The position numbers and the translations under genes are program-made. From Gemmatirosa kalamazoonensis (GTDB lineage Bacteria > Gemmatimonadota > Gemmatimonadetes > Gemmatimonadales > Gemmatimonadaceae): a stretch of DNA of 64,000 nucleotides. Position 1 is the first letter of the stretch. Each line of letters begins with the position of its first letter. Location of the stretch: positions 186,001 through 250,000 of the forward strand of contig NZ_CP007129.1 in assembly GCF_000522985.1 (NCBI RefSeq), written 5' to 3'. Below the pieces are notes generated by a model that saw only the letters and a list, made by a program, of their open reading frames with translations, ran no database searches and had not been told where the DNA came from. Shown in pieces: positions 1 to 64,000 of this stretch.

Positions 1-449
1 ACTTCGACTTCCGCCTCGAGATGGGCGGCGTGATGAAGAGCTGGGCGGTGCCGAAGGGACCGAGCCTCGATCCGTCGGTGAAGCGGCTCGCGATGGAGGT
101 CGAGGATCATCCCATGAGCTGGAACGCGTTCGAGGGGACGATCCCGGCGCGCCAGTACGGCGGCGGCACGGTGATGCTGTGGGACCTCGGCACCTACACG
201 GGCGCGAACGGCGCGGACGAGCGTGCGCTGCTGCACGCTCACGCCGAGGGGCGCGTGGACTTCGTGCTCGACGGCACGCGGCTGCGCGGCGAGTGGACGC
301 TCGTGCGCATGCGCCGACCCGGAAAGCCGCAGTGGCTGCTCATGAAGCGCGCCGACGAGCACGCGACGCCGGACGTCGACGTGGTGGCGGAGCACATGAC
401 GTCGGTCGCGACGGGACGCACGATGGAGGAGATCGCGGCGGATCGGTGA
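1..449 (+). CDS. LigD-type 3'-phosphoesterase domain protein (5' end outside window)
   Basis: This is the C-terminal part of a DNA-repair 3'-phosphoesterase of the LigD PE family, which trims 3'-phosphate or ribonucleotide ends in bacterial end joining. The reading frame is open at the left edge and reads FDFRLEMGGVMKSWAVPKG, the start of the PE core, so the first His-containing part lies upstream. Further family hallmarks follow: VEDHPMSWNAFEGTIP, then QYGGGTVMLWD and a GEWTLVRM strand. The protein stops just after TGRTMEEIAADR, where multidomain LigD would continue into the ligase domain. It is therefore either a stand-alone PE protein or one ending in PE; the missing N-terminus decides which. 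Confidence 0.85.
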   Translation, partial: FDFRLEMGGVMKSWAVPKGPSLDPSVKRLAMEVEDHPMSWNAFEGTIPARQYGGGTVMLWDLGTYTGANGADERALLHAHAEGRVDFVLDGTRLRGEWTLVRMRRPGKPQWLLMKRADEHATPDVDVVAEHMTSVATGRTMEEIAADR

Positions 450-536
450 CGCGCCCCGCGGACACGACTCGTCCCGCCGTGGCGCGACGCGCACCGCGCG
501 GGATGCGCTCCGCCGCGCCGTCGCGCATCGTGGCGC

Positions 537-1508
537 ATGCGTTCACTCCCGTTCGTTCTCGCCGCCGCGCTGCTCCTCCCGCCTAACGGCGACCCGACGC
601 CGCCGGGACGCCTCGTCGACATCGGCGGCCAGCGCATCCACCTGTACTGCACCGGCCGCGGCGCGCCGACGGTGATCCTCGAGTCGGGGCTCGGCGACGC
701 GTCGCCGATCTGGTCGCTCGTGCAGCCGTCCGTCGCGGCGACGACGCGCGTGTGCAGCTACGATCGCGGCGGCTACGCGTGGAGCGATCCGGGCGCGCGT
801 CCGCGGTCGTTCGCGCAGCTCGCGCTGGAGCTGCACACCGCGCTCGTGCGCTCGGGCGAGCGGGGTCCGTTCGTGCTCGTGGGGCAGAGCTACGGCGGGC
901 TCGTGGTGCGCGGGTTCGCGGCGCGCTACCGCCGCGAGGTCGCCGGCATGGTGCTCGTCGACGCGGTGCACGAGGACGAGCACATCGTCTACGGCGGCGC
1001 GCCGCACCGCATCCGCGACGGCGCGCGCGGCCGCGTCGCGCCCCCGCCGCGCATCGCGCTCGACACCGCGACGCTGCACGCGAAGCCGGCGGCGACCATT
1101 CCTGCCGACGTGCCGCTCGAGCCGCCGCTCGACCGCCTGCCGGCATCGGCGCAGCGCGTGCTGCGGTGGGCGCTCGCTCGGCCGGCGCTGCAGGCGACGT
1201 GGGCCGCGGAGACCGACTGGTCGCCCGAGGAGCTCGCGCGGTTCCACGCCGAGCGCCTAACGGATCGCGCGACGCTCGGCGGCGTGCCCCTCGTCGTGCT
1301 CGCGCGCACGCACGGCGGCTACGAGAGCGGCATGGCCATCTCCGCCGACAGCCTGGAACGCGAGCGCCTCGCGCTGCAGCGCGACCTCGCCGCGCTGTCG
1401 CGGCGCGGCCGGCTCGTCGTGGCGCCGAACGCGGGGCACAACATCCACGTCGAGGACCCCGGGCTGGTCGTGCGCGCGATCGCGGAGGTCGTGACGCGGG
1501 CGCGATGA
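537..1508 (+). CDS. secreted alpha/beta hydrolase
   Basis: A 323-residue alpha/beta-hydrolase fold protein. A hydrophobic N-terminus (about residues 1-15) suggests export. The strand-turn motif ILESGLGDASPIW provides the oxyanion region. The nucleophile elbow is GQSYGG with Ser118, an acid lies in the region after VLVDAVHEDE, and the catalytic His is about residue 301 in AGHNIHVEDP. This arrangement is typical of small esterases or lipases acting on unknown substrates. The gene stands alone between the phosphoesterase and a palindromic repeat; no pathway can be assigned. Confidence 0.85.
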   Translation: MRSLPFVLAAALLLPPNGDPTPPGRLVDIGGQRIHLYCTGRGAPTVILESGLGDASPIWSLVQPSVAATTRVCSYDRGGYAWSDPGARPRSFAQLALELHTALVRSGERGPFVLVGQSYGGLVVRGFAARYRREVAGMVLVDAVHEDEHIVYGGAPHRIRDGARGRVAPPPRIALDTATLHAKPAATIPADVPLEPPLDRLPASAQRVLRWALARPALQATWAAETDWSPEELARFHAERLTDRATLGGVPLVVLARTHGGYESGMAISADSLERERLALQRDLAALSRRGRLVVAPNAGHNIHVEDPGLVVRAIAEVVTRAR

Positions 1509-1550
1509 CGTGCGTGGCACGCGGCGGCGCGGAGGACTGAAGTGGCTGTG

Positions 1551-1733
1551 CATTTGAACCGCAGAGGGCCGCAGAGGGCCGCAGAGAACGGCAACTGCTT
1601 CAACTGCTTTTTCACCACAGAGGACACGGAGGACACGGAGGAAACCAAACAAGAAGTGGCTCTCCTCCGTGTCCTCCGTGTCCTCTGTGGTTCAATTCAA
1701 GAGGCCAGTCCTCTGCGGCCCTCTGCGGTCCAA
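1551..1733. repeat. inverted-array element, family A (copy 1)
   Basis: A nested inverted repeat lies between two convergent genes. The outer left arm holds tandem GCAGAGGGCC units starting at TTGAACCGCAGAGG, and the outer right arm ends in the reverse complement (CCTCTGCGGCC repeated). Inside are an arm of ACCACAGAGGACACGGAG units and its inverse. The whole locus can fold into one long hairpin. Related copies are at 7406, 34691 and 49919, with a diverged form at 28848. Confidence 0.9.
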
Positions 1734-1757
1734 GTGTCGTCGCCGTGCCCGTTGCGC

Positions 1758-2921
1758 CTAACGCCCCGCCGGCGCGATCGGCACCTCGTAGCCGCCGTCG
1801 TCCCACAGCATGCGGAGCCGCCCGCCGTCGACGAGCACGCGGAAGCGCTCCTCGCGCGGCGCGACGTTCGTCACGCGCGCGACGGGGATGCGCACGAGGT
1901 CCTGCGACGCGTCGTACATCGTGCCCCACTGGCCGGTCTGCCGGTTCACGATGAGATACGATTGCGCGGCGCTCGGCAGGAGCCACAGCGAGTAGGTGCC
2001 CGCGGGAACGGTCGTGCCGCCGATGTCGAGCGCGGCGTCGGTGCGGAACTGCGCGGCGGCGTTCGCGCCGAAGCGCCAGACGGTGTCGAGCGGCACGAGC
2101 GCGCCCCAGATGGCGCGCCCGCGCTTCGCCGGGCGGCCGTAGTCGAGCCAGAGCTGCGCGCCGCCGACCGTCGCCGTCACCGTGTCGCGCGTCGAGGGCA
2201 CGCCCATCCCCTGGCCGCGCGCGTCCATCGCCGCCCATGCCGTCGCGATCGCCGCGAGGTCCGCGCGCTCCAGCGGCTCGATGACGAGCTTCACCGTCGT
2301 GCGCGCGCCGTCGCCGCGCACGATGCGGCCGTCGCGCGCGACGCGGTACGCGCGCGGGAAGCCGCCGGCGACGATCTCCACCGAGTCGGCGCCGATCCGT
2401 CTCACCGGGATCACGCTCGCCGTGTCCTGGCCGGCGGCGAACCCGATGAAGCGGAAATACGGCGTGCCCGCGCGGCGCGACTCGGCGATCGCGAGCTCCT
2501 GCCAGTACGGTGACGTGCCGCCGACGGCGGGAAGGGTGCCGCGCGGCGCGAAGCCCCGTCGCTCCACGACCGCGCCGCCGCGCGTCACGCGGCGAATCAC
2601 GCTGTCGCCGACGAAGCGCATCGACAGGCCGGTCTGGGCGGTGCCGTCGGGCGCATCGGGCAGCGGCGAGCCGTCGGCGCGGTACACGCCCTCGTCGTAG
2701 CTCGCGACGGTGCCGTCCGGGTTCAGCGCGAGCGTGTAGCGGAGCACGCTCGTCGCCGGCGTGTGTCGCACTACGCGTCCCTCGACGACGTTGCCGTGGC
2801 GCGCGATCCACTCGACGGCGACCGTGTCGACACCGAGTCGCGCGATGTAGCCGCGGGACTGCGCGGAGAGAGGCGCGAGCGGGAGAAGGCTCGCGGCCAG
2901 GATGAGGAGGTGAGGTCGCAT
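1758..2921 (-). CDS. secreted DUF2911 domain protein
   Basis: A 387-residue protein with a signal peptide (MRPHLLILAASLLPLAPLSAQ). The C-terminal third, from about residue 235, matches the DUF2911 pattern: LWLDYGRPAKRGRAIWGALV, then TVWRFGANAAAQF, VPAGTYSLWLLP and WGTMYDASQDLVRIPV. The function of DUF2911 proteins is unknown; they are common in Bacteroidota and Gemmatimonadota and probably lie outside the inner membrane. The N-terminal two thirds form a beta-rich region I do not recognise. The TAG stop codon is part of a GTTAGGC heptamer. Confidence 0.8.
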   Translation of the reverse strand: MRPHLLILAASLLPLAPLSAQSRGYIARLGVDTVAVEWIARHGNVVEGRVVRHTPATSVLRYTLALNPDGTVASYDEGVYRADGSPLPDAPDGTAQTGLSMRFVGDSVIRRVTRGGAVVERRGFAPRGTLPAVGGTSPYWQELAIAESRRAGTPYFRFIGFAAGQDTASVIPVRRIGADSVEIVAGGFPRAYRVARDGRIVRGDGARTTVKLVIEPLERADLAAIATAWAAMDARGQGMGVPSTRDTVTATVGGAQLWLDYGRPAKRGRAIWGALVPLDTVWRFGANAAAQFRTDAALDIGGTTVPAGTYSLWLLPSAAQSYLIVNRQTGQWGTMYDASQDLVRIPVARVTNVAPREERFRVLVDGGRLRMLWDDGGYEVPIAPAGR

Positions 2922-3043
2922 GCGGCGACGATGGCGGCTCGGCCGCCGGCCGTCGCCGTCGCTGGGCGGACCCGCGATCAGGCGGATGCGAACCGTGGGG
3001 CGCGCCGGCTCACGGCTCCTCGACGCGCGGTGCTCCCTGAGTA

Positions 3044-3115
3044 CTTGGACGCGGATTTCGCGGACACATCCGGATAGGAGTCAGTGAGGATGTGTCCGCG
3101 AAATCCGCGTCGAAG
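3044..3115. repeat. 24-bp perfect inverted repeat (family F)
   Basis: Two perfect 24-bp arms, 3048-3071 and 3088-3111, begin GACGCGGATTTCGCGGAC and are separated by 16 bases. Pairing continues for three more bases beyond one mismatch. The element lies between the starts of the DUF2911 gene and the end of the M28 peptidase gene, both on the minus strand. There is no clear U tract, so I call it a repeat, although it could act as a terminator. Confidence 0.85.
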
Positions 3116-3173
3116 AACACGGCGGCCCTGTCGGAGGAGGAGTCGCGCCCGGCGCGCCGAGGCGTGGCGCGCC

Positions 3174-5441
3174 TCACCGCCCCCCGCCTAACGCATTCGC
3201 CAGCTCGGCGACGAGCGTGGCCTCGCGCGTGAGCGCCGCCGCGACGCGCGCGAGCTCGGCGTCGGCGTCCGCCCACCGGTCCTCCTCGATCGCCTCGCGC
3301 GGGCCCGGCATCGTCTTCACGCCGTAGCCGGTGTACCAGCCCGGCGCGTACAGCAGGTGCGTGAACCACGGCCGCCGCGCGAGCCCCTCGGGCGCCGTGA
3401 GCGCGCGCTCGGCCTGCACGAGGCGCGCGTTGATCGCCGCGAGCCCGTTAGGCGCCGAGCCGCCGTCGGTGGCCGAGGCGCCGCGCTCCGCGAAACGCGA
3501 GTACGCGCGCTCGTAGCGCGCCGCGGCGTGCGACAGCGAGTCGAGCGCGTTGTCGAGCGCCGCGAACTCGAGCCGCGGCGGCGCCGCGAGCACCGGCGGC
3601 GCGACCGTCGGCGCGCGCGGATCGCTCGACGCCGCGTACACGCCGTCCTCGACGTCGCGCCGGCGGTCGGCGAGCTGCTCCGCGCGGCGGTCGCGCAGCG
3701 TCTGCAGCTCGCGCGTGTAGCGCTGCGCGGTCTCGGCCAGGTTCGTGAACGCGAACGGCAGCAGGTCGGCGCTCCCGAGGCGCATCACCGCGGTGCCCAT
3801 CGTCTGCGCGAGCGCGCGGCCGTAGACGAACGACGTGTCGCTGAAGTGCGTGTACCAGTAGAAGTCGTCGTAGATGGAGTGGTAGATGCCGCCGTCGTCC
3901 TCGCCGCCGAACCCGAGGTTCATCGACGCCACGCCGAGGTGGTCGAGGAACGCCGTGTAGTCGGACCCGCTGCCCAACGCGCCGATGCGCAGGTCGCCGC
4001 GCTCGCGCGCCTCGCGCCGCGCCTCGGGCGTGCCGCCCTGGAGCGCCGCCGCCTGCTGGCGCTTCCACACGCTCACGTGTGCCTCGGGATCCTCGACGTC
4101 GCGCGCGACCTCGTTCACGAACTTCTCGAGCGTGTGCGACCCCTCGACGCCGAGGACGCCGCGGCCGTTCGTGTCGGTGTTGAGGTACGCGACGGCACGC
4201 TGCCGCAGCTCGTCGGCGTGCGCCTCGGCCCACTCGGTGCTGCCCAACAGCCCCGGCTCCTCACCGTCCCAGGCCGCGTAGACGATCGTCCGCTTCGGCC
4301 GCCATCCCTGCGCGTACAGCGCACCGAGCGCGCGCGCCTCCTCCAGCTCGGGGACGAGGCCCGAGATCGGATCCTCGGCGCCGTTCACCCACGCGTCGTG
4401 GTGGTTGCCGCGGATCACCCACTGGTCGGCCTCGGTGGTCCCCGGCAGGCGCGCGATGACGTCGTGCAGCGGCTTCAGGCCCCACTCCGACTTCACGACG
4501 AGGTGCACGCGGGCGGGGCCGGGACCGAAGCGGTAGGTCTGTGGCAGCCCGCCGCGCCATGGCCCGGGGACCACCTGGCCGCCTAACGCGGCGAGCAGCG
4601 GCGCGGCGTCGGCGTACGAGATGGGGAGCACGGGGATCGTCGTGAGGACGCCCGACTCCTCCTTCGTGAGGCGCTTCGCGTCCTTCGTCGCGCCGATGCC
4701 CGGGGTGAGCGGGTCGCCGGGGTGCGTCGGCATGTCCATCACCGAGCCGCGCTGCACGCCGTCGGCGGGACGCATGGGACCCGCGGGGAACACCGCGCCG
4801 CCCGACCAGCCGTCGTCGCGCGGGTCGGAGTAGATGAGGCACCCCACGGCCCCGTGCTCGGCGGCGACCTTCGGCTTGATGCCGCGCCACGACGCACCGT
4901 AGCGCGCGATGACGATCGCGCCCTTCACCGACACGCCGTGGTGCGCGAGCTCCTCGTAGTCGGCGGGGATGCCGTAGTTCACGTAGACGAGCGGCGCGGT
5001 GACGTCGCCGTCGGCGGAGTAGGCGTTGTACGTCGGCAGCTGCTCGTCGTGCTGCGCCGTCGTCGGATCGCCGGCGACCGTCGGCTCCTGCAGCCGCGCG
5101 CGGAAGCGGCTCGGTGCGACGAGCTCCACGACGCGCTCGACCGGCGTGGGGAAGAGCACGTCGAACGTCTCGATCTCCGCCTGCCAGCCGTACGCGCGGA
5201 ACTGGTCGCGGATCCACTCGGCGTTCGCGCGGCCGGCGGCGGTGCCGACGTGGTGCGGACGCGCGGCGAGGAGGCGCATGTGCTCGCGCATGCGCGCGGG
5301 ATCGGGGATCGCCTGCAGCTTCGTCTCCCACGCGCGCTCGGCGCGGCTCGACTCGGCGGTGAAGCCGCGGATCGGTGCCGGGTCGGCGACACGCGCGGTG
5401 GCGAGCATGCCGGTGGCGAGGACGAGAAGCGGTGCGCGCAT
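3174..5441 (-). CDS. M28 family metallopeptidase (glutamate carboxypeptidase II-like)
   Basis: A 755-residue secreted peptidase. I chose the ATG at 5441 because it begins a signal peptide (MRAPLLVLATGMLATARVA); the frame is open further upstream without support. A PA-type insert (about residues 120-300) precedes the zinc-peptidase core. Visible metal-ligand motifs are GNHHDAW (about 345), AWDGEEPG with adjacent acids (about 390), YLNTDTN, GSGSDYTAF (about 493) and YHSIYDDFYW (about 522). A helical C-terminal dimerisation domain like that of PSMA and the transferrin receptor follows. Family members release C-terminal glutamate or process peptides; the substrate here is unknown. Transcribed divergently from the SGNH hydrolase. 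Confidence 0.9.
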   Translation of the reverse strand: MRAPLLVLATGMLATARVADPAPIRGFTAESSRAERAWETKLQAIPDPARMREHMRLLAARPHHVGTAAGRANAEWIRDQFRAYGWQAEIETFDVLFPTPVERVVELVAPSRFRARLQEPTVAGDPTTAQHDEQLPTYNAYSADGDVTAPLVYVNYGIPADYEELAHHGVSVKGAIVIARYGASWRGIKPKVAAEHGAVGCLIYSDPRDDGWSGGAVFPAGPMRPADGVQRGSVMDMPTHPGDPLTPGIGATKDAKRLTKEESGVLTTIPVLPISYADAAPLLAALGGQVVPGPWRGGLPQTYRFGPGPARVHLVVKSEWGLKPLHDVIARLPGTTEADQWVIRGNHHDAWVNGAEDPISGLVPELEEARALGALYAQGWRPKRTIVYAAWDGEEPGLLGSTEWAEAHADELRQRAVAYLNTDTNGRGVLGVEGSHTLEKFVNEVARDVEDPEAHVSVWKRQQAAALQGGTPEARREARERGDLRIGALGSGSDYTAFLDHLGVASMNLGFGGEDDGGIYHSIYDDFYWYTHFSDTSFVYGRALAQTMGTAVMRLGSADLLPFAFTNLAETAQRYTRELQTLRDRRAEQLADRRRDVEDGVYAASSDPRAPTVAPPVLAAPPRLEFAALDNALDSLSHAAARYERAYSRFAERGASATDGGSAPNGLAAINARLVQAERALTAPEGLARRPWFTHLLYAPGWYTGYGVKTMPGPREAIEEDRWADADAELARVAAALTREATLVAELANALGGGR

Positions 5442-5569
5442 GGGAGGGCTGGTGGGGGTGACCGGGCGAATCTCCGCGCGCGGCGAGCGCATCGCCAGGG
5501 GCGCCGCGCCGCGCACGCGGCGTCCACCCGGCGCATACATTCCCGCATCCCTCCAGCACGGACACGCTC

Positions 5570-6250
5570 ATGCGCCGCCGCTCGCTCCGCCTCGCCACCG
5601 CTCTGGTGCTCGCCGCAGTCGTTAGGCATCTGCCCGCGCAACCCGCGCGCGCGGACACGGGCCGCTTCGAGAGCGAGATCCGGGCGTTCGAGGCGCACGA
5701 CCGCGAGACACCGCCGCCGCAGAACGCGGTGCTGTTCGTCGGCAGCTCGACGATCCGCATGTGGTGCACGCTCGACCGCGACTTCCCCGCGCTGCGCGTG
5801 GTCAATCGCGGCTTCGGCGGATCCGAGATGAGCGACCTGCTGTTCTACGCGCCGCGCGTCGTGCTCCCGTACCGGCCGCGCACGATCGTGCTGTACGAGG
5901 GGGACAACGACCTCGCGGCGGGGAAGACGCCGGCGGACGTGCGCGACGCGTTCCGCCGCTTCACGGCGCTCGTGCGCGAGCGGCTCCCCGACACGCGGCT
6001 CGTCTACGTGTCGATCAAGCCGAGCCTCGCGCGCGAGAAGCTGCTGCCGCAGATCCGCGCGGCGAACGCGATGCTGCGCGACGACGCGCGGCGCGACGGG
6101 CGCATCGTCTACGTCGACCTGTTCGCGCCGATGCTGCGCGCCGACGGCAAGCCCCGGCCGGAGCTGTTCGGCGGCGACGGGCTGCACATGAACTCCGCCG
6201 GCTACGCGCTCTGGCGCGCGACGCTGCTGCCGGTGCTCGGCACGCGCTGA
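5570..6250 (+). CDS. secreted SGNH/GDSL hydrolase
   Basis: A 226-residue SGNH-fold esterase with an N-terminal signal peptide (about residues 1-28). Block I is FVGSSTIRMW with the nucleophile Ser, block II is NRGFGGSEMSD with the oxyanion Gly, block III is YEGDNDLAAG with the oxyanion Asn, and block V is GGDGLHMNSAGY with the catalytic Asp and His. All four defining blocks are present, so it should be active. It resembles the GDSL-type lipases and acyl-esterases that deacylate polysaccharides or lipids. It shares a 128-base divergent intergenic region with the M28 peptidase gene. Confidence 0.87.
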   Translation: MRRRSLRLATALVLAAVVRHLPAQPARADTGRFESEIRAFEAHDRETPPPQNAVLFVGSSTIRMWCTLDRDFPALRVVNRGFGGSEMSDLLFYAPRVVLPYRPRTIVLYEGDNDLAAGKTPADVRDAFRRFTALVRERLPDTRLVYVSIKPSLAREKLLPQIRAANAMLRDDARRDGRIVYVDLFAPMLRADGKPRPELFGGDGLHMNSAGYALWRATLLPVLGTR

Positions 6251-6400
6251 TCGCGTCGGGCCCGGCTCGCCGCGGGTCGTCACCACGCGGCGTCGGCCGG
6301 TCATCGGTGGGTCGAACGACCCAGGCGCGGTGGAGCGAGGAAGTGCTTCTTGTGGGCACTTCGCCGCACGAACCACCGACCGCTTGGAGCGTCACGCCCT

Positions 6401-7321
6401 ATGCAGCCGACCGTATATCGTCCGAATCTCCGTCCGGTGCCGCCGCGGCGCGCCGCTCGCTTCGTGCCCGCCGCCGCGGGTGCCGCGCTCGTGCTCGGAG
6501 TGGCCGCCACCGCCGTCCTCGCCGCGCGCTACGAGGCGAACGCCGCCGCCGCCGTTCCCGCGCGCGTGCTCGACGTGACGGCGCGCGACTACGCGTTCGA
6601 CGTGGCCGACACCGTGCCCGCGGGGCGCACGCTCGTGCGCCTGCACAACGCCGGCCCGGAGCTGCACCACGTCATCCTCCTGCGCATCGACGGCGGCCGC
6701 CACCTCGGCGACCTGTTCGAGGCCGTGAAGGCGCCGAACGCGAAGCCGCCCGCCTGGGTGCACGACGTCGGCGGCCCGAATGCGCCGGCGCCGGGCGCGG
6801 TGAGCCAGGGCGCGGTGACGCTCGAGCCGGGGACGTACGCGATGGTCTGCTTCATCCCGTCGAAGGACGGCACGCCGCACGTGATGAAGGGGATGGCGAA
6901 GGAGATCACCGTCGTCGCGACGAGCCGGGCCAGCGCGTCGCGCGCCGCGTTCGCCGAGCTGAACGCGCCCGACGCGACGATCACGCTCGACGACTACTCG
7001 TTCACGTTCGACAAGCCGCTCGCCGCGGGACACCGCACGATCCGCGTGCGCAACGTCGCGACGCAGGCGCACGAGCTGTTCGTCATGCGGCTCGCGCCGG
7101 GCAAGACCGTGAAGGACGTGATGGCGTGGATCGCGACGCAGGACGGCCCGCCGCCGGGGACGCCGATGGGCGGCACGACCGGGATCCCGCAGAACGGCAG
7201 CAACGACATCGTCGTCGACGTGACGGCCGGAGAGTATGCGCTGCTCTGCTTCTACCCCGATGCGAAGGACGGGCAGGAGCACGTCAAGCACGGGATGTTC
7301 AAGCAGATCAGCGTGAAGTGA
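6401..7321 (+). CDS. cupredoxin-like protein with two repeats
   Basis: I chose the ATG at 6401 (MQPTVYRPN); a start at 6350 is possible but adds an unlikely leader. The 306-residue product has an N-terminal signal-anchor (about residues 20-43). Two similar halves follow (about 50-170 and 190-306), each with a cupredoxin-like beta pattern: first AGRTLVRLHNAGPELHHVIL and GTYAMVCFIP, second AGHRTIRVRNVATQAHELFV and GEYALLCFYP. The His and Cys positions resemble type 1 copper sites, but a complete ligand set cannot be confirmed by eye. It is probably periplasmic. Confidence 0.65.
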   Translation: MQPTVYRPNLRPVPPRRAARFVPAAAGAALVLGVAATAVLAARYEANAAAAVPARVLDVTARDYAFDVADTVPAGRTLVRLHNAGPELHHVILLRIDGGRHLGDLFEAVKAPNAKPPAWVHDVGGPNAPAPGAVSQGAVTLEPGTYAMVCFIPSKDGTPHVMKGMAKEITVVATSRASASRAAFAELNAPDATITLDDYSFTFDKPLAAGHRTIRVRNVATQAHELFVMRLAPGKTVKDVMAWIATQDGPPPGTPMGGTTGIPQNGSNDIVVDVTAGEYALLCFYPDAKDGQEHVKHGMFKQISVK

Positions 7322-7405
7322 TAGATGGGGGCCGGGGCTCGCGGGCGGTGGTATCTTGGGGGGTCCATCGTTCGCGAGTTCCCGCGTCTCCGAGCTGTCT
7401 GAATC

Positions 7406-7573
7406 GAACCGCAGAGGGCCGCAGAGGGCCGCAGAGGACTGCCCCTTCCTTTTGAACCACAGAGGACACGGAGGTCACAGAGGAGAACCACTTCTTATTG
7501 GTTTCCTCCGTGTCCTCTGTGTCCTCTGTGGTTAAGAAAATAGTTGCCGTTCTCTGCGGCCCTCTGCGGTTCA
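7406..7573. repeat. inverted-array element, family A (copy 2)
   Basis: Same nested design as the copy at 1551: GAACCGCAGAGGGCC units outside, AACCACAGAGGACACGG units inside, then the inverse of each. It sits between two convergent genes (cupredoxin-like and serine hydrolase). The inner arm has CACGGAGGTCACAG where copy 1 has a second GGACACGGA, so unit number and sequence vary between copies. Confidence 0.9.
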
Positions 7574-7602
7574 CATACACGGCCGAAGTTCTCGAGGCGC
7601 GA

Positions 7603-8670
7603 CTACCGGTACAGCTCCGCGATGCGCTGCGCGAGATCCCATGGCGCGCCGCCGGTGCGGTTGGTGAGGATCCACACCGCGAGCCGGCGATCCGGGTAGC
7701 GCACGACGGCGTTCGTGAAGCCGCGGCTCTCGCCGTGGTGGCGCACACGGAGCTCGCCGCTCTCGTGGTCGACGAACCACCCGAAGCCGTACCCGGCGCC
7801 CGCGAACGGCGCCGTATCGCCCGTCGGGAGCCGCGCCGGCGGCGTCCACGCGAGCCGTTGCGCGTCGGCCGAGACGAGCTGGTGGCGATCGAGCGCCGCG
7901 TCCCACTTCGCGAGGTCGCGCACCGACGTGTACACGCCGCCGTCGCCGAGCGTCGCGCTCGTGTTGCTCTGGTCGGTGCGACGCACGCCGGACGTGCGCA
8001 CCGTGTATCCGTACGCGCGGCGCGGCACCGGCGGCCCGCGGTCCTCGCGCGCCAGGCTGCCCGACATGCCTAACGTCGCGAACACGCGGTCGCGCAGGAA
8101 ATCGGCGAAGCGCGTCCCGCTCGCCCGCTCGACGACGAGCGCGAGCAGCACGTAGCCGGTGTTGCTGTACCGGAAGCGCGTGCCGGGCGCGAAGTACGCC
8201 GTGTCCGAGTGCGCGACGAGCGCCGGGATCTCGGCGTCGAGCACCTGGCGCGTCTGGCTGTCCGGCACGAAGTCCTCGTAGTCGGGCAGGCCGCCGGTGT
8301 GGTGCAGCAGGTGGCGCAGCGTGACGCCGCGCGCGTACGCGGGAAGGTTCGGCACCCACTTCGTCACCGGGTCGTCGTAGCGCACGCGTCCGTCGGCGGC
8401 GAGCAGCATGATCGCCGTCGCCGTGAACTGCTTCGTCAGCGACGCGAGCCGGAAGTCGGTCTCGCGGGTGACGGGCGTGTTCGCCTCGACGTCGGCGAGG
8501 CCGTAGCCCTTCTCGAGCACGACGCGGCCGTCGTGCACGACGAGCACCGCGGCGCCGGGCATGCCGGGCCGGGCGTACGCGGACATGATCGAGTCCACGG
8601 CGGCCTCGTTAGGCTGCGCGCCGGCGACCGACGCGACGGACATCATCAGGGCAAGGGCGACGCGTCGCAT
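7603..8670 (-). CDS. secreted serine hydrolase, beta-lactamase/class C fold
   Basis: A 355-residue penicillin-binding-protein-like serine hydrolase. I chose the ATG at 8670 because it starts a signal peptide (cleavage near SVAGAQ); the same frame is open far upstream. The active-site motifs are Ser77-Leu-Thr-Lys80 (SxxK), Tyr168-Ser-Asn170 (YxN) and His311-His-Gly313 in the place of KTG. This family includes esterases, D-aminopeptidases and class C lactamases; the HHG motif suggests an esterase or peptidase rather than a true lactamase. It starts 20 bases after the neighbouring minus-strand hydrolase and is probably cotranscribed with it. Confidence 0.88.
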   Translation of the reverse strand: MRRVALALMMSVASVAGAQPNEAAVDSIMSAYARPGMPGAAVLVVHDGRVVLEKGYGLADVEANTPVTRETDFRLASLTKQFTATAIMLLAADGRVRYDDPVTKWVPNLPAYARGVTLRHLLHHTGGLPDYEDFVPDSQTRQVLDAEIPALVAHSDTAYFAPGTRFRYSNTGYVLLALVVERASGTRFADFLRDRVFATLGMSGSLAREDRGPPVPRRAYGYTVRTSGVRRTDQSNTSATLGDGGVYTSVRDLAKWDAALDRHQLVSADAQRLAWTPPARLPTGDTAPFAGAGYGFGWFVDHESGELRVRHHGESRGFTNAVVRYPDRRLAVWILTNRTGGAPWDLAQRIAELYR

Positions 8671-8690
8671 GTCTGTTCGGACGGAGCAGT

Positions 8691-10673
8691 TCACCGCATG
8701 ATCCAATCCCACGTCGCCGCCAAGCGCGCATGCGCCGCCGCCGCGTCCTCGGGCAGCATGAACCGCTCGGCCACGAGGGCCCGCGCCGCCGCGTCGACGC
8801 GCGCGAGGTACGCGTCGCGCGACCCGTACAGCCGCTCGATGCTCGGCCGCGGGTCGCCGCGTTGCGCGCGCTCGGCCTCGGTGCGCGGCAGCGGAACGAC
8901 CGTCCCCTGGAAGCTCACGAGCCGGTCGGCGCCGGCGGGCATGCCGAGTCGGAGCTGCCACGGGAAGTACGTCGCCAGCGCGGCGCGCAGCTCCACGGAG
9001 CGTATCCCACCGAGGTCGTTGCCCAGCGAATCGACGCGCGGCACGAGCACGGTGTACGGCGTCCCGACCGTCGGCGGCTCCTTCGCGAGGTCGAGCCGGT
9101 ACGGCTGGTACGGGACGCGCGCGAGGGCCACGCCGGGGATCGCGGGACGGCGCAGCGAGTCGACGGGCATGAGCGCCCTCGCGGCGAGCGTCGGATACAT
9201 CGACGGCGGCGGCTCGCGTCCATCCTTCACCCATTCGACGAGCGCGACGAGCAGGGCGCGCAGCGCGAGCCGCTGGTCGAGCGGGGAGCCCTTCCAGGCC
9301 GGGCCGGAGTCGAGGCGCGCGTTAGGCGGGAACGGCCCCGGGCTCGAATGCTGTGCCGAGTTGATGACGTAGCGCCGCTCGCTCGGCAGGAAGCCGACGT
9401 CCCGCGCGCCGTCGGGCGTCGTGTGCGCGAGCGAGGCCGCGCGTCCCCAGTACTCGTAGCCGCCGTCGACGTAGAACACCTTCGGCGCCGGGGCCGCGTC
9501 CTTCGTCACGGCGGCCGAGCGAAGCGCGCCGCGGGCGCCCGTCACCGGATCCGTCTCGGGCAGGCTCGTGAACGGGAAGACGTCGGTCGGATAGAAGAAC
9601 GTGGAGTACGGCTGCGCGTCGCGCGACGGCTGCGCGAAGCGGTGGTTGAAGCTCCCGCGTCCGGCGCCCGCCGTGTGCGCGAAGATGCCGTCGAACGCGA
9701 GCCGCCCCTGCTCGTCGACGTCGAAGCCCTGGTACAGGAAGTGGCGCAGGAAGCGCCCGGTCTGCGACACGCCGTACGCGATCCCCCACCGCGTCGGCGC
9801 GAGGCTCGCCGGGTCGTGCTTCAGCCACGAGATCATGTCGCGGACCGCGGCGAGGCCGGTGCCGACGACGACCGGGTTCGCTGCGCGGTAGACGACCTCG
9901 TAGATCTTCCCGGGCGTGAACCCGCCGTCGAGCGTCACGGCCGTGCGGTCGGCGGTGAAGTGCCAGCGCGCGCGCGGCACGACGGTGCGCGGCGCCGTCG
10001 GTCCGTCGCGCACGGTGAGCACGTTCGACGCGTCGTCGGGGTCGGAGGCGGCGTAGCCGAGCGCCTGCGACGCGCCGACCCGGTGGCCTAACGGAATGGT
10101 GTCCGTCGGAGTGTCGACCGTGATGTCGCTCCGCACGAGCCCCGTGATCGGGTGCGCGGGGTCGCCGGCGACCGGCGGGTGGAAGTGCATCGGCCCGTCG
10201 CCCGGCAGGATGTCCCACTGCCAGCCCAACGTGACGACGGTGAGGCCGCGGCGCAGCAGCAGCGCGTCGCCGAAGTAGCCGGCGGACGTCGGCGAGGCGC
10301 CGCGCTGCGAATCGAGATGGAACACGCCGACGGTCATGTTGCCGCGGTTCACGACGTCGAGCAGCGTGACGCCGCTCCCGCGCGATGGATCCGCCGGACG
10401 CAGCATCGTGAACTCGGCCCACGCCTCCACCTCGCCGGCGGCGTTGCGCGGCGCGAGCGCGAGGTCGACGATCTGCCGGTCGTGCGGGTTGTTCGGGTCG
10501 AACGCGAAGAACACGCGGCCCACGAGCCGCTCGTACGCGCCCGCGCTACCGAACGCGGCGCCGTCGGCCACGGGCTCGCGACGGTCGACGACGACGCGGA
10601 CGACGCGGGCCGCGGCGGCGCGCGGCGCGGCGAGACACAGCAGGACGACGGCGACGAGGCGGCGGAAGGGCAT
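8691..10673 (-). CDS. alpha/beta hydrolase domain-containing secreted protein
   Basis: A 660-residue protein with an N-terminal signal peptide (MPFRRLVAVVLLCLAAPRAAA). Motifs such as VNRGNMTVGVFHLDSQRG, TVVTLGWQWDILPG and GIAYGVSQTGRFLRHFLYQG match the large 'alpha/beta hydrolase domain' family of secreted proteins with unknown substrates. Ser in YGVSQTGRF is the likely nucleophile. Full length for the family. It is the first gene of a two-gene minus-strand unit with the downstream serine hydrolase. Confidence 0.75.
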   Translation of the reverse strand: MPFRRLVAVVLLCLAAPRAAAARVVRVVVDRREPVADGAAFGSAGAYERLVGRVFFAFDPNNPHDRQIVDLALAPRNAAGEVEAWAEFTMLRPADPSRGSGVTLLDVVNRGNMTVGVFHLDSQRGASPTSAGYFGDALLLRRGLTVVTLGWQWDILPGDGPMHFHPPVAGDPAHPITGLVRSDITVDTPTDTIPLGHRVGASQALGYAASDPDDASNVLTVRDGPTAPRTVVPRARWHFTADRTAVTLDGGFTPGKIYEVVYRAANPVVVGTGLAAVRDMISWLKHDPASLAPTRWGIAYGVSQTGRFLRHFLYQGFDVDEQGRLAFDGIFAHTAGAGRGSFNHRFAQPSRDAQPYSTFFYPTDVFPFTSLPETDPVTGARGALRSAAVTKDAAPAPKVFYVDGGYEYWGRAASLAHTTPDGARDVGFLPSERRYVINSAQHSSPGPFPPNARLDSGPAWKGSPLDQRLALRALLVALVEWVKDGREPPPSMYPTLAARALMPVDSLRRPAIPGVALARVPYQPYRLDLAKEPPTVGTPYTVLVPRVDSLGNDLGGIRSVELRAALATYFPWQLRLGMPAGADRLVSFQGTVVPLPRTEAERAQRGDPRPSIERLYGSRDAYLARVDAAARALVAERFMLPEDAAAAHARLAATWDWIMR

Positions 10674-10820
10674 GACACGGATCTCGGCGTTGGAGGCGGC
10701 TCCCGAAGCCTAACTCCCGGCGGTGACTTGCGGCGGCCGTGTGGACGGCGCGAGCGTTCGGCCGTCGGTCCCGCGCGCGGCACCCGCCGCCGCGCCGACG
10801 TCCCGAGCCCGGAGCCGAGG

Positions 10821-11534
10821 ATGACGCGCAGCGAGTACGTGGATCTGAAGGTCGACGACGGCACCGAGATGCGCGCGTTCGTCGTGCACCCCGACGGCGC
10901 GGGACCGCATCCCGGCCTGCTCCTGTTCCAGGAGGCACTCGGCGTGAACTCGCAGATCCGCGGCGTGGCGGAGCGGTGGGCGCGGCAGGGCTTCGTGACG
11001 ATCGCGCCGGAGATGTTCCATCGCACCGCGCCGGGGTTCGAGGCGGACGTGCTCGACATGACGGTGCTGATGCCGCTGCTGAAGGCGCTCACGCCGGACG
11101 GCATGGTGGCCGACGCGCGCGCCGCGCACACGTGGCTCGTCGCGCGCTCCGACGTCGACGCGTCGCGCGTCGCGGCTGCAGGCTTCTGCATGGGCGGTCG
11201 CGCGGCGTACCTGGCGAACGCGGAGCTCCCGCTGGCCGCGTCGATCTCGTACTACGGCGGCTCGATCGCGCCGGCGCTGCTCGACCGCGCGGCGCGGCTG
11301 CACGGCGCGCAGCTGTTCTTCTGGGCGGGCAACGATCAGGGGATCCCGCCGGAGCAGCACCGCGCGGTGACGGACGCGGTGCGCGCGGCGGGGAAGGCGT
11401 TCGTCGACGTCGAGTTCTCGGGCGTGAACCACGGCTTCTTCAACGAGCAGATCCCAGGGCGCCACGACCCGGCCGCGGCGGCGCAGTCGTGGGCGCTCTC
11501 GGTCGCGTTCCTCGAGCAGACAGTCGGGCGTTAG
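10821..11534 (+). CDS. dienelactone hydrolase family protein
   Basis: A 237-residue cytoplasmic hydrolase of the dienelactone hydrolase family. The catalytic triad is visible: Cys123 in GFCMGG, Asp172 in GNDQGIPPE and His204 in VNHGFFNE, spaced as in the classical enzyme. The family opens dienelactones in aromatic catabolism, but many members act on other lactones or esters. The ATG at 10821 follows GCCGAGG. No aromatic-degradation genes are nearby, so the substrate is open. The TAG stop is part of a GTTAGGC heptamer. Confidence 0.88.
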   Translation: MTRSEYVDLKVDDGTEMRAFVVHPDGAGPHPGLLLFQEALGVNSQIRGVAERWARQGFVTIAPEMFHRTAPGFEADVLDMTVLMPLLKALTPDGMVADARAAHTWLVARSDVDASRVAAAGFCMGGRAAYLANAELPLAASISYYGGSIAPALLDRAARLHGAQLFFWAGNDQGIPPEQHRAVTDAVRAAGKAFVDVEFSGVNHGFFNEQIPGRHDPAAAAQSWALSVAFLEQTVGR

Positions 11535-11550
11535 GCGCGCCCTTTCAGGG

Positions 11551-11690
11551 CTCCACGTACGTGTTTCTGAAGGACTGAAGAGGGACTGAAGAGCGACTGA
11601 AGAAGGACCAACGACACGTTTTGTGTTTGGTCCCCCTTCAGTCCTCCTTCAGTCCTTCTTCAGTCCTACGAGCACACGTACGTCGAGTCC
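11551..11690. repeat. inverted-array element, family B (copy 1)
   Basis: A left arm starting CTCCACGTACGTG carries about four GGACTGAAG-type units and GAAGGACCAA. After a short loop, the right arm carries TTGGTCCCCCTTCAGTCC and further inverted units and ends ACGTACGTCGAG. It lies between the dienelactone hydrolase and PadR genes. Other copies start at 32281, 37829 and 45485. Confidence 0.92.
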
Positions 11691-11767
11691 AGGAGGCGCA
11701 CCACGTGCTCTTGCTTTCTAGAGGAGCGGCCCGCATGTTGGCTCTCGATTTCTACAGGAGAGCGCCA

Positions 11768-12112
11768 GTGGTCCCGCCGCCCGGCTCCGCCCAGTCCGAC
11801 GCCCTCCGCGGCACCGTCGACCTCCTCGCGCTGAAGGCGCTCGTCCGCGGCCCGATGCACGGATGGGGCGTCGGGCAGCGCATCGGCGAGATGTCGACCG
11901 GCCTCCTCGACGTGAACCAGGGGTCGCTCTACCCCGCGCTCCAGCGCCTCGAGTACCGCGGCCTCATCGCGAGCGCGTGGGACGTGACCGAGAACGGCCG
12001 CCGCGCGCGCTACTACCGGCTCACCGCCGCGGGTCGCCGCGCCCTCGACGACGAGGTGGAGAGCTGGCGCCGCTTCGCCGCGGCGATCGAGCTCGTGCTA
12101 AGCGCGACCTGA
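11768..12112 (+). CDS. PadR family transcriptional regulator
   Basis: A PadR-type winged-helix repressor of about 114 residues. The motif DLLALKALVRGPMHGWGV, then QGSLYPALQRLEYRGLI and RRARYYRLTAAGRRAL, matches the short PadR proteins that accompany orphan MacB-like permeases. Two starts are plausible: GTG at 11768 preceded by AGGAG at a 7-base spacing, or ATG at 11735 preceded by GAGGAG. I prefer the GTG because it gives the usual family length. It ends 20 bases before the permease and probably regulates that unit. Confidence 0.88.
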   Translation: MVPPPGSAQSDALRGTVDLLALKALVRGPMHGWGVGQRIGEMSTGLLDVNQGSLYPALQRLEYRGLIASAWDVTENGRRARYYRLTAAGRRALDDEVESWRRFAAAIELVLSAT

Positions 12113-12132
12113 CACTCGACGCGGAGGTCCAC

Positions 12133-14820
12133 ATGGTCGACCGACTCCGGGGGCTCGCGGCGCGCGTCGCCGACGCGCTGGGCCTCCGCGGCGCCCGGCG
12201 CCGCGCCGACGAGGAGTTCCACTTCCACGTCGACATGGAGACCGAGAAGCTCGTCGCGCAGGGCATGCGACCGGCCGAGGCGCGGCGTCGAGCACGCGCC
12301 CTGTTCGGCAACATGGAGCGCCACCGCGCGGCGATGGGCGTGCCGTTAGGCCGGTGGTATCACGACCTGTTCGCCGACCTTCGCTACGCGGCCCGCGCCC
12401 TCCGCCGGGCCCCCGGCCTCGCGATCGCCGCCACGCTCACCCTCGGTGTCGGCATCGGTCTGAACGGGATCGTGTTCGGGTTCGTCGACGGGATGCTCTT
12501 CCGCCCGGTGCCGACCGTGCACCCCGAGCGGCTCGTCGGGCTCTTCACCACCGACCGCGGCGCACCGAACACGCTCGGCTTCGACGACTACCGCGACTTT
12601 CGCGACCGCAGCGGGATCTTCGCCGACCTCGCCGCGTTCGTCGGCGTGCCGCTCAACCTCGAGGCCGGAGCCGCGGCGGCGGACATGGTGTGGGGCGAGA
12701 TGGTCACGCCGAACTACTTCGCCGTGCTCGGCATGCGCCCCACGCTCGGCCGGTTCTTCACCGCCGGCGACTCGGTTCCCGGCGCGAGCGCACTGGCGGT
12801 GCTGAGTCACGAGAGCTGGCAGCGGCGGTTCGCCGGCGATCCCACGGTCGTCGGCCGCACGGTGCGCGTCAACGGCAGTCGGTTCACGATCGTCGGCGTC
12901 GCGCCGCCGGGCTTCCGCGGGATGCGCACGTTCTCGTTCTGGCCGGAGCTCTGGACGCCGGCCGCGATGCACGACGTGCTGTGGCCGGGGAAGGAGCGCG
13001 TGACGCACGGTCGCAACGGTGGCTGGGCGACGACGTTCGGCCGGATGCGCGATGGGTGGAGCGCCGCGCGCACCGCGGAGGCGGCGCGCCTCTTCGCCCG
13101 TCGACTCGCGCAGACGTACCCCGAGACGAACCGCGACATGGGCGCGCTCCTCGTGCCCGCGCGCACGTCGTTCGACAACCCGACGTTCGCGCCGCCGCGC
13201 ATCCTGACGCTGGCGTCGTCGCTCGCCGTCTTCGCGGTGTCGTGCGTGCTGCTCGTGGTGTGCGCGAACCTCGCGAACCTGATGCTCGCCCGCGCCGCCG
13301 CGCGGCAGCGCGAGCTGGCCGTCCGCCTGTCGTTGGGCTGCTCGCGCGGCCGGCTCGTGCGGCAGCTCCTGGCCGAGGCCGCGTTGCTCGCCGCTCCCGG
13401 CGCGGCGTTAGGCATGACCGCGCTGCTCGCCGGTCCGGCGCTGGAGCGCCGCATGGTGCCGCACCTCCAGTTCCGCGTCGGCATCGGCGCGGCGGTGGAC
13501 CATCGCGTGCTGCTCTACACGGCCGCGATCTCCGTGATGGCCGTGCTGTTGTTCGGTCTCGCGCCGGCGCTGCGCGCGTCGCGTCCGTCGCTCGTGCCGG
13601 CGCTCAAGGCGGCGCGCGGTACCGCGCCCCGGTCGCACGCGCGCGGACGCCTCGGCATGCGCGCGCCCCTCGTCGTCGTTCAGCTCGCGCTCTCCGTCGT
13701 GCTGCTCGTCGGCGGCACGCTGTTCGTGCGCAGCCTGCGCGCCGCGCGCGAGATCGACCTCGGCTTCGACGCGCGCGACCGCGTGGTGGTGTCGGTGAAC
13801 CTGGGGCTCCAGCGCTACGACGAGGCGCGCGCCCGCGCGTTCTACCGGGACGTGCTGGCGCGCGTCACCGCGCTCCCGGGCGTCGTCGATGCGAGCTGGG
13901 GGTTCCCGGTGCCGTTCGACACCTACGGCCGCGGGCTGCGTCTCTACGTGGACGGGATCGCTCGCTCGCCGGAGGACCAGACGATCGTGCTGGCGAGCAG
14001 CGCGGTCGCACCGGGGTTCCTCGCCGCGATGGGGATCCCGCTCGTCGCCGGGCGCGACCTGTCCGCCGACGACAGCAGCGGCGCACCGCTGCGCATGGTC
14101 GTGAGCCGCGCCGCGGCGGCGCGCCTCTGGCCGGGACGCGATCCGATCGGGCAGCGCGCCCGCGTCTCCGGCGCCGACGGCCCGGAGATCACCGTCGTCG
14201 GCGTCGCCGCGGACGCGAAGTACCTGTCGGTGAGCGAGGCGCCGCGGACGTACGCGTACGTGCCGCTCGACCAGCACTTCCGCGACCAGGAGACGCTCGT
14301 CGTCCACACCCGCCAACCCGCCGCAGCGGCGCTCCGCCAGATCCGTGGCGTCCTCGCGGCCGTCGACCCCGCGCTGCCGACGTTCGGCGGCGGGACGATG
14401 ATGCAGGGGATCGACAACGCGCTGAATCCCGGCCAGTCGGCGGCGAGCCTCGGCGCCGTGTTCGGGCTCGCCGCGCTGCTCATCGCCGCCGTCGGCCTGT
14501 ACGCGCTCGTCGCGTACGCCGTGGCCGAGCGCACGCGCGAGCTCGGCGTGCGCATCGCGTTAGGCGCGACGCCGGCCCGCGTGCGCGCCCTCGTGGTCCG
14601 CTCCGCGGCGCGGCTCGGCGCGTTAGGCCTCGCGGTCGGACTGGTCGGCGCGGCGGGGGTCGCGCGGGTGCTGCGCGGGGTGCTCTATGGGATCTCGCCG
14701 AACGACCCGGCGACGTTCGTGCTCGTGCCGGTCGCGCTGGGCCTCGTGGTGCTCGTGGCGAGCTACGTGCCGGCGCGGCGCGCGACGCGGCTGGATCCGT
14801 CGGCGGCCCTCCGGGAGTGA
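12133..14820 (+). CDS. MacB-like ABC permease (ADOP type)
   Basis: An 895-residue permease with two MacB-type halves, the 'acidobacterial duplicated orphan permease' design. It begins after GGAGGTCCAC with a cytoplasmic segment (EFHFHVDMETEKL), then a first TM helix near residue 90 (LAIAATLTLGVGIGLNGIVFGF). Large extracytoplasmic MacB core domains and FtsX domains follow, with helix clusters near residues 360-480 and 780-890. No ATPase domain is present; such proteins probably borrow one or work as mechanotransmitters. Export substrate unknown. It forms a unit with the PadR gene upstream. Confidence 0.88.
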   Translation: MVDRLRGLAARVADALGLRGARRRADEEFHFHVDMETEKLVAQGMRPAEARRRARALFGNMERHRAAMGVPLGRWYHDLFADLRYAARALRRAPGLAIAATLTLGVGIGLNGIVFGFVDGMLFRPVPTVHPERLVGLFTTDRGAPNTLGFDDYRDFRDRSGIFADLAAFVGVPLNLEAGAAAADMVWGEMVTPNYFAVLGMRPTLGRFFTAGDSVPGASALAVLSHESWQRRFAGDPTVVGRTVRVNGSRFTIVGVAPPGFRGMRTFSFWPELWTPAAMHDVLWPGKERVTHGRNGGWATTFGRMRDGWSAARTAEAARLFARRLAQTYPETNRDMGALLVPARTSFDNPTFAPPRILTLASSLAVFAVSCVLLVVCANLANLMLARAAARQRELAVRLSLGCSRGRLVRQLLAEAALLAAPGAALGMTALLAGPALERRMVPHLQFRVGIGAAVDHRVLLYTAAISVMAVLLFGLAPALRASRPSLVPALKAARGTAPRSHARGRLGMRAPLVVVQLALSVVLLVGGTLFVRSLRAAREIDLGFDARDRVVVSVNLGLQRYDEARARAFYRDVLARVTALPGVVDASWGFPVPFDTYGRGLRLYVDGIARSPEDQTIVLASSAVAPGFLAAMGIPLVAGRDLSADDSSGAPLRMVVSRAAAARLWPGRDPIGQRARVSGADGPEITVVGVAADAKYLSVSEAPRTYAYVPLDQHFRDQETLVVHTRQPAAAALRQIRGVLAAVDPALPTFGGGTMMQGIDNALNPGQSAASLGAVFGLAALLIAAVGLYALVAYAVAERTRELGVRIALGATPARVRALVVRSAARLGALGLAVGLVGAAGVARVLRGVLYGISPNDPATFVLVPVALGLVVLVASYVPARRATRLDPSAALRE

Positions 14821-14829
14821 GGCCTTGAT

Positions 14830-14936
14830 CCGGCGCTGATGGATCGGCGCTGGTGAGGCGGCTCTGATACGGCGGCTCTGATACCACGCGTTATCAGAGC
14901 CGCCGTTTCAGCGTCGATGGTTCAGCGCCGCCCCAC
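14830..14936. repeat. inverted-array element, family G
   Basis: The perfect 14-bp stem CGGCGGCTCTGATA (14870-14883) pairs with 14892-14905 across eight bases. Outside it, GGCGCTGATGGATC-like and GCGGCTCTGAT-like units repeat in the left arm, and their inverses (TTCAGCG, CACCAGCGCCG, TCATCAGCC) follow in the right arm. It lies directly after the permease stop codon and could also act as a terminator. Confidence 0.8.
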
Positions 14937-15078
14937 CAGCGCCGCGTCATCAGCCGTTAGGTCGGATGACCCGGTTCGATCGACTCATGTGTTCGGAATC
15001 GCAGTTGGCGACCATGTGCGCGCGCCGAGCGACGAAGCAGCCGCGCGCATCACCGACCGCGACTCGAGGACATGACCG

Positions 15079-15972
15079 ATGCCTAACTTCCGCCCCCGCC
15101 CCTGGATCCACGCCGCGCTCGCGCTCGGCGCGCTCGGCGCCGTGGCCGCCGCGTGCAACGACGAGAGCACCTCCCCGGCCGACGGCCAGCACCGCGTCTA
15201 CGGCGCCGCGCAGGCCGTCGGCAACGGCACGGCGCGCACGTACGTCCTCACCGACGGCGACGCGACGCCGCTCGAGGTCGGGGTCGTGCTCGACGAGAAG
15301 GCGCTCGAGGGGCTGCAGGCGCCGATGCAGATGCCCGCCAGCACCGACCCGCACGCGCACGTCGACACGCACCCGTACGACCTCGCGATGCCGGCGCAGA
15401 ACCCGACGCCGTACAAGCTCGTGGAGCTCGACTGGAATCCGGGCGGGCACGAGCCGCCGGGGATCTACGACATCCCGCACTTCGACTTCCACTTCTACAC
15501 GATCACGAAGGCCGAGCGCGACGCGATCGACCCGGCGGCGCTCGGCGAGGCGCAGTACGTCGCGAAGTCCGTGGCCATGCCGCCGGCCGAGCAGCGCGCG
15601 CCGGGCTACGTGCCGCTCGCCGCGCCGGGGACCGCGCCGGTGGCCGTGCCGCACATGGGCGTGCACTGGTCCGACCTGAGCGCGCCGGAGCTCCAGGGCG
15701 CGTTAGGCCACCCCGAAGCGTTCAAGCCGTTCACCACGACGTTCATCCACGGCGCGTGGGACGGCAAGTTCATCTTCGACGAGCCGATGGTCACGCGCGC
15801 GTTCATCCTGGGCCGCAAGTCCGCCACGACCGCCGCGCAGCGCGACAGCCTGGTGCTGCTCCAGACGCCCACCCGCACCACCGCCGGCCTGACGCCGGGC
15901 GCCTACCGCGTGACGTACGACGCGGACGCGAAGGAGTATCGGATCGCGCTCACGCAGTTCGTGAAGAAGTGA
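15079..15972 (+). CDS. putative lipoprotein, unknown function
   Basis: A 297-residue exported protein with a lipoprotein signal: a hydrophobic stretch then LGAVAAAC, with Cys at about residue 26. The mature part is rich in His and acids (HAHVDTHPYDLAMP, PHFDFHFYTITKAERD, PHMGVHWSD, TTTFIHGAWDGKFIFDEPM). The pattern resembles uncharacterised proteins of the DUF5602/TTHB210-like group, but I cannot confirm this by eye. The His clusters could bind metal. A GTTAGGC-like heptamer covers its second and third codons. Confidence 0.6.
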   Translation: MPNFRPRPWIHAALALGALGAVAAACNDESTSPADGQHRVYGAAQAVGNGTARTYVLTDGDATPLEVGVVLDEKALEGLQAPMQMPASTDPHAHVDTHPYDLAMPAQNPTPYKLVELDWNPGGHEPPGIYDIPHFDFHFYTITKAERDAIDPAALGEAQYVAKSVAMPPAEQRAPGYVPLAAPGTAPVAVPHMGVHWSDLSAPELQGALGHPEAFKPFTTTFIHGAWDGKFIFDEPMVTRAFILGRKSATTAAQRDSLVLLQTPTRTTAGLTPGAYRVTYDADAKEYRIALTQFVKK

Positions 15973-15976
15973 TCGG

Positions 15977-16092
15977 TACGTGGCTGCGTGGCTGCGTGGC
16001 TGCGTACCGGCCTAACGGTCACGCAGCCACGCAGCCACGCAGCCACGCAGCCACGCAGCCACGCAGCCACGCAGCCACGCAGCCACGCAGCT
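15977..16092. repeat. inverted-array element, family C (unequal arms)
   Basis: The left arm, 15977-16006, has about three GGCTGCGT units. The right arm, 16021-16092, has nine ACGCAGCC units, the last a variant. The 14-base loop contains CCTAACG, the heptamer common in this window. The right arm runs up to and overlaps the TAG stop of the DUF1080 gene. Confidence 0.92.
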
Positions 16093-16882
16093 ACTTCTTG
16101 ACCTCCATCTGCACGTCGAGCGGCCGGATCCAGATGTTGCGGAACGAGATCGGCGGGCTCGGATCGCCGTGGGCCTGGAGCTTGATCGGCGACGGGCCGT
16201 GCGGCGTGTACTTCGGCGGACCGATGTAGAGCGTGGGCCCCTTCAGCGCGACGTGGTCCTGGATGAGGATCCCGTTGTGGAACGCCGTGACGTACGCCGG
16301 CGTCGCCACCGAGCCGTCGCCACCGAACGTCGGCATCGTCCACACCACGTCGTACGTCTGCCACTCGCCGGGCGGCCGCATCGCGTTGACGAGCGGCGGG
16401 AACTGCTTGTAGATCGAGCCCGCCTGGCCGTTCACGTACGTGGTGTTGTTGTACGAGTCCAGGATCTGGAGCTCGTACCCCGCGTCGCCCGCGCCGATGG
16501 AGGCGAGGAACAGGCCGCTGTTGCCGCGCGCCTGGCCGCTGCCGGTGATCTCCGGCGGGATGCGCCACTCGAGGTGCAGCTGGTAGCTCCCGAAGCTGCG
16601 CTTCGTCTGGATGTTGCCCGCCTTCTTGTTCACGGTGAGCGCGCCGTTCGCCACGGTCCACTGCGCGGGCCCGCCGTCCATCGACGCCCACTCGTCGAGG
16701 TTGCGGCCGTCGAACAGCACGATCGCGTCCGACGGCGGCGCGGCCGGCGTGGGACTCCCCTTGCTCGGCGTCACGACGCGCGGCACCGGCGTCCACTGCT
16801 CGGTGTCCTCGGGGCGTTGGGCGGCGGCGGTGGCCGCGCCCAGCACGATCAGCGCGGAGAGGGTGACGCGGAGAGCACGCAT
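16091..16882 (-). CDS. secreted DUF1080 protein (3-keto-glycoside hydrolase family)
   Basis: A 263-residue secreted protein. I chose the ATG at 16882 because it starts a signal peptide (MRALRVTLSALIVLGAATAAAQ); the frame upstream only reads through a repeat. The DUF1080 jelly-roll core shows IVLFDGRNLDEWASMDG, GNIQTKRSFGSYQLHLEW, GNSGLFLAS, YELQILDSYNN and the final ISFRNIWIRPL. Members of this family hydrolyse 3-keto-disaccharides or 3-keto-glycosides. The adjacent GMC oxidoreductases, which can make 3-keto sugars, support that role here. It is transcribed divergently from them. Confidence 0.85.
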   Translation of the reverse strand: MRALRVTLSALIVLGAATAAAQRPEDTEQWTPVPRVVTPSKGSPTPAAPPSDAIVLFDGRNLDEWASMDGGPAQWTVANGALTVNKKAGNIQTKRSFGSYQLHLEWRIPPEITGSGQARGNSGLFLASIGAGDAGYELQILDSYNNTTYVNGQAGSIYKQFPPLVNAMRPPGEWQTYDVVWTMPTFGGDGSVATPAYVTAFHNGILIQDHVALKGPTLYIGPPKYTPHGPSPIKLQAHGDPSPPISFRNIWIRPLDVQMEVKK

Positions 16883-17009
16883 GGCGGATCTCGATGAAGG
16901 CGCGGTTGGGACGAACGGGGGCATCGTGCGCCAGGGCCCGGCGGGTGTCAAGCGAGTCGGCTGCGCCAGCGCCCAACGCCCCGGAGGAAAGGATCCCTCG
17001 TGTTCGGGC

Positions 17010-17077
17010 CGCGGATCGCGCGGATCGCGCGGATCAGACCCATCCGCGTGATCCGCGTGATCGGCGTGATCCGCGTC
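17010..17077. repeat. inverted-array element, family E
   Basis: Three CGCGGATCG-type units (17011-17035) face four ATCCGCGTG units (17042-17076) across a six-base loop. It lies in the 333-base divergent region between the DUF1080 and GMC genes. I see nothing else recognisable in that region apart from the two translation starts. Confidence 0.85.
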
Positions 17078-17215
17078 CAATCCTCGGGGAGCCCCGCGCT
17101 CGCCGGAGCCCCATGGGGCGCGAGAACGCCCGCCCGCGCATCGCGGACCGCGTGACCCGTGAGTAACTTCGCGGGACCGCTGACGCAGTCATCTCACTCG
17201 CGACGGGAGGCCGAG

Positions 17216-18901
17216 GTGCAGGCGACGAGTTACGACGCGATCGTCGTGGGATCCGGGATCTCCGGCGGCTGGGCCGCCAAGGAGCTCACCGAGCGCGGCT
17301 TGCGCACGCTGCTGCTCGAGCGCGGCAAGAACATCGAGCACGTGAAGGATTACGTGAACGCCACGAAGGCGCCGTGGCAGTACCCGCACCGCGGCGGCCG
17401 CACGAAGGCGATGGAGCACAAGTACCCGGTGCTCAAGCGCGACTTCCCGCTGAACGAGAAGAACCTCGACTGGTGGGCGAGCGACGAGGAGTCGCCGTAC
17501 ACGGAGGTGAAGCGCTTCGACTGGTACCGCGGCTACCACGTCGGCGGACGCTCGCTCATGTGGGGGCGCTGCTCGTTCCGCTGGAGCGACTTCGACTTCG
17601 AGGCGAACGGCAAGGAGGGTATCGGCACCGACTGGCCGATCCGCTACGCCGACGTCGCGCCGTGGTACGCGCACGTCGAGAAGCACGCCGGCATCTCGGG
17701 CTCGATCGAGCACATGCCGCAGCTCCCCGACGGCGAGTTCCAGCCGCCGATGCCGCTGAACTGCGCCGAGGAGATCATCGCGCGCCGCCTCGCCGAGAAC
17801 TTCGGCGGCCGCCGCCGCATCATCCCGAGCCGCACGGCGAACCTCACGCAGCCGCTCCCCGGCCGCGGCGCCTGCCAGTACCGCGACGCGTGCTGGCTCG
17901 GCTGCCCGTACGGCGCGTACTTCAGCACGCAGTCGTCGACGCTCCCCGCGGCGGTGAAGACGGGGCGCCTCACGCTCCGCCCGTGGGCGATCGTCACCGA
18001 GGTCGTGTACGACAAGGACAACAAGCGCGCGAAGGGCGTGCGCGTGCTCGACGGCCTGACGAACGAGACCACGGAGTACAGCGCGAAGGTCGTCTTCCTC
18101 TGCGCGTCCGCGCTCAACTCGACGTGGATCCTGCTCAACTCGGCGCGCGACGTGTGGCCCGGCGGGTTGGGCAGCAGCTCGGGCGAGCTGGGTCACAACC
18201 TCATGGACCATCACTTCCGCGTGGGCGCGCAGGGCGTCGTCGACGAGCCGGGGCTGCTGGAGAAGGACCAGTTCGGGCGGAAGCCGAACTCGCTGTACAT
18301 CCCGCGCTACCGCAACCTGTTCGGCGAGAAGCGCGACTACGTGCGCGGCTTCGGCTACGAGGGGAGCGCCGGCCGCGAGGGGTGGTCGCGCGCGGTCGCG
18401 GAGCTCGGCGTCGGCGGCGACTTCAAGGACATGGCGGCCGAGCCGGGGCAGTGGACGATGGGCGGCACCGCGTTCGGCGAGATGCTGCCGAACCACGCCA
18501 ACACGGTGACCCTGGACGAGTCGAGAAAGGACAAGTGGGGGCTGCCGGTGCTGAAGATCGACTGCGGCCACGGCGAGAACGAGCGCCTCATGCGGAAGGA
18601 CATGAAGAACGACATGGCCGAGATGCTCGAGGCGTGCGGGGTGAAGCACGTCCACACGTTCGAGCAGGAGTCGTTCCCCGGCATGGGGATCCACGAGATG
18701 GGCACCGCGCGCATGGGGCGCAGCCCGAAGGTCTCGGTGCTGAACGGCCACAACCAGGTGTGGGACGCGCCTAACGTCTTCGTGACCGACGGCGCGTGCA
18801 TGGCCTCGACCGCCTGCCAGAATCCGTCGCTGACGTACATGGCACTGACGGCGCGCGCCGCCGCCTTCGCGGTGGACGAACTCAACCGACGCAACCTGTA
18901 A
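17216..18901 (+). CDS. GMC family oxidoreductase (FAD subunit), paralog 1
   Basis: A 561-residue FAD-dependent oxidoreductase of the glucose-methanol-choline family. I chose the GTG at 17216 because GGGAGG precedes it at a good distance and it aligns with the start of paralog 2. The dinucleotide-binding motif is GSGISGG near residue 12. The Cys-rich stretch CQYRDACWLGCPYGAYFSTQ and the C-terminal MGIHEMGTARMG and NVFVTDGACMAS blocks are typical of bacterial sugar or alcohol dehydrogenase large subunits. With the Tat-exported small subunit downstream it probably forms a glycoside 3-dehydrogenase. It carries no signal of its own, so it may be co-exported with the small subunit. Confidence 0.88.
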   Translation: MQATSYDAIVVGSGISGGWAAKELTERGLRTLLLERGKNIEHVKDYVNATKAPWQYPHRGGRTKAMEHKYPVLKRDFPLNEKNLDWWASDEESPYTEVKRFDWYRGYHVGGRSLMWGRCSFRWSDFDFEANGKEGIGTDWPIRYADVAPWYAHVEKHAGISGSIEHMPQLPDGEFQPPMPLNCAEEIIARRLAENFGGRRRIIPSRTANLTQPLPGRGACQYRDACWLGCPYGAYFSTQSSTLPAAVKTGRLTLRPWAIVTEVVYDKDNKRAKGVRVLDGLTNETTEYSAKVVFLCASALNSTWILLNSARDVWPGGLGSSSGELGHNLMDHHFRVGAQGVVDEPGLLEKDQFGRKPNSLYIPRYRNLFGEKRDYVRGFGYEGSAGREGWSRAVAELGVGGDFKDMAAEPGQWTMGGTAFGEMLPNHANTVTLDESRKDKWGLPVLKIDCGHGENERLMRKDMKNDMAEMLEACGVKHVHTFEQESFPGMGIHEMGTARMGRSPKVSVLNGHNQVWDAPNVFVTDGACMASTACQNPSLTYMALTARAAAFAVDELNRRNL

Positions 18902-18954
18902 CGGCTGCTGCGACGCACTGTTCACGGAGTCACGTACTCACACGGGAGGACGCA

Positions 18955-20634
18955 GTGCAGTCCACGGAATACGACGCGATCGTCGTCGGCTCGGGCATCT
19001 CGGGCGGGTGGGCGGCGAAGGAGCTGACGGAGAAGGGGCTTCGCGTCCTGCTGCTCGAGCGCGGCAAGAACATCGAGCACATCAAGGACTACGTGAACGC
19101 CACGAAGGGCCCGTGGCAGTACCCGCACCGCGGCGGGCGCACGAAGGCGATGGAGGCCGCGTACCCCGTGCTGCGGCGCGACTATCCACTGAACGAGAAG
19201 AACCTCGACTGGTGGGTGGACGAGCGCGAGTCGCCGTACACGGAGGTGAAGCGCTTCGACTGGTACCGCGGCTACCACGTCGGTGGGCGCTCGCTCATGT
19301 GGGGACGGCACAGCTACCGGTGGAGCGACTACGACTTCGAGGCGAACGCGAAGGACGGCATCGCGATCGACTGGCCGATCCGCTACGCCGACATCGCGCC
19401 GTGGTACGACCACGTCGAGAAGCACGCCGGCATCTCCGGCACGCGCGACGGGCTGCCGCAGCTCCCCGACGGCCAGTTCATGCCGCCGATCCCCCTGAAC
19501 TGCGCCGAGGAGGCGGTCGCCGCGAAGATCCAGTCGGCGTTCGGCGGCAAGCGGCGCATGGTCCACGCGCGCGTCGCGAACGCGACGCAGCAGCTCCCCG
19601 GTCGGAACGCGTGTCAGTACCGCAACGCGTGCTGGCTCGGCTGCCCGTACGGCGGCTACTTCAGCACGCAGTCGTCCACGCTGCCGGCGGCGGTGAAGAC
19701 CGGCCGTCTGACGCTGAAGCCGTGGGCGATCGTGACGGAGGTGCTGTACGACAAGGATCGCAAGCGCGCGACCGGCGTGCGCGTGATCGACGCGACGAAC
19801 GATCAGACGACCGACTACAAGGCGAAGGTCGTGTTCCTCTGCGCGTCGGCGCTGAACTCGACGTGGGTGCTGCTGCGCTCCGCGCGCGACGTCTGGCCGG
19901 GCGGGTTGGGCAGCAGCTCGGGTGAGCTGGGCCACAACCTCATGGACCACCACTTCCGACTCGGCGCGAACGGACAGCTGCCCGGGTTCGACGACAAGTA
20001 CTACTTCGGCAACCGGCCGGCGGGCTTCTACATCCCGCGCTACCGCAACCTGTTCGGCGACAAGCGCGACTACCTGCGCGGCTTCGGCTATCAGGGGAGC
20101 GCGAGCCGCGACGGGTGGTCGCGCGCGGTCGCGGAGCTCGGCGTCGGCGGCGCGTTCAAGGACGAGATGGCGCAGCCCGGTCAGTGGGGCGTCGGCGCCA
20201 CCGCGTTCGGCGAGATGCTCCCCGATCACAAGAACACCGTGTCGCTCGACGAGACGAAGAAGGACAAGTGGGGGCTGCCGGTGCACAAGATCGACTGTGC
20301 GTTCGGCGAGAACGAGCGGGCGATGCGCAAGGACATGATGAACGACATGGCCGAGATGCTCACCGCCGCCGGCGCGACGAACGTGTCGACCTACGAGAAC
20401 GAGTGCTTCCCGGGGATGGGCATCCACGAGATGGGCACCGCGCGCATGGGACGCGACCCGAAGACGTCGGTGCTGAACGCGAACAACCAGGTGTGGGACG
20501 CGCCGAACGTGTTCGTGACCGACGGGGCGTGCATGGTCTCGTCGAACTGCGTGAACCCGAGCCTCACCTACATGGCGCTCACCGCGCGCGCGGCCGACTT
20601 CGCGGTGCGCGAGCTGAATCGGCGCAACATCTGA
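18955..20634 (+). CDS. GMC family oxidoreductase (FAD subunit), paralog 2
   Basis: A 559-residue paralog of the preceding gene, plainly a tandem duplicate: long stretches such as KRFDWYRGYHVGGRSLMWGR are identical. The start is a GTG after GGGAGGA. FAD motif, Cys-rich block and C-terminal GMC motifs are all retained, so both copies look functional. They differ most in the region before the C-terminal cap (EPGLLEKDQFGRKP versus LPGFDDKYYFGNRP), which may change substrate preference. Only 53 bases separate the two genes, and the small subunit follows. Confidence 0.88.
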   Translation: MQSTEYDAIVVGSGISGGWAAKELTEKGLRVLLLERGKNIEHIKDYVNATKGPWQYPHRGGRTKAMEAAYPVLRRDYPLNEKNLDWWVDERESPYTEVKRFDWYRGYHVGGRSLMWGRHSYRWSDYDFEANAKDGIAIDWPIRYADIAPWYDHVEKHAGISGTRDGLPQLPDGQFMPPIPLNCAEEAVAAKIQSAFGGKRRMVHARVANATQQLPGRNACQYRNACWLGCPYGGYFSTQSSTLPAAVKTGRLTLKPWAIVTEVLYDKDRKRATGVRVIDATNDQTTDYKAKVVFLCASALNSTWVLLRSARDVWPGGLGSSSGELGHNLMDHHFRLGANGQLPGFDDKYYFGNRPAGFYIPRYRNLFGDKRDYLRGFGYQGSASRDGWSRAVAELGVGGAFKDEMAQPGQWGVGATAFGEMLPDHKNTVSLDETKKDKWGLPVHKIDCAFGENERAMRKDMMNDMAEMLTAAGATNVSTYENECFPGMGIHEMGTARMGRDPKTSVLNANNQVWDAPNVFVTDGACMVSSNCVNPSLTYMALTARAADFAVRELNRRNI

Positions 20635-20645
20635 ACCCACCGCTG

Positions 20646-20668
20646 CTACGCAGCCACGCAGCCACGCA
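20646..20668. repeat. short family C array, one arm only
   Basis: TACGCAGCCACGCAGCCACG carries nearly three ACGCAGCC units, the unit of the element at 15977. No inverted partner arm is present. It sits in the 43-base gap between GMC paralog 2 and the small-subunit gene. Confidence 0.75.
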
Positions 20669-20677
20669 CGGGATCCC

Positions 20678-21490
20678 ATGTCAAATCACTCTGAGCAGGA
20701 CCGGTTCATCGGCCGGCGCGAGGCGATCTTCCGCGTCGGCGGGCTGTTGGGCGGATTGACCCTGGTGGGCGGGAGCGCGCTGCTGGAGGCCTGTCAGCGC
20801 GAGCAGCCGCGCGCCGACACGACGGCCGCGGGCACGGGGCAGTTCTCGCCCCAGGACGTCGCGTTCCTCGACGAGGTGGCCGACACGATCCTTCCGACCA
20901 CGGCGAAGTCGCCGGGCGCGAAGGCGGCGCAGACGGGCGCGTTCATGGCGCTCATGGTCACCGACACCTACGATCCGAAGGACCAGCAGACGTTCCGTGA
21001 CGGCATGAAGAAGGTCGACGAGGCGTGCACGAAGATGCACGGCCACGGCTTCATGCAGTCGACGCCGGCGCAGCGGCTCGCGCTGCTCACGGAGCTGGAC
21101 AAGGAGCAGAAGACGTACAGCGACGCGCGCGCCGCGGCCCGCGCGAAGCAGCCGCCGCCGGTCGTCGGCGTGCAGCCGGGCCACGCCGACACGGCGAAGG
21201 ACACGTCGAAGAAGGAGACGCCGCAGCAGGGCGGCGAGGCCGAGAAGCCGCTCCAGGGCGACCCACGCCAGCAGAACGCGGTCGGCAGCGGCGCCGCGAA
21301 TCCGGCGACGGCGATCACCGCGGATGCGCCGGCGCACTACTTCCGGATGATGAAGGAGCTCGCGCTGCTCGGCTTCTTCACGTCGGAGATCGGGTACACG
21401 AAGGCCATGCGGTACCAGGAGACGCCGGGGCGGTTCGATCCGTGCGTCGACTACAAGAAGGGGGATCCGGCGTGGGCGCCGCACGCGTGA
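20678..21490 (+). CDS. gluconate 2-dehydrogenase subunit 3 family protein (Tat-exported)
   Basis: A 270-residue small subunit of GMC-type dehydrogenases. The N-terminus has a twin-arginine signal (GRREAIFRVGG, Arg13-Arg14) and a lipobox-like LLEAC at Cys39, so it is probably exported folded and membrane-anchored. The family core FLDEVADTILPTT and the C-terminal HYFRMMKELALLGFFTSEIG frame a low-complexity Lys/Gln/Pro/Glu insert at about residues 153-215 that the family usually lacks. It probably carries one of the two upstream GMC subunits across the membrane. No cytochrome c subunit is seen nearby. Confidence 0.85.
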   Translation: MSNHSEQDRFIGRREAIFRVGGLLGGLTLVGGSALLEACQREQPRADTTAAGTGQFSPQDVAFLDEVADTILPTTAKSPGAKAAQTGAFMALMVTDTYDPKDQQTFRDGMKKVDEACTKMHGHGFMQSTPAQRLALLTELDKEQKTYSDARAAARAKQPPPVVGVQPGHADTAKDTSKKETPQQGGEAEKPLQGDPRQQNAVGSGAANPATAITADAPAHYFRMMKELALLGFFTSEIGYTKAMRYQETPGRFDPCVDYKKGDPAWAPHA

Positions 21491-21524
21491 CGGCTTCTCG
21501 TTAGGCGTTAGGCATTGGGGGATC

Positions 21525-21642
21525 GGCGGGGCGAGGGGTAGGGGGTGGGCTCCCGACTTCGGCGAGGCGGAGCCGCGCGCTGCGTGCGGCGTCTCCGCAC
21601 TCGCCTCAGTGGGGTCGCCCACCCCCTACCCCTCGCCCCGCC
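21525..21642. repeat. 25-bp perfect inverted repeat with inner stem (family J)
   Basis: Arms at 21525-21549 and 21618-21642 are perfect 25-bp complements beginning GGCGGGGCGAGGGGTAGG. An inner stem GGCGAGGCGGAG pairs with CTCCGCACTCGCC. The right arm includes the stop codon and last codons of the GNAT gene. Two GTTAGGC heptamers six bases apart lie just to the left. Confidence 0.88.
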
Positions 21643-22171
21643 TCGCGCTCGTCGCGCCGAGCGGCCGCGCGAGGATCCAATCGGTCTGCGGGTCGGCGCC
21701 GAGCACGAACGTGTGCTCGCCCACGCGCTCGAACCCGTGCTTCCGGTAGAACGCCGCCGCCCGCGGGTTCCGCTCCCACACGCCGAGCCACAGGGTCTCG
21801 GCGCCGCGCGCGCGCGCGGCGTCCATGGCGGCATTCATGAGCGCCTGGGCGACGCCCCGCCCATGCCACGCGCTGGCGACGTAGAGGCGCTTGAGCTCCA
21901 GCGGGGCCGTGCCCTGCACCGCGGCCGGCGCCGGCCCTGACGTCAGGTGCGCGTAGCCCACGAGCTCCGCGTCGTGCTCGGCGAGCAGCACGGTGCCGGC
22001 GGGATCGCTGATCTCGGCCGTCTGACGCTCCGGCGTGAACGACGCCGCCAGATAGCGCGCCATGTCCTCGGGCGTGTTCTCGCCCTCGAACGTCTCGCGG
22101 AACGTGGCGGCGGCGAGCTGACTCAGGCGCGACGCGTCGGCGGCGGTCGCTGGCCGGACGGAGATGGACAT
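21626..22171 (-). CDS. GNAT family N-acetyltransferase
   Basis: A 181-residue GNAT acetyltransferase. The N-terminus MSISVRPATAADASRLSQLA, the strand LKRLYVASAWHGRGVAQALM with the acetyl-CoA loop HGRGVA, and LGVWERNPRAAAFYRKHGF are all standard for the superfamily. The substrate is unknown; amines, small molecules or protein N-termini are possible. The last residues (SARRGEG) are encoded by one arm of a long inverted repeat, so the repeat has probably supplied or replaced the original end of the gene. Confidence 0.88.
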   Translation of the reverse strand: MSISVRPATAADASRLSQLAAATFRETFEGENTPEDMARYLAASFTPERQTAEISDPAGTVLLAEHDAELVGYAHLTSGPAPAAVQGTAPLELKRLYVASAWHGRGVAQALMNAAMDAARARGAETLWLGVWERNPRAAAFYRKHGFERVGEHTFVLGADPQTDWILARPLGATSARRGEG

Positions 22172-22280
22172 GGCCGCATGTGTGCATGTGCGCTACGATC
22201 CCGTCTAGCCCCGTCGCGCGGCGCCTAACGCCCAAGGTGAGCTGCAAAGCCGCGAGGCTGCGGTGTTGGTCGTTCGGTCG

Positions 22281-22388
22281 GCGGCGGGCTGGGGGCCGTG
22301 GCGAGCGACCTGCGTGAAGCCGCTGCGGAGACGCGAAAGCGGCTCCGCGCTGCTAAACGCGGAGCCGCCACGGTCCCCAGCCCGCCGC
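22281..22388. repeat. 22-bp inverted repeat with inner stem (family K)
   Basis: Arms 22281-22302 (GCGGCGGGCTGGGGGCCGTG...) and 22367-22388 match at 21 of 22 positions. An inner stem pairs AGCCGCTGCGGAG with CTCCGCG/GGAGCCGC elements. It lies between the start of the GNAT gene and the end of the isomerase-like gene, so it may terminate the latter's neighbour or shield the promoter. Confidence 0.82.
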
Positions 22389-22399
22389 GCCCGAAACCT

Positions 22400-23233
22400 C
22401 TACCCGAGCAGCGGCGCCAGGTACTGATAGTTCTTCCGTGCCGCCTCGAGCGGCGTCGCCGTGTACGACTCCTGCTCGATGTAGATCAGTGCCTCCTTGC
22501 GGTGGTGCATGCGCGCGATGAGGCGCTTGAAGTTCACGACGCCCTTGCCGAGCTCCACGTCGTGCGACGCGCCTAACGCGGGCGCGTCCTTCAGGTGGTA
22601 CGACCAGATGCGGTCCGCGTACTTGTCGAGGTACGCCAGCGGATCGCCGCCGCCCACCGCGCAGTTGCCGGTGTCGAGCTGCAGGCGGACGAGCTTCGGG
22701 TCGGTGCGCTGCACGAGGACGTCGTACGGCACCACGCCGTTCACCGCCTTGAAGTCCTGCGCCTCGTCGTGGAAGCCGACCCACACGCCCGACTTGCGCG
22801 CCGCCTCGCCCGCGGCGTTCAGCCGGTCGGCCATGCGCCGGTACGCGTCGAGGTTGCCCGCCGCGGACCCCGGGAGGCTCGCGAGGATGATGGCCTTGTG
22901 GCCGAGCACGTGCGCGTCGTCGAGCGTGTGCTGCAGGTCGTCGAGCTCCGCGGTGCCGAGGTGCGTCGACGGCGCGCGCAGGTGCAGCCGGTCGAGCACC
23001 GCGCGGAGCTGCTTCGGCGGCATGCCGAAGTTCTTCATCGACTGCAGCAGCTCCACGTCGGTGTAGCCGATCTGGGCGATCGACGCGAGCGTGCGCTCGA
23101 GGTCCTTCCGCGCGTCGTCGCGGAGCGTGTAGAGCTGGATGCCGAGCCGCGGCTTCGGCTTCGCGGCGGCGGCGAGAACGTTAGGCGCGGCGGCGAGCGC
23201 GCCGAGCTGCGCGAGGAACGTGCGGCGATGCAT
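22400..23233 (-). CDS. sugar phosphate isomerase/epimerase family TIM-barrel protein, exported
   Basis: A 277-residue xylose-isomerase-like TIM barrel. I chose the ATG at 23233, preceded by GGAGG, which begins MHRRTFLAQLGALAAAP, a twin-arginine-like export signal. The core reads LGIQLYTLRDDARKDLERTL, YTDVELL, WVGFHDEAQDF, LQLDTGNCAVGGGDP and IWSYHLKDAP, with His, Asp and Glu residues in the places of the usual metal site. Such exported proteins often sit with GMC oxidoreductases and DUF1080 hydrolases in 3-keto-glycoside clusters, and the placement here agrees with that. Confidence 0.83.
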   Translation of the reverse strand: MHRRTFLAQLGALAAAPNVLAAAAKPKPRLGIQLYTLRDDARKDLERTLASIAQIGYTDVELLQSMKNFGMPPKQLRAVLDRLHLRAPSTHLGTAELDDLQHTLDDAHVLGHKAIILASLPGSAAGNLDAYRRMADRLNAAGEAARKSGVWVGFHDEAQDFKAVNGVVPYDVLVQRTDPKLVRLQLDTGNCAVGGGDPLAYLDKYADRIWSYHLKDAPALGASHDVELGKGVVNFKRLIARMHHRKEALIYIEQESYTATPLEAARKNYQYLAPLLG

Positions 23234-23385
23234 GGAGCCTCCGGGCGGGGAGAGGAGCACGAGGTGCGCTACACCTTCGCGCGCGGCACCGGGCTCGGCA
23301 AGGCCGGCACGACGGTGTGACGCGCGTCACAGCACGGCCCGTGACGGCAGGCCCAACTTCGCGAGCGACCAAGGAGGGTCTGACG

Positions 23386-25392
23386 ATGCTGGTGGTTGCC
23401 CGATGCACGGGCTGCGGCGTGGACGTCATCGGCGGCGCGACGCTCTGCCTCACATGCGAGGCCGCCGTCGCCGAGCACTCGGCCGTGCGCTACGACCCGT
23501 CGGGGACGGCGCTGCTCGAACGGCTGCAGGTGGCCACGCTCGGCGAGTACGCCTTCGTACGCGAGCTGGGGCGCGGCCGCATGACGGTCGCCTACCTCGC
23601 GCGCGACGTCGGGCTCGACCGCGACGTCGTCATCAAGGTCGTGCGGCCGGAGCACGCGCGGCACAAGGCGCTGCTGATGCGCTTCTGGCGCGCCGCGTCG
23701 CGCGCCGCCAGCCTCGGCGCGCACCCGAACGTGCTGCGCGTCTTCCGCGCGCCCGAGCGCAAGGGACTGCAGTTCCTCGTCATGCAGTACGTGGATGGCT
23801 GCTCGCTCGAGCGGCTGCTGCGCGACGGCACGCCGCTGCCGACCGAGCTCGCGCGCCACGTGCTCGCGCAGGTCACGGCCGCGCTGCGCTACGCGCACGA
23901 CCGCGGCATCGTCCACGGCGACATCGAGCCGGGAAACGTGCTCGTCGACCGGCGCGGCGCGGTCGTGGTCGGCGACTTCGAGATCGCCGAGGTGGCGAAC
24001 CGCTTCGCGGTCGGCGTCGCGGCGTGCGCGAGCCCGGAGCAGTGGCGCGGCGCGGCGCCGACGGCGGCGTCGGACCAGTACGCGCTCGGCGCGGTGGCCT
24101 ATCGGCTGTTCGCCGGCACGCCCGCGTTCGCGGGAACGGCGGCGGAGGTGCGGCTCGCGCACATGGGCGAGGCGCCGTCGCTGCGCCGCGCCTGGCTCGA
24201 CGCGCCGGAGCCGCTCGTGAAGCTCGTCGACCGCATGCTCGCGACGATCCCCGGCGAGCGGTGGCCCGACCTCGCCGCGGTGCAGGAGAAGCTCGTCGAC
24301 CCCACGGGGCCGACCGCGGCGGAGTTGAGCGCGGCGCTCGCCGCACGCGTCGCGGCCGTGACGCCGAACGACACGGCGCGGGACGCGCTGCCGACGACGA
24401 CGTCGTCGGGAGCATTGCGCGTCGTGCGTCCCGGTGCGCTCGCCGTCGCCGACGCCGCGCACGGGCCGCTCGTCGTCGATCGCGTGCGCGTGATCGCGTC
24501 ACGCGTGCCGCGCAGGAGCCTCTGGTGGCGCGGGCTCGCCGCGGTCGGCGTGGCGATGATGGCGTTCGCCGGCGTGCGGATGATGGCCCGCGGCGGTGCG
24601 CCGAAGAGCGGGCGTCCCGCGTCGCCGGTCTCCGCACCGACGTCCGCGCCCGCATCGACGCCCGCATCGACGCGCGCATCGGCGCCCGCGTCGCCACCCG
24701 CATCCGCGCCCGCTCCGGCGCCGCGACCCGCGCCGGTGATCGTGGCGCCCACGCCGCCGCCGCCCGCGCTCGTGCTGGCGCCGGAGGTGCCGGCCCGCGA
24801 GGTGCCTAACGTCGAGCCGCCGCGCGCGGTGCCGGTCGCGAAGACGCACGTCGCGGCGCGGAACGGTCGGCGGCAGCGAGCCACGCACGTCGCCTCCGTC
24901 GCGCGCGGCCGCTCTGCGCGGACACGAGCGCTCGTCGCGAGCGCGTCGACGGGCGAGGCGGCGCCGGCCGACTCGGTGCTCGCCGACGTCCCGCGCGATG
25001 CGCACGAGACGGGCGAGGTGCATGAAGCGGCCGTGCGACGCGCCGCCGCGCGGCAGGCGATCGACGGCTTCGTCACCGCGCTCGTGAACCATCGCGCCGG
25101 GGAGCGCGGCCCGCGACTCGCCGAGTCGGCCGATGCACGGGCGTTCACCGCGTGGCTGCGCTCGGCCGACCGGCTCGAGGTCTCACCGATCATCATCGGG
25201 CCGCCGGTGGTCGCGGATGCGCAGCGCGCCGTGGCGGATTTCCACGTGTGGCTGCACTGGCGCACGCCCCTCGGCCGCGGGAGCGCGATCCGGCGCGACG
25301 CCGAGGCGCGCTTCCGGCTCGTGCTCACGCAGGCGAACGGCGTGTGGCGCGCCGCCGAGGTCCAGCTCGCGGAGCCGTTCGCCAAGCCGTGA
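23386..25392 (+). CDS. membrane protein with zinc-ribbon and probable pseudokinase domain
   Basis: A 668-residue protein starting after AAGGAGGG. Residues 7-24 form a CxxC...CxxC zinc ribbon. Residues 54-310 are a Ser/Thr-kinase fold: LGRGRMTVAYLA replaces the usual Gly-rich loop and VIKVV has Lys84. The catalytic loop reads HGDIEPGN instead of HRDxKPEN, with Asp179 kept and Lys changed to Glu181. The DFG motif is DFE (197-199). Loss of DFG and of the catalytic-loop Lys suggests a pseudokinase. A TM helix lies near residue 385, then an Ala/Pro-rich spacer and an extracytoplasmic C-terminal domain of unknown role. It may partner the active kinase immediately downstream. Confidence 0.82.
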   Translation: MLVVARCTGCGVDVIGGATLCLTCEAAVAEHSAVRYDPSGTALLERLQVATLGEYAFVRELGRGRMTVAYLARDVGLDRDVVIKVVRPEHARHKALLMRFWRAASRAASLGAHPNVLRVFRAPERKGLQFLVMQYVDGCSLERLLRDGTPLPTELARHVLAQVTAALRYAHDRGIVHGDIEPGNVLVDRRGAVVVGDFEIAEVANRFAVGVAACASPEQWRGAAPTAASDQYALGAVAYRLFAGTPAFAGTAAEVRLAHMGEAPSLRRAWLDAPEPLVKLVDRMLATIPGERWPDLAAVQEKLVDPTGPTAAELSAALAARVAAVTPNDTARDALPTTTSSGALRVVRPGALAVADAAHGPLVVDRVRVIASRVPRRSLWWRGLAAVGVAMMAFAGVRMMARGGAPKSGRPASPVSAPTSAPASTPASTRASAPASPPASAPAPAPRPAPVIVAPTPPPPALVLAPEVPAREVPNVEPPRAVPVAKTHVAARNGRRQRATHVASVARGRSARTRALVASASTGEAAPADSVLADVPRDAHETGEVHEAAVRRAAARQAIDGFVTALVNHRAGERGPRLAESADARAFTAWLRSADRLEVSPIIIGPPVVADAQRAVADFHVWLHWRTPLGRGSAIRRDAEARFRLVLTQANGVWRAAEVQLAEPFAKP

Positions 25393-25482
25393 CGCGCGAC
25401 GGGCGAGGGGCGGCGGGTCCCGTCACCCCGCAGCCTAACGCTGAAGCGCTGGCGTGCGGCAGCGCGGCGCCTATGTTGGCGC

Positions 25483-28056
25483 GTGGTCGATATCTCGCGC
25501 GTCACCGAATTCCAGCCTGGACTCGCGTTAGGCGGTCGCTACACGATCGACCGGGAGCTCGGTCGTGGAGGGATGGCGCGCGTCTATCTGGCGGCCGACG
25601 GGAAGCATGATCGGCAGGTCGCCATCAAGGTCCTCCTCCCCGAGCTGACGGCGACGATCGGCGCGGAGCGCTTCGCCCGCGAGATCCGCATGATCGCGCG
25701 CCTGCAGCATCCCCACATCCTGCCGCTGTACGATTCGGGCGAGACGAACGGGCTGCTGTACTTCGTCATGCCGTTCGTCGAGGGCGAGTCGCTGCGCGCG
25801 CGGCTCGACCGATCGGGCGCGCTCGCGTTCGACGAGGCGACCCGTGTCGTTCGACAGGTCGCCGACGCGCTGGACTACGCCCACGCGCGCGGGGTGGTCC
25901 ATCGGGACGTGAAGCCGGAGAACATCCTGCTGACCGGCGCGCAGGCCCTCCTCGCCGACTTCGGCATCGCCCGCACGGCGACCGAGAGCAACGAGACGCT
26001 GACGTCCGTCGGCGTGACGCTCGGCACACCGGCGTACATGAGCCCCGAGCAGGCCGCGGCCGAGCCGCGTGTCGACCGCCGGAGCGACATCTACAGCCTC
26101 GCGTGCGTGGCCTACGAGCTGCTCGCCGGCGCGCCGCCGTTCCGGGGCGGCGCCGCCGCGGTGATGGCGCAGCACGTGATCAGCCCACCGCCGCCGCTCG
26201 TCGGAGCGCAGGGGCCGCTCCCGCCCGCTGCCGGTGACGCCGTGACGCGCGCGCTCGCGAAGGAACCGGACGAGCGCTTCGACACCGCGGGCGACTTCGC
26301 CGCCACGCTCGAGCGGGCACTCGTCGACGCCCGCGCGCCGTCGCCCGCCGACCTGCGGATCCGCGCGGTGGAGCGGCAGCACGCGGCCCGGCAGCGGATA
26401 CTGGTGCTCGAGTTCGCGAACATCGCCGCCGCGGCGGATGCGGACTGGCTCTCGACGGGCATCGCCGAGACGCTGGGCGCGGATCTCAACAAGATCGCCG
26501 GCCTCAAGGTCGTCGCGCAGGACGCCGGCACACGACGTCGGATCGAGACGGTGCGGCAGGGGCGGCCCGTCGACACGGAGCACGCGATCTCGCTCGCCCG
26601 CTCCGAGGGGGCGCGTTGGGTCGTCTGGGGCGCGTTCCAGAAGTTAGGCACCCGGATCCGCGTCACGACGCATCTCGCGGGGACGGAGGAAGGCGTCGCG
26701 CTCTGGGAAGCGAAGCTCGACGGGGTGATGGACGACATCTTCGCGCTGCAGGACCGCATCGTCACGGGGCTCGCCGCCGCGCTCGACGTCGAGCTGACGA
26801 GCGGCGAGCTCGCGCGGATCCGGCAGCCGCAGACGACGCGCCTCACGGCGTACGAGCACTACGTGCGCGGCTTCCGCGCGCGCATCCAGTTCGGGCAGCA
26901 GAGCACGCGGGTGGCCGAGGAGCACCTGCGCGCGGCGATCGCGCTCGACCCGGGCTATGCGCTCGCCTACGCGGAGCTGGGCGCGCTGCGTGTGCCGATG
27001 TACGTGGCCTCCGGCCGACGCGAGGTGCTGGACGAGGCGACCGAGCTCCTCACGCGCGCGCTCGCGCTCGACGCGACGCTCGGCGGCTCGTGGGCGTGGC
27101 TCTCGTACATGCGAACGCGCCGGCACGAGTTCGACGACGCAGAGATCGCGGCGCGACGTGCGATCGATCTCGACCCTGGTGGGTTCGACGGCTGGTACAT
27201 GCTCGGCGTCGCCCGGGTCGCCCGCGCGCTCGAGGGGCACGATCTGGCTGCCCTCCCCGGCGCGGTGTCCGCGCTGCTGCGCACGGTGCACCTGCGGCCC
27301 GAGCACTTCTCCGGGTACACCGTGCTGAGCTCGCTGTACCTCGTGCGCGGCGCGTACGGTCACGCCGTGGGCCCGCTGGACACCGCCGTGAGTCACGAGC
27401 GGGCGGTCGCCGGGGTCCGCTTCGTCGGCGCGCTGATCCAGCGCGCGGCACTGCATCTCGGGCAGGACGAGCTGGACGACGCGGCGCGGCTGCTGGATCA
27501 GGCGGTCGCGCGCTACACGGGCGCGGACCACGCGTGGGCGGATCAGATGACCACCTACGCACACTGGGCGCGCGGCTGCCTCGCCGAGCGGCGCGATGCG
27601 TCCGAGCGCGCGCGGGAGGAGTTCGCGCGCGCCGCGGAGGTGGCCGAGGCGCGCCCGCATCGCATCAACATCGGTGCGCACTGGGCGAAGGCGCGCTTCG
27701 GCCTGACGCGCGCGCTACAGCGCCTCGGGCGACATGCCGATGCCGAGCGCGTGTTCGTCGAGACGGACGGCCTGCTCGGCGAGCGCGGGCGGTTCGTGTG
27801 GAACTGGTTCGTCGGCGGCTCGGACGCCGAAGTGCTCTACGAGCGCGCGGCGGCGCTCGCCGTGATGGGACGTTCGGCCGACGCCGTCGACGGGCTGCGA
27901 CGCGCCGCCGACGCCGGGTGGGCCGACGTCGCCTGGCTGCGCCACGACCCGGCGTTCGCGGTGCTGCGGGACGACGCGGCCGTGCAGCTGGTCTGCATCG
28001 ACAGCGCGTCGCGCGTCATCCTCCCGCCGCCCGTGGGCAGCGGCGGCCTCGCCTGA
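25483..28056 (+). CDS. Ser/Thr protein kinase with TolB-like and TPR regions
   Basis: An 857-residue Hanks-type kinase with an intact catalytic core. It has the Gly loop LGRGGMARVYLA, Lys49, HRDVKPEN (His140-Arg-Asp142), DFG (159-161) and GTPAYMSPEQ. A TolB/FlgO-like domain (about residues 300-440, ILVLEFANIAAAADADWLSTGIAETL) follows, then TPR-type repeats to about residue 850. I see no TM helix, so it is probably cytoplasmic. This layout is common in Gemmatimonadota and Acidobacteriota, where TPRs are thought to recruit substrates. It starts with GTG 90 bases after the pseudokinase gene. Confidence 0.9.
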   Translation: MVDISRVTEFQPGLALGGRYTIDRELGRGGMARVYLAADGKHDRQVAIKVLLPELTATIGAERFAREIRMIARLQHPHILPLYDSGETNGLLYFVMPFVEGESLRARLDRSGALAFDEATRVVRQVADALDYAHARGVVHRDVKPENILLTGAQALLADFGIARTATESNETLTSVGVTLGTPAYMSPEQAAAEPRVDRRSDIYSLACVAYELLAGAPPFRGGAAAVMAQHVISPPPPLVGAQGPLPPAAGDAVTRALAKEPDERFDTAGDFAATLERALVDARAPSPADLRIRAVERQHAARQRILVLEFANIAAAADADWLSTGIAETLGADLNKIAGLKVVAQDAGTRRRIETVRQGRPVDTEHAISLARSEGARWVVWGAFQKLGTRIRVTTHLAGTEEGVALWEAKLDGVMDDIFALQDRIVTGLAAALDVELTSGELARIRQPQTTRLTAYEHYVRGFRARIQFGQQSTRVAEEHLRAAIALDPGYALAYAELGALRVPMYVASGRREVLDEATELLTRALALDATLGGSWAWLSYMRTRRHEFDDAEIAARRAIDLDPGGFDGWYMLGVARVARALEGHDLAALPGAVSALLRTVHLRPEHFSGYTVLSSLYLVRGAYGHAVGPLDTAVSHERAVAGVRFVGALIQRAALHLGQDELDDAARLLDQAVARYTGADHAWADQMTTYAHWARGCLAERRDASERAREEFARAAEVAEARPHRINIGAHWAKARFGLTRALQRLGRHADAERVFVETDGLLGERGRFVWNWFVGGSDAEVLYERAAALAVMGRSADAVDGLRRAADAGWADVAWLRHDPAFAVLRDDAAVQLVCIDSASRVILPPPVGSGGLA

Positions 28057-28073
28057 CTCGTCGCCCTCGCGCG

Positions 28074-28832
28074 TCACGCGTCACGCGTCGTGCTCTCGCC
28101 GTGCAGCAGCGCGCGCGTCGCCGCGTGCTGCGGGTTGCCCAACACCTCGCGCGCCGGTCCTTCCTCGACGACGACGCCGTTCGCGAGCACGATGGTCTCG
28201 TCGGCGAAGCCGCGCGCGAAGTCCACGTCGTGCGTGGAGATGAGCAGCCCGCGCCCGTTCGACGCCACCTCGCGCAGCGTCTCGCCTAACGCGGAGCGGC
28301 GCGCCGGGTCGAGCGCGGAGGTCGGCTCGTCCATGAGCAGGACGTTGGGGCCCGGCGCGAGCGCGCGGGCGATCGCGACGCGCTGCGCCTGGCCGCCGGA
28401 GAGCTCGCGCGGATACGCGTCGGCGCGCTGGTCCACGCCGAGCTCCGCGAGCAGCTCGTGCGCGACCCGTTCCGCCTTCTCGCGGGTCCAGCCGAGGACG
28501 TGGATCGGCGCCAGCGTCACGTTGTCGAGCGCCGTGAGGTGCTCGAACAACGCGTGCGCCTGGAACACGAAGCCGACCGTGCGCCGCAGCGGCTTGAGCT
28601 TCGACTCCGGCGGCAGCGGTCCCGGTTGCAGCGCGACGTCGCCGACCGTGATCGCGCCGGAGCTGAACGGCTGCAGCGCCGCCACCGCGCGCAGCACCGT
28701 CGACTTGCCCGCGCCGGAGAGCCCCATGAGCACGGAGATCTGCCCCGGGTTCACGTCGAGGCTCACGCCGCGCAGCACGTGCTGCGTGCCGCGCATGAGG
28801 TGCAGGTCCTTGATGACCAACGATCCGCTCAT
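28074..28832 (-). CDS. amino-acid ABC transporter ATP-binding protein
   Basis: A 252-residue ATPase of the polar amino-acid importer type (GlnQ/HisP class). Walker A is GLSGAGKST (about 37-45), the signature is LSGGQAQRVAIARAL, Walker B is VLLMDEPTSALDP, and the switch His lies in LLISTHDVDFA. It would power the binding-protein/permease encoded next to it on the same strand, 210 bases away across an inverted-array element. It ends facing the kinase gene with a 17-base gap. Confidence 0.9.
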   Translation of the reverse strand: MSGSLVIKDLHLMRGTQHVLRGVSLDVNPGQISVLMGLSGAGKSTVLRAVAALQPFSSGAITVGDVALQPGPLPPESKLKPLRRTVGFVFQAHALFEHLTALDNVTLAPIHVLGWTREKAERVAHELLAELGVDQRADAYPRELSGGQAQRVAIARALAPGPNVLLMDEPTSALDPARRSALGETLREVASNGRGLLISTHDVDFARGFADETIVLANGVVVEEGPAREVLGNPQHAATRALLHGESTTRDA

Positions 28833-28847
28833 CGATTCATTCGCTCG

Positions 28848-29032
28848 GTCGTCGCACGCGGAGGCGCGGAGAACGCGGAGAACGCGGAGAACTACTTCTG
28901 GGGATCCAGAGGCGATTCGGAAGGGATCTCGAGATCTTCATGGTGTCGCCTTCGGATCCCCAGTGGTCGTTGCACAGAAGGCGTTTCTCCGCGTTCTCCG
29001 CGCCTCCGCGCCTCCGCGCCTCCGCGTGAGAC
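28848..29032. repeat. inverted-array element, family A variant (copy 3)
   Basis: The outer arms are CACGCGGAGGCGCGGAGAAC-type units and their inverse (TTCTCCGCGCCTCCGCG repeated, ending CGCGTGAG). An inner inverted repeat, CTGGGGATCC to GGATCCCCAG, surrounds a GATCTCGAGATC palindrome. The same inner palindrome occurs in the element at 49919. It separates the ATPase gene from its permease. Confidence 0.88.
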
Positions 29033-29042
29033 ACGAAAGGCA

Positions 29043-29837
29043 TCATGCCAGGCTCAATCGCCGCTCGAGTCGGCGGGCGAAGCGCGACAGCGGCAGCGAC
29101 AGCGCGAGATACGCGAGCGCGCACAGGATCCCGGGCACGACCCAGCTCCCGACGTTCGTCGCGTAGATCGCGGTCTGCTTCGTGAGCTCCACGACGGTGA
29201 TCACCGAGACGAGCGACGAGTCCTTCAGTAGCGCGACGAAGTCGTTCGTCATCGGCGCGAGGGCGAGGCGGAGCGCCTGCGGGCCGCGCACGAGCCAGAG
29301 GCTCTGCCGCTCGGAGAGCCCCAGCGTGCGCGCGGCCTCGAGCTGCGCGCGCGGGATCGCCTCGAGCGCCGCGCGGTAGATCTCGGACTCGTACGCCGCG
29401 TAGTTCAGGCCGAGGCCGAGCAGCGCGGCGAGGAACGCGGGCAGCCGCACGACGTCGGACAGGCCGTAGTAGATCACGAACAGCTGCAGCAGCACGGGCG
29501 TGCCGCGCATCACCTCCACGTACACGCCGAGCAGCGCGCGCGACCACGCCGGCCCGTAGACGCGCCCCGCGGCGACCGCGCAGCCGATCGTGACGGCGAG
29601 CACCATCGACAGCAGCGACAGCGCGAGCGTCACGCCCGCCGCGCGCAGCAGCGCCGGCACGTACGTGAGCGCGGCGTTCGCCTGCGCGGCTCGCGGCACG
29701 GTGTCGGGGTGCGGCGCGGCGATCTCCGATGCCCCCGCCTGCGGCGCCGCAGCGAGCACGCGCCGGAAGTGCGCGGTCTGCGAGTCGTCCCACACGCCCC
29801 ACGCGCGGAACGTGCGCTCGAGCGAGCCGTCGGCCAT
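29043..29837 (-). CDS. amino-acid ABC transporter permease part (frameshifted from binding domain)
   Basis: This is the permease half of a binding-protein/permease fusion. It reads ALTYVPALLRAAGVTLALSL, EVMRGTPVLLQLFVIYYGLS, then the EAA loop YRAALEAIPRAQLEAARTLG, with about five TM helices typical of HisM/GlnP proteins. The region before the first helix (MADGSLERTFRAWGVWDD) is the end of the substrate-binding domain, in the same frame. It reaches the rest of that domain only through a two-base frame change at the (GC)6 run 29838-29849. An ATG at 29837 could start it separately, but then the binding domain would lack its last helix. Confidence 0.8.
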   Translation of the reverse strand: MADGSLERTFRAWGVWDDSQTAHFRRVLAAAPQAGASEIAAPHPDTVPRAAQANAALTYVPALLRAAGVTLALSLLSMVLAVTIGCAVAAGRVYGPAWSRALLGVYVEVMRGTPVLLQLFVIYYGLSDVVRLPAFLAALLGLGLNYAAYESEIYRAALEAIPRAQLEAARTLGLSERQSLWLVRGPQALRLALAPMTNDFVALLKDSSLVSVITVVELTKQTAIYATNVGSWVVPGILCALAYLALSLPLSRFARRLERRLSLA

Positions 29838-30556
29838 GCGCGCGCGCGCAGGATCGCGTTCATCGAGTCGCGCAGCGCGACGTTCGCGCGCGCGAGCACG
29901 CCGACGTAGTGCCCCGTCGCCACGGGCTCCGGCACGATCACGAACTTCCCGCGTCCGACGCGCCGCAGCGAGCGCTCGGCGATGATGTGGTCGAGCAGCA
30001 CCGCGTCGACGCGGCCGGCGACGAGATCTCCGTACGGGTGCACGTCGTCGTCGTACGAGATCGGCACGAGGCCCGTCTTCGCCTGCGCGTCGAGGAGGAT
30101 CTGATACGCGCCCGTGCTGCCGAGCGTCGCGACGCGATGGCCGGCGAGGTCGGCGAGCCGGCGATACCGCGCGGAGTCGGCGACGCGCACCGCGAGCACC
30201 TCGCGGAACTCGTAGTACGGCAGCGTGAGCGCGTGCTGCGCGGCGAGCTCCGGCCGCTCCTCGACGCCGGACAGCCCGATGTCGAAGTCGCCGCGCTCGG
30301 CCGACTGCGGGATCGACGCCCACGCGACCTGCACGAACTGCGGCGTGCGTCCGAGCCCGCGCGCGAGCATCTCCGCGATCTCGACGTCGAAGCCGCGCAC
30401 GCGCGACGGGTTCGCGGGGTCGGCCTCGACGAACGGCGTACCGCCCTCCGCGTCGCCGCCCCAGCGGAGCACGCGTTGGGCGCCGGCGCTCGGCGCGCCG
30501 AGCATGGCGCCCAGCACGGCGAGCAGTGACACGATGAGCCGCCACGGTCTCGTCAT
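29838..30556 (-). CDS. amino-acid ABC transporter substrate-binding part (frameshifted)
   Basis: This is a type II periplasmic binding domain with a signal peptide (MTRPWRLIVSLLAVLGAMLGAPSAGAQ). It reads RGFDVEIAEMLARGLGR, GDFDIGLSGVEERPE, LAGHRVATLGSTGAYQ and AGRVDAVLLDHIIAERSL, as in cystine or polar amino-acid binding proteins. At the (GC)6 run the frame continues into 70 Arg-rich residues without homology (stop at 29630), while the proper end is in the permease frame. A fused receptor-permease is known in this transporter class. The break is either an assembly error or a real slippage site. Confidence 0.8.
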
Positions 30557-30602
30557 GGGGCAGCAAGGTACACCGTCGACGCCATGCGCGCATTATTCGC
30601 CC

Positions 30603-32267
30603 ATGCCCGCCGCGCACCGCCGCTCCCGCTTCCTCCGCATCTGGGCCACGACGGCTCGCGTGATCGCGAGCTACCTGTGGCTCCGCGTTCGCCGTCCGCT
30701 CATGCGCCGCGCGCGCTACGCGGCCGCGGTGGAGCGCACGCACCGCGCGAGCGCGCGCCGCATCCACCGCGCGATCCTCGACGCGGGAGGGCTGTTCATC
30801 AAGGTCGGGCAGTTGATCAGCATCCTCACGAACGTCCTCCCGCCGGAGTTCCGCGGGGAGCTCGAGGGGCTGCAGGACCGGCTCCCACCGCGCCCGTTCG
30901 ACGAGATCGCGGCGCGCATCCGCGCGGAGCTCGGGCAGGACCCGTCGGCACTGTTCCGCGAGCTCGACACCGTGCCGGTGGCGACGGCGTCGCTCGCGCA
31001 GGTGCACATCGCGGTGCTCCCGGACGGTCGCAGGGTCGCCGTGAAGGCGCAGCACGCCGACATCGAGCGCGTGGCGCGCGAGGACCTGGACACGATCCGC
31101 CGGCTGCTCGCGGTGGTGCAGTTCTTCACCGGCGTGCGCGGCATCGAGTCGTACCACCCGGAGATCAGCCAGATGATCGCCGAGGAGCTCGACTTCGCGA
31201 AGGAGGCGGCGAACATCGAGCGCATCGCGGCGAGCTTCGCCGGCGACGCGACGGTCCGGCTGCCGCGCGTGGTGCCCGAGCGCTCGTCGCGCCGCGTGCT
31301 GACGACGGAGTTCATGGATGGGACGAAGATCACCGACTTCGACGGACTCGCCGCGCGTGGGCTCGACCGGCGCGAGCTCGCGGCGCGCGTGGTCTCGGCG
31401 TACTGCCGCATGATCTTCGTCGACGGGTTCTATCACGCGGACCCGCACCCGGGGAACATCCTCGTCGCTCACGATGGCGCGATCGTGTTCGTGGACTTCG
31501 GCGCGGTGGGCGTGCTGGCGCCGCACATGAAGGCGGGCATCCCGGCGTTCCTCGAGGCGATGATCCGCCGCGACGCGGACAAGATCGTCGACGCGATCCG
31601 CTCGATGGGTTTCGTGGCGCGCGACGCGTCGAGCGCGGACGTGGCGCGTCGCGTGATCGACTACGCCCAGCGCCGCTTCCTGGACGAGATCTCGGCCGGC
31701 GACTGGAAGCTCGCCGACCTGCAGATGGACATGCGCTCGAAGCTCGAGACGATGGCCGATCTGCGGAAGCTCGACGTCTCGTTCCGGCAGCTCACGGCGA
31801 CGTTCCAGGTGCCGAAGGACTGGGTGCTGCTGGAGCGCACGCTACTCCTGTTGATCGGGCTCTGCACGGAGCTGGATCCGTCGTGGAACCCGATGACCGT
31901 GATCCGCCCCTACCTGGAGGACGTCGTGCTCGGCGAGGACCGCGACTGGAGCGAGGTGCTGCGCGCGTCGGTGATGCAGGTCGCGCGTCGGGCGATCACG
32001 ATCCCGGAGAACCTGCAGCAGGTGCTGGAGCGCGCGCAGCGCGGCGAGCTGTCCATCCGCGTGCCGGAGCTGGAGGCGTCGGCGCGCTTGGTATACGCCG
32101 GCGCGCATCAACTGATCTACTGCGTGCTCGCGACGGCGTCGGGTGTGCTGGCGTACCAGGCGTACGACCGCGGGCACGAGACGTTCGCGCGGATCCTCGG
32201 CGGCGCTTCGGCGATCCTGCTGCTCGCGCTGCTCCTCTCCATGCGGCGCGCGTCGCGACTGCGGTGA
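30603..32267 (+). CDS. ABC1 kinase/UbiB family protein
   Basis: A 554-residue atypical kinase of the UbiB/COQ8 family. It shows the KxGQ motif in LFIKVGQLISILTN, the Ala-rich loop in VATASLAQVHIA in place of the Gly loop, VAVKAQH, EELDFAKEAANIERI, HADPHPGNI and VDFGAVG. Two hydrophobic helices end the protein (about residues 505-545), as in UbiB. In other bacteria UbiB supports ubiquinone or menaquinone biosynthesis or membrane lipid handling; the precise role here is unknown. The ATG at 30603 has no strong ribosome-binding site. Transcribed divergently from the transporter gene, 46 bases apart. Confidence 0.9.
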   Translation: MPAAHRRSRFLRIWATTARVIASYLWLRVRRPLMRRARYAAAVERTHRASARRIHRAILDAGGLFIKVGQLISILTNVLPPEFRGELEGLQDRLPPRPFDEIAARIRAELGQDPSALFRELDTVPVATASLAQVHIAVLPDGRRVAVKAQHADIERVAREDLDTIRRLLAVVQFFTGVRGIESYHPEISQMIAEELDFAKEAANIERIAASFAGDATVRLPRVVPERSSRRVLTTEFMDGTKITDFDGLAARGLDRRELAARVVSAYCRMIFVDGFYHADPHPGNILVAHDGAIVFVDFGAVGVLAPHMKAGIPAFLEAMIRRDADKIVDAIRSMGFVARDASSADVARRVIDYAQRRFLDEISAGDWKLADLQMDMRSKLETMADLRKLDVSFRQLTATFQVPKDWVLLERTLLLLIGLCTELDPSWNPMTVIRPYLEDVVLGEDRDWSEVLRASVMQVARRAITIPENLQQVLERAQRGELSIRVPELEASARLVYAGAHQLIYCVLATASGVLAYQAYDRGHETFARILGGASAILLLALLLSMRRASRLR

Positions 32268-32280
32268 CGTGTGAGCCACG

Positions 32281-32427
32281 CACGACTCCACGTACGTGTT
32301 TCCGGAGGACTGAAGGAGGACTGAAGAGAGACTGAAGAAGGACCAAACACAAAAAGTGTTGTTGGTCCTTCTTCAGTCTCTCTTCAGTCCTCCTTCAGTC
32401 GTACAAGAACTCGTACGTGGAGTCGTG
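32281..32427. repeat. inverted-array element, family B (copy 2)
   Basis: The outermost 16 bases are perfectly inverted (CACGACTCCACGTACG at 32281-32296, its complement at 32412-32427). Inside are three GGACTGAAG-type units and GAAGGACCAA, then the inverse set. It lies between convergent genes (UbiB family and antiporter). Confidence 0.92.
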
Positions 32428-32441
32428 AACGGCGCGCCCGG

Positions 32442-33923
32442 TCAGCCCTGCTCGGTTCTCCCGAACAGCAGATGCAGCAGCGGCTTGTCCTCCTCGGACG
32501 TGACGACGTACGCGTGGTCCCCCGGCTGCAGCACCGTGTCGCCGTTAGGCGCGACGAGCTCGCGGCCGCGCACGATGAGCACCACCGAGGCGCCGCCCGG
32601 GAACGGCAGCTCGCGCAGCGTGGAGCCGCACGGGGCGAGCGTCTCGTCGATGTGGAACGACACCAGCTCCCCGACGAGCGGCTGCATGCTCTCGATCTCG
32701 AGCACCGCGGGCGGCGGCGGCGGCTCGGTCGACTCCAGGCCGAGCCGGCGCGTCACCCAGGGCACCGTGGCGCCGGGCAGCAGCGCGTTCACGACGACGA
32801 CGAAGAACACGACGTCGAACACCCGCCGGGCGCCCGGTGCGCCGCTCAGCACGGGGTACGTCGCGAGGATGATCGGCACCGCGCCGCGCAGCCCGACCCA
32901 TCCCACGTACGCGACGTCGCGCCGCGTGTACGCGCGAAACGGCAGCAGGCAGAGCGCCGTCACGAGCGGCCGCGCGATGAACGCGAGGAACAGCGCGAGG
33001 GCGAGCCCGGTGCCCGCGACCGCGAGCACCCGCGACGGGAACACGAGCAGCCCGAGCACGAGGAACATCGTGATCTGGCTCAGCCACCCGAGCGCGTCGT
33101 GCACGCGCAGGAGACTGAGGCGGTACGGCAGGCGCCCGTCTCCGAGGATCGCGGCGGCGACGTACACCGCGAGGAAGCCGCTGCCGTGCAGCAGCGTCGG
33201 CACGCTGAACGCGAGGAACGCGACGCCTAACGTGAGCGCCGGATAGAGTCCGCCCGCCGGGAGCCGCACGCGCGAGATCAGCAGCCGCGCGCCCCATCCG
33301 ATCCCCGCGCCGAACGCGAGCCCGACGGCGATCTCCCACAGCACGTCGAGCGCGAGCCGCCAGCCGAGCGGCGTCGCCGGCGACAGGAGGTGGCGCGTGG
33401 TGGCGATCGTGAGGATGACCGCCATCGGGTCGTTGATCCCCGACTCCACCTCCAACGTGACGCCGACGCGCCGCTTGAGCTGGATCCCGCTCCCGCGCAG
33501 CACCGAGAACACCGCCGCCGCATCCGTCGACGAGACGATGGCGCCGAGGAGCATGGCGTGCGGCCACGCGAAGCCGAGCGAGTGCGCGGCCCACGCCACG
33601 AGGCCCGCCGTGCCCACGACGCCTAACGTCGCGAGCACCCCCGACGGCGCGATCGCGTCGCGCAGCGTGCCGAGCGGCGTGTTCAGCCCACCGTCGAACA
33701 GGATCAGCACGAGCGCGATCGTGCCGAGTCGGAACGCGAACGCGTAGTCGTCGAACGGGATGCCGCCGAGCCCCTGCGAGCCGGCGAGCATCCCGACGCC
33801 GAGGAACGCGAGCGCGAGCGGCACCGCGATCCGCTGCGACGCCCGGCTGAAGATCGCCGCGATGGCGAGCAGCGCGCCGAACGTCGCCAGGAGCGCCGCG
33901 GTGCCGAACGGCTCGGTGGTCAT
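32442..33923 (-). CDS. potassium/proton antiporter, CvrA/NhaP2-like
   Basis: A 493-residue cation/proton antiporter. About 12 TM helices span residues 8-400, with the CPA1-type signature AIVSSTDAAAVFSVLRG and the ESGINDPMAVILT helix, which holds the conserved acidic ion site. A cytoplasmic C-terminal part (about 405-493) resembles an RCK_C/TrkA_C regulatory domain (LVSFHIDETLAPCGSTLREL ... GDTVLQPGDHAYVVTSEED). Proteins of this design exchange K+ or Na+ for H+ and help in osmotic and pH adaptation. Confidence 0.9.
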   Translation of the reverse strand: MTTEPFGTAALLATFGALLAIAAIFSRASQRIAVPLALAFLGVGMLAGSQGLGGIPFDDYAFAFRLGTIALVLILFDGGLNTPLGTLRDAIAPSGVLATLGVVGTAGLVAWAAHSLGFAWPHAMLLGAIVSSTDAAAVFSVLRGSGIQLKRRVGVTLEVESGINDPMAVILTIATTRHLLSPATPLGWRLALDVLWEIAVGLAFGAGIGWGARLLISRVRLPAGGLYPALTLGVAFLAFSVPTLLHGSGFLAVYVAAAILGDGRLPYRLSLLRVHDALGWLSQITMFLVLGLLVFPSRVLAVAGTGLALALFLAFIARPLVTALCLLPFRAYTRRDVAYVGWVGLRGAVPIILATYPVLSGAPGARRVFDVVFFVVVVNALLPGATVPWVTRRLGLESTEPPPPPAVLEIESMQPLVGELVSFHIDETLAPCGSTLRELPFPGGASVVLIVRGRELVAPNGDTVLQPGDHAYVVTSEEDKPLLHLLFGRTEQG

Positions 33924-33963
33924 CGCGCGCCCGACAGCGCATCCCCGATGCCGCGGCCGCCGC

Positions 33964-34233
33964 TCAACGCGACGGCCGGCGCGGCTGGAAGGGGCCCTGC
34001 CGCAGCAGCAGCACCAGCGCGGCGACCATCAGCGCGCCGCTGACCACCATGAACGCGAGGTGGAACCGCTGCGGCGTGAAGAAGGCCACGAGCATCGGGA
34101 CGTACGCCGCGAGCACGAGCGCGAGCCACGGCTCGCTGCGGTACCAGCGCCAGGCGGCGGGCGTGGCAGGGCGGCGCTCGGCGCGCGCGGGAGCGGCCGC
34201 CGGCGTCGCCGGCGGGGTCATCGTCGAGGTCAT
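33964..34233 (-). CDS. small two-helix membrane protein
   Basis: An 89-residue protein. The ATG at 34233 follows a GGAG-containing stretch. An Ala/Pro-rich N-terminus precedes WYRSEPWLALVLAAYVPMLVAFF and FMVVSGALMVAALVLLL, two TM helices, and a basic tail. It has no recognisable family. It lies just upstream of the antiporter start (40 bases) and may be cotranscribed, hinting at an accessory role, but nothing proves this. Confidence 0.65.
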   Translation of the reverse strand: MTSTMTPPATPAAAPARAERRPATPAAWRWYRSEPWLALVLAAYVPMLVAFFTPQRFHLAFMVVSGALMVAALVLLLRQGPFQPRRPSR

Positions 34234-34294
34234 GCGAGTCTCCAGGGGTTGATCGGACGCGCCCCGGGCGGAAGGCCCGGCGCGAGACTGGGAA

Positions 34295-34657
34295 TCAGCC
34301 CTGGAGAGGGGGAGCGGTCGGGTAGTACGGGCGGACGCCGCCCGACGCGGCCACGGCGTACGAGCGGCCGCACCCGGCCGGCGGGGCGCGCGCGGCGCGG
34401 TGCGCGAGATCGGGCTCACTCGCCGCGAGGCACGACCGGGATGGTGCGGGCGGCGCCGGCTGCGCGACGCGCGCCACCATCACGCGCGCCGCCACCCGCT
34501 CGGCTCGCAGCGCCTCGCTTGGCGCCTGGGTCTCCTGCGCCATCACGACGACAGCCGCCGCCGAGCGCGGCGCCACCGCGCCCCACGCCGGTCCGGCGAT
34601 GGGGGCGGGCGCGAGCGCGTGCAGCAGCGCGAGCCAGAGGGCGGCGAGGAGGGTCAC
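34295..34657 (-). CDS. hypothetical protein with N-terminal hydrophobic segment
   Basis: A possible 120-residue protein from GTG at 34657. It starts with a hydrophobic signal-like stretch (VTLLAALWLALLHALAPAPI) and continues as an Ala/Arg/Pro-rich region with scattered Cys and a C-terminal GGVRPYYPTAPP. No family is recognised. The frame is open further upstream only through a family A repeat. It precedes the small membrane protein on the same strand. It could be a real secreted protein or chance coding in GC-rich DNA. Confidence 0.4.
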   Translation of the reverse strand: MTLLAALWLALLHALAPAPIAGPAWGAVAPRSAAAVVVMAQETQAPSEALRAERVAARVMVARVAQPAPPAPSRSCLAASEPDLAHRAARAPPAGCGRSYAVAASGGVRPYYPTAPPLQG

Positions 34658-34690
34658 GGTCGCAAAGTAAACGGGCCCGGTGCTCTGGTG

Positions 34691-34882
34691 TTGAACCGCA
34701 GAGGGCCGCAGAGGGGCGCAGAGGACTGCCTGTTTGTATTGAACCACAGAGGACACGGAGGAGAGCCACTTCTTGTTTGGCTTCCTCCGTGTCCTCTGTG
34801 TCCTCTGTGGTTAAGAAAGCCGTTGCCGTTCTCTGCGGCCCTCTGCGGCCCTCTGCGGCCCTCTGCGGCCCTCTGCGGTTCA
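34691..34882. repeat. inverted-array element, family A (copy 4)
   Basis: The left arm TTGAACCGCAGAGGGCC with two units is shorter than the right arm, which holds five CTCTGCGGCC units before GGTTCAA. The inner arms AACCACAGAGGACACGG and inverse are present. The right end supplies the TGA stop codon of the nucleosidase gene (reverse strand TTTTGAACCGC). Confidence 0.92.
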
Positions 34883-35644
34883 AAACGAAGCGCCGCCGCC
34901 GAGCATCCGCCGCAGGATCTCGTGCGAGTACGTGCTCGCCACCGCCTCGAGGAACGTCGTGAAGTCGACCGCGGCGTGGTCGCCGGCCGCGTCGGAGATC
35001 GTGCGCACGACGGCGAACGGGACCCCGTGCTCGACGCACACCTGCGCCACGGCGGCGCCCTCCATCTCCACGCATGTGGTCTCCGGGAGGTCGCGCCGCA
35101 GCTCGGCGCGCGCGGCGTCCGAGGCGAAGAAGCGGTCGCCGCTCGCCACGAGCCCCTCCACGACGCGCGGCGCCGACACGCCGACGGCCCGCAGCGCGGT
35201 GGCGACCGGCGTGTCCGGCGCGTTCGCCACCTCGGAGAGAAACGTGGCCGCCGCGTCGTGTACGGCCGCGCGCAGCGTCGGGTCGGCCTCGAGGTAGGTG
35301 CGGCCGAGCAGCGGGATCTCGTGGCGGGCGAACAGCGGGCGCGCGTCGAGATCGTGCTGCACGAGCCGCGTCGCGACGACGACGTCGCCCACGCGGAGCG
35401 TCGGATCCACGCCGCCCGCGACGCCGGTGAACAGCAGCAGCTCCGCTCCCAGCTCGCTCACGAGCGTCGTCGCCGTCATCGCGGAGGCGACCTTGCCCCA
35501 GTGCGAGAAGACGACGACCACGTCGTGCCCCCACAGCGTGCCGCGATGATACCGCCGGTTGCCGCGCGTGACGGTGCGCACGTCGCGCAGCGCGTCGACG
35601 AGGTGGCGGACTTCGTCGGGCATGGCGCCCATGATGGCGAGCAT
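34880..35644 (-). CDS. mtnN: 5'-methylthioadenosine/S-adenosylhomocysteine nucleosidase
   Basis: A 254-residue nucleosidase that cleaves MTA, SAH or 5'-deoxyadenosine to adenine and the thioribose sugar. I chose the ATG at 35644 (MLAIMGAMPDEVRHLVDALR), the family start; the frame upstream reads through a tandem array. It shows TGVAGGVDP, SGDRFFAS, the ribose- and base-binding CVEMEGAAVAQVC, and RTISDAAG with the catalytic Asp. Length fits the family. Its stop codon is formed by the end of a family A element. Confidence 0.92.
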   Translation of the reverse strand: MLAIMGAMPDEVRHLVDALRDVRTVTRGNRRYHRGTLWGHDVVVVFSHWGKVASAMTATTLVSELGAELLLFTGVAGGVDPTLRVGDVVVATRLVQHDLDARPLFARHEIPLLGRTYLEADPTLRAAVHDAAATFLSEVANAPDTPVATALRAVGVSAPRVVEGLVASGDRFFASDAARAELRRDLPETTCVEMEGAAVAQVCVEHGVPFAVVRTISDAAGDHAAVDFTTFLEAVASTYSHEILRRMLGGGASF

Positions 35645-35657
35645 GAAGGATGGGTGA

Positions 35658-35999
35658 GGCGGGACGGCTGACGGCGGGACGGCTGACGGCGGGACGCCCG
35701 ACGGCGCGACGCCCAACGGCGGGACGATGAACGGCGGGATGATGAACGGCGGGACGATGAACGGCGGGACGTCGAACGGCGGGCGCGGTCCCTAGGTACC
35801 AGGGGGGCTCCCCCCCCTTCGCCCAAGGTGCTATGTGCCAAACGCGATTCGGTACCAATCCGACGCCGACCGGATCCCTCCGAACGCACTACCAACCCCG
35901 CCGTCAGGCGTCCGCCGTGGGACGTCCCGCCGTTAGCCGTCCCGCCGTCAGCCGTCCCGCCGTCGATCGTCCCGCAGTACGACGTCCCGCCGTTCCTCA
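35658..35999. repeat. inverted array of 15-bp units (family I)
   Basis: The left array (35658-35783) has eight units of GGCGGGACGnnnnAC type, 15 bp each, plus a partial unit. The right array (about 35903-35995) has six inverted units (GTCnnnCGTCCCGCC). Both fill most of the 368-base divergent region between mtnN and the ABC exporter gene; the 120-base centre holds CAGGGGGGCTCCCCCCCC. Variation falls on the same three positions of the unit, so the copies are related but degenerate. Confidence 0.92.
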
Positions 36000-36012
36000 T
36001 AGAATATCCCCC

Positions 36013-37815
36013 GTGCTCCATCGTCTGCGCGAGCGCAACGAGTGGAAGTTCTTCGCCGCCCTCCCACACGCGGCCCCCGGCCTCACCGTCGCCTGGTGGG
36101 CCGGCCTCCTGCTGCGCGGCCTCCTCCCCGCCGCGTTCACCGTCGCGATCGGCGTCGTCACCGGGGCGGTGCAGCGCGGCGACCGACTCGCGCTCCCCCT
36201 CGCGCTCGCGGGCACGGTCTTCGTCCTCATGCAGGTCCTCACGCCGATCCACCAGGCGGTGAGCGCGACGCTCGGTGACCGCACCGCGGCGTGGCTCTAC
36301 GATCGGCTCACCGAGGCCTGCGTCCGGCCGCCGGGGATCGGGCACCTCGAGGACGCGCGGCTCGCCGGCGACCTCACGCTCGCGCGCGACTTCGATACGG
36401 GCATGACCGGGCCGCCGCTCAACATCTCCGTCGACTTCATCGCGCGCGGACTCGTCGACCTGATCGGCGGCGTCGCGTGCGCGGCGGTGCTCGCGGCGTT
36501 CGCGTGGTGGGCGCCGGTCGTCCTGGCCGGCGCGTGGCTCGCCACGCACTGGCTGCTGCGCGAGAGCGCCGTCTGGAAGGACCGCAACACGGAGCCCGTG
36601 CGCGCCGCCGAGCGCGATGCGGAGTACGCGTACCGGCTCGCCGTGCAGCCCGCGCCGGCGAAGGAGCTGCGGCTGTTCGGGCTCGCCGATTGGGTCATCG
36701 ACCGCTTCGTCGCGCGTCGCACCACGCTGCACGCGCTGCAGTACGAGGCGACGCGATTGCGCGAGCGGCCGCTCGCCTGGAGCCTGGCGCTCGTGTTAGG
36801 CGCGAACGTCGTCGTGTTCTGGGCCATCGCGCACGCGGCCAGCGACGGCGCGCTCACGCTCGGCCGCGCGGTGGCGTTCGCGTCGAGTGCGGTCGGCGTG
36901 TCGATGATCGCGTTCGGCGGATTGAACTGGGCGCTCGACGGCGCCGCCGCGCCCGTCGCCGCCGTCCTGCGCCTCGGGCCCGCGATGGAGCGGGGCGGCG
37001 CGCTGCGCGCCGGTACGCGCTCGGCCGCGGCGATGCCGGCGCGCGAGATCCGCTTTCGCGACGTCACGTTCGCGTACGACGATGACGCCCCGCCGGTGCT
37101 CGACCGGTTCGACCTCACGATCCCCGCCGGCACGTCGCTCGCCGTCGTCGGGCAGAACGGCGCCGGCAAGACGACGCTCGCGAAGCTGCTGTGCCGGCTG
37201 TACGACCCGCAGTCGGGCACGATCGAGATCGACGGCGTCGATCTGCGTGACCTCGAGGTCGCGGCGTGGCGCGCGCGGGTGACCGCGGTGTTCCAGGACT
37301 TCACGCGCTTCGAGCTGCCGCTGCGCGAGAACGTCGCTCCCGCCGGCGCTCCGGACGACGCCGTGCGCGGCGCGCTCGCCGCCGCCGGCGCCGACGGGCT
37401 CGCGTCGCTCGACACCGTGCTCGCGCGCGGCTACGAGGGGGGCACCGATCTCTCCGGCGGCCAGTGGCAGCGCGTGGCGCTCGCCCGCGCGCTGTGTGCC
37501 GTGCAGCTGGGCGCCGGCGTCGTGCTGCTCGACGAGCCGACCGCGCAGCTCGACGTGCGCGGCGAGTCGGAGATCTTCGACCGCGTGCTCGCGGCGACGC
37601 GCCACTGCACGACGATCCTCGTCTCGCACCGCTTCTCGACCGTGCGCCACGCCGACCGCATCTGCGTCGTGGAGGGCGGGCGCGTCGTGGAGCTCGGCAC
37701 GCACGACGAGCTGATGTCGCGCGGCGGGCGATATCGCACCATGTTCGAGCTGCAGGCGCAGCGCTTCGCCGCGGACGCCGACGAGGAAGGAGTCGCGTAC
37801 GACGTGCTCGCTTGA
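36013..37815 (+). CDS. ABC exporter half-transporter (TMD-NBD) 1
   Basis: A 600-residue half-transporter. I chose the GTG at 36013 (reading VLHRLRERNEWKFF); the frame further upstream only translates the 15-bp array. TM helices occupy about residues 20-330. The nucleotide-binding domain has Walker A GQNGAGKTT, signature LSGGQWQRVALARAL, Walker B VVLLDEPTAQLD and the H-loop LVSHRFSTVRHAD. It resembles peptide or lipid exporters. The next gene encodes a second half-transporter, so they may form a heterodimer. Confidence 0.87.
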   Translation: MLHRLRERNEWKFFAALPHAAPGLTVAWWAGLLLRGLLPAAFTVAIGVVTGAVQRGDRLALPLALAGTVFVLMQVLTPIHQAVSATLGDRTAAWLYDRLTEACVRPPGIGHLEDARLAGDLTLARDFDTGMTGPPLNISVDFIARGLVDLIGGVACAAVLAAFAWWAPVVLAGAWLATHWLLRESAVWKDRNTEPVRAAERDAEYAYRLAVQPAPAKELRLFGLADWVIDRFVARRTTLHALQYEATRLRERPLAWSLALVLGANVVVFWAIAHAASDGALTLGRAVAFASSAVGVSMIAFGGLNWALDGAAAPVAAVLRLGPAMERGGALRAGTRSAAAMPAREIRFRDVTFAYDDDAPPVLDRFDLTIPAGTSLAVVGQNGAGKTTLAKLLCRLYDPQSGTIEIDGVDLRDLEVAAWRARVTAVFQDFTRFELPLRENVAPAGAPDDAVRGALAAAGADGLASLDTVLARGYEGGTDLSGGQWQRVALARALCAVQLGAGVVLLDEPTAQLDVRGESEIFDRVLAATRHCTTILVSHRFSTVRHADRICVVEGGRVVELGTHDELMSRGGRYRTMFELQAQRFAADADEEGVAYDVLA

Positions 37816-37828
37816 CGTGGCGTGCACG

Positions 37829-37968
37829 GCTCCACGTACGAGTGTGTGTGGGACTGAAGGAGGACTGAAGGAGGACTGAAGAACGACCAAACACAACGTC
37901 GTTGTTGTCGTCCTTCTTCAGTCGCTCTTCAGTCCTCCTTCAGTCCGACAGAAACACGTACGTGAGCC
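37829..37968. repeat. inverted-array element, family B (copy 3)
   Basis: GCTCCACGTACGAGTG starts the left arm, followed by GGACTGAAG, AGGACTGAAG, GAGGACTGAAG units and GACCAAACACAAC. The right arm carries four inverted units and ends ACACGTACGTGAGC. It sits between two genes on the same strand, so it is not restricted to convergent gene ends. Confidence 0.92.
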
Positions 37969-37996
37969 CTGAGACGCCCCTCGAGACTCGACCTCC

Positions 37997-39796
37997 GTGA
38001 AACCGACCGGCGACCCAGATCCGCTGCCCCCCGCGCTGTCGTCCATCTGGCGACTGTGCAAGCTCGGCTACCGCCACGAGCCGCGGATGATGCTCGCCGC
38101 GTTCGTGCTGTCGCAGCTCGCCGCGCTCCCCGACGCGCTGCTCGCGCTGTGGCTCGCCCTCTTGGGCAGGGGTGTGCTCGGCCACCGCCCGCGCCTCGTG
38201 CTCGCCGCCGCGATCGGGCTCGGCGCCACGGCGACCGCGACGTGGTTCCTGCGCACGGTGAGCACGCGCGTGCAGCGGCGCTTCCGGGACCGCGTGACGA
38301 TCGCGCTCGAGTCGCACGTCGCGCGGCTGCAGGCGTCGGTGGCGACGATCGCGCACCACGAGCGGCCGGAGTACCTCGACCGGCTCGCGATGCTGCGCGA
38401 CCAGGTGTTCGTGCTCGACCACATGTACATGTCGGTGTTCGAGACGTGCGGCTGGATCCTGCGCCTCGGCGTCACGGTCGCGCTGCTCGTGTCGATCCAC
38501 CCCGCGCTCGCGCTGCTCGCGGTCGCCGCGCTGCCCACGGTCGTCACCGCGACGTGGCGTCCGGGCGTCGAGCGCGTGGCGCAGGAGCGCGCCGCGGCGC
38601 ACGACCGGCTCGCGCGCCACCTCTTCACCGTCGCGACGACGGCGGCGTCGGGAAAGGAGGTGCGCGTGGCCGGCATCGGCGCGCAGCTGGTCGCGAGGCG
38701 GCGCGAGACGTGGGGCCGCGGGCATGCGCCGGTCGCGGCGGTGCGGTGGGCGTCGGCGGCGTGGCACGCGCTCGCGTGGGCGGTGTTCGGCCTCGCGTAC
38801 GTCGGCGCGATCGCGTTCGTGGCGTTAGGCATGCGCGCGCCGGCGGCGAGCGTGCTGCTCGTGCTCGCGGCGGGCTCGCGGCTGTCGATGTACGTGGGCG
38901 CGACGGTGGGGGAGCTGGGCTTCCTGCGCGGCTTCTGGGTGTACGGTGCGCGGCGCCTCGCATGGCTCGAGGACTACGCGGCCGCGGCGCACCAGGCGGC
39001 GGACCTCCCGGCGCCCGATGCGCTCCGCGACGGCATCCGGCTGGAGCGCGTGTCGTTCGCGTACCCGGGCACCACGCGCCTCGTGCTCGACGACGTGTCG
39101 CTCGCACTGCCGGCCGGCGCGGTGGTCGCGATCGTCGGCGAGAACGGCGCCGGCAAGTCCACGCTCGTGAAGCTGCTCGCGAAGCTGTACGAGCCCACGT
39201 CGGGCGCCATCTACCTGGACGACGTGCCGCTCGCACGCGTGCGGCCCGACGCGTGGCGCACGCGGCTCACCGGCGCGTTCCAGGACTTCTTCCGCTTCGA
39301 GCTCCGCGCGCGGCACGCCGTGGGGCTCGGCGACGTTAGGCACCTCGACGACGCGGAGCCGGTGGGACGCGCGGTGGCGCGCGCGGGCGCGGACGACGTC
39401 GTGGCGCGGCTGCCCGCGGGCCTCGACACGCAGCTCGGCGCGGGATGGCCGGAGGGCGTCGACGTGTCGTTCGGGCAGTGGCAGAAGCTCGCGCTCGCGC
39501 GCGGGTTCATGCGCGACCGCCCGCTGCTGCTCGTGCTCGACGAGCCGACCGCCGCGCTCGACGCCGAGACCGAGCACGCGCTGTTCGAGCGGTACGTCGC
39601 GGCGAGCCGCGGCGCGAACGACGAGGGGCGCGTCACCGTGCTCGTGTCGCATCGCTTCTCCACCGTGCGCATGGCCGATCTCATCGTCGTGATGGACGGC
39701 GCGCGCGTGGTGGAGGTGGGCTCGCACGACGCGCTCGTGCGCCGCGGCGGACCGTACGCGGAGCTGTACGGGATCCAGGCAGCGGCGTATCGGTAG
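37997..39796 (+). CDS. ABC exporter half-transporter (TMD-NBD) 2
   Basis: A 599-residue half-transporter starting with GTG. Helices span about residues 25-330. The ATPase domain has Walker A GENGAGKST, Walker B LLLVLDEPTAALD and VLVSHRFSTVRMAD, but the signature is VSFGQWQKLALARGF rather than LSGGQ. The first half-transporter keeps LSGGQ. Such asymmetry is typical of heterodimeric exporters, where one ATP site is degenerate. Cargo unknown. It lies 181 bases after the first, across a family B repeat. Confidence 0.87.
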   Translation: MKPTGDPDPLPPALSSIWRLCKLGYRHEPRMMLAAFVLSQLAALPDALLALWLALLGRGVLGHRPRLVLAAAIGLGATATATWFLRTVSTRVQRRFRDRVTIALESHVARLQASVATIAHHERPEYLDRLAMLRDQVFVLDHMYMSVFETCGWILRLGVTVALLVSIHPALALLAVAALPTVVTATWRPGVERVAQERAAAHDRLARHLFTVATTAASGKEVRVAGIGAQLVARRRETWGRGHAPVAAVRWASAAWHALAWAVFGLAYVGAIAFVALGMRAPAASVLLVLAAGSRLSMYVGATVGELGFLRGFWVYGARRLAWLEDYAAAAHQAADLPAPDALRDGIRLERVSFAYPGTTRLVLDDVSLALPAGAVVAIVGENGAGKSTLVKLLAKLYEPTSGAIYLDDVPLARVRPDAWRTRLTGAFQDFFRFELRARHAVGLGDVRHLDDAEPVGRAVARAGADDVVARLPAGLDTQLGAGWPEGVDVSFGQWQKLALARGFMRDRPLLLVLDEPTAALDAETEHALFERYVAASRGANDEGRVTVLVSHRFSTVRMADLIVVMDGARVVEVGSHDALVRRGGPYAELYGIQAAAYR

Positions 39797-39821
39797 CGAC
39801 TCCAACCCGGAGGATCGACGC

Positions 39822-40007
39822 ATGAAGACGCCGAAGAAGCGCGACGGGCCCGATCTCCCACCCAAGCCGCCGGGAGGCGGCGCCGCCGCGCGGCTGCGCC
39901 AGCAACGACTCGAGCGAGGCCTCGACCCGGACGCTCCGGACGACGACGCCGCGGAGCCGCTTCCGGACGAGAAGACGACGGACGAGGAGCGAGGTACCGA
40001 CCCGTGA
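39822..40007 (+). CDS. small acidic/basic hydrophilic protein of unknown function
   Basis: A 61-residue protein, MKTPKKRDGPDLPPKPP at the start and strongly acidic at the end (DDDAAEPLPDEKTTDEE). It has a good ribosome-binding site (GGAGG about eight bases before the ATG). No signal peptide, helix bundle or known family is visible; it looks disordered. Its stop overlaps the GTG of the following large gene by four bases, so the two are translationally coupled and probably work together. Confidence 0.75.
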   Translation: MKTPKKRDGPDLPPKPPGGGAAARLRQQRLERGLDPDAPDDDAAEPLPDEKTTDEERGTDP

Positions 40008-43000
40008 AAGCTCCGGTCTCGACACCCCCTACCGGGCGCGTCGCGCCCCGCGGCTCGGCGCGTCCCCGCGGCAAGGTCCCCGGCGGCAAGGCGCTCGCGC
40101 GGCTCAACATGATGCTCGCCATGCGCGGCATCGCGCCCGAGCCGAAGCCCCCCGAGCCGCCCGCGCTCCCCGATGTGCCGACCCCCGAGCCGGCCCCCGG
40201 CGCCGTGCCCGAGCCGGCGTCCGCCGCGGCGGCGATCGTCGCCGGCTATCACGCGGTGCGGCATCAGCTCGCCGCCGCCGCGGCCGCGCCGTTAGGCGCC
40301 CCGCCGTTGGGCGCGAGCCGCAGCTGGCAGCCGCTCGGGCCGTACTTCATGCCGCACGGCCAGAGCTACGGCACCGGCATCGGCAGCCGTCCGCCGGTTG
40401 CCGGACGCGTCTCGGCCATCGCCGTCGATCCGCGCGACGACCTGCACGTGCTGTGCGGCTCGGCGGGCGGCGGCGTGTGGGAGACGCGCGACGGCGGTCT
40501 CACGTGGACGCCGCGCACCGACGATCAGCCGTCGCTCGCCATCGGCGCGCTCGCGTTCGATCCGTCGGATCCGCGCCGCGTGTACTGCGGCACCGGCGAG
40601 GGGAACAGCGCCGAGTCGCCGAACCGCAACGTGCGCGCGGCCGGGCTGCTCGTGTCCGACGACGCCGGCGCGACGTGGGCCGTGCTCCCCGGCGCGACGT
40701 TCGTCGGCATCAGCTTCTACGACCTCGTCGTCGATCCGACGAACGGCGACCACCTGCTCGCGGCGACGACGAGCGGCCTGTGGGAGTCGACCGACCGCGG
40801 CGCGACGTGGGCGCGGCGCCGCGCGGGGCTCGTCTGGAGCCTGTCGATGCATCCGCCCGTACCGACGAACCCCGCGGCGTCGCGCGAGGTGCTCGCCGGG
40901 TGTGCCGACGGCGTGTGGCGCTCCGTCGATGGCGGCCGCACGTGGGCCGCGGTCGCGATGCCCGGCACGCCGGCGGGCTTCCAGGCGAACCGCATCGCGG
41001 TCGACCACGCGCCGGGCAACGGCAGCGTCGCGTACGCGTACGCCGCCGGACCGCCTAACGTCGTCGACACCCTCGCGACCGAGGAGTCGGGCCAGACGGT
41101 GCGCATGCCCAAGCCGTACCTCTGGCGGCGCGAGACGTTCGGCGGCGCGTTCGCGAGCGTTAGGCCGCCCCCGGACATCCAGACGGCGCAGGCGTGGTAC
41201 GACTGGTTCCTCGCCGTCGCGCCGAACAACCCCGACGCGGTGTACCTCGGCGCGATCAACGCGCACCGCGGCGAGCGGCAGGACGACGGCGCGTGGGTGT
41301 GGACGAACATCTCGGCGAAGCGGCCGACCGGCGACAGCATCCACCCCGACCAGCACGCGATCGCGTTCGGGCCTACCGACCCGAACGTCGTCTACATCGG
41401 CAGCGACGGTGGGTTGTTCCGCTCCCCCGACGCCGGGCAGCAATGGAAGTCGCTGAACAAGGGGATGTGCATCACCGAGATCGAGTTCCTCGCGCAGCAC
41501 CCCGAGTACGACGCGTGGCTGCTCGCCGGCACGCAGGACAACGGCACCATCCGCTACGAAGGGCAGCAGGTGTGGTACCACGTCGCCGACGGCGACGGCG
41601 GCGACTGCGCCGTGGACGCCGACGAGCCGTACGTCTGCTATCACTCGTACTACGGCCCGTACGTCGAGCGCTCCGACGGCGGCGGCGCGTGGAACGACTG
41701 GAAGGCGGCGACGCCGAAGGCGCTGAACGACGAGGACGCGCTGTTCTATCCGCCGCTCGACGTGAACGGCAAGCTCGTCGTACGCGGCGCGACACAGGTG
41801 TGGGTCTCGCGCGACGGCGGCGCGCACTGGCGCGCGGTGCCCATCGGCGCGGAGGGGTTCCCGAGCGCGGTGACCGCGGCGACGGCGGACCGCATCTACG
41901 TCGGCACCGACGGCGGCGAGGCGTTCCGGCTCGATCGCGCGGGCGCGTCGTGGCACGTCGCCGCGCTCACCACGCCCGCGCAGGGCTACATGACGGAGAT
42001 CCTCGTCGACCCCGTCACGCCGACGGTGCTGTGGTGCGCCGTGAACAGCGGCGGCCGCGGCACCGTGTATCGCTCCGCCGACGGTGGCGCGACGTGGACC
42101 GCGGTGCGCGCCGGCCTGCCCGACGTCGCGGTGAACGCGCTCGAGATCGACCCCACGGCGCCGGACACGCTGTTCGCGGCCACCGACGTCGGCGTGTCGC
42201 GCACCGACGACGGCGGCGCCACGTGGACGTCGTTCGGCCGCGGGCTGCCCAACGTGCTCGTGAAGGACGTGCTGCTGCACCCGCGCACGCGGCTGCTCCG
42301 CGCCGGCACGCAGGCGCGCGGCGTGTGGGAGATCCCGGTCGACGCGACGCCGACGCCCGACGTGCAGGTGTACGTGCGCGACCACGCCGCCGACACCGGG
42401 CGCGTACTCCCTTCGGTCGTCGACGTGCCGAACCCGTTCGCGAAGGGGACGAACCTGTTCTGGTGGCAGTCGCCGGACGTGAAGATCGACGCCTCGCCGT
42501 TCCGCACGTCGCGGCTCGACGACCTGCAGTTCGACGTCTACTCCGACGACCGGAGCAAGGTCGACGAGCAGGGCGTGCAGTTCGCCGCCGGGCTGCTCGA
42601 CGAGCGGCCGGCGCGCGGGCAGTCGGTGCGCGTGTACGTGCAGGTGCACAACCGCGGCCGGCTCGCCGCGCAGCAGGTGGCGGTGCGCGTGTTCTTCGTC
42701 GGCGGCAGCGCGACGCTCCCCGGGCTGCCGAACGGATTCTGGACGGCGTTCCCGAGCAACGTCGTGCCGGCGGCCGCGCCGTGGCAGCCGGTCGCGCCGC
42801 ACCGCGTGATCGACCGCATCGAGTCGGGGCGCAGCGCCGTCGTCGGCTTCGACTGGTCGGTGCCGATGACGATCGGCAGCGCCGTCGCGCTGCTCGCGAT
42901 CGTCTCCGCGGGGAACGATCCGATCACCGCCGGCTCGCTCGACGTCGGGGACCTCGTGCGCAACTCGCGGCAGTGCGCGCTGCGCAACCTCGCCGTCATC

Positions 43001-43438
43001 AACCCGCCGGCGGTCGTCGGCCCGAAGTCGCACGCGCTCGTGCTCGACCTGTGGCCGAGCGGCGCAGCGTCGCTCACGCTCGACGCGGCGGCGCGCGCGC
43101 TCGTGCGCGGCGTGGTGATGAGCAAGGCACTCGGTGCCGCGGCGAAGAAGGCGGGATGGAAGTCGCTCGCGACGACGAAGCTCGACGCCGCGCATCTCAC
43201 GCAGGCCACCGACGCGCGGCCGGCGCTGAAGCAGCAGCTCGATCTGCGGCGCGCGTACGTGCCGACGGCGAAGGCGTTCACGCTCGATCTCGCGGCACTG
43301 GCGATGCCGGGGCCCGAGCCGGTGATCGTGCTGCTGAAGCGCGGGGCACGCCGGGGCGCGGGGTCGCTCGTCGCGCGGATGCCGGGCGGCGCGCCGTCCG
43401 GCGGCCTCACGATCGTGAACCTCGCCGGGGAGAGCTGA
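40004..43438 (+). CDS. large beta-propeller protein with sialidase-type Asp-box repeats
   Basis: A 1144-residue protein. A Pro/Ala-rich N-terminus (about 100 residues, no clear signal peptide) precedes a propeller region with about eight Asp-boxes: ETRDGGLTW, VSDDAGATW, ESTDRGATW, RSVDGGRTW, RSPDAGQQW, VSRDGGAHW, RSADGGATW and RTDDGGATW. Each follows the SxDxGxxW pattern of sialidase, VPS10 or Xgh74-like propellers. From about residue 790 a different domain follows, starting VYVRDHAADTGRVLPS, with a Trp-rich stretch (NLFWWQSPD) and a CARDB-like part. No catalytic site can be named. It is translationally coupled to the 61-residue gene. Confidence 0.82.
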   Translation: MKAPVSTPPTGRVAPRGSARPRGKVPGGKALARLNMMLAMRGIAPEPKPPEPPALPDVPTPEPAPGAVPEPASAAAAIVAGYHAVRHQLAAAAAAPLGAPPLGASRSWQPLGPYFMPHGQSYGTGIGSRPPVAGRVSAIAVDPRDDLHVLCGSAGGGVWETRDGGLTWTPRTDDQPSLAIGALAFDPSDPRRVYCGTGEGNSAESPNRNVRAAGLLVSDDAGATWAVLPGATFVGISFYDLVVDPTNGDHLLAATTSGLWESTDRGATWARRRAGLVWSLSMHPPVPTNPAASREVLAGCADGVWRSVDGGRTWAAVAMPGTPAGFQANRIAVDHAPGNGSVAYAYAAGPPNVVDTLATEESGQTVRMPKPYLWRRETFGGAFASVRPPPDIQTAQAWYDWFLAVAPNNPDAVYLGAINAHRGERQDDGAWVWTNISAKRPTGDSIHPDQHAIAFGPTDPNVVYIGSDGGLFRSPDAGQQWKSLNKGMCITEIEFLAQHPEYDAWLLAGTQDNGTIRYEGQQVWYHVADGDGGDCAVDADEPYVCYHSYYGPYVERSDGGGAWNDWKAATPKALNDEDALFYPPLDVNGKLVVRGATQVWVSRDGGAHWRAVPIGAEGFPSAVTAATADRIYVGTDGGEAFRLDRAGASWHVAALTTPAQGYMTEILVDPVTPTVLWCAVNSGGRGTVYRSADGGATWTAVRAGLPDVAVNALEIDPTAPDTLFAATDVGVSRTDDGGATWTSFGRGLPNVLVKDVLLHPRTRLLRAGTQARGVWEIPVDATPTPDVQVYVRDHAADTGRVLPSVVDVPNPFAKGTNLFWWQSPDVKIDASPFRTSRLDDLQFDVYSDDRSKVDEQGVQFAAGLLDERPARGQSVRVYVQVHNRGRLAAQQVAVRVFFVGGSATLPGLPNGFWTAFPSNVVPAAAPWQPVAPHRVIDRIESGRSAVVGFDWSVPMTIGSAVALLAIVSAGNDPITAGSLDVGDLVRNSRQCALRNLAVINPPAVVGPKSHALVLDLWPSGAASLTLDAAARALVRGVVMSKALGAAAKKAGWKSLATTKLDAAHLTQATDARPALKQQLDLRRAYVPTAKAFTLDLAALAMPGPEPVIVLLKRGARRGAGSLVARMPGGAPSGGLTIVNLAGES

Positions 43439-43439
43439 C

Positions 43440-44021
43440 GTGCGCGACGCGCTCGCCTGGGTCGGCGCCGCGTACGCGACGGTGCTCGCCGCCGAGCTGC
43501 TCGGCGACCGCTCGCTGTTCGCGGTCGGCGCGCTCGCGGCACGCTACGGCAGCGCGCGCGTGCTCGCCGGCGTCGTGCCGGCGTTCATGGGGAAGGCGCT
43601 CGCCGCGGTGCTGTTAGGCAGGCTGCTCGCCGGGCTGCCGTCGTGGGTCGTCGCGTCGGCGAGCGCGTCGACGTTCGGCGTCGCCGCGATCGTGCTGTGG
43701 CGCGAGCGCGACGAGGCGCCGGCGGCGGGCGACGTGGCGCGCGCGGCGGGGTGGCCTGCCGTGCTCACCGCGTTCTCGTCGGTGTTCTTCACCGAGTGGG
43801 CCGACCCCGGGCAGCTCGCCGCGGCGGCGACGGCGCTCGAGTCGCACGCCCCGCTCGGCGTGTGGCTCGGCGCCACGCTCGCGCTCAGCACGAAGGGCCT
43901 GCTCGCCGTGACGCTCGGGCGACAGGTCGGCCGCCGCGTGCCGCGCCGGGTGCTGCGGCGCGCGGCGGTCGCGCTGTGTCTCGGGATGGGGATGCTGGCG
44001 CTGCTGGTGCCTAACTCTTGA
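43440..44021 (+). CDS. TMEM165/GDT1 family cation exporter
   Basis: A 193-residue membrane protein with six TM helices. The two family motifs are visible: AELLGDRSLF (E-x-GD-R-S/T) near residue 19, and FTEWADPGQL near residue 120, in place of the usual ExGDxxQ. Family members export Mn2+ or Ca2+ in exchange for protons. The Pro at the GD position in the second motif is unusual. It starts with GTG one base after the propeller stop and probably shares its mRNA. It converges with the MocA gene with no gap. Confidence 0.85.
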   Translation: MRDALAWVGAAYATVLAAELLGDRSLFAVGALAARYGSARVLAGVVPAFMGKALAAVLLGRLLAGLPSWVVASASASTFGVAAIVLWRERDEAPAAGDVARAAGWPAVLTAFSSVFFTEWADPGQLAAAATALESHAPLGVWLGATLALSTKGLLAVTLGRQVGRRVPRRVLRRAAVALCLGMGMLALLVPNS

Positions 44022-45386
44022 CTAACTCTTGATCGTCCGCGCGCCCTCGTCCCACCGCACCGAGTCCTGCCGGAAGTAGGACTCGTTCGCCAGGTGGCAG
44101 GCGAGCGCCGCGTTGTGCCCGAACAGCGCGTCCTCCACCACCGGCTTCCGCGTGCGCACCGCGTCGAAGAAGTTCGCGAGGTGGCCCTTCGTCGCGTCGA
44201 AGTTCCCGCCGCGAATGACGACCGCCTCCGACATCGACTCGCGCGCGAGGCGCTCGTCGTTCTCGGCGTGCCACTGCTTCACGTACGCGTCGCGCATCGC
44301 CTTCGGGAAGCTGCCCGAGTAGTAGCTCGGCGAGCGGTCGTCGCCCCACTGCGGCGTGAGCGCGATGGTGTTGCCGGTCATCTCGAGGATGCCCTTCGAT
44401 CCCTGGAAGCGGTACGTCTCCGGCATCTCCGTGCCGAGGTTGAGCCGCATGTAGACCGGGAGCCCCGCGTAGTCGTACACGGCGGCGTGCACATCGGGCA
44501 TGTTGCGTCCGTCCTTCCACCGGCGGATGCCGCCGACCGACGCGACGCGCGTGGGCGGCCGGTTCATGTCGAGCATGAACAGCAGGCCGCTGACGAGGTG
44601 CACGAGCAGGTCGCCCGCGACGCCGGTGCCGTACTCCTTCCACGCGCGCCACCGCGCGAACGTGATCGGGTCGAACGGCTTCTTCGGCGCGGTGCCGAGC
44701 CACGTGTCCCAGTCGAGGTTCGCGGGGGAGAGATCGAGCGGCGGCGGATACTGCCACGCGCCGGTCGGGTCGTTGCGCCCGTTCCATCCCTCGACCAGCG
44801 TCAGCTCGCCGATCATCCCCTGCGCGATCAACTCGCGCGCCTTCGCGCAGATGGGCGAGCTGACGCGCTGCGATCCGATCTGCACGATGCGCCCCGTCCT
44901 GCGCGCGGCGTCGAGCATGGCCACGCCGTCCGCCGGGGTGTGCGACATCGGCTTCTCGCAGTACACGTCCTTGCCCGCGTTCAGCGCGTCGATGACGAGC
45001 TGCTTGTGCCAGTGGTCGGGGACCGCGGCGATGATGGCGTCGATGTTCTTGTCGTCGAGCAGCTCCTGATAGCGGCGCGTGACGCGCAGGCTCGGGTTGT
45101 TCGTGATCTCGCGCGCGAGCACGTGCCGCCCGTCGTACAGGTCCGCCGCCGCGACGCACTCCACGCCGGGAACGGTGATGGCGGTGGCGAGCAGCCCCGA
45201 TCCCTGCATGCCGACGCCGACGATGCCGAAGCGCACGCGATCGCTCGGCTGGCTCGAGACCGGGGGCTGCGCGGGAGCGTCGAGCACGAGCTCGCGCGCG
45301 GGACGGATGCGGCGGCCGGCGAGCGACGCGCCGGCGAACGCGCCGAGGCCGAGGAACTCTCGGCGGGAGAACTGGTTGTTGTCCAC
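44022..45386 (-). CDS. Gfo/Idh/MocA family oxidoreductase, Tat-exported
   Basis: A 454-residue NAD(P)-dependent oxidoreductase. A twin-arginine signal opens the protein (FSRREFLGLGAFAGASLAG). The Rossmann domain has GIVGVGMQGSG, and CEKPMSHTPADG is the conserved Lys-Pro motif. Exported members of this family act on sugars or 3-keto-sugars and are common partners of DUF1080 and GMC enzymes, which are encoded about 25 kb away here. Its stop codon abuts that of the GDT1 gene. A nine-base direct repeat AACTCTTGA covers this junction. Confidence 0.88.
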   Translation of the reverse strand: MDNNQFSRREFLGLGAFAGASLAGRRIRPARELVLDAPAQPPVSSQPSDRVRFGIVGVGMQGSGLLATAITVPGVECVAAADLYDGRHVLAREITNNPSLRVTRRYQELLDDKNIDAIIAAVPDHWHKQLVIDALNAGKDVYCEKPMSHTPADGVAMLDAARRTGRIVQIGSQRVSSPICAKARELIAQGMIGELTLVEGWNGRNDPTGAWQYPPPLDLSPANLDWDTWLGTAPKKPFDPITFARWRAWKEYGTGVAGDLLVHLVSGLLFMLDMNRPPTRVASVGGIRRWKDGRNMPDVHAAVYDYAGLPVYMRLNLGTEMPETYRFQGSKGILEMTGNTIALTPQWGDDRSPSYYSGSFPKAMRDAYVKQWHAENDERLARESMSEAVVIRGGNFDATKGHLANFFDAVRTRKPVVEDALFGHNAALACHLANESYFRQDSVRWDEGARTIKS

Positions 45387-45484
45387 GATGTCTCCTGGGC
45401 GGTGGGCCCACGGGGGGCCACTGGGCGGGGCGTGGGATCAGAATGCAGGCGGCGCTCCCGATGCGCCATGGTCTCGCCGGGCGG

Positions 45485-45620
45485 ACTCCACGTACGTGTT
45501 CGTGTGGGACTGAAGGAGGACTGAAGGAGGACTGAAGCAGGAGAACACCAACAAAGGTGTTGGTCCTGCTTCAGTCCTCCTTCAGTCCTTCTTCAGTCCT
45601 GCAGAAACTCATACGTGGAG
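45485..45620. repeat. inverted-array element, family B (copy 4)
   Basis: ACTCCACGTACGTG begins the left arm, then three GGACTGAAG-type units and GCAGGAGAACACCAA. The right arm carries TTGGTCCTGC, three inverted units and ends ACTCATACGTGGAG. It occupies much of the 319-base divergent region between the MocA gene and glpK; the rest holds no gene, only CCGCCTAACAGGAG with the glpK ribosome-binding site. Confidence 0.92.
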
Positions 45621-45705
45621 CCCTGGCGCTCCGCGCCACGCCGCGCGAACATAGCCGCCTCTCCGGGGCACGCGCCCCCGACTTCCCGCCTAACAGGAGC
45701 GACCG

Positions 45706-47238
45706 GTGAGCGACGGCGTGGTGCTGGCGATCGACCAGGGTACCACGGGCACCACGGTGCTCGTCTTCGACCACGCGGCGACCATTCGCGGCCGCGCGTA
45801 CGGCGAGGTGACGCAGCACTACCCGCGCCCCGGCTGGGTGGAGCACGACGCCGAGGAGATCTGGCGCGGCGTGCGCATGCTCGTCGGCGCCGCGCTCGCC
45901 GACGCCGGCGTGCGGCCCGCCGAGGTGCGCGCCGTCGGCATCACGAACCAGCGCGAGACGACCGTGCTGTGGGACCGCGAGACCGGCCGCCCGGTGCACC
46001 ACGCCATCGTGTGGCAGGACCGGCGCACCGCGCCGCTCTGCGAGGAGCTGAAGGCCGCCGGCCGCGAGGACGACGTGCGGCGGCGCACGGGGCTCGTGCT
46101 CGACCCGTACTTCTCCGGCACGAAGCTCCGTTGGCTGCTCGACAACGTCGACGGGCTCCGCGCGCGGGCCGAAGGGGGCGAGCTCGCGTTCGGCACCATC
46201 GACGCGTGGCTGCTCTGGCAGCTCAGCGGCGGCACCGCGGCCGCCGGCGCCGTGCACGGCACCGACGTGACGAACGCGTCGCGCACGCTGCTGTTCGACA
46301 TCGGCGCGCTGCGGTGGGATCCCGCGCTGCTCGATCTGTTAGGCATCCCCGCCGCCGTGCTTCCCACGGTGCGCCCGTCGGCCACGCTGCACGCGCGCAC
46401 GAATCCCGACGCGTTCCTCGGCGCCGAGGTGCCGGTGGCGGGGATCGCCGGCGACCAGCACGCGGCGCTGTTCGGGCAGGCGTGCTTCCAGGAAGGGATG
46501 GTGAAGAACACGTACGGCACCGGCGCCTTCCTCATGATGCACACCGGCGCGCGGCCGGTGCCGAGCCGCCACGGGCTGCTCACCACGCTCGCGTGGCAGA
46601 TCGACGGCGAGCCCGCGGAGTACGCGCTCGAGGGATCCATCTTCGTCGCGGGCGCGGCGGTGCAGTGGCTGCGCGACGGGCTCGGGGTGATCGAGAGCGC
46701 GGCGGAGACCGAGGCGCTCGCGACGTCGCTGTCGTCGAACGAGGGCGTGTACTTCGTCCCCGCGCTCACCGGCCTCGGCGCGCCGCACTGGGACCCGTAC
46801 GCGCGCGGCACGCTGTTGGGCCTCACGCGCGGCTCGACGAAGGCGCATCTCGCGCGCGCCGCGCTCGAGAGCATGGCGTACCAGACGGCGGACGTGGTGA
46901 GCGCGATGGGGAACGATGCCGGGCTCACGCTGCACGCGGACCGCCCGCTGCGCGCCGACGGCGGCGCGGCGGTGAACGCGTTCCTCATGCAGTTCCAGGC
47001 GGACGTGTTGGGCGTTCCGGTGGAGGTGCCGCGCGTGAGCGAGACGACCGCGTTGGGCGCCGCGTACCTCGCCGGTCTCGCCACGGGGTTCTGGAAGGAC
47101 CGCGCGGAGCTGGCCTCGCGGTGGCAGCTCGCGCGCCGCTACGAGCCGCGGCTCGGCGAGAGCGAGCGGCGACGACTCACGACACGCTGGCTGCGCGCCG
47201 TCGAGCGCGCGCGATCCTGGGAACAGGAGGACGCATGA
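45706..47238 (+). CDS. glpK: glycerol kinase
   Basis: A 510-residue FGGY kinase that makes glycerol 3-phosphate from glycerol and ATP. The N-terminus [16 protein letters not shown] and [16 protein letters not shown], then [21 protein letters not shown], and [15 protein letters not shown] and GTGAFLM are all characteristic. Length is normal. It begins with GTG after AGGAG. It overlaps the aquaglyceroporin gene by four bases, forming a glpKF unit that takes up and traps glycerol. No glpD is found nearby. Confidence 0.95.
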
Positions 47239-48146
47239 CGGAGATCAGGGTGACGCAGCGACGCGGATGGCGCGGCGGCGTGCTCGGCGAGTGCTGCGCG
47301 GAGTTTCTCGGCACGCTCGTGCTGATCGCGTTCGGCACCGGCGTCGTCGCGACGGCGGTGGCCGCGCTGAGCCAGTCGGGACGCGGCTCCGCGGCGTTCG
47401 TCGCGGGCGGCGACTGGCTGCTCATCACGTTCGGCTGGGCGGCGGCCGTCACGTTAGGCGCGTACGTCGCCGGCGGTGTGAGCGGCGCGCACCTCAACCC
47501 CGCGCTCACCGTGGCGCTCGCGCTGCGGCGCGGCTTCCCGTGGGGCAAGGTGCTGCCGTACGCGGTCGCGCAGATCGCCGGGGCGTTCGCGGGTGCGGGG
47601 CTCGTGTACCTGAACTACGCCGACGCGATCCACGCGTACGAGATGAGCCAGGGGATCGTGCGCGGCGCCGCGTCGGGCGCGGGCACGGTGGGCATCTTCG
47701 TCACCGGGCCCGCGCCGTACTACGGCGGGAGCTTCGTCGGGCCGGTCGTCGACCAGATCATCGGCACGGCGATGCTCGTCCTCGTGATCTTCGCGCTCAC
47801 CGACGAGCGCAACCAGCCGCCGAAGTCCAACCTCGCGCCGGCGGTCGTCGGGCTGCTCGTCGCCGCGATCGGGATGTCGTTCGGCGCGAACGCGGGCTAC
47901 GCGATCAACCCGGCGCGCGACTTCGGGCCCCGGCTCGTGACGTGGCTCGCGGGGTGGGGAAGCGCCGCGTTCTCCGGCGGCGGCTACTGGTGGGTGCCGA
48001 TCGTCGGCCCGCTGATCGGCGGACCGTTAGGCGCGTACGTCTACGACTTCTTCGTCGGCGGCGTGCTCGTCGCGCGCGGTGAGCCGCCCACACGCGACGT
48101 CGAGACGGGCGGTCGCGTCGTGAAGGAGGAGCCGGTCGTCGCGTGA
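47235..48146 (+). CDS. glpF: aquaglyceroporin (glycerol uptake facilitator)
   Basis: A 303-residue MIP-family channel with six TM helices. The two pore motifs are [12 protein letters not shown] (first NPA) and [12 protein letters not shown] (second). The Asp after the second NPA-Arg and the longer loop D are typical of glycerol facilitators rather than water channels. The start ATG at 47235 overlaps the glpK stop. The last 16 codons ([16 protein letters not shown]) have a degenerate copy about 1.1 kb downstream. Confidence 0.92.
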
Positions 48147-48168
48147 CGCGGGAGCGCGCCGCGCCGGG

Positions 48169-49083
48169 TCAGAAGCTGCCCATCATGTCGCCCCAGTAGG
48201 TCGTCGGTACGTCGCAGTGGTTCTCCGTGGAGCTCTTGAAGGTGCGCCCACCGCCCGGCGGCATGAATCCCTTCGCGGCGTCGGTGGGCCTGGGCGCGTA
48301 GGTGATGACGACGTTCGGCGCCGCGAGCGAGGCGCGGCTGGCGTCGGGATCCTTCGTCGCGTTGCTCCCGGCGCCGCCGTTCGCCTTCGCGAGGATGCCC
48401 CGCATCGTCGTCACGTTGCTGCCGTACTTCTTGCTGTCGTTGGCGCCCTCCGCGGTCCAGAACAGGAAGTACTTCCCCCCCGCGGCCGCCCAGTCCACCC
48501 ACGCGCTCGGCGACCCGTACATCGAGTCGAAGCCCCAGCACTCGCGCACCTTCGCGAGCTTCGACGCCTTCAGCTCCTGGGCCATCTTCAACATCGGGGA
48601 ACCGCCGCCCGAGTGCGCGGCCAGGACCAGGTTCCGGATGTGCATCACCGGGTCGCTCTTCTGGTCGTCCGTCGGCTCGGCGCCGTGCCACTTGAACGGA
48701 TCCTTGGTGACGCGCGCCGCGATGAACCCCACGACCTTGCTCAGGAAGTCGTCCGCGCCCATGTCGAGCTTCAACCCTCCGTCGAGATTCAGGCGCGGCG
48801 CGACGAGCACCACGTTCTTCTTGCTCTTGTTCACCATCTCGCGCAGGGGAAACGTGCTGCTGCGCCAGATGTCCCGAATCGTGTCCGAGTTGCTGCCGCC
48901 GCACGGCGTCGGCAGACCGTGAAAGTACACGAGCAGATCGAGCGTGCCGCTCGGGATGTACGCGTCGGGAAAGTAGATGCCGACGTCGTTGGCACCATGG
49001 TTCTTGACGATCGACGCGGGGTAGACGGTCAGCTTCGACGGCGCCTTCGAGTTCGTGCCGGGACTCTCCTCGATGTCGGGCAT
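48169..49083 (-). CDS. alpha/beta hydrolase-like protein of unknown function
   Basis: A 304-residue protein without signal peptide. LDLLVYFHGLPTPCGG gives an oxyanion-type HG motif (about residue 55) and LVLAAHSGGGSPM gives a nucleophile elbow with Ser158. This supports an alpha/beta hydrolase fold, but the acid and His are not clear and no family is recognised. It is more Lys/Asn-rich than its neighbours. It lies between glpF and a degenerate copy of the glpF tail, which suggests that it arrived by insertion. Confidence 0.65.
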   Translation of the reverse strand: MPDIEESPGTNSKAPSKLTVYPASIVKNHGANDVGIYFPDAYIPSGTLDLLVYFHGLPTPCGGSNSDTIRDIWRSSTFPLREMVNKSKKNVVLVAPRLNLDGGLKLDMGADDFLSKVVGFIAARVTKDPFKWHGAEPTDDQKSDPVMHIRNLVLAAHSGGGSPMLKMAQELKASKLAKVRECWGFDSMYGSPSAWVDWAAAGGKYFLFWTAEGANDSKKYGSNVTTMRGILAKANGGAGSNATKDPDASRASLAAPNVVITYAPRPTDAAKGFMPPGGGRTFKSSTENHCDVPTTYWGDMMGSF

Positions 49084-49193
49084 GCCAGGCTCCTGTCTCG
49101 GGCATGTGGGGGCACCCGACGTCCGCGGTGACGTCGCCCCCGATTCGCCATACGCAATCCGTCGGGTCGACCGGACACGGCCCCATGCATGGA

Positions 49194-49244
49194 GACGTCG
49201 AGACTGGTGAACGCGTGGCGAAGGAGGAGCCGATGGTGACGTGA
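49194..49244 (+). pseudogene. remnant copy of the glpF 3' end
   Basis: The 51 bases read DVETGERVAKEEPMVT then TGA. They match the last 51 bases of glpF (48096-48146) at about 41 positions and have the same length and stop. There is no start codon or upstream coding sequence, so this is a leftover of a duplicated gene end rather than a gene. Confidence 0.75.
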
Positions 49245-49311
49245 CGAACCGGGCGCTCGCCGCCTTTCACCATGGAGGGCCGTCGAGTGTCCTTCCTCTA
49301 GGAGGTGAGCC

Positions 49312-49920
49312 ATGCGTGTCGCGAGTCGAGCCGTTCTGCTGGCGTTGCTGCCGTGCGCGGCCGGTGCGCAGGTGACGGTATCGGTGCCGTGGGACGGCGT
49401 GCACACGTTCACGTGCACGGCGGGGTCCGAGTTCTTCTGCGGTCAGAGCTTCACGACGCCGACGACGTACACGACGCTGCAGAGCTTCAGCCTCCACATG
49501 CAGACCGCGTCGAGCCTCTCGTTCGAGTTGTACGCGCTGAACGGAAGCGACGTGGTCGGACCAGCGCTGTTCACGCAGACGTTCGGGCCGACGGCCGGGA
49601 TCGCGACGGTGACGTTCGCGCCGTCCGGCGGTCTCGCGCTGACCGCGGGCGCGCCGTACGCGGCGCTCGTGCGCGTCGCGGCGGGGACGCAGATCGTCTT
49701 CCTGGACGACTGGGCGGCCCCGTACGCGGGCGGCGCGCTCGCTTTGGGATGTCAGCCGACGTGCGACTTCTCGGTCCCTGGCCAGGACCTCGACCTCGCG
49801 TTCACCGCGTCGTTCGTCCCCGAGCCGGCGACGCTTGGCCTCGTCGCGATCGGGATGCTGGCGATCGGTGGGGCGGCTCGATCGCGTGGCAGACGGCATG
49901 GGGCGGTGCTCTTCGAGTGA
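49312..49920 (+). CDS. PEP-CTERM sorted exported protein
   Basis: A 202-residue exported protein. It has a signal peptide (MRVASRAVLLALLPCAAGAQ) and a Thr/Ser-rich mature part with two Cys pairs (TFTCTAGSEFFCGQ, LGCQPTCDF). The C-terminal sorting tail is VPEPATLGLVAIGMLAIGG then basic residues, the PEP-CTERM signal recognised by exosortase. AGGAGGT precedes the ATG. The stop TGA is the first part of a family A element (TGAACCGCAGAGG). Such proteins usually end up in the matrix or cell surface. Confidence 0.85.
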   Translation: MRVASRAVLLALLPCAAGAQVTVSVPWDGVHTFTCTAGSEFFCGQSFTTPTTYTTLQSFSLHMQTASSLSFELYALNGSDVVGPALFTQTFGPTAGIATVTFAPSGGLALTAGAPYAALVRVAAGTQIVFLDDWAAPYAGGALALGCQPTCDFSVPGQDLDLAFTASFVPEPATLGLVAIGMLAIGGAARSRGRRHGAVLFE

Positions 49921-50092
49921 ACCGCAGAGGACGCAGAGGGCCGAAGATCACATCGATGGGGCGAGGTGCCAGGCGAGTACTCCGGGGATCCACGTGCGAT
50001 TGAAAAGATCTCGAGATCCTCTTCATCGCCGTTGGATCGCCAGGGTACTCGCCGAGCACCTCTCAAAGAGAGCGGTCCTCTGCGGCCCTCCG
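49919..50092. repeat. inverted-array element, family A variant (copy 5)
   Basis: The outer arms are GAACCGCAGAGGACGCAGAG and GGTCCTCTGCGGCCCTCCGC. The inner arms GGCGAGTACTCCGGGGATCC and its inverse (GGATCGCCAGGGTACTCGCC) surround AGATCTCGAGATC. The inner palindrome is shared with the element at 28848. The left end overlaps the stop codon of the PEP-CTERM gene; the right end stops eight bases before the next gene's stop. Confidence 0.88.
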
Positions 50093-50099
50093 CTCGCCA

Positions 50100-50978
50100 T
50101 CACGCGAACTTCGCTTGAGACTCGGAGCAGATGGCGCTCGGCGAGGTGAGGTCGGTCGCGAGCTGCTTCCGTCGTGCAAGCTTTTCCTTCGGAAACATCC
50201 ACTTGTCGTGATCGACGAGCGGCGTCGCGAGGTCGTAGTACGCGATGAAATGATCGTTCGGGTTGTGATGTGGCGGGGCACCGCCACTGCCCGGCAGCGC
50301 CGCGTCGATCGCGTGGAGCAATCCGATCTCCACGCTGCCGTCCCTCGCGAACAGGAAGCGCGGAAGCGGCTCGGATTGCGACGGCGTCGTGACGATGCCG
50401 TTCAGCTGGACCAGCGCCGCGACGTCGACTGCCTCGCCGTGTGGTGTCATCGTCGAGGGAAAGCCCGAGATGCGCCACGGCACCTGCTCCGCCATGAGCT
50501 GGCATCGCCTCTCCGGGCCCGCAGGATCGTCGAACCGGACGAAGCAGTGCTCTACCGCGTCGTTGATCCGCTGCTGCGCTCCGTCGTGCAGCTCCACGCG
50601 TCCGATGAGCGGAACGCCTGCCGGCAGCGAAGGCTGAATGCATCTCGGATCGACGGCGCCGAAGTTCTCGCCGCTACCGAGCAGGACGACCGCGGCGGGG
50701 TCGACGACCGCCTTGGCGGAAGCACCGGTCCGCTGCCCGACGGCGACGCGAAAGCCTTCGAGCTTGATGCTGTGAAAGTCGCGCACCGTGCCACCCGGTG
50801 GCGTCGTGGCGTTCCGATCGAACACGAAGGCGAAGAAGTGCTCGTCGTGCAGCCTCCGGCCGGCGTTCCCCGCGTCGTGCCGGCCGGCTCGCGGCATGAG
50901 CACGTGCATGATCCTACCCCCTTTGTCCGGAACGAACATGCACAGCCCCGCGATCGTCAGCGTGATGTCGATCGGCAT
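50100..50978 (-). CDS. hypothetical protein next to CHAT gene
   Basis: A 292-residue protein from an ATG after GGGAGA. It opens ITLTIAGLCMFVPDKGGRIM and HVLMPRAG, followed by DEHFFAFVFD, and later VELHDGAQQRINDAVEHCFV and NPNDHFIAYYDLATPLVD. I know of no named family or catalytic motif. There is no signal peptide. It lies 45 bases downstream of the CHAT-protease-like gene on the same strand and is probably cotranscribed, so it may be a partner or target of that protein. Confidence 0.75.
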   Translation of the reverse strand: MPIDITLTIAGLCMFVPDKGGRIMHVLMPRAGRHDAGNAGRRLHDEHFFAFVFDRNATTPPGGTVRDFHSIKLEGFRVAVGQRTGASAKAVVDPAAVVLLGSGENFGAVDPRCIQPSLPAGVPLIGRVELHDGAQQRINDAVEHCFVRFDDPAGPERRCQLMAEQVPWRISGFPSTMTPHGEAVDVAALVQLNGIVTTPSQSEPLPRFLFARDGSVEIGLLHAIDAALPGSGGAPPHHNPNDHFIAYYDLATPLVDHDKWMFPKEKLARRKQLATDLTSPSAICSESQAKFA

Positions 50979-51023
50979 CGTCTCTCCCGGTGATCGAGAA
51001 GTCTCAGCGTCGCTCGCCGACCG

Positions 51024-54000
51024 TCATCGGCCGACGTAGCGGAACCCCGCCCACGCCGTCGGGGCGCGGAGAGCGGGACGTGCCGAGTGGAGGAGCGCGA
51101 GCTGCGCACCACGCAGCGCGGCGGCCGGCTCTCCGCTCTCCACGTAGCGGCGGTGGAACTCGGCCATGAGCGCGGCGGTCGCATCGTCGTGGACACGCCA
51201 CTGCGCGCCCACGACGCCGACGGCTCCGGCTCCGAGGAATGCGCCGGCGAGCCCCGAGAACCCCCGCCGCGCGCGCCGGTCGAGCGCAGCGTCTCGCACG
51301 CCGAGAGCACTACGAGACGCACGCGCTCGAGCGGCAGCGACGCGATCCGCTCGGCCGTTAGGCCGCCGCCCGGGCCGGCGAGCAGCAGCATCGATCGCTC
51401 CGGCCGATCGTCGTCGAAGACGGCGTGGCCGGCGTAGTGCACGACGCTCACGCGCCGCAGCGCGGCCGACACCGCCGCCGGCGTGGCGTCGGCGCCCCCG
51501 ATCACGCGCGCGCGGGCGTACCGCTCGCTCACCGTGCGCGCCTCGACGCGGGCGCCGGTCAACGGCGCGAGCGCGGGATAGGCGGCGCGATCGAACGCGG
51601 GGTCGGCGATGACGAGCGCGTCGCCGTCGGCGGCGCGCGACGTCGGCGGCGCGTCGCCGCGCAGCGTGAGCGCGTCGCGCAGCACGAAATCCTCCACGAG
51701 ATAGCGTCCGCGCGCCGTGTCGAGCAGCGCAGCGAACGGCACCGCCGACAGCTCCCCGTCGGCGACGAGAACGAGGCGTGTCCCGTCGGGCCCGAGCTGC
51801 GCACGCACCGGACGCGCGAGCCAATCGTACAGCCTCGCCAGCTCGACGCGTGCGTCGTCCGTCGTGCGCAATTCGAGTGCGGCGCGCGCTCCCTCCGCGG
51901 TGCGCACCAGCGCATCGTGCGCGACGACCGCCTGCTTCAGGCGCACGTCCGATCCGCGCACGGTCCACGTCAGCAGCGTGTCGCCGACGAGCGCGTAGAC
52001 GAGCGCCGTCTCGCCCGGCCGCGCGTGGATCGGCGAGGCGTCCGTCGCCACGCGCGACCGCTCGAGCCCCGCGCGCCCCGTCTCGAGCTGTCGCAGCGAC
52101 GACGCGGCGTCGCCGCGATTGGCGTAGTACATCACCGCGCGGTCGACGGCCCCGCGCGCGGCGTCGACCAGCGACGCGCGCAATGGCAGGCTGTCGGTCG
52201 CGCGCTGCTCGCGCGCGAGCAGCGCCACGGCGCGGTCGAGATCCGCGGCGGCTCCGCGGGCGTCGCCCGCTTCGGTACGCGTGTCGGCACGGACGAGCAG
52301 CGCGGGGATGAGTCGCGGCGGTACCACCGGCCGCTCGTACATCGCGACGACCGAGTCGAGCACGCGGAAGCTCCGGGCGCGCTCTTCGGGTGGGCGCAGC
52401 GTCAGCTCGACGATGCTGAGCTCCGAGGCGATCCAGTCGCGGCCCGAGCTCGCGGGCGCGTCCGCGATCGTAGCACGGGCGCGCATCGCGTCGGCGGCCG
52501 CGCGCGCCCGACCGTCGGCACCGGCCCGCATCGCGAGCTGCGCGCGAACGACGAGCGCTTCCGCCGCGAGCGCGGCGTTCCCCGTTCGCGCGGCGACCGC
52601 CACGCCCTCGTCCGCGGCGATCCGCGCCGTCCCGAGCAGGCCGTCGCTCTCCGCGGCGAGCGCCGTCATGTAGAGCGCGTTGTAGCGCCAGCCGGAGCGG
52701 CGCCCGGCACGAAGCGCCGTGAGCGCGCCCGACACCGAGCTCGCCGTTAGGCGCGAGTCGCCGAGCAGATACGCCGCGTGCGCGGCGAGCGTCTGCACCG
52801 CGCCGAGGTCCTCGCTTTCGTGCGCGCGCGCGAACCCGTCGGCCGCGGCCCGCAGCTCGCGCAGCGCGGAGTCCGACCGGCCGAGTCGAATGAGCGCGTG
52901 GCCGAGCGACCAGCGCGCACGCGCGACGAGTGCGGGATGTCGCGCCGAGTCCGCGCGCTCGATCTCGCGACGGAGCGCGCGCTCGGCGCCCGGCAGATCG
53001 CCCGCGTACAGCACCGTCGACGCCGCGAACACACGGGCCCACGCGCCGAGCGGCCCCGGCGCATCGGTCGCGCGCCGCAGCGACACGGCTGCCGCGGCGT
53101 GCCGCGTCGCGGCGTAGTCGGCGTAGCCATCCGCGTACGCGCGGTGCGCGATCGCGAGCGCGCGCGTGCGGGCCGCGTCGCCCGCGGCGGCATCGATGAC
53201 GCGCACGGCGTCGATGAGCGTCGCGTCGTCGCCCTGGGACTCGAGCGCGCGTCCGATCGCGCGCGCCGACGTCAGGGCGCGCGAAGCGGCCGCCGTGTCG
53301 CCGCGGGTCATCGCGTCGCCCCAGGTCCGGAGCGCCACGTCCCAGCCGTGCAGGCGCGCGCCCTGCGGGTCCCTGCGCACCGCGTGCGCGACGTCCGGAT
53401 CGTCCGCGCGGAACGACGTGCCGCCCGCGCCTTCGATGGCGGCGAGCCGCCGCCGCGCCTCGTCGGCCCACGGTCCCGTGGACTCCACCGCGAGGAAGTC
53501 GCGCCACGCACGCTCGGCCGCGTCGCCGAAGCCGAGTCGAGTCAGCGCGAGCGCGAGATCGAATCGGGCCGGCGCGCTGGTGCTGTCGAGCGACACGGCG
53601 CGCGCCGACTGCTCGGCGGCGTCGAACAGATCGCGTGCGTCGTGCCGGCGATCGGCGCGCACGAGCAGCGCGGCCGAGAGGTCGATGAGCGCGGCGTCGG
53701 CATTCGGCAGGAGTCGCGCGGCGGTCCGCAGCTGCGCGACGGATCGGTCGAGCGCCATCGGCGACGGATGGGCCCACGCGAGATCGCCGAGCGCGAGCGC
53801 GTGCAGCGCGTCCACGTCGACGTGCGTGCGACCGCGTGCGGCCGCGACGGCGAGCACGTGCGCGAGCTGCGACGGCGTCTCGAGCGCGGCCGGCGTGGCG
53901 CACGTCGTTCGGCGGCTCGCGGAGGTGTCGGCGTCGTCGCACGGTGCGTAGCTCTGCGGCAGCGACAGCCGCGCGGCGAACAGGCGACGTGGCGCGGGCA

Positions 54001-54175
54001 GCGCGCGCAGCGCGGCCACGGCACTCGTCGGCTCGGCCGTCGCGTCGGCGTGCCGCGCCTGGGCGCGACGCAGGAACACGAGCCCCACGACGGCGACGAC
54101 GAGGGCGATGGTGAAGCGAGGCAGCGCCGTCAACCCGCCGCGCGGCCTCACGAGCGTTCGCCGCGCCGGGTGCAC
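51024..54175 (-). CDS. membrane-anchored TPR-CHAT peptidase-like protein (one frameshift)
   Basis: About 1050 residues from GTG at 54175. An N-terminal TM segment (FTIALVVAVVGLVFLRRA) precedes a long TPR-like helical region (about 100-650) and a CHAT domain. The caspase-like dyad is His in VVHYAGHAVFDD (about 916) and Cys in VVLSACETL (about 958). After STGARGGG the homologous continuation GFSGLAGAFLGAGAVGVVGA to WAGFRYVGR is in another frame, ending at 51024. One extra base at the C5 run 51261-51265 would join them. CHAT proteins act as proteases in signalling or death pathways; the target here is unknown. Confidence 0.8.
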
Positions 54176-55537
54176 TCAGCGTCCGCCGGAGAAGAGGACC
54201 GACAGATAGCGCAGGTCGACCGACAGGCCGAGCGTGCCTCTGTGCTCCCACCGGAACGCGGTGGGGATCGTGGCCGCGGTGCCGGTGAACGGGGCCGCGG
54301 TGTCGACGTTCGGCGCGAGCCCGCGGATCCGCGCGTAGTCGAGCACCCAGATCACGTTCACGCCGTATAGCGCCTCGAACGACGCGCCGATGTCGAAGCG
54401 CGACATCGGATTCTTGATGCCGACGCCGATCACGGCGCCGAGGCGGTCGAGGAAGTCGCCGTCGTGGATCGGATCCCGTCCTGCGTACGGCCCCTGTCGC
54501 GTGAAGTCCAGGCGCCCGAGCAGCTGCGGGAAGTACTTCAGCACCGCGTACAGCTCCAGCGCCGCGACGTACTCCGGGCCGCTGTTCGTCGGTCCCTGAT
54601 CGTAGATGAACTGCTTCGTCGGGTCGGCCTGATCGGCGCGCAGCGCGAAGCTCGCGTCGTGGAGCTTGGACAGCAGAATGCCCGCGTGGAGCGTCGCGCG
54701 ATAGCGGTCGTACTGGTTGAGCGGGTACTTCTGCGCGACCGCGGGCGTCGGCTCGGCGACGACGACCTCGACGTCGACGGGGGTGTTGAAGCAGGTGCGC
54801 GGCAGGAACTTCTGGATCGTGTACTCGTTGGCCGCGAGCGTACGGGCGACGACGTCCGGAAACTTGTCGGAGCCCTGAAGGACGTTAGGCGCGGCGTTCT
54901 GCAACGCGCACGGCTCGAACTGCGCGCGGAGCCAGGAATCGGGTCGCGTCGTGAACACGCCGACGAAGATGGGATCACCGACGACGCCGTAGTCCCGGTT
55001 GTAGTAGCACACGCCGCCGCCCGGCTCCGCGCCGTCGAGGAACACGATCTCGGTGAAGCTGCCGCCGCGGCCGCGATGCGCCGTCTCGATCTCACCCTTC
55101 CACCGCTCGCCCGCGTTGAAGCAGTCGTCGAGGGTGCTACCGCGTCGCGCCGGTTGCGGCGGCGCCGGAACGCTGGCGACACCTGCGATGGCGACGACGT
55201 AGGGTCGACGGCAGATGGCCCCGTTCGCCGCGTCGAACTCGAGGATGCCACCGGAGATCTGACCGCGCTGCAATGTGACGAGCGCGGGAGCGTCGACGGT
55301 CCACGCGCCGTCCTTGACGCTGCCGACCGGCGTCGCCGTCTCCCGCCCGTTCACCGCCGTGACCAGCAGGACCTGCGTGGTCCCATTCGGCAGCGCACCG
55401 GCGACACGGCCGACATCGTGGAGCTCCACTCGGCCGTCGTTTGCCGTGAAGCACTGCGCGCGGCCCGTGCGTGCCAGGCACAGCAGGGCAGCGCCGAACA
55501 GGCACGCGGACCGCCCGAGAGGCGAGAGTGCGAACAT
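54176..55537 (-). CDS. exported protein of unknown function, upstream of CHAT gene
   Basis: A 453-residue protein with signal peptide (about residues 1-27, ending TGRAQ). The N-terminal part has beta-rich sequence with Cys pairs (RAQCF, AICRRP, DDCFNAGE, GVCYYN). The C-terminal half repeats amphipathic strands (YRATLHAGILLSKLHDASFAL, FDIGASFEALYGVNVIWVLD) and ends LSVDLRYLSVLFSGGR, which may mark an outer-membrane barrel. Its stop TGA abuts the GTG of the CHAT gene, so the two are cotranscribed and coupled. No family is recognised. Confidence 0.7.
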   Translation of the reverse strand: MFALSPLGRSACLFGAALLCLARTGRAQCFTANDGRVELHDVGRVAGALPNGTTQVLLVTAVNGRETATPVGSVKDGAWTVDAPALVTLQRGQISGGILEFDAANGAICRRPYVVAIAGVASVPAPPQPARRGSTLDDCFNAGERWKGEIETAHRGRGGSFTEIVFLDGAEPGGGVCYYNRDYGVVGDPIFVGVFTTRPDSWLRAQFEPCALQNAAPNVLQGSDKFPDVVARTLAANEYTIQKFLPRTCFNTPVDVEVVVAEPTPAVAQKYPLNQYDRYRATLHAGILLSKLHDASFALRADQADPTKQFIYDQGPTNSGPEYVAALELYAVLKYFPQLLGRLDFTRQGPYAGRDPIHDGDFLDRLGAVIGVGIKNPMSRFDIGASFEALYGVNVIWVLDYARIRGLAPNVDTAAPFTGTAATIPTAFRWEHRGTLGLSVDLRYLSVLFSGGR

Positions 55538-55677
55538 GCCTCGTCACCATGCGTCGAGGAGGGCGCCGCGGGTGCAGCGCCGTCATGGTGGAATGGACGG
55601 CCGGCGTCGGCCGATTTCCCGCGGGGACTACCCTACACCCGCCCTCGGCGCACGCAAGACGAGGCCGGAACGGCGGC

Positions 55678-56451
55678 TCACGACACCGGCGGCTTCCGAT
55701 CGTCCATCGGCACGAAGTTCGACAGGAAGATCCGCTCCTCCGGCGTGAGCGAGTCGACCCCCTGCGCGCTGATCTTGTCGAGGATCCGATCGACCTCGGC
55801 GCGGTTCACCTCGTGGATCGACGAGCGGTCGATCGACCGGAAGTCCGTGCCGGCCGGGACGCGCGGCGCGCCCTTCGCCACCTGACGGCGGAATGCGCCA
55901 CGCGCGCGGCGCTCGGCGCGCTGGATCCACACCAGGTAGAGGAACGCACCCGCGTAGCCGCCGAGGTGCGCGAAGTGCGCGATGCCGCCGCCGCCGGAGA
56001 AGCCGCTCCACAGCGAGAGCACCGTCGTGATGATCACCAGCAGCCGCGCCGGCACCGGGATCACGCCGTAGATGTAGATCAGCTCGTGCGGCCAGAAGTA
56101 CGCGAACGCGAGCATCACGCCGAACACGCCGGCCGACGCGCCGATGATCGGCGCCGGCGAGAGCACGAGCGACAGCAACGCGCCGCTCACGCCGCTCAGG
56201 AAGTAGAGGATCGTGAAGCGCCGCGTCCCCAGGCGCGCCTCCACGCGCGGGCCAAAGAAGTACAGCCCGAGCATGTTGAACAGGATGTGCGTCACCCCCG
56301 CGTGGAAGAACATGTACGTCACCATCGTCCACGGGTGCGTGAGCACGTCGCCGGGATAGAAGATGAACGCGTTCTCGATCCCCCGCAGCGTGAACTGCAG
56401 GAAGAACGCGGCGACGGTGGCGATGAGGATCGTGCGCGTGGCGGGAGTCAC
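55678..56451 (-). CDS. rhomboid family intramembrane serine protease
   Basis: A 257-residue rhomboid protease with six TM helices. The family elements are FFHAGVTHILFNMLGLYFFGPRVE, the catalytic Ser in GASAGVFG (about residue 106) and the catalytic His in IAHFAHLGGYAGAFLY (about residue 155). A cytoplasmic C-terminal tail follows. I chose GTG at 56451; an ATG at 56532 in the same frame would add 27 residues and overlap the divergent panE start. Substrates unknown. Confidence 0.85.
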   Translation of the reverse strand: MTPATRTILIATVAAFFLQFTLRGIENAFIFYPGDVLTHPWTMVTYMFFHAGVTHILFNMLGLYFFGPRVEARLGTRRFTILYFLSGVSGALLSLVLSPAPIIGASAGVFGVMLAFAYFWPHELIYIYGVIPVPARLLVIITTVLSLWSGFSGGGGIAHFAHLGGYAGAFLYLVWIQRAERRARGAFRRQVAKGAPRVPAGTDFRSIDRSSIHEVNRAEVDRILDKISAQGVDSLTPEERIFLSNFVPMDDRKPPVS

Positions 56452-56530
56452 GGCAGGCGGATGCGTCTCTCGGGTGAGTCGGCGGCCTCCTGAAACATAG
56501 CTTACGGGCGTCGGCGGCCCCGGAGGGCGC

Positions 56531-57469
56531 ATGCGGTTCGCGGTGGTGGGCGTGGGAGGCATCGGCGGGTACTTCGGCGGGCGGCTCGCGCTCGCCGGGG
56601 AGGACGTCGCGTTCGTGGCGCGCGGCGCCCACCTCGCGGCGCTGCGCGAGCGGGGGCTCGCCGTGGAGAGCGTGCGCGGCGACTTCGCGCTCCCGAGCGT
56701 GATGGCGACCGATGATCCGGTGGCCGTGGGGCCGGTGGACGTCGTCCTGGTCGGCGTGAAGACGTGGCAGTTAGGCGACGTCGCGGCGACGATGGGGCCG
56801 ATGCTCGGCCCGGAGACGGTCGTCATCCCGTTCCAGAACGGCGTCGAGGCGGCCGACGTGCTCGGCGCGACGGTAGGACGGCAGCGCGTGCTGCTCGGCA
56901 CCGCGCGCATCTTCAGCTTCATCGACGGTCCGGGGCGCATCCGCCACCTCGGCGGGCCGGCGTCGCTCGCGTTCGGCGAGACGGACGGCGGATCGAGCCC
57001 GCGCGTGGAGCGGATCCGCGCCGCGATGGAGCGCGCCGGCATCACCGTCGAGCGGCCGGCCGACATGCGCGTCGAGCTGTGGGAGAAGTTCCTGTTCGTC
57101 GTCTCGTTAGGCGGTGTGGGCGCGGTGGCGCGCGTGCCCGTCGGCGTGCTGCGCGCCGTGCCCGAGACGCGCGCGCTGCTGCGCCGCGCGATGACGGAGA
57201 TCGGCGAGGTGGCGCGCGCGAGCGGCGTGACGCTGCCCGGCGATGCGATCGACCGCGCGATGACGTTCGTCGACGCGCAGCCGGCGGGCGCGACCACGTC
57301 GCTGCAGCGGGACCTCGCGGACGGCCGGCCGTCGGAGCTCGAGGCGTGGAACGGCGCGGTGGTGCGACTCGGCGCGCGCGCCGGCGTCGCGACGCCGCTG
57401 CACGAGTTCCTGTATCACGCGCTGCTGCCGACCGAGCTGCGGTCGCGCGGCGAGCTCGGGACGGGATGA
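56531..57469 (+). CDS. panE: 2-dehydropantoate 2-reductase-like protein
   Basis: A 312-residue NADPH-dependent ketopantoate reductase family protein, for the pantothenate route to CoA. The Rossmann motif is [16 protein letters not shown], followed by [23 protein letters not shown], the active-site Lys in [14 protein letters not shown], and [28 protein letters not shown] with the conserved Glu. Family members also include other ketoacid reductases, so the symbol is likely but not proven. Ketopantoate derives from the valine precursor made by the ilv operon 400 bases downstream. Confidence 0.85.
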
Positions 57470-57489
57470 CACGACCTGGTGCTGTGTGT

Positions 57490-57564
57490 TTGGACAGGAT
57501 GAACAGGACGGACAGGATGAGAACCCACAACAAGGCAGTTTTGTCTGGTTCTCATCCTGTCCGT
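57490..57564. repeat. 18-bp perfect inverted repeat with tandem units (family H)
   Basis: ACGGACAGGATGAGAACC (57508-57525) pairs perfectly with 57547-57564 across 21 bases. The left arm also has a second GGACAGGATGA unit just upstream, without a full partner. The element follows the panE stop and may terminate it; its loop is A-rich and the T run TTTTGTC lies in the loop rather than after the stem. Confidence 0.85.
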
Positions 57565-57600
57565 TCTCTCCGTACAATCGTGAAACAAATTCCCGGGGGC

Positions 57601-57630
57601 TTGCACGACGTGGCCCCCCGGTCCTAAGAT
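57601..57630 (+). promoter_or_regulatory. sigma70-like promoter of the ilv operon
   Basis: TTGCAC (57601-57606) and TAAGAT (57625-57630) are separated by 18 bases, matching a sigma70-type -35/-10 pair. Transcription would start around 57636-57638, at or next to the GTG of the leader peptide, so that mRNA could be leaderless. Confidence 0.55.
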
Positions 57631-57636
57631 GGCGGC

Positions 57637-57732
57637 GTGACGCTCGCCGCCCTCGCCCTCATTACGCTCGTCGTACTCTCCGTAACGCTCGTTGCGGAGC
57701 TTATCGGCATGCGAGAGGGCGAACCGGCGTAG
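57637..57732 (+). CDS. branched-chain amino-acid leader peptide (attenuator)
   Basis: A 31-codon reading frame from GTG to TAG. Thirteen of its residues after the start are Leu, Val or Ile (seven Leu, four Val, two Ile), including two runs rich in [10 protein letters not shown] and VTLVAELI. It stands about 130 bases before ilvD and is followed by two hairpins, the second a terminator. This is the layout of ilv attenuators in other bacteria: ribosome stalling at BCAA codons would favour the first hairpin. No Shine-Dalgarno sequence is seen, which fits a leaderless start. Confidence 0.72.
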
Positions 57733-57744
57733 CACACCGACGAC

Positions 57745-57775
57745 CGCGTCCCCTCTCGAGACGGGAGGGGACGCG
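57745..57775 (+). promoter_or_regulatory. candidate upstream hairpin of the ilv attenuator
   Basis: CGCGTCCCCTC pairs perfectly with GAGGGGACGCG around a loop with CTCGAGA. It starts 13 bases after the leader-peptide stop. In an attenuation model it is the pause or alternative structure. The pyrimidine-rich side could also compete with the terminator stem, but the exact antiterminator pairing cannot be set by eye. Confidence 0.55.
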
Positions 57776-57791
57776 AGCTTCTCGAACGAAG

Positions 57792-57830
57792 CCGCGGCCC
57801 GTCCCTCTCCGGACGGGCCGCGGTCGCTTT
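57792..57830 (+). terminator. intrinsic terminator of the ilv leader
   Basis: A perfect 13-bp stem, CCGCGGCCCGTCC (57792-57804) with its complement at 57811-57823 and a six-base loop, is followed by TCGCTTTCTCC. It lies 34 bases before the ilvD start codon, so transcription would end here unless readthrough is allowed. Confidence 0.78.
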
Positions 57831-57863
57831 CTCCCCCCATTTCGGAGAGGCGACGAGAAGCGA

Positions 57864-59593
57864 ATGCGATCGGACACGATCAAGCGCGGGCTCCAGCGGG
57901 CGCCGCACCGCAGCCTGCTGCGCGCCACCGGCCAGATCCGCGACGCCGCGGACTGGGACAAGCCGTTCGTCGCCGTCTGCAACTCGTACGTCGACATCGT
58001 CCCCGGCCACGTCCACCTGCAGGCGTTCGGCAAGGTGGTGAAGGACGCCGTGCGCGCCGCCGGCGGCGTGCCGTTCGAGTTCAACACGATCGGCGTCGAC
58101 GACGGGATCGTCATGGGCCACGACGGCATGCACTACTCGCTCCCGTCGCGCGAGCTCATCGCCGACGCCGTGGAGACGATGGTGCGCGCCCACTGCTTCG
58201 ACGCGCTCGTCTGCATCCCGAACTGCGACAAGATCGTGCCCGGGATGCTCATGGGTGCCGCCCGCGCGAACGTGCCCACCGTCTTCGTCTCCGGCGGGCC
58301 GATGGCCGCGGGACGCGACGCGGCGGGACAGAAGATCGACCTCATCACCGTGTTCGAGGGCGTCGGCGCGCGCGCCGCGGGACGCATCGACGACGCGCGC
58401 CTCTCGGACCTCGAGCGCAACGCGTGCCCGACGTGCGGCTCGTGCAGCGGCATGTTCACCGCGAACTCGATGAACTGTCTCTGCGAGGCGATCGGCATCG
58501 CGCTGCCGGGCAACGGGTCGATCCTCGCGACGTCGCCCGAGCGGCACGACCTCGCGCGCCAGGCCGCGCGCCGGCTCATGGCGCTCGTGCGGGACGGCGT
58601 GCGCTTCCGCGACATCGTGACCCGCGAGTCTATCGACAACGCGGTCGCGCTCGACGTCGCGATGGGCGGCTCGACGAACACGGTGCTCCACGTGCTCGCG
58701 CTCGCGCGCGAGGCCGAGGTGGACTACCCGCTCGCGCGCTTCAACGAGGTGGCCGAGCGCACGCCGCACCTCGCGAAGGTCTCGCCGGCGTGGGACGGCG
58801 ACCGGCAGTGGCACATGCAGGACGTCGGCGAGGCGGGCGGCATCCCGGCGATCCTCGCCGAGCTCGCGAAGCTCCCCGGCGCGCTGCACCTCGACGCGCC
58901 GACGGTGATGGGCACGTCGCTCGGCGCCACGCTCCAGGGCGTGACGAACGCGAACCCCGCGTGCATCCGGCCGGCGAACGACCCGCACTCGCCGCGCGGC
59001 GCGCTCGCGGTGCTCCACGGCTCGCTCGCGCCGTTAGGCGCGGTGATCAAGGTCGGCGCGGTCGACCAGCACGAGATGCGGTTCCGCGGTCCGGCGCGCG
59101 TGTTCGACGGCGAGGAGGCGGCCACGGAAGCGGCGCTCAGCGGCGGCATCGTGCCGGGCGACGTCGTGATCGTGCGCAACGAGGGGCCGCGCGGCGGACC
59201 GGGGATGCGCGAGATGCTTTCCCTCACGAGCCTCCTCAAGGGCGCGCCGCTCGGCGACAAGGTGGCGCTCGTGACCGACGGGCGCTTCTCCGGCGGCACG
59301 CGCGGGCTGTGCATCGGCCACGTGTCGCCCGAGGCGGCGGAGGGCGGCCCGATCGGGCTGCTGCGCGACGGCGACATGATCGACATCGACCTCGCCGAGC
59401 GGCGCATGGACGTGGAGCTCGACGCCGAGACGCTCGAGGCGCGCGCCGCCGACTGGGCGCCGCCGGCGCCGCGCTTCACGCGCGGATGGCTCGCCCGCTA
59501 CGCGGCCATGGTGACGAGCGCGCACACCGGTGCCGTGCTCGAGGTGCCTAACGCCAGGCCGACCGCCGCGCCGGCGCTCGCGGGGACCGTCGC

Positions 59594-59597
<4 letters not shown>
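57864..59597 (+). CDS. ilvD: dihydroxy-acid dehydratase
   Basis: A 577-residue iron-sulfur dehydratase that converts 2,3-dihydroxy-isovalerate and -methylvalerate to the 2-keto acids. The cluster ligands are in [21 protein letters not shown] and [30 protein letters not shown] and the C-terminal [20 protein letters not shown] are family hallmarks. I chose the ATG at 57864 ([18 protein letters not shown]), the usual start after GGAGAGG; the frame is open upstream through the leader. First structural gene of the ilv operon. Confidence 0.95.
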
Positions 59598-61377
<1,780 letters not shown>

Positions 61378-61381
<4 letters not shown>

Positions 61382-61779
61382 GCGCGGAAATGAGCGCCGC
61401 GCCGCGTCACACCGTCGTCGTGCGGCTCCACGACCGCCCGGGCGCGCTGTACCGCGCCATCGGCCTCATTCGTCGCCGCGGCTACAACGTCGCGAGCCTC
61501 GTCGTCGGCGCGAGCGAGCGGCCGGGGACGAGCCGCATGGTGCTCGTCGTCGAGGCGAGCGACGTCCGCCAGGTCGTGCAGCAGCTCGCGCGGCTCGTCG
61601 ACGTGCTGTCCGTGCAGGAGATCGACGCCGAGCCGGCGCACGTCGACGCGCTCGTCGAGACGATGCTCGCGTTCGATGCGGGACTCGGGACTCGGGACTC
61701 GGGACTCGAGTTCCGGAAACCAGTCCCGAGTCCCGAGTCCCGAGTCCCGACTTCCACTCTTCAGGAGACCGCCCGATGA
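61378..61779 (+). CDS. ilvN: acetolactate synthase small subunit, short, with palindrome-derived tail
   Basis: A 133-residue regulatory subunit. An ACT domain fills residues 10-85 ([48 protein letters not shown]), the valine-binding and feedback module. After [15 protein letters not shown] the usual second domain of IlvH-type subunits is missing. Residues 101-125 are encoded instead by a family D inverted repeat. The result resembles short IlvN proteins in size. The start overlaps the ilvB stop and the stop overlaps ilvC. A second ATG at codon 5 is also possible. Confidence 0.9.
61680..61750. repeat. inverted-array element at the ilvN 3' end (family D)
   Basis: Four GGGACTC units (61680-61708) face about four GAGTCCC units (61723-61750) across a short spacer containing TTCCGGAAA. 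It is entirely inside the ilvN reading frame and ends 29 bases before its stop. The unit is that of the repeat in ilvB, 1 kb away. Confidence 0.93.
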
Positions 61780-62867
61780 CGACGCTCTACTACGACGCCG
61801 ACGCCGACCTCACCCGACTCGCCGGCCGCCGGTTCGCCGTCATCGGCTACGGCAGTCAGGGGCACGCCCACGCGCTGAACCTGCGCGATTCCGGCCTCGA
61901 CGTGCGCGTCGGTCTCCCCGAGGGCTCGCGGTCGCGGCCCAACGCGGAGCGCGAGGGGCTGCGCGTGCTGACGCCGTTCGACGCCGCGGCGGAGGCCGAC
62001 TTCATCGTGCTGCTCACGCCCGACCACACGCAGCGCGCCGTGTACGAGGAGGCGATCGCGCCGAATCTCACCGCCGGCAAGACGCTGCTGTTCGCGCATG
62101 GCTTCAACGTGCGCTTCGGCGAGATCGCGCCCGACGGCGACGTCGATGTCATCCTCGTCGCGCCGAAGGCGCCGGGGCACCGCGTGCGCGAGCTGTTCGC
62201 CGAGGGGGCCGGCGTGCCGTCGCTCGTCGCCGTGCACCGCGACCGCTCCGGCGGCGCGCTCGCCGACGCGCTCGCGTACGCGAAGGGGATCGGCTCGACG
62301 CGCGCCGGCGTGCTGCAGACGACGTTCGCCGAGGAGACGGAGACGGACCTGTTCGGTGAGCAGGCGGTGCTGTGCGGCGGCGTGTCGGCGCTCGTGAAGG
62401 CGGGCTTCGAGACGCTCGTGGCGAACGGCTACCAGCCGGAGGTCGCGTACTTCGAGTGCCTGCACGAGCTGAAGCTGATCGTGGACCTCATGTACCGCGG
62501 CGGCTTGAACTACATGCGCCACTCGGTGTCCGACACCGCGGAGTACGGCGACTACGCCGCGGGCGACCGCATCGTCACGAACGCGACGCGCGCCACGATG
62601 CAGGCGCTGCTCGACGAGGTGAAGGACGGCAGCTTCGCGCGCCGCTGGATCGCGGAGAACCGCGACGGCCGCCCGACGTTCGAGGCGCGGCGCGATGCGG
62701 AGTCGCACCACGCGATCGAGGAGGTCGGCCGGCGCATGCGCCGCATGATGCCGTTCCTCGACGCGAAGGAGGTGCTGCCCGGCCAGCGCGGCGCCGCGCC
62801 GGCGCAGACGCCTAACGATTTCGCCCTGGCCGAGCCCGAGGCGGCGCTCGCCGGAGCGGGACGATGA
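61776..62867 (+). CDS. ilvC: ketol-acid reductoisomerase
   Basis: A 363-residue class I KARI, which isomerises and reduces acetolactate or acetohydroxybutyrate with NADPH and Mg2+. [21 protein letters not shown] is the nucleotide-binding motif. The C-terminal knotted domain has the metal ligands in [20 protein letters not shown] and [21 protein letters not shown]. The tail after about residue 330 is longer than usual and low in complexity. It overlaps ilvN and ilvE by four bases each. Confidence 0.95.
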
Positions 62868-63841
62868 GCGCCGCGAACCCCGCGACGGTGTCGCTCGCCA
62901 CGACCCCGGAGCTGATCTGGTTCAACGGGCGCCTCGTGCCGTGGGAGAAGGCCACGGTGCACGTGATGACCCACGCGCTGCACTACGGGTCGTCGGTGTT
63001 CGAGGGGATGCGCAGCTACGACACGGCGCGCGGCCCCGCGCTGTTCCGCGCCCGCGAGCACGTGCGACGCCTGCGCGACTCGGCCCGCGTCTACCGCATG
63101 GACCTGCCGTACGACGACGCGGCGCTCGTCGACGCGTGCCGCGCGGCGGTGCGCGAGAACGGGCTCACGAACGCGTACCTGCGCCCGCTCGCGTGGCGCG
63201 GCGCGGGCGCGCTGTCGGTGAGCCCCGTGCGCCACCCGGTGGAGGTGATGGTCGCCGCGCTCCCGTGGAACGTGCCGGCCGGCGACGAGTCGCTCGCGCC
63301 CGGCGCCGACGTGTGCGTCTCGTCGTGGACCCGCGCCGCGCCGAACACCATTCCCACGGGGGTGAAGGCGGGCGGCAACTACCTCTCGGGACAGCTCGTC
63401 GCGATGGAGGCCGAGCGGCTCGGCTACGCCGAAGGGATCACGCTCGACACGTCGGGCACGGTGAGCGAGGGGTCGGCGGAGAACGTGTTCCTCGTGCGCG
63501 ACGGCGTCATCGTGACGCCGCCCGCCGCGTCGTCGATCCTGGCGGGGATCACGCGCGACACCGTGCTCACGCTCGCGCGCGAGCTGGGGCTGACGGTGCG
63601 CGAGGAGCGCGTGCCCCGCGAGGCGCTCTACGCGGCCGACGAGATCTTCTTCACCGGCACCGCGGCCGAGGTGACGCCGGTGCGCTCCGTGGACGGCGTG
63701 GTGCTCGGCGATGGCGCGCGCGGGCCGGTCACGACGCTGCTGCAGCGCGCGTTCTTCGCCACCGTGCGCGGCGAGACCGAGGACCGGCGCGGGTGGCTCA
63801 CGTACGTGGCGGACGAGCTGGCGACGGAGGCGGCGGCATGA
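62864..63841 (+). CDS. ilvE: branched-chain amino-acid aminotransferase
   Basis: A 325-residue fold-type IV PLP transaminase doing the last step of Val, Leu and Ile synthesis. It reads [30 protein letters not shown] at the start, the PLP Lys region [35 protein letters not shown], and [16 protein letters not shown]. It closely follows the E. coli IlvE pattern. The start overlaps the ilvC stop, and its own stop overlaps the next frame. Confidence 0.95.
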
Positions 63842-64000
63842 TGCACGAGCGACACGGAGAGCATCACGGTGGCCCGCGGGAGAGCGGGCCGCCGCGCCCG
63901 CGCGAGACGACGCGGCCTAACGGCGAGCGCGGCACCGTGCGCGTCGCGGCGCCGCGCATCCCGGGGTCGCACGCGGAGCCGCCGACGCGACACGTGAAGC
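63838..64000 (+). CDS. partial gene continuing the ilv operon, unidentified
   Basis: A reading frame open to the right edge starts [16 protein letters not shown], overlapping the ilvE stop by four bases like every other junction in this operon. The visible 54 residues are His/Arg/Pro-rich, and I do not recognise a family. It may be the start of the next BCAA or leucine gene, or of an unrelated small protein. Confidence 0.5.
   Translation, partial: MMHERHGEHHGGPRESGPPRPRETTRPNGERGTVRVAAPRIPGSHAEPPTRHVK

Follow-up and report, generated by a model that had tools for sequence, protein, structure and literature searches.

Dispersed facing arrays of a 15-bp unit in Gemmatirosa kalamazoonensis and their association with four-helix-bundle protein genes

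Several described systems come close to the arrays reported here. REP sequences are short hairpins preceded by a GTAG/GGAG-type tag. For the four-helix-bundle proteins of the S23/IVP family, structures have been solved, and we know of neither a catalytic activity nor a function for them. In the available text on Coxiella, the 23S rRNA intervening sequence (IVS) is described as having tandem heptamers upstream of the S23 ORF, along with terminal inverted repeats (PMC4990558). Intergenic heptamers have been reported as GGGAATC in Xanthomonas and GGGGA(C/T)T in Nostoc, with 70 and 75 convergent pairs in Xanthomonas; the accessible portion of that report ties them to G-quadruplexes, and no mention of the four-helix-bundle family was found in it (PMC4692102). 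The TAACTGA repeats of Beggiatoaceae, as presented in the accessible text, also belong to the nearest literature (PMC4679880), and IVP genes in cas loci have been reported in a source whose available part gives no facing-array explanation for them (PMC3936711). In the open literature (most subscription papers and bioRxiv fall outside this scope), no report was found that joins S23/IVP proteins to dispersed facing arrays.

The window, that is, the whole 64,000-nucleotide stretch of G. kalamazoonensis DNA that was analysed, is situated on a 1.1-Mb replicon and contains facing arrays of a 15-bp unit with the following features and neighbours (all gene calls were made with our own simple caller):

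34880..35644, minus strand: neighbouring mtnN-like gene, phosphorylase superfamily (PF01048)
35658..35783, plus strand: left arm, eight 15-bp units GGCGGGACGNNNNAC and a partial unit, the G-rich strand pointing inward
35785..35886, minus strand: core common to 34 of 37 facing pairs, in reverse orientation in the window
35802-35824, minus strand: core motif GGGCGAAGGGGGGGGAGCCCCCC, within the window core
35851..35866, plus strand: core end GGTACCAATCCGACGC, a suspected promoter, pointing at the exporter
35897..35993, minus strand: right arm, six inverted 15-bp units
36013..37815, plus strand: neighbouring ABC transporter gene (PF00005), an exporter

The first-pass annotation had described eight units opposed by six inverted units in a divergent region, and this was confirmed at 35658-35783 and 35897-35993; the span that it gave, 35658-36012, is right at its start but not at its end, as the arrays stop at 35993 and 36012 is the base preceding the called start of the exporter. 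The arrays fill the divergent gap between the mtnN-like gene and the exporter, with the arms 13 and 21 bases from the genes, and five of the six inverted units of the right arm are in strict phase, the innermost one being one base off (a 29-base step). The arms are separated by 113-139 bases, according to where the arm ends are set, and are 76-94% complementary in the listed registers. Folded as single-stranded RNA, 35658-35993 reached -219.4 kcal/mol, compared with -163.9 (sd 5.2) in 100 dinucleotide shuffles (z -10.6), none of which folded as well as the real sequence. The protein encoded by the mtnN-like gene had any match in only nine of 59 genomes, its own included, the others being partial at 29-39% identity; none of these was usable as an orthologue.

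The same unit was dispersed in the genome. The two-unit pattern GGCGGGACGNNNNACGGCGGGACG occurred 118+103 times genome-wide, whereas its reversed control did not occur, and a BLAST search with the left arm gave at least 80 matches (40 of 317 candidates scored), which were grouped into 40 loci; a 41st locus came from the two-unit pattern search, and the 40 loci besides the window were retrieved. The earlier suggestion that the window array might be only another array element was therefore right, as 41 or more such loci are scattered over the genome. In 37 of the 41, a plus array was followed by a minus array as a facing pair, although the inclusion of L078 among these is doubtful, its left arm consisting of two weak units only. 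One core of about 100 bp, in either orientation, was shared by 34 of the 37 pairs; L067 and L070 had almost no centre, and L092 had a gene as its centre. Because a search with the core added four facing loci (L114, L126, L131, and L132), the figure of 41 loci is a minimum. In 58 further genomes from the same family and order, the unit pattern gave a single match (G030) and the G-run of the core one weak match (G046), so that within this sample the 15-bp array family appears close to private to the source genome.

The first-pass observation that it is the same positions of the unit that vary in each copy was borne out in 311 interior in-phase units from the 41 loci, in which positions 10-13 varied. 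Positions 2, 4, 5, 6, 7, and 9 were 99.7-100% invariant, a range somewhat inflated because a unit was recognized by matching 9 or more of 11 fixed positions, interior units being counted by phase whatever their match; position 8 was C or T, and position 1 was mostly G or T. This position-specific invariance suggests that something recognizes the unit. The first-pass annotation had proposed binding by a repeated regulator, and invariance of this kind, together with an array that fills a divergent gap in the window, would be expected of an operator array, i.e., repeated sites for a regulator controlling mtnN and the exporter jointly. The family as a whole speaks against such an operator. At least 41 loci lie beside unrelated genes, and 13 were found in convergent, 25 in tandem, and three in divergent gaps, whereas the remaining 135 gaps at these loci that measured 80 bp or more comprised 19 convergent, 67 tandem, and 49 divergent ones. 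Divergent gaps were thus depleted (3/41 vs 49/135, p = 0.0002), and the divergent placement in the window is an exception, so that the family is unlikely to act as an operator. Moreover, of 51 adjoining gene ends, 41 had an arm no more than 15 bases away, compared with only five of 31 adjoining gene starts, arm length ranged from 2 to 29 units with both arms varying independently, and a shared core is unexplained by an operator. An operator serving mtnN and the exporter is accordingly very improbable, and the idea of protein binding is retained only in altered form, as recognition of the unit itself.

The same placement data bear on a second alternative, that the arrays are a host transcription terminator or mRNA-end structure, multiplied through usefulness. 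The closeness to gene ends, an enrichment in convergent gaps (13/41 vs 19/135, p = 0.019), and the very stable RNA fold would all be expected of such a structure; however, identical placement would result if insertions were tolerated only there, and near-identical unlinked copies together with a gene-bearing copy require spread, beyond mere use. As the whole explanation, a terminator is unlikely, and terminator-like host use is compatible with element spread as well as with genes settling in ready-made arrays. One of the 41 loci was called inside a gene.

Evidence for spread came from the cores. Aligned over about 104 columns, three pairs of cores from unlinked sites (L064 is chromosomal, and L099 belongs to the 1.04-Mb replicon) showed 99, 98, and 96% identity, whereas the 780-bp flanks of near-identical pairs reached only background scores (12.5-17, compared with 100.5-136.5 for the cores). 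Near-identical cores at unlinked sites with unrelated flanks indicate that the element has spread. In the aligned pairs, the units adjoining the core were mostly shared and the outer units differed, and the arms therefore change fast. Agreement of the tetramer at the free positions was 0.66 between neighbouring units, 0.55 within an arm, 0.30 across arms, and 0.35 between elements; since tetramers are alike within but not across arms, each arm grows by its own slippage. Arm-to-arm copying (quasi-palindrome correction) was considered and rejected on the same values, the tetramers agreeing within arms (0.55-0.66) and not across them (0.30). Agreement in tetramer order within elements, counted from the inner end, was slightly above chance in one of four shuffle comparisons (p = 0.026).

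Locus L075 (G000:C2 1375549-1375983) has an arm of 29 units, 27 consecutive ones of which carry the identical tetramer CCTG; this run is a recent expansion and could serve as a strain marker. Local homogenization of tetramers, as in L075, is what plain microsatellite expansion with an independent origin at each site would produce, but the 41 unlinked loci have a unit and a core in common, their facing pairs share a single polarity, and near-identical cores occur within unrelated flanks; this explanation, under which the same core would have had to originate again and again, is scarcely credible.

With regard to the core, 64 copies were present in the retrieved loci, 35 flanked on each side by two or more units, 12 with fewer or one-sided units, and 17 with essentially none. 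Eleven array-less copies adjoin a left-hand gene that starts at the core; in nine of them, the GGTACC core end lay 30-49 bases upstream of the start codon. The core could represent a promoter module of the host that arrays have captured; a hexamer comparison upstream of 152 genes showed no clear -10 motif. For the mtnN-like gene and the exporter, the divergent region is occupied by an element copy, so the promoters of both genes would lie in the core or arms, or would have been displaced. The RNAalifold consensus of the core RNA was weak (-14.8 kcal/mol), and a structured-RNA core is not claimed, as changes opposite the invariant AAGG were, by eye, uncompensated. The window contained no Rfam family at the gathering threshold, and at a relaxed threshold the only matches in eight loci were sub-threshold ones of microRNA type and a single one of CRISPR-repeat type, all of them outside the elements. 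In addition, the interior was about 150 bases longer in L089, L091, L115, L130, L135, and L136, in which a long inner hairpin (GCGGATCAGCGGATTCGCGAATCCGC type) precedes the core. Four cores were called inside open genes (L118, L121, L116, and, with a minus-strand core, L122); these would be coding-sequence insertions or gene-caller errors.

The copy with a gene as its centre was located as follows:

G000:C2, about 4973200-4973870 (locus 4970700-4975900): gene-bearing copy L092 (its gene in L142), with the same 15-bp unit

In this copy, nine plus units precede a centre of 462 bp and five minus units follow it; the centre encodes a protein that matched both PF05635 ('23S rRNA-intervening sequence protein') and TIGR02436 ('four helix bundle protein'), with 2GSC (XCC0516) and 2RLD as solved relatives. 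A TIGR02436 gene is thus enclosed by a copy of the same unit family, while the window copy contains no S23/IVP protein gene. The source genome harbored nine TIGR02436-type genes, eight of which were, by eye, enclosed by facing tandem arrays, and the unit differed from gene to gene (GGGCAGGA, GAGCGTGG, a mixed G-rich unit, the 15-bp unit, a GATGCGGCGGCGCT-like unit, CGGGACT, a degenerate unit, and GTGGCTGC). The ninth gene, L146, had complete arrays nearby and none enclosing it. Weak bAvd/Avd matches were found for two of the nine proteins.

The association was scored by aligning up to 300 bp upstream of each gene to the reverse complement of the 300 bp downstream, with a threshold score of at least 18, in loci that were the best-scoring ones of each search and no random draw. 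Seven of the nine genes in the source genome passed (the eighth, L147, being facing by eye), compared with none of nine stretches about 1 kb off and two of 218 control genes of the same genome. Within the family, 95 of 118 genomes, counting the source genome, contained TIGR02436 matches, and among 30 retrieved loci the threshold was reached at 20 of 27, as against 0/25 distant stretches. A scan of a genome collection, in which the best 80 of 88 relatives from many phyla were retained, gave 27 of 76 loci and 0/66 distant stretches; with 500-bp flanks and a score of at least 20, true flanks of this broad set passed in 21/78 cases and mispaired ones in 6/464. When twelve cyanobacterial plasmid loci (12 of 17 matches) were included, 125 of 131 loci had enough flank and six were dropped; flanks were facing in 61 of the 125 and direct in five, and the upstream arm was G-rich in 59 of the 61 facing loci. 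The remaining 64 loci fell below the facing threshold, many of them with degenerate heptamer arrays by eye. Across phyla, there is a strong association between four-helix-bundle genes and short tandem arrays that face each other with a consistent polarity. The array periods beside these genes were mostly 7, followed by 14, 8, and 15, and the 15-bp unit fits a 7+8 composition.

The cyanobacterial plasmid genes were sited between nrdB and nrdA (L273), cas6 and cas4 (L275), and cas10 and cmr3 (L283), an arrangement that resembles insertion into operons; the facing test was passed by L273 and L275, and L283, at 14.5, was below threshold. Four-helix-bundle genes lying between CRISPR-cas genes, as in L275 and L283, may explain the reports of cas-linked IVP genes.

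On this evidence, we consider it probable (roughly 0.7) that the window feature is a gene-less copy of a class of elements made of four-helix-bundle genes and facing arrays, working like REP/RAYT, with a role for the protein that we infer. Such an element would consist of facing arrays of a family-specific short unit, with the G-rich strand inward, around a replaceable interior, which in the 15-bp family is usually the core of about 100 bp and in L092 an IVP/S23 four-helix-bundle gene. The four-helix-bundle protein would recognize its cognate unit, either at the DNA level or within the extended RNA hairpin that the arms can form, and would thereby drive the spread of the element, the gene-bearing copy presumably supporting the gene-less copies in trans, as is thought for RAYT and REP. 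The copying step itself may be carried out by host replication or repair. Arms would grow and shrink by slippage, each separately, and copies would be retained mostly downstream of stop codons; the window copy, in its divergent gap, is a minority case.

The causation might instead run in reverse, in that facing arrays arise and spread in some other way and only provide a place where four-helix-bundle genes, and the core, settle or survive. The same core was found between 15-bp arrays and, in L067, between 8-bp arrays, so interiors and arrays are exchangeable, which speaks for such settling, as does the occurrence in the window of 10- and 11-bp families without a gene-bearing copy among the nine genes. 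However, random insertion into arrays predicts direct flanks as often as facing ones, in contrast to the 61 facing and five direct observed, and the cyanobacterial plasmid genes lie inside operons with only short arrays. Reverse causation thus appears quite unlikely.

Facing arrays of other units were also found in the window:

1555-1735, 7407-7575, 34688-34886: nested facing arrays, the outer of a 10-bp unit CCGCAGAGGG, the inner of CCACAGAGGACACGGAGG and its inverse
11539-11699, 32268-32440, 37833-37964, 45483-45623: facing 11-bp arrays GGACTGAAGGA with a 5-22 base centre
15979-16112: facing 8-bp arrays GTGGCTGC/CACGCAGC, a unit that also encloses gene L147 and the core copy in L067
60608-60690, 61679-61750: facing 7-bp arrays CGGGACT/AGTCCCG, gene-less, inside a stretch called coding

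The unit CGGGACT, which surrounds gene L144, had 217+177 three-unit matches in the genome, at no fewer than 34 places among the matches listed. In the 11-bp GGACTGAAGGA family, the outer part was conserved (CACGTACGTG-like). Neither the 10-bp CCGCAGAGGG nor the 11-bp GGACTGAAGGA unit matched any array of the nine four-helix-bundle genes of the genome. In a comparison of 20 relatives, which covered contig starts only, the ten with 8-11 genes had four inward facing pairs (and two of opposite polarity) in 631 kb and the ten with 0-1 genes had none in 743 kb (Mann-Whitney p = 0.017, uncorrected for kinship), weakly suggesting that gene number tracks gene-less pairs. None of the four inward pairs enclosed a match to the nine proteins. 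The same detector found six inward pairs in the 64-kb window, compared with the four in 631 kb of relatives, and the source genome is thus unusually rich. Separately, the 7-mer GTTAGGC occurred at 56 places in the window on both strands, with 1.9 expected from dinucleotide shuffles (largest 7); it is a highly iterated word, which we take to resemble attC core sites or HIP1-like words.

More broadly, there may exist a bacteria-wide class of mobile elements that encode no recognizable transposase, recombinase, reverse transcriptase, or HUH nuclease and in which an S23-family four-helix-bundle protein recognizes family-specific, G-inward facing arrays and host replication or repair copies them into tens to hundreds of gene-less copies; this is a tentative extension, with the odds somewhat against it. 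If true, it would account together for the intervening sequences in 23S rRNA, for the heptamer repeats known from Xanthomonas and cyanobacteria, and for the IVP genes that occur as strays among cas genes. Intergenic heptamer arrays in several phyla had no explained source, and the association ties them to the S23/IVP family; the array family gains a candidate partner protein, so that both questions, about the arrays and about the protein, become testable by binding and mobility assays.

Among known systems, REP/RAYT (REPtrons, REPINs) resembles the present element in having, according to the available text, a single-copy gene with cognate dispersed palindromes in intergenic gaps (PMC8266576). 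The likeness of a gene with dispersed palindromic cognates to a REPtron raises the alternative of a REPIN/RAYT system with unusual REP sequences. The protein, however, is here a four-helix bundle and in REP/RAYT an HUH transposase, no PF01797 (RAYT) match was found in the genome (the control matched in 5 of 14 genomes), and many-unit arrays, here of 15 bp, replace single, tagged short hairpins, which gives this alternative a negligible probability. Nor did the genome yield a match to PF00078 (RVT_1, reverse transcriptase), for which the control matched in 3 of 14 genomes; with neither family matched, neither a REPtron nor an Avd-type retro route is available via those families. Avd of diversity-generating retroelements has a related four-helix-bundle fold, as described in the portion of the source available (PMC10053308), and differs in that the genome here lacks an RVT_1 match. 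Foldback/Galileo elements of Drosophila likewise have long inverted ends of internal tandem repeats and a variable middle, but are eukaryotic and rely on a P-type transposase, whereas no transposase lies between the arms here.

The Xanthomonas and Nostoc heptamers are, like the units of the present arrays, short, G-rich, and intergenic in the accessible account (PMC4692102), and similar units of the GGGAATA/GGGAGTC type flank four-helix-bundle genes; the unit in the window differs in being 15 bp long, although 7 is the commonest period beside four-helix-bundle genes. The 23S rRNA IVS with an S23/IVP ORF shares, in the available text, the PF05635 protein family, complementary stem-forming ends, and tandem heptamers before the ORF (PMC4990558). 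By its RNA fold, the window copy has the long stem ends of such intervening sequences, but it sits between two protein genes, outside rRNA, and it is in one sister copy, L092, that the S23/IVP gene is present; some intervening sequences likewise lack such a gene. Compared with the IVS as described in that text (PMC4990558), the element reported here is intergenic, has dozens of gene-less copies, and carries long arrays in both arms.

Follow-up and report, generated by a model that had tools for sequence, protein, structure and literature searches.

A predicted six-segment attenuator preceding the ilvDBNCE operon of Gemmatirosa kalamazoonensis and leader peptides of the same type in relatives

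The ilvDBNCE operon in the window (the whole stretch of 64,000 nucleotides that was analysed) is very likely controlled by a ribosome-mediated transcription attenuator composed of six segments, A to F, in which the pairings A:B, C:D and E:F would represent the off state and B:C and D:E the on state. A preliminary description had already read this region as a leader-peptide attenuator, and that reading is now supported by a bias of the leader towards rare codons, by complementarity that holds across genera and by folding that depends on the position of the ribosome. Segment A and the pairings B:C and D:E were not part of the preliminary description and were found here.

In the proposed mechanism, the polymerase would make the leader and a ribosome would begin at its 5′-terminal GTG. 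A shortage of Leu-, Ile- or Val-tRNA would stall the ribosome at the branched-chain amino acid (BCAA) codons 5′ of segment B; B:C would form, D would be free to capture E, and the polymerase would read into ilvD. When BCAAs are plentiful, the ribosome would cover B up to the stop codon, C:D and then E:F would form, and transcription would stop. Without translation of the leader, A:B would form and the operon would again be off.

The ilv leader, its operon and its counterparts in relatives

The promoter, GTG frame, two hairpins and ilvD that had been described for positions 57601-57863 were all recovered there, on the forward strand. The −35-like hexamer TTGCAC (57601..57606) is followed after an 18-nt spacer by the −10-like hexamer TAAGAT (57625..57630), which ends 6 nt before the leader GTG, a geometry pointing to a leaderless transcript. 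The leader frame (57637..57732) begins with GTG at 57637, comprises 31 codons and ends with TAG at 57730-57732. Among its 30 internal codons, 13 specify Leu, Ile or Val (seven Leu, four Val and two Ile), so that a frame rich in codons for the operon's own products lies 5′ of the biosynthetic genes. Of the 293 frames in the whole window that start with ATG or GTG and have 25-40 codons, the leader frame ranked first in Leu/Ile/Val content (43%), and it was the only one that combined at least 43% Leu/Ile/Val with at least five CTT, ATT, GTA or GTT codons. Hairpin 1 (57745-57775, forward strand; −27.8 kcal/mol) and the terminator-type hairpin 2 (57791-57824, forward strand; −32.8 kcal/mol) follow the frame. 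The stem of hairpin 2 is strong and conserved; its U-tract, UCGCUUUCU, is poor in the window, and clear T-runs are found in relatives. The hexamers of the ilv promoter are imperfect, and a scan with generic consensus patterns called neither the ilv promoter nor the terminator in the window. Between panE and the ilv promoter lies a perfect 16-bp inverted repeat, GGACAGGATGAGAACC (57510-57562), probably either the terminator of panE or a repeat element; genome G169 carries an inverted repeat, GGAATCGGATGAGACGG, that resembles it.

Searches against NCBIfam and Pfam bore out the gene order given earlier, with all five genes on the forward strand: ilvD, encoding dihydroxy-acid dehydratase (ATG at 57864; 57864..59597; TIGR00110, 752 bits, above the cut-off); ilvB, the large subunit of acetolactate synthase (59594..61381; TIGR00118); ilvN, the small subunit (61378..61779; PF22629 ACT_AHAS_ss); ilvC, ketol-acid reductoisomerase (61776..62867; TIGR00465); and ilvE, branched-chain aminotransferase (62864..63841; TIGR01122). 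Facing 7-bp tandem repeats, CTCGGGA / CCCGAGT, were observed inside ilvB (60608-60690) and at the end of ilvN (61679-61750); they translate as GLGTRDS..., an insertion-like low-complexity stretch within biosynthetic enzymes. All 48 tRNA genes of the genome are on contig C2 and the ilv genes and leuA are on the 1.1-Mb contig C3, which may be a secondary replicon.

An ilvD of the window's type was present in 27 of 179 Gemmatimonadaceae genomes and an IlvB match in 30 of the 179, and the BCAA pathway therefore looks patchily distributed in this family. In 26 of the 27 ilvD genomes the upstream DNA is present and could be assessed, and 23 of these carry a BCAA-rich frame of 21-40 codons together with hairpins 5′ of ilvD; the other three (G026, G104 and G169) are without a BCAA-rich leader upstream of ilvD. 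A genome of another family (G037, locus L018) also has a BCAA-rich leader before ilvD. In four genomes (G338, G349, G323 and G015) the leader stands before ilvB instead, G015 being the only case among the 30 loci of family f2 that were examined for a leader directly upstream of ilvB. The preliminary description had named conserved BCAA codons in orthologous leaders as a point to check. This check, run on the 23 genomes of the same family and the one of another family, showed that the control codons are conserved across relatives, and the attenuation reading was left standing.

In genome G001 (locus L021), which is more distant within the phylum, ilvD is preceded by a 57-codon frame with LIILGVLIIILPLV and by a 9-bp complement, GGGGAACGG:CCGTTCCCC, with no clear terminator, and control of ilvD there is possibly translational rather than transcriptional. 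BCAA-rich frames 5′ of ilvD were also seen at L273, L280, L289, L291, L332 and L345, several of them with a terminator-like hairpin; the titles of these records name Anaerolineae, Caldithrix, Ignavibacteriae, an unclassified bacterium, Desulfobacteraceae and Desulfatitalea. This suggests that ilvD attenuation may be in wide use beyond Gemmatimonadota.

With one leader taken per genus, Leu, Ile and Val account for 44.8% of leader codons compared to 22.8% of ilvD codons. Within each amino acid the choice of codon also differs: over all ilv leaders, CTT makes up 42% of Leu codons (5% in ilvD), ATT 57% of Ile codons (14%) and GTA 23% of Val codons (3%), and CTG and GTG are avoided. The odds ratios of leader to ilvD, with one leader per genus, were 15 for CTT, 11 for ATT and 13 for GTA (Fisher p = 8e-20, 5e-10 and 2e-6, respectively). 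In genus g12, pairs of leaders differ by 2-5 synonymous compared to 0-2 nonsynonymous codon changes, and the 60 nt 5′ of the leader are only 27-50% identical in ungapped comparison. The window's genome has one gene each for tRNA-Leu GAG, CAG, TAG, CAA and TAA, of which tRNA-Leu GAG would be the chief reader of CTT and CTC. Attenuators typically favour the control codon that is most sensitive to limitation (PMC1183508).

Alternative pairings and the position of the ribosome

The six segments, all on the forward strand, were located as follows. Segment A (CGCCCTCGCCCTC, 57648..57660) spans leader codons 4-8 and can pair with segment B (CGAGAGGG, 57712..57719), which lies within the last leader codons, at −17.2 kcal/mol. 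B is also complementary to segment C (GCGTCCCCTCTCG, 57746..57758), the 5′ arm of hairpin 1, so that A (57648-57660) and this arm complement the same stretch at the leader end, 57712-57719. Segment D (CGGGAGGGGACGCG, 57762..57775), the 3′ arm of hairpin 1, is complementary to segment E (CCGCGGCCCGTCC, 57792..57804), the 5′ arm of the terminator, and D:E is the predicted antiterminator. Segment F (GGACGGGCCGCGG, 57811..57834) is the 3′ arm of the terminator together with the weak U-tract TCGCTTTCTCC.

Alignment of the ilv leaders with MAFFT did not bring the helices into register, and the arms were therefore compared by a cross-genus permutation, in which true partners were set against partners swapped between genera, with one leader for each of 12 genera. 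The results showed that true partners pair better for B:C (p = 0.00015), C:D (p = 5e-5) and E:F (p = 5e-5). D:E was weaker, with p = 0.05 in one representative set, 0.003 in another and 0.09 when two related genera were removed. The negative control B:E gave p = 0.27; a second control, C:F, also scored (p = 0.001), as expected if C and E have a pattern in common by way of D. When the window alone was compared with shuffled sequences, neither B:C (p = 0.052) nor D:E (p = 0.062) was significant, and the support for the switch is thus comparative. At locus L034 only one hairpin is present and the end of the leader is able to pair with the terminator arm itself, an arrangement predicted to keep the same switch logic.

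The RNA 3′ of a placed ribosome was then folded codon by codon, with the transcript end set before the 3′ arm of the terminator. In the window, with the A site at codons 3-22, the predicted pairing was 0.65-0.75 for B:C, about 0.1 for C:D and about 0.6 for D:E. From codon 26 on, B:C fell to 0.00-0.01, C:D was mostly 0.5-0.67 and D:E mostly 0.22-0.33 (0.49 with the A site at codon 31); with the ribosome at the start codon, B:C was 0 and C:D was 0.68. The predicted pairing turns as the ribosome passes CTT ATC GGC ATG (57700..57711, forward strand), which holds the last Leu-Ile control codons: between the A site at CTT (codon 22) and at codon 26, B:C changed from 0.75 to 0.01 and C:D from 0.09 to 0.63. 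Across 16 genera, the difference between stalled and finished ribosomes exceeded that of codon-shuffled leaders (Wilcoxon p = 0.001), as did the difference between stalled and untranslated states (p = 0.003). In the window taken by itself, the difference in sequestration of the terminator arm was not significant (p = 0.12). Prediction and comparison together point to a mutually exclusive antiterminator that depends on the position of the ribosome. At equilibrium, the terminator was preferred in most states, and the switch must therefore be kinetic. A kinetic decision is also assumed for known attenuators.

These pairings and the codon choice bear on other explanations of the region. The leader could be an ordinary gene for a small membrane protein with a hydrophobic helix and its own terminator, unrelated to the control of ilvD, and its 31 residues are indeed strongly hydrophobic and are followed by a terminator-like hairpin. 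However, frames of this kind occur directly before ilvD, ilvB or leuA in many genera with differing peptide sequences, they use the BCAA codons that are rare in ilvD, their last codons complement and covary with hairpin 1, and no Pfam or NCBIfam family matches the leader peptide, all of which makes such a gene very improbable. Control that dispenses with a leader peptide, by a metabolite riboswitch or T-box before ilvD (for instance a sensor of ppGpp or tRNA), is more improbable still: ppGpp-sensing riboswitches regulate some bacterial ilv genes (PMC10272879), but no relevant Rfam match at E ≤ 1 was obtained for this region of the window or for 15 related loci, where two microRNA matches, both spurious, were the only ones, and what is conserved is a frame containing BCAA codons. 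Covariance models of the Rfam ilv/leu leader families and riboswitches likewise gave no match in the window region and these 15 loci. Both the plain membrane protein and the ppGpp riboswitch or T-box were rejected on the codon bias and the covariation of partners.

Translation of the leader might instead act mainly through access of Rho rather than through intrinsic termination, as the weak U-tract UCGCUUUCU and the failure of the scan to call the terminator would allow. This is unlikely, since relatives (for example L010 and L040) have the same hairpin as the window with better T-runs and the E:F stem is among the best-supported pairings.

Leaderless starts, leuA leaders and a small-protein family

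For the promoters and LEADERLESSNESS, the distance from the −10 to the start codon was compared between leader types. The −10 ends 6-9 nt before the start codon in the window leader and in L005, L010, L012 and L034, whereas in several further ilvD leaders the two are 33-48 nt apart. A short distance was found in 9 of 26 ilv-type leaders, compared to 1.2 in shuffles; in the leuA-type (leucine) leaders, the −10 ends 6-10 nt before the start in all nine, compared to 0.3 in shuffles. The earlier proposal of a leaderless leader peptide is thus likely for the window, with its 6-nt geometry, but does not extend to a fixed trait of ilv leaders, many relatives being at 33-48 nt. The leuA leaders are very likely leaderless. 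In Corynebacterium glutamicum, the ilvBNC leader starts one nucleotide from the transcript start (PMC11857589).

Upstream of leuA in the same genome (G000:C3:255497-256987, minus strand) are MQRHAVLLLTSALGRLIGRGLSCLGGRSE, a promoter of leaderless type and a terminator, and the 5′ arm of this terminator is complementary to CTTGGGAGGA in the leader; the window's genome thus contains a second predicted attenuator, of leaderless type and with a predicted response to Leu, before leuA. Eight leuA-type leaders align, with CTCCTCCTTA and TGGGAG invariant, and a covariance model of these leaders matched strongly in additional genera of the family and in another family (G015), and less strongly upstream of leuA in a third family (G191). 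Shuffle and permutation tests of leader-terminator pairing were uninformative for the leuA leaders because this segment hardly varies, and only ribosome-position folding separates them.

Not every leucine-type leader is followed by leuA. Those without leuA have behind them a small frame of 37-76 codons with the ending QADGx(P/A)-TGA, and in most leuA-linked loci the same frame separates the leader from leuA. The window's genome has an attenuator leader with a QADGxP-TGA frame outside the window (G000:C3:257011-257395, minus strand), and further loci are L132, L245, L157, L158, L159, L160, L263, L154, L249, L251-L255, L257 and L258. The encoded protein, which matches no Pfam or NCBIfam family, often carries MFxF at its N-terminus and DATG internally. 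At the third positions of its codons there is free variation (CAG/CAA, GCN, GAC/GAT, GGN), indicating that the protein is conserved and not the RNA. Over the 179 family genomes the QADG pattern had 34 matches, some of which fall in unrelated frames, compared to seven for the reversed pattern. In one genus, eight genomes have an ilv-type leader with two hairpins before the QADG frame, and seven of these eight forms carry or resemble MFxxFDR...DATGTPF...QADGAP. At 16 loci, no LeuA, IlvB, IlvC or IlvE motif was found within 0.9-1.7 kb downstream of the QADG frame; upstream of the frame, a five-residue ilvD motif was matched in four cases, probably by chance. G169 has the 3′ portion of an ilvD on the opposite strand downstream of the QADG frame. 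We tentatively consider that the BCAA attenuators of Gemmatimonadaceae may form a regulon with targets beyond biosynthesis, in which the QADG protein or the attenuator RNA might be a product of BCAA starvation that acts away from the biosynthetic operons.

Relation to known attenuators and significance

The his attenuator of Salmonella and E. coli has six segments A-F, of which A:B, C:D and E:F form the off state and B:C and D:E the on state. The predicted switch of the window follows the same segment logic, although the his attenuator senses His and its sequence is unrelated. The ilv and leu leaders of E. coli and Salmonella are preceded by a 5′-UTR and are not leaderless. The attenuators of ilvGMEDA, ilvBN and leu in these bacteria are also unrelated to the window's in sequence but resemble it in BCAA control codons, alternative hairpins and the choice of sensitive codons (PMC1183508, in part).

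The attenuator of C. glutamicum ilvBNC (ilvB-II motif) is similar in having a BCAA-rich uORF at most 1 nt from the transcript start as well as terminator, antiterminator and anti-antiterminator hairpins (PMC11857589, PMC10272879). It differs in the genes controlled (ilvBNC compared to ilvDBNCE) and in its three overlapping hairpins, whereas the window's has C:D/E:F plus B:C/D:E and no Rfam match. Mycobacterium tuberculosis ilvB1NC shares a uORF with LVVI control codons and a terminator/antiterminator switch, for which readthrough was proposed to rise when BCAAs are scarce (PMC13236596), but has a single terminator/antiterminator pair, another gene order and belongs to another phylum. Like the window's predicted leader, rnTrpL/peTrpL of Sinorhizobium meliloti is a leaderless leader peptide whose attenuator RNA starts with AUG (PMC7298713). 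It senses tryptophan, and it sets an example of attenuator products that have roles in their own right, as the leaders free of BCAA genes might.

In the library of papers searched, no report combined Gemmatimonadota, leader peptide and attenuation, and those that name Gemmatimonadota together with a leader peptide deal, judging by title and abstract, with other subjects than attenuators. The classical mechanism is already known in kind and is apparently undescribed in this phylum, to which the present findings would extend control by leader peptides; the predicted switch is spelled out in six segments, and the leaders are probably leaderless. The window and leuA leaders are suited to asking whether, with leaderless initiation, the ribosome stays near enough to the polymerase for attenuation to work. 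Novelty could lie in the leaders free of BCAA genes and in the QADG protein, an unannotated small-protein family under predicted BCAA attenuation that includes genomes where no leuA was detected. For this soil bacterium, the ilv leader very probably restricts expression of the BCAA genes to times when those amino acids are scarce.
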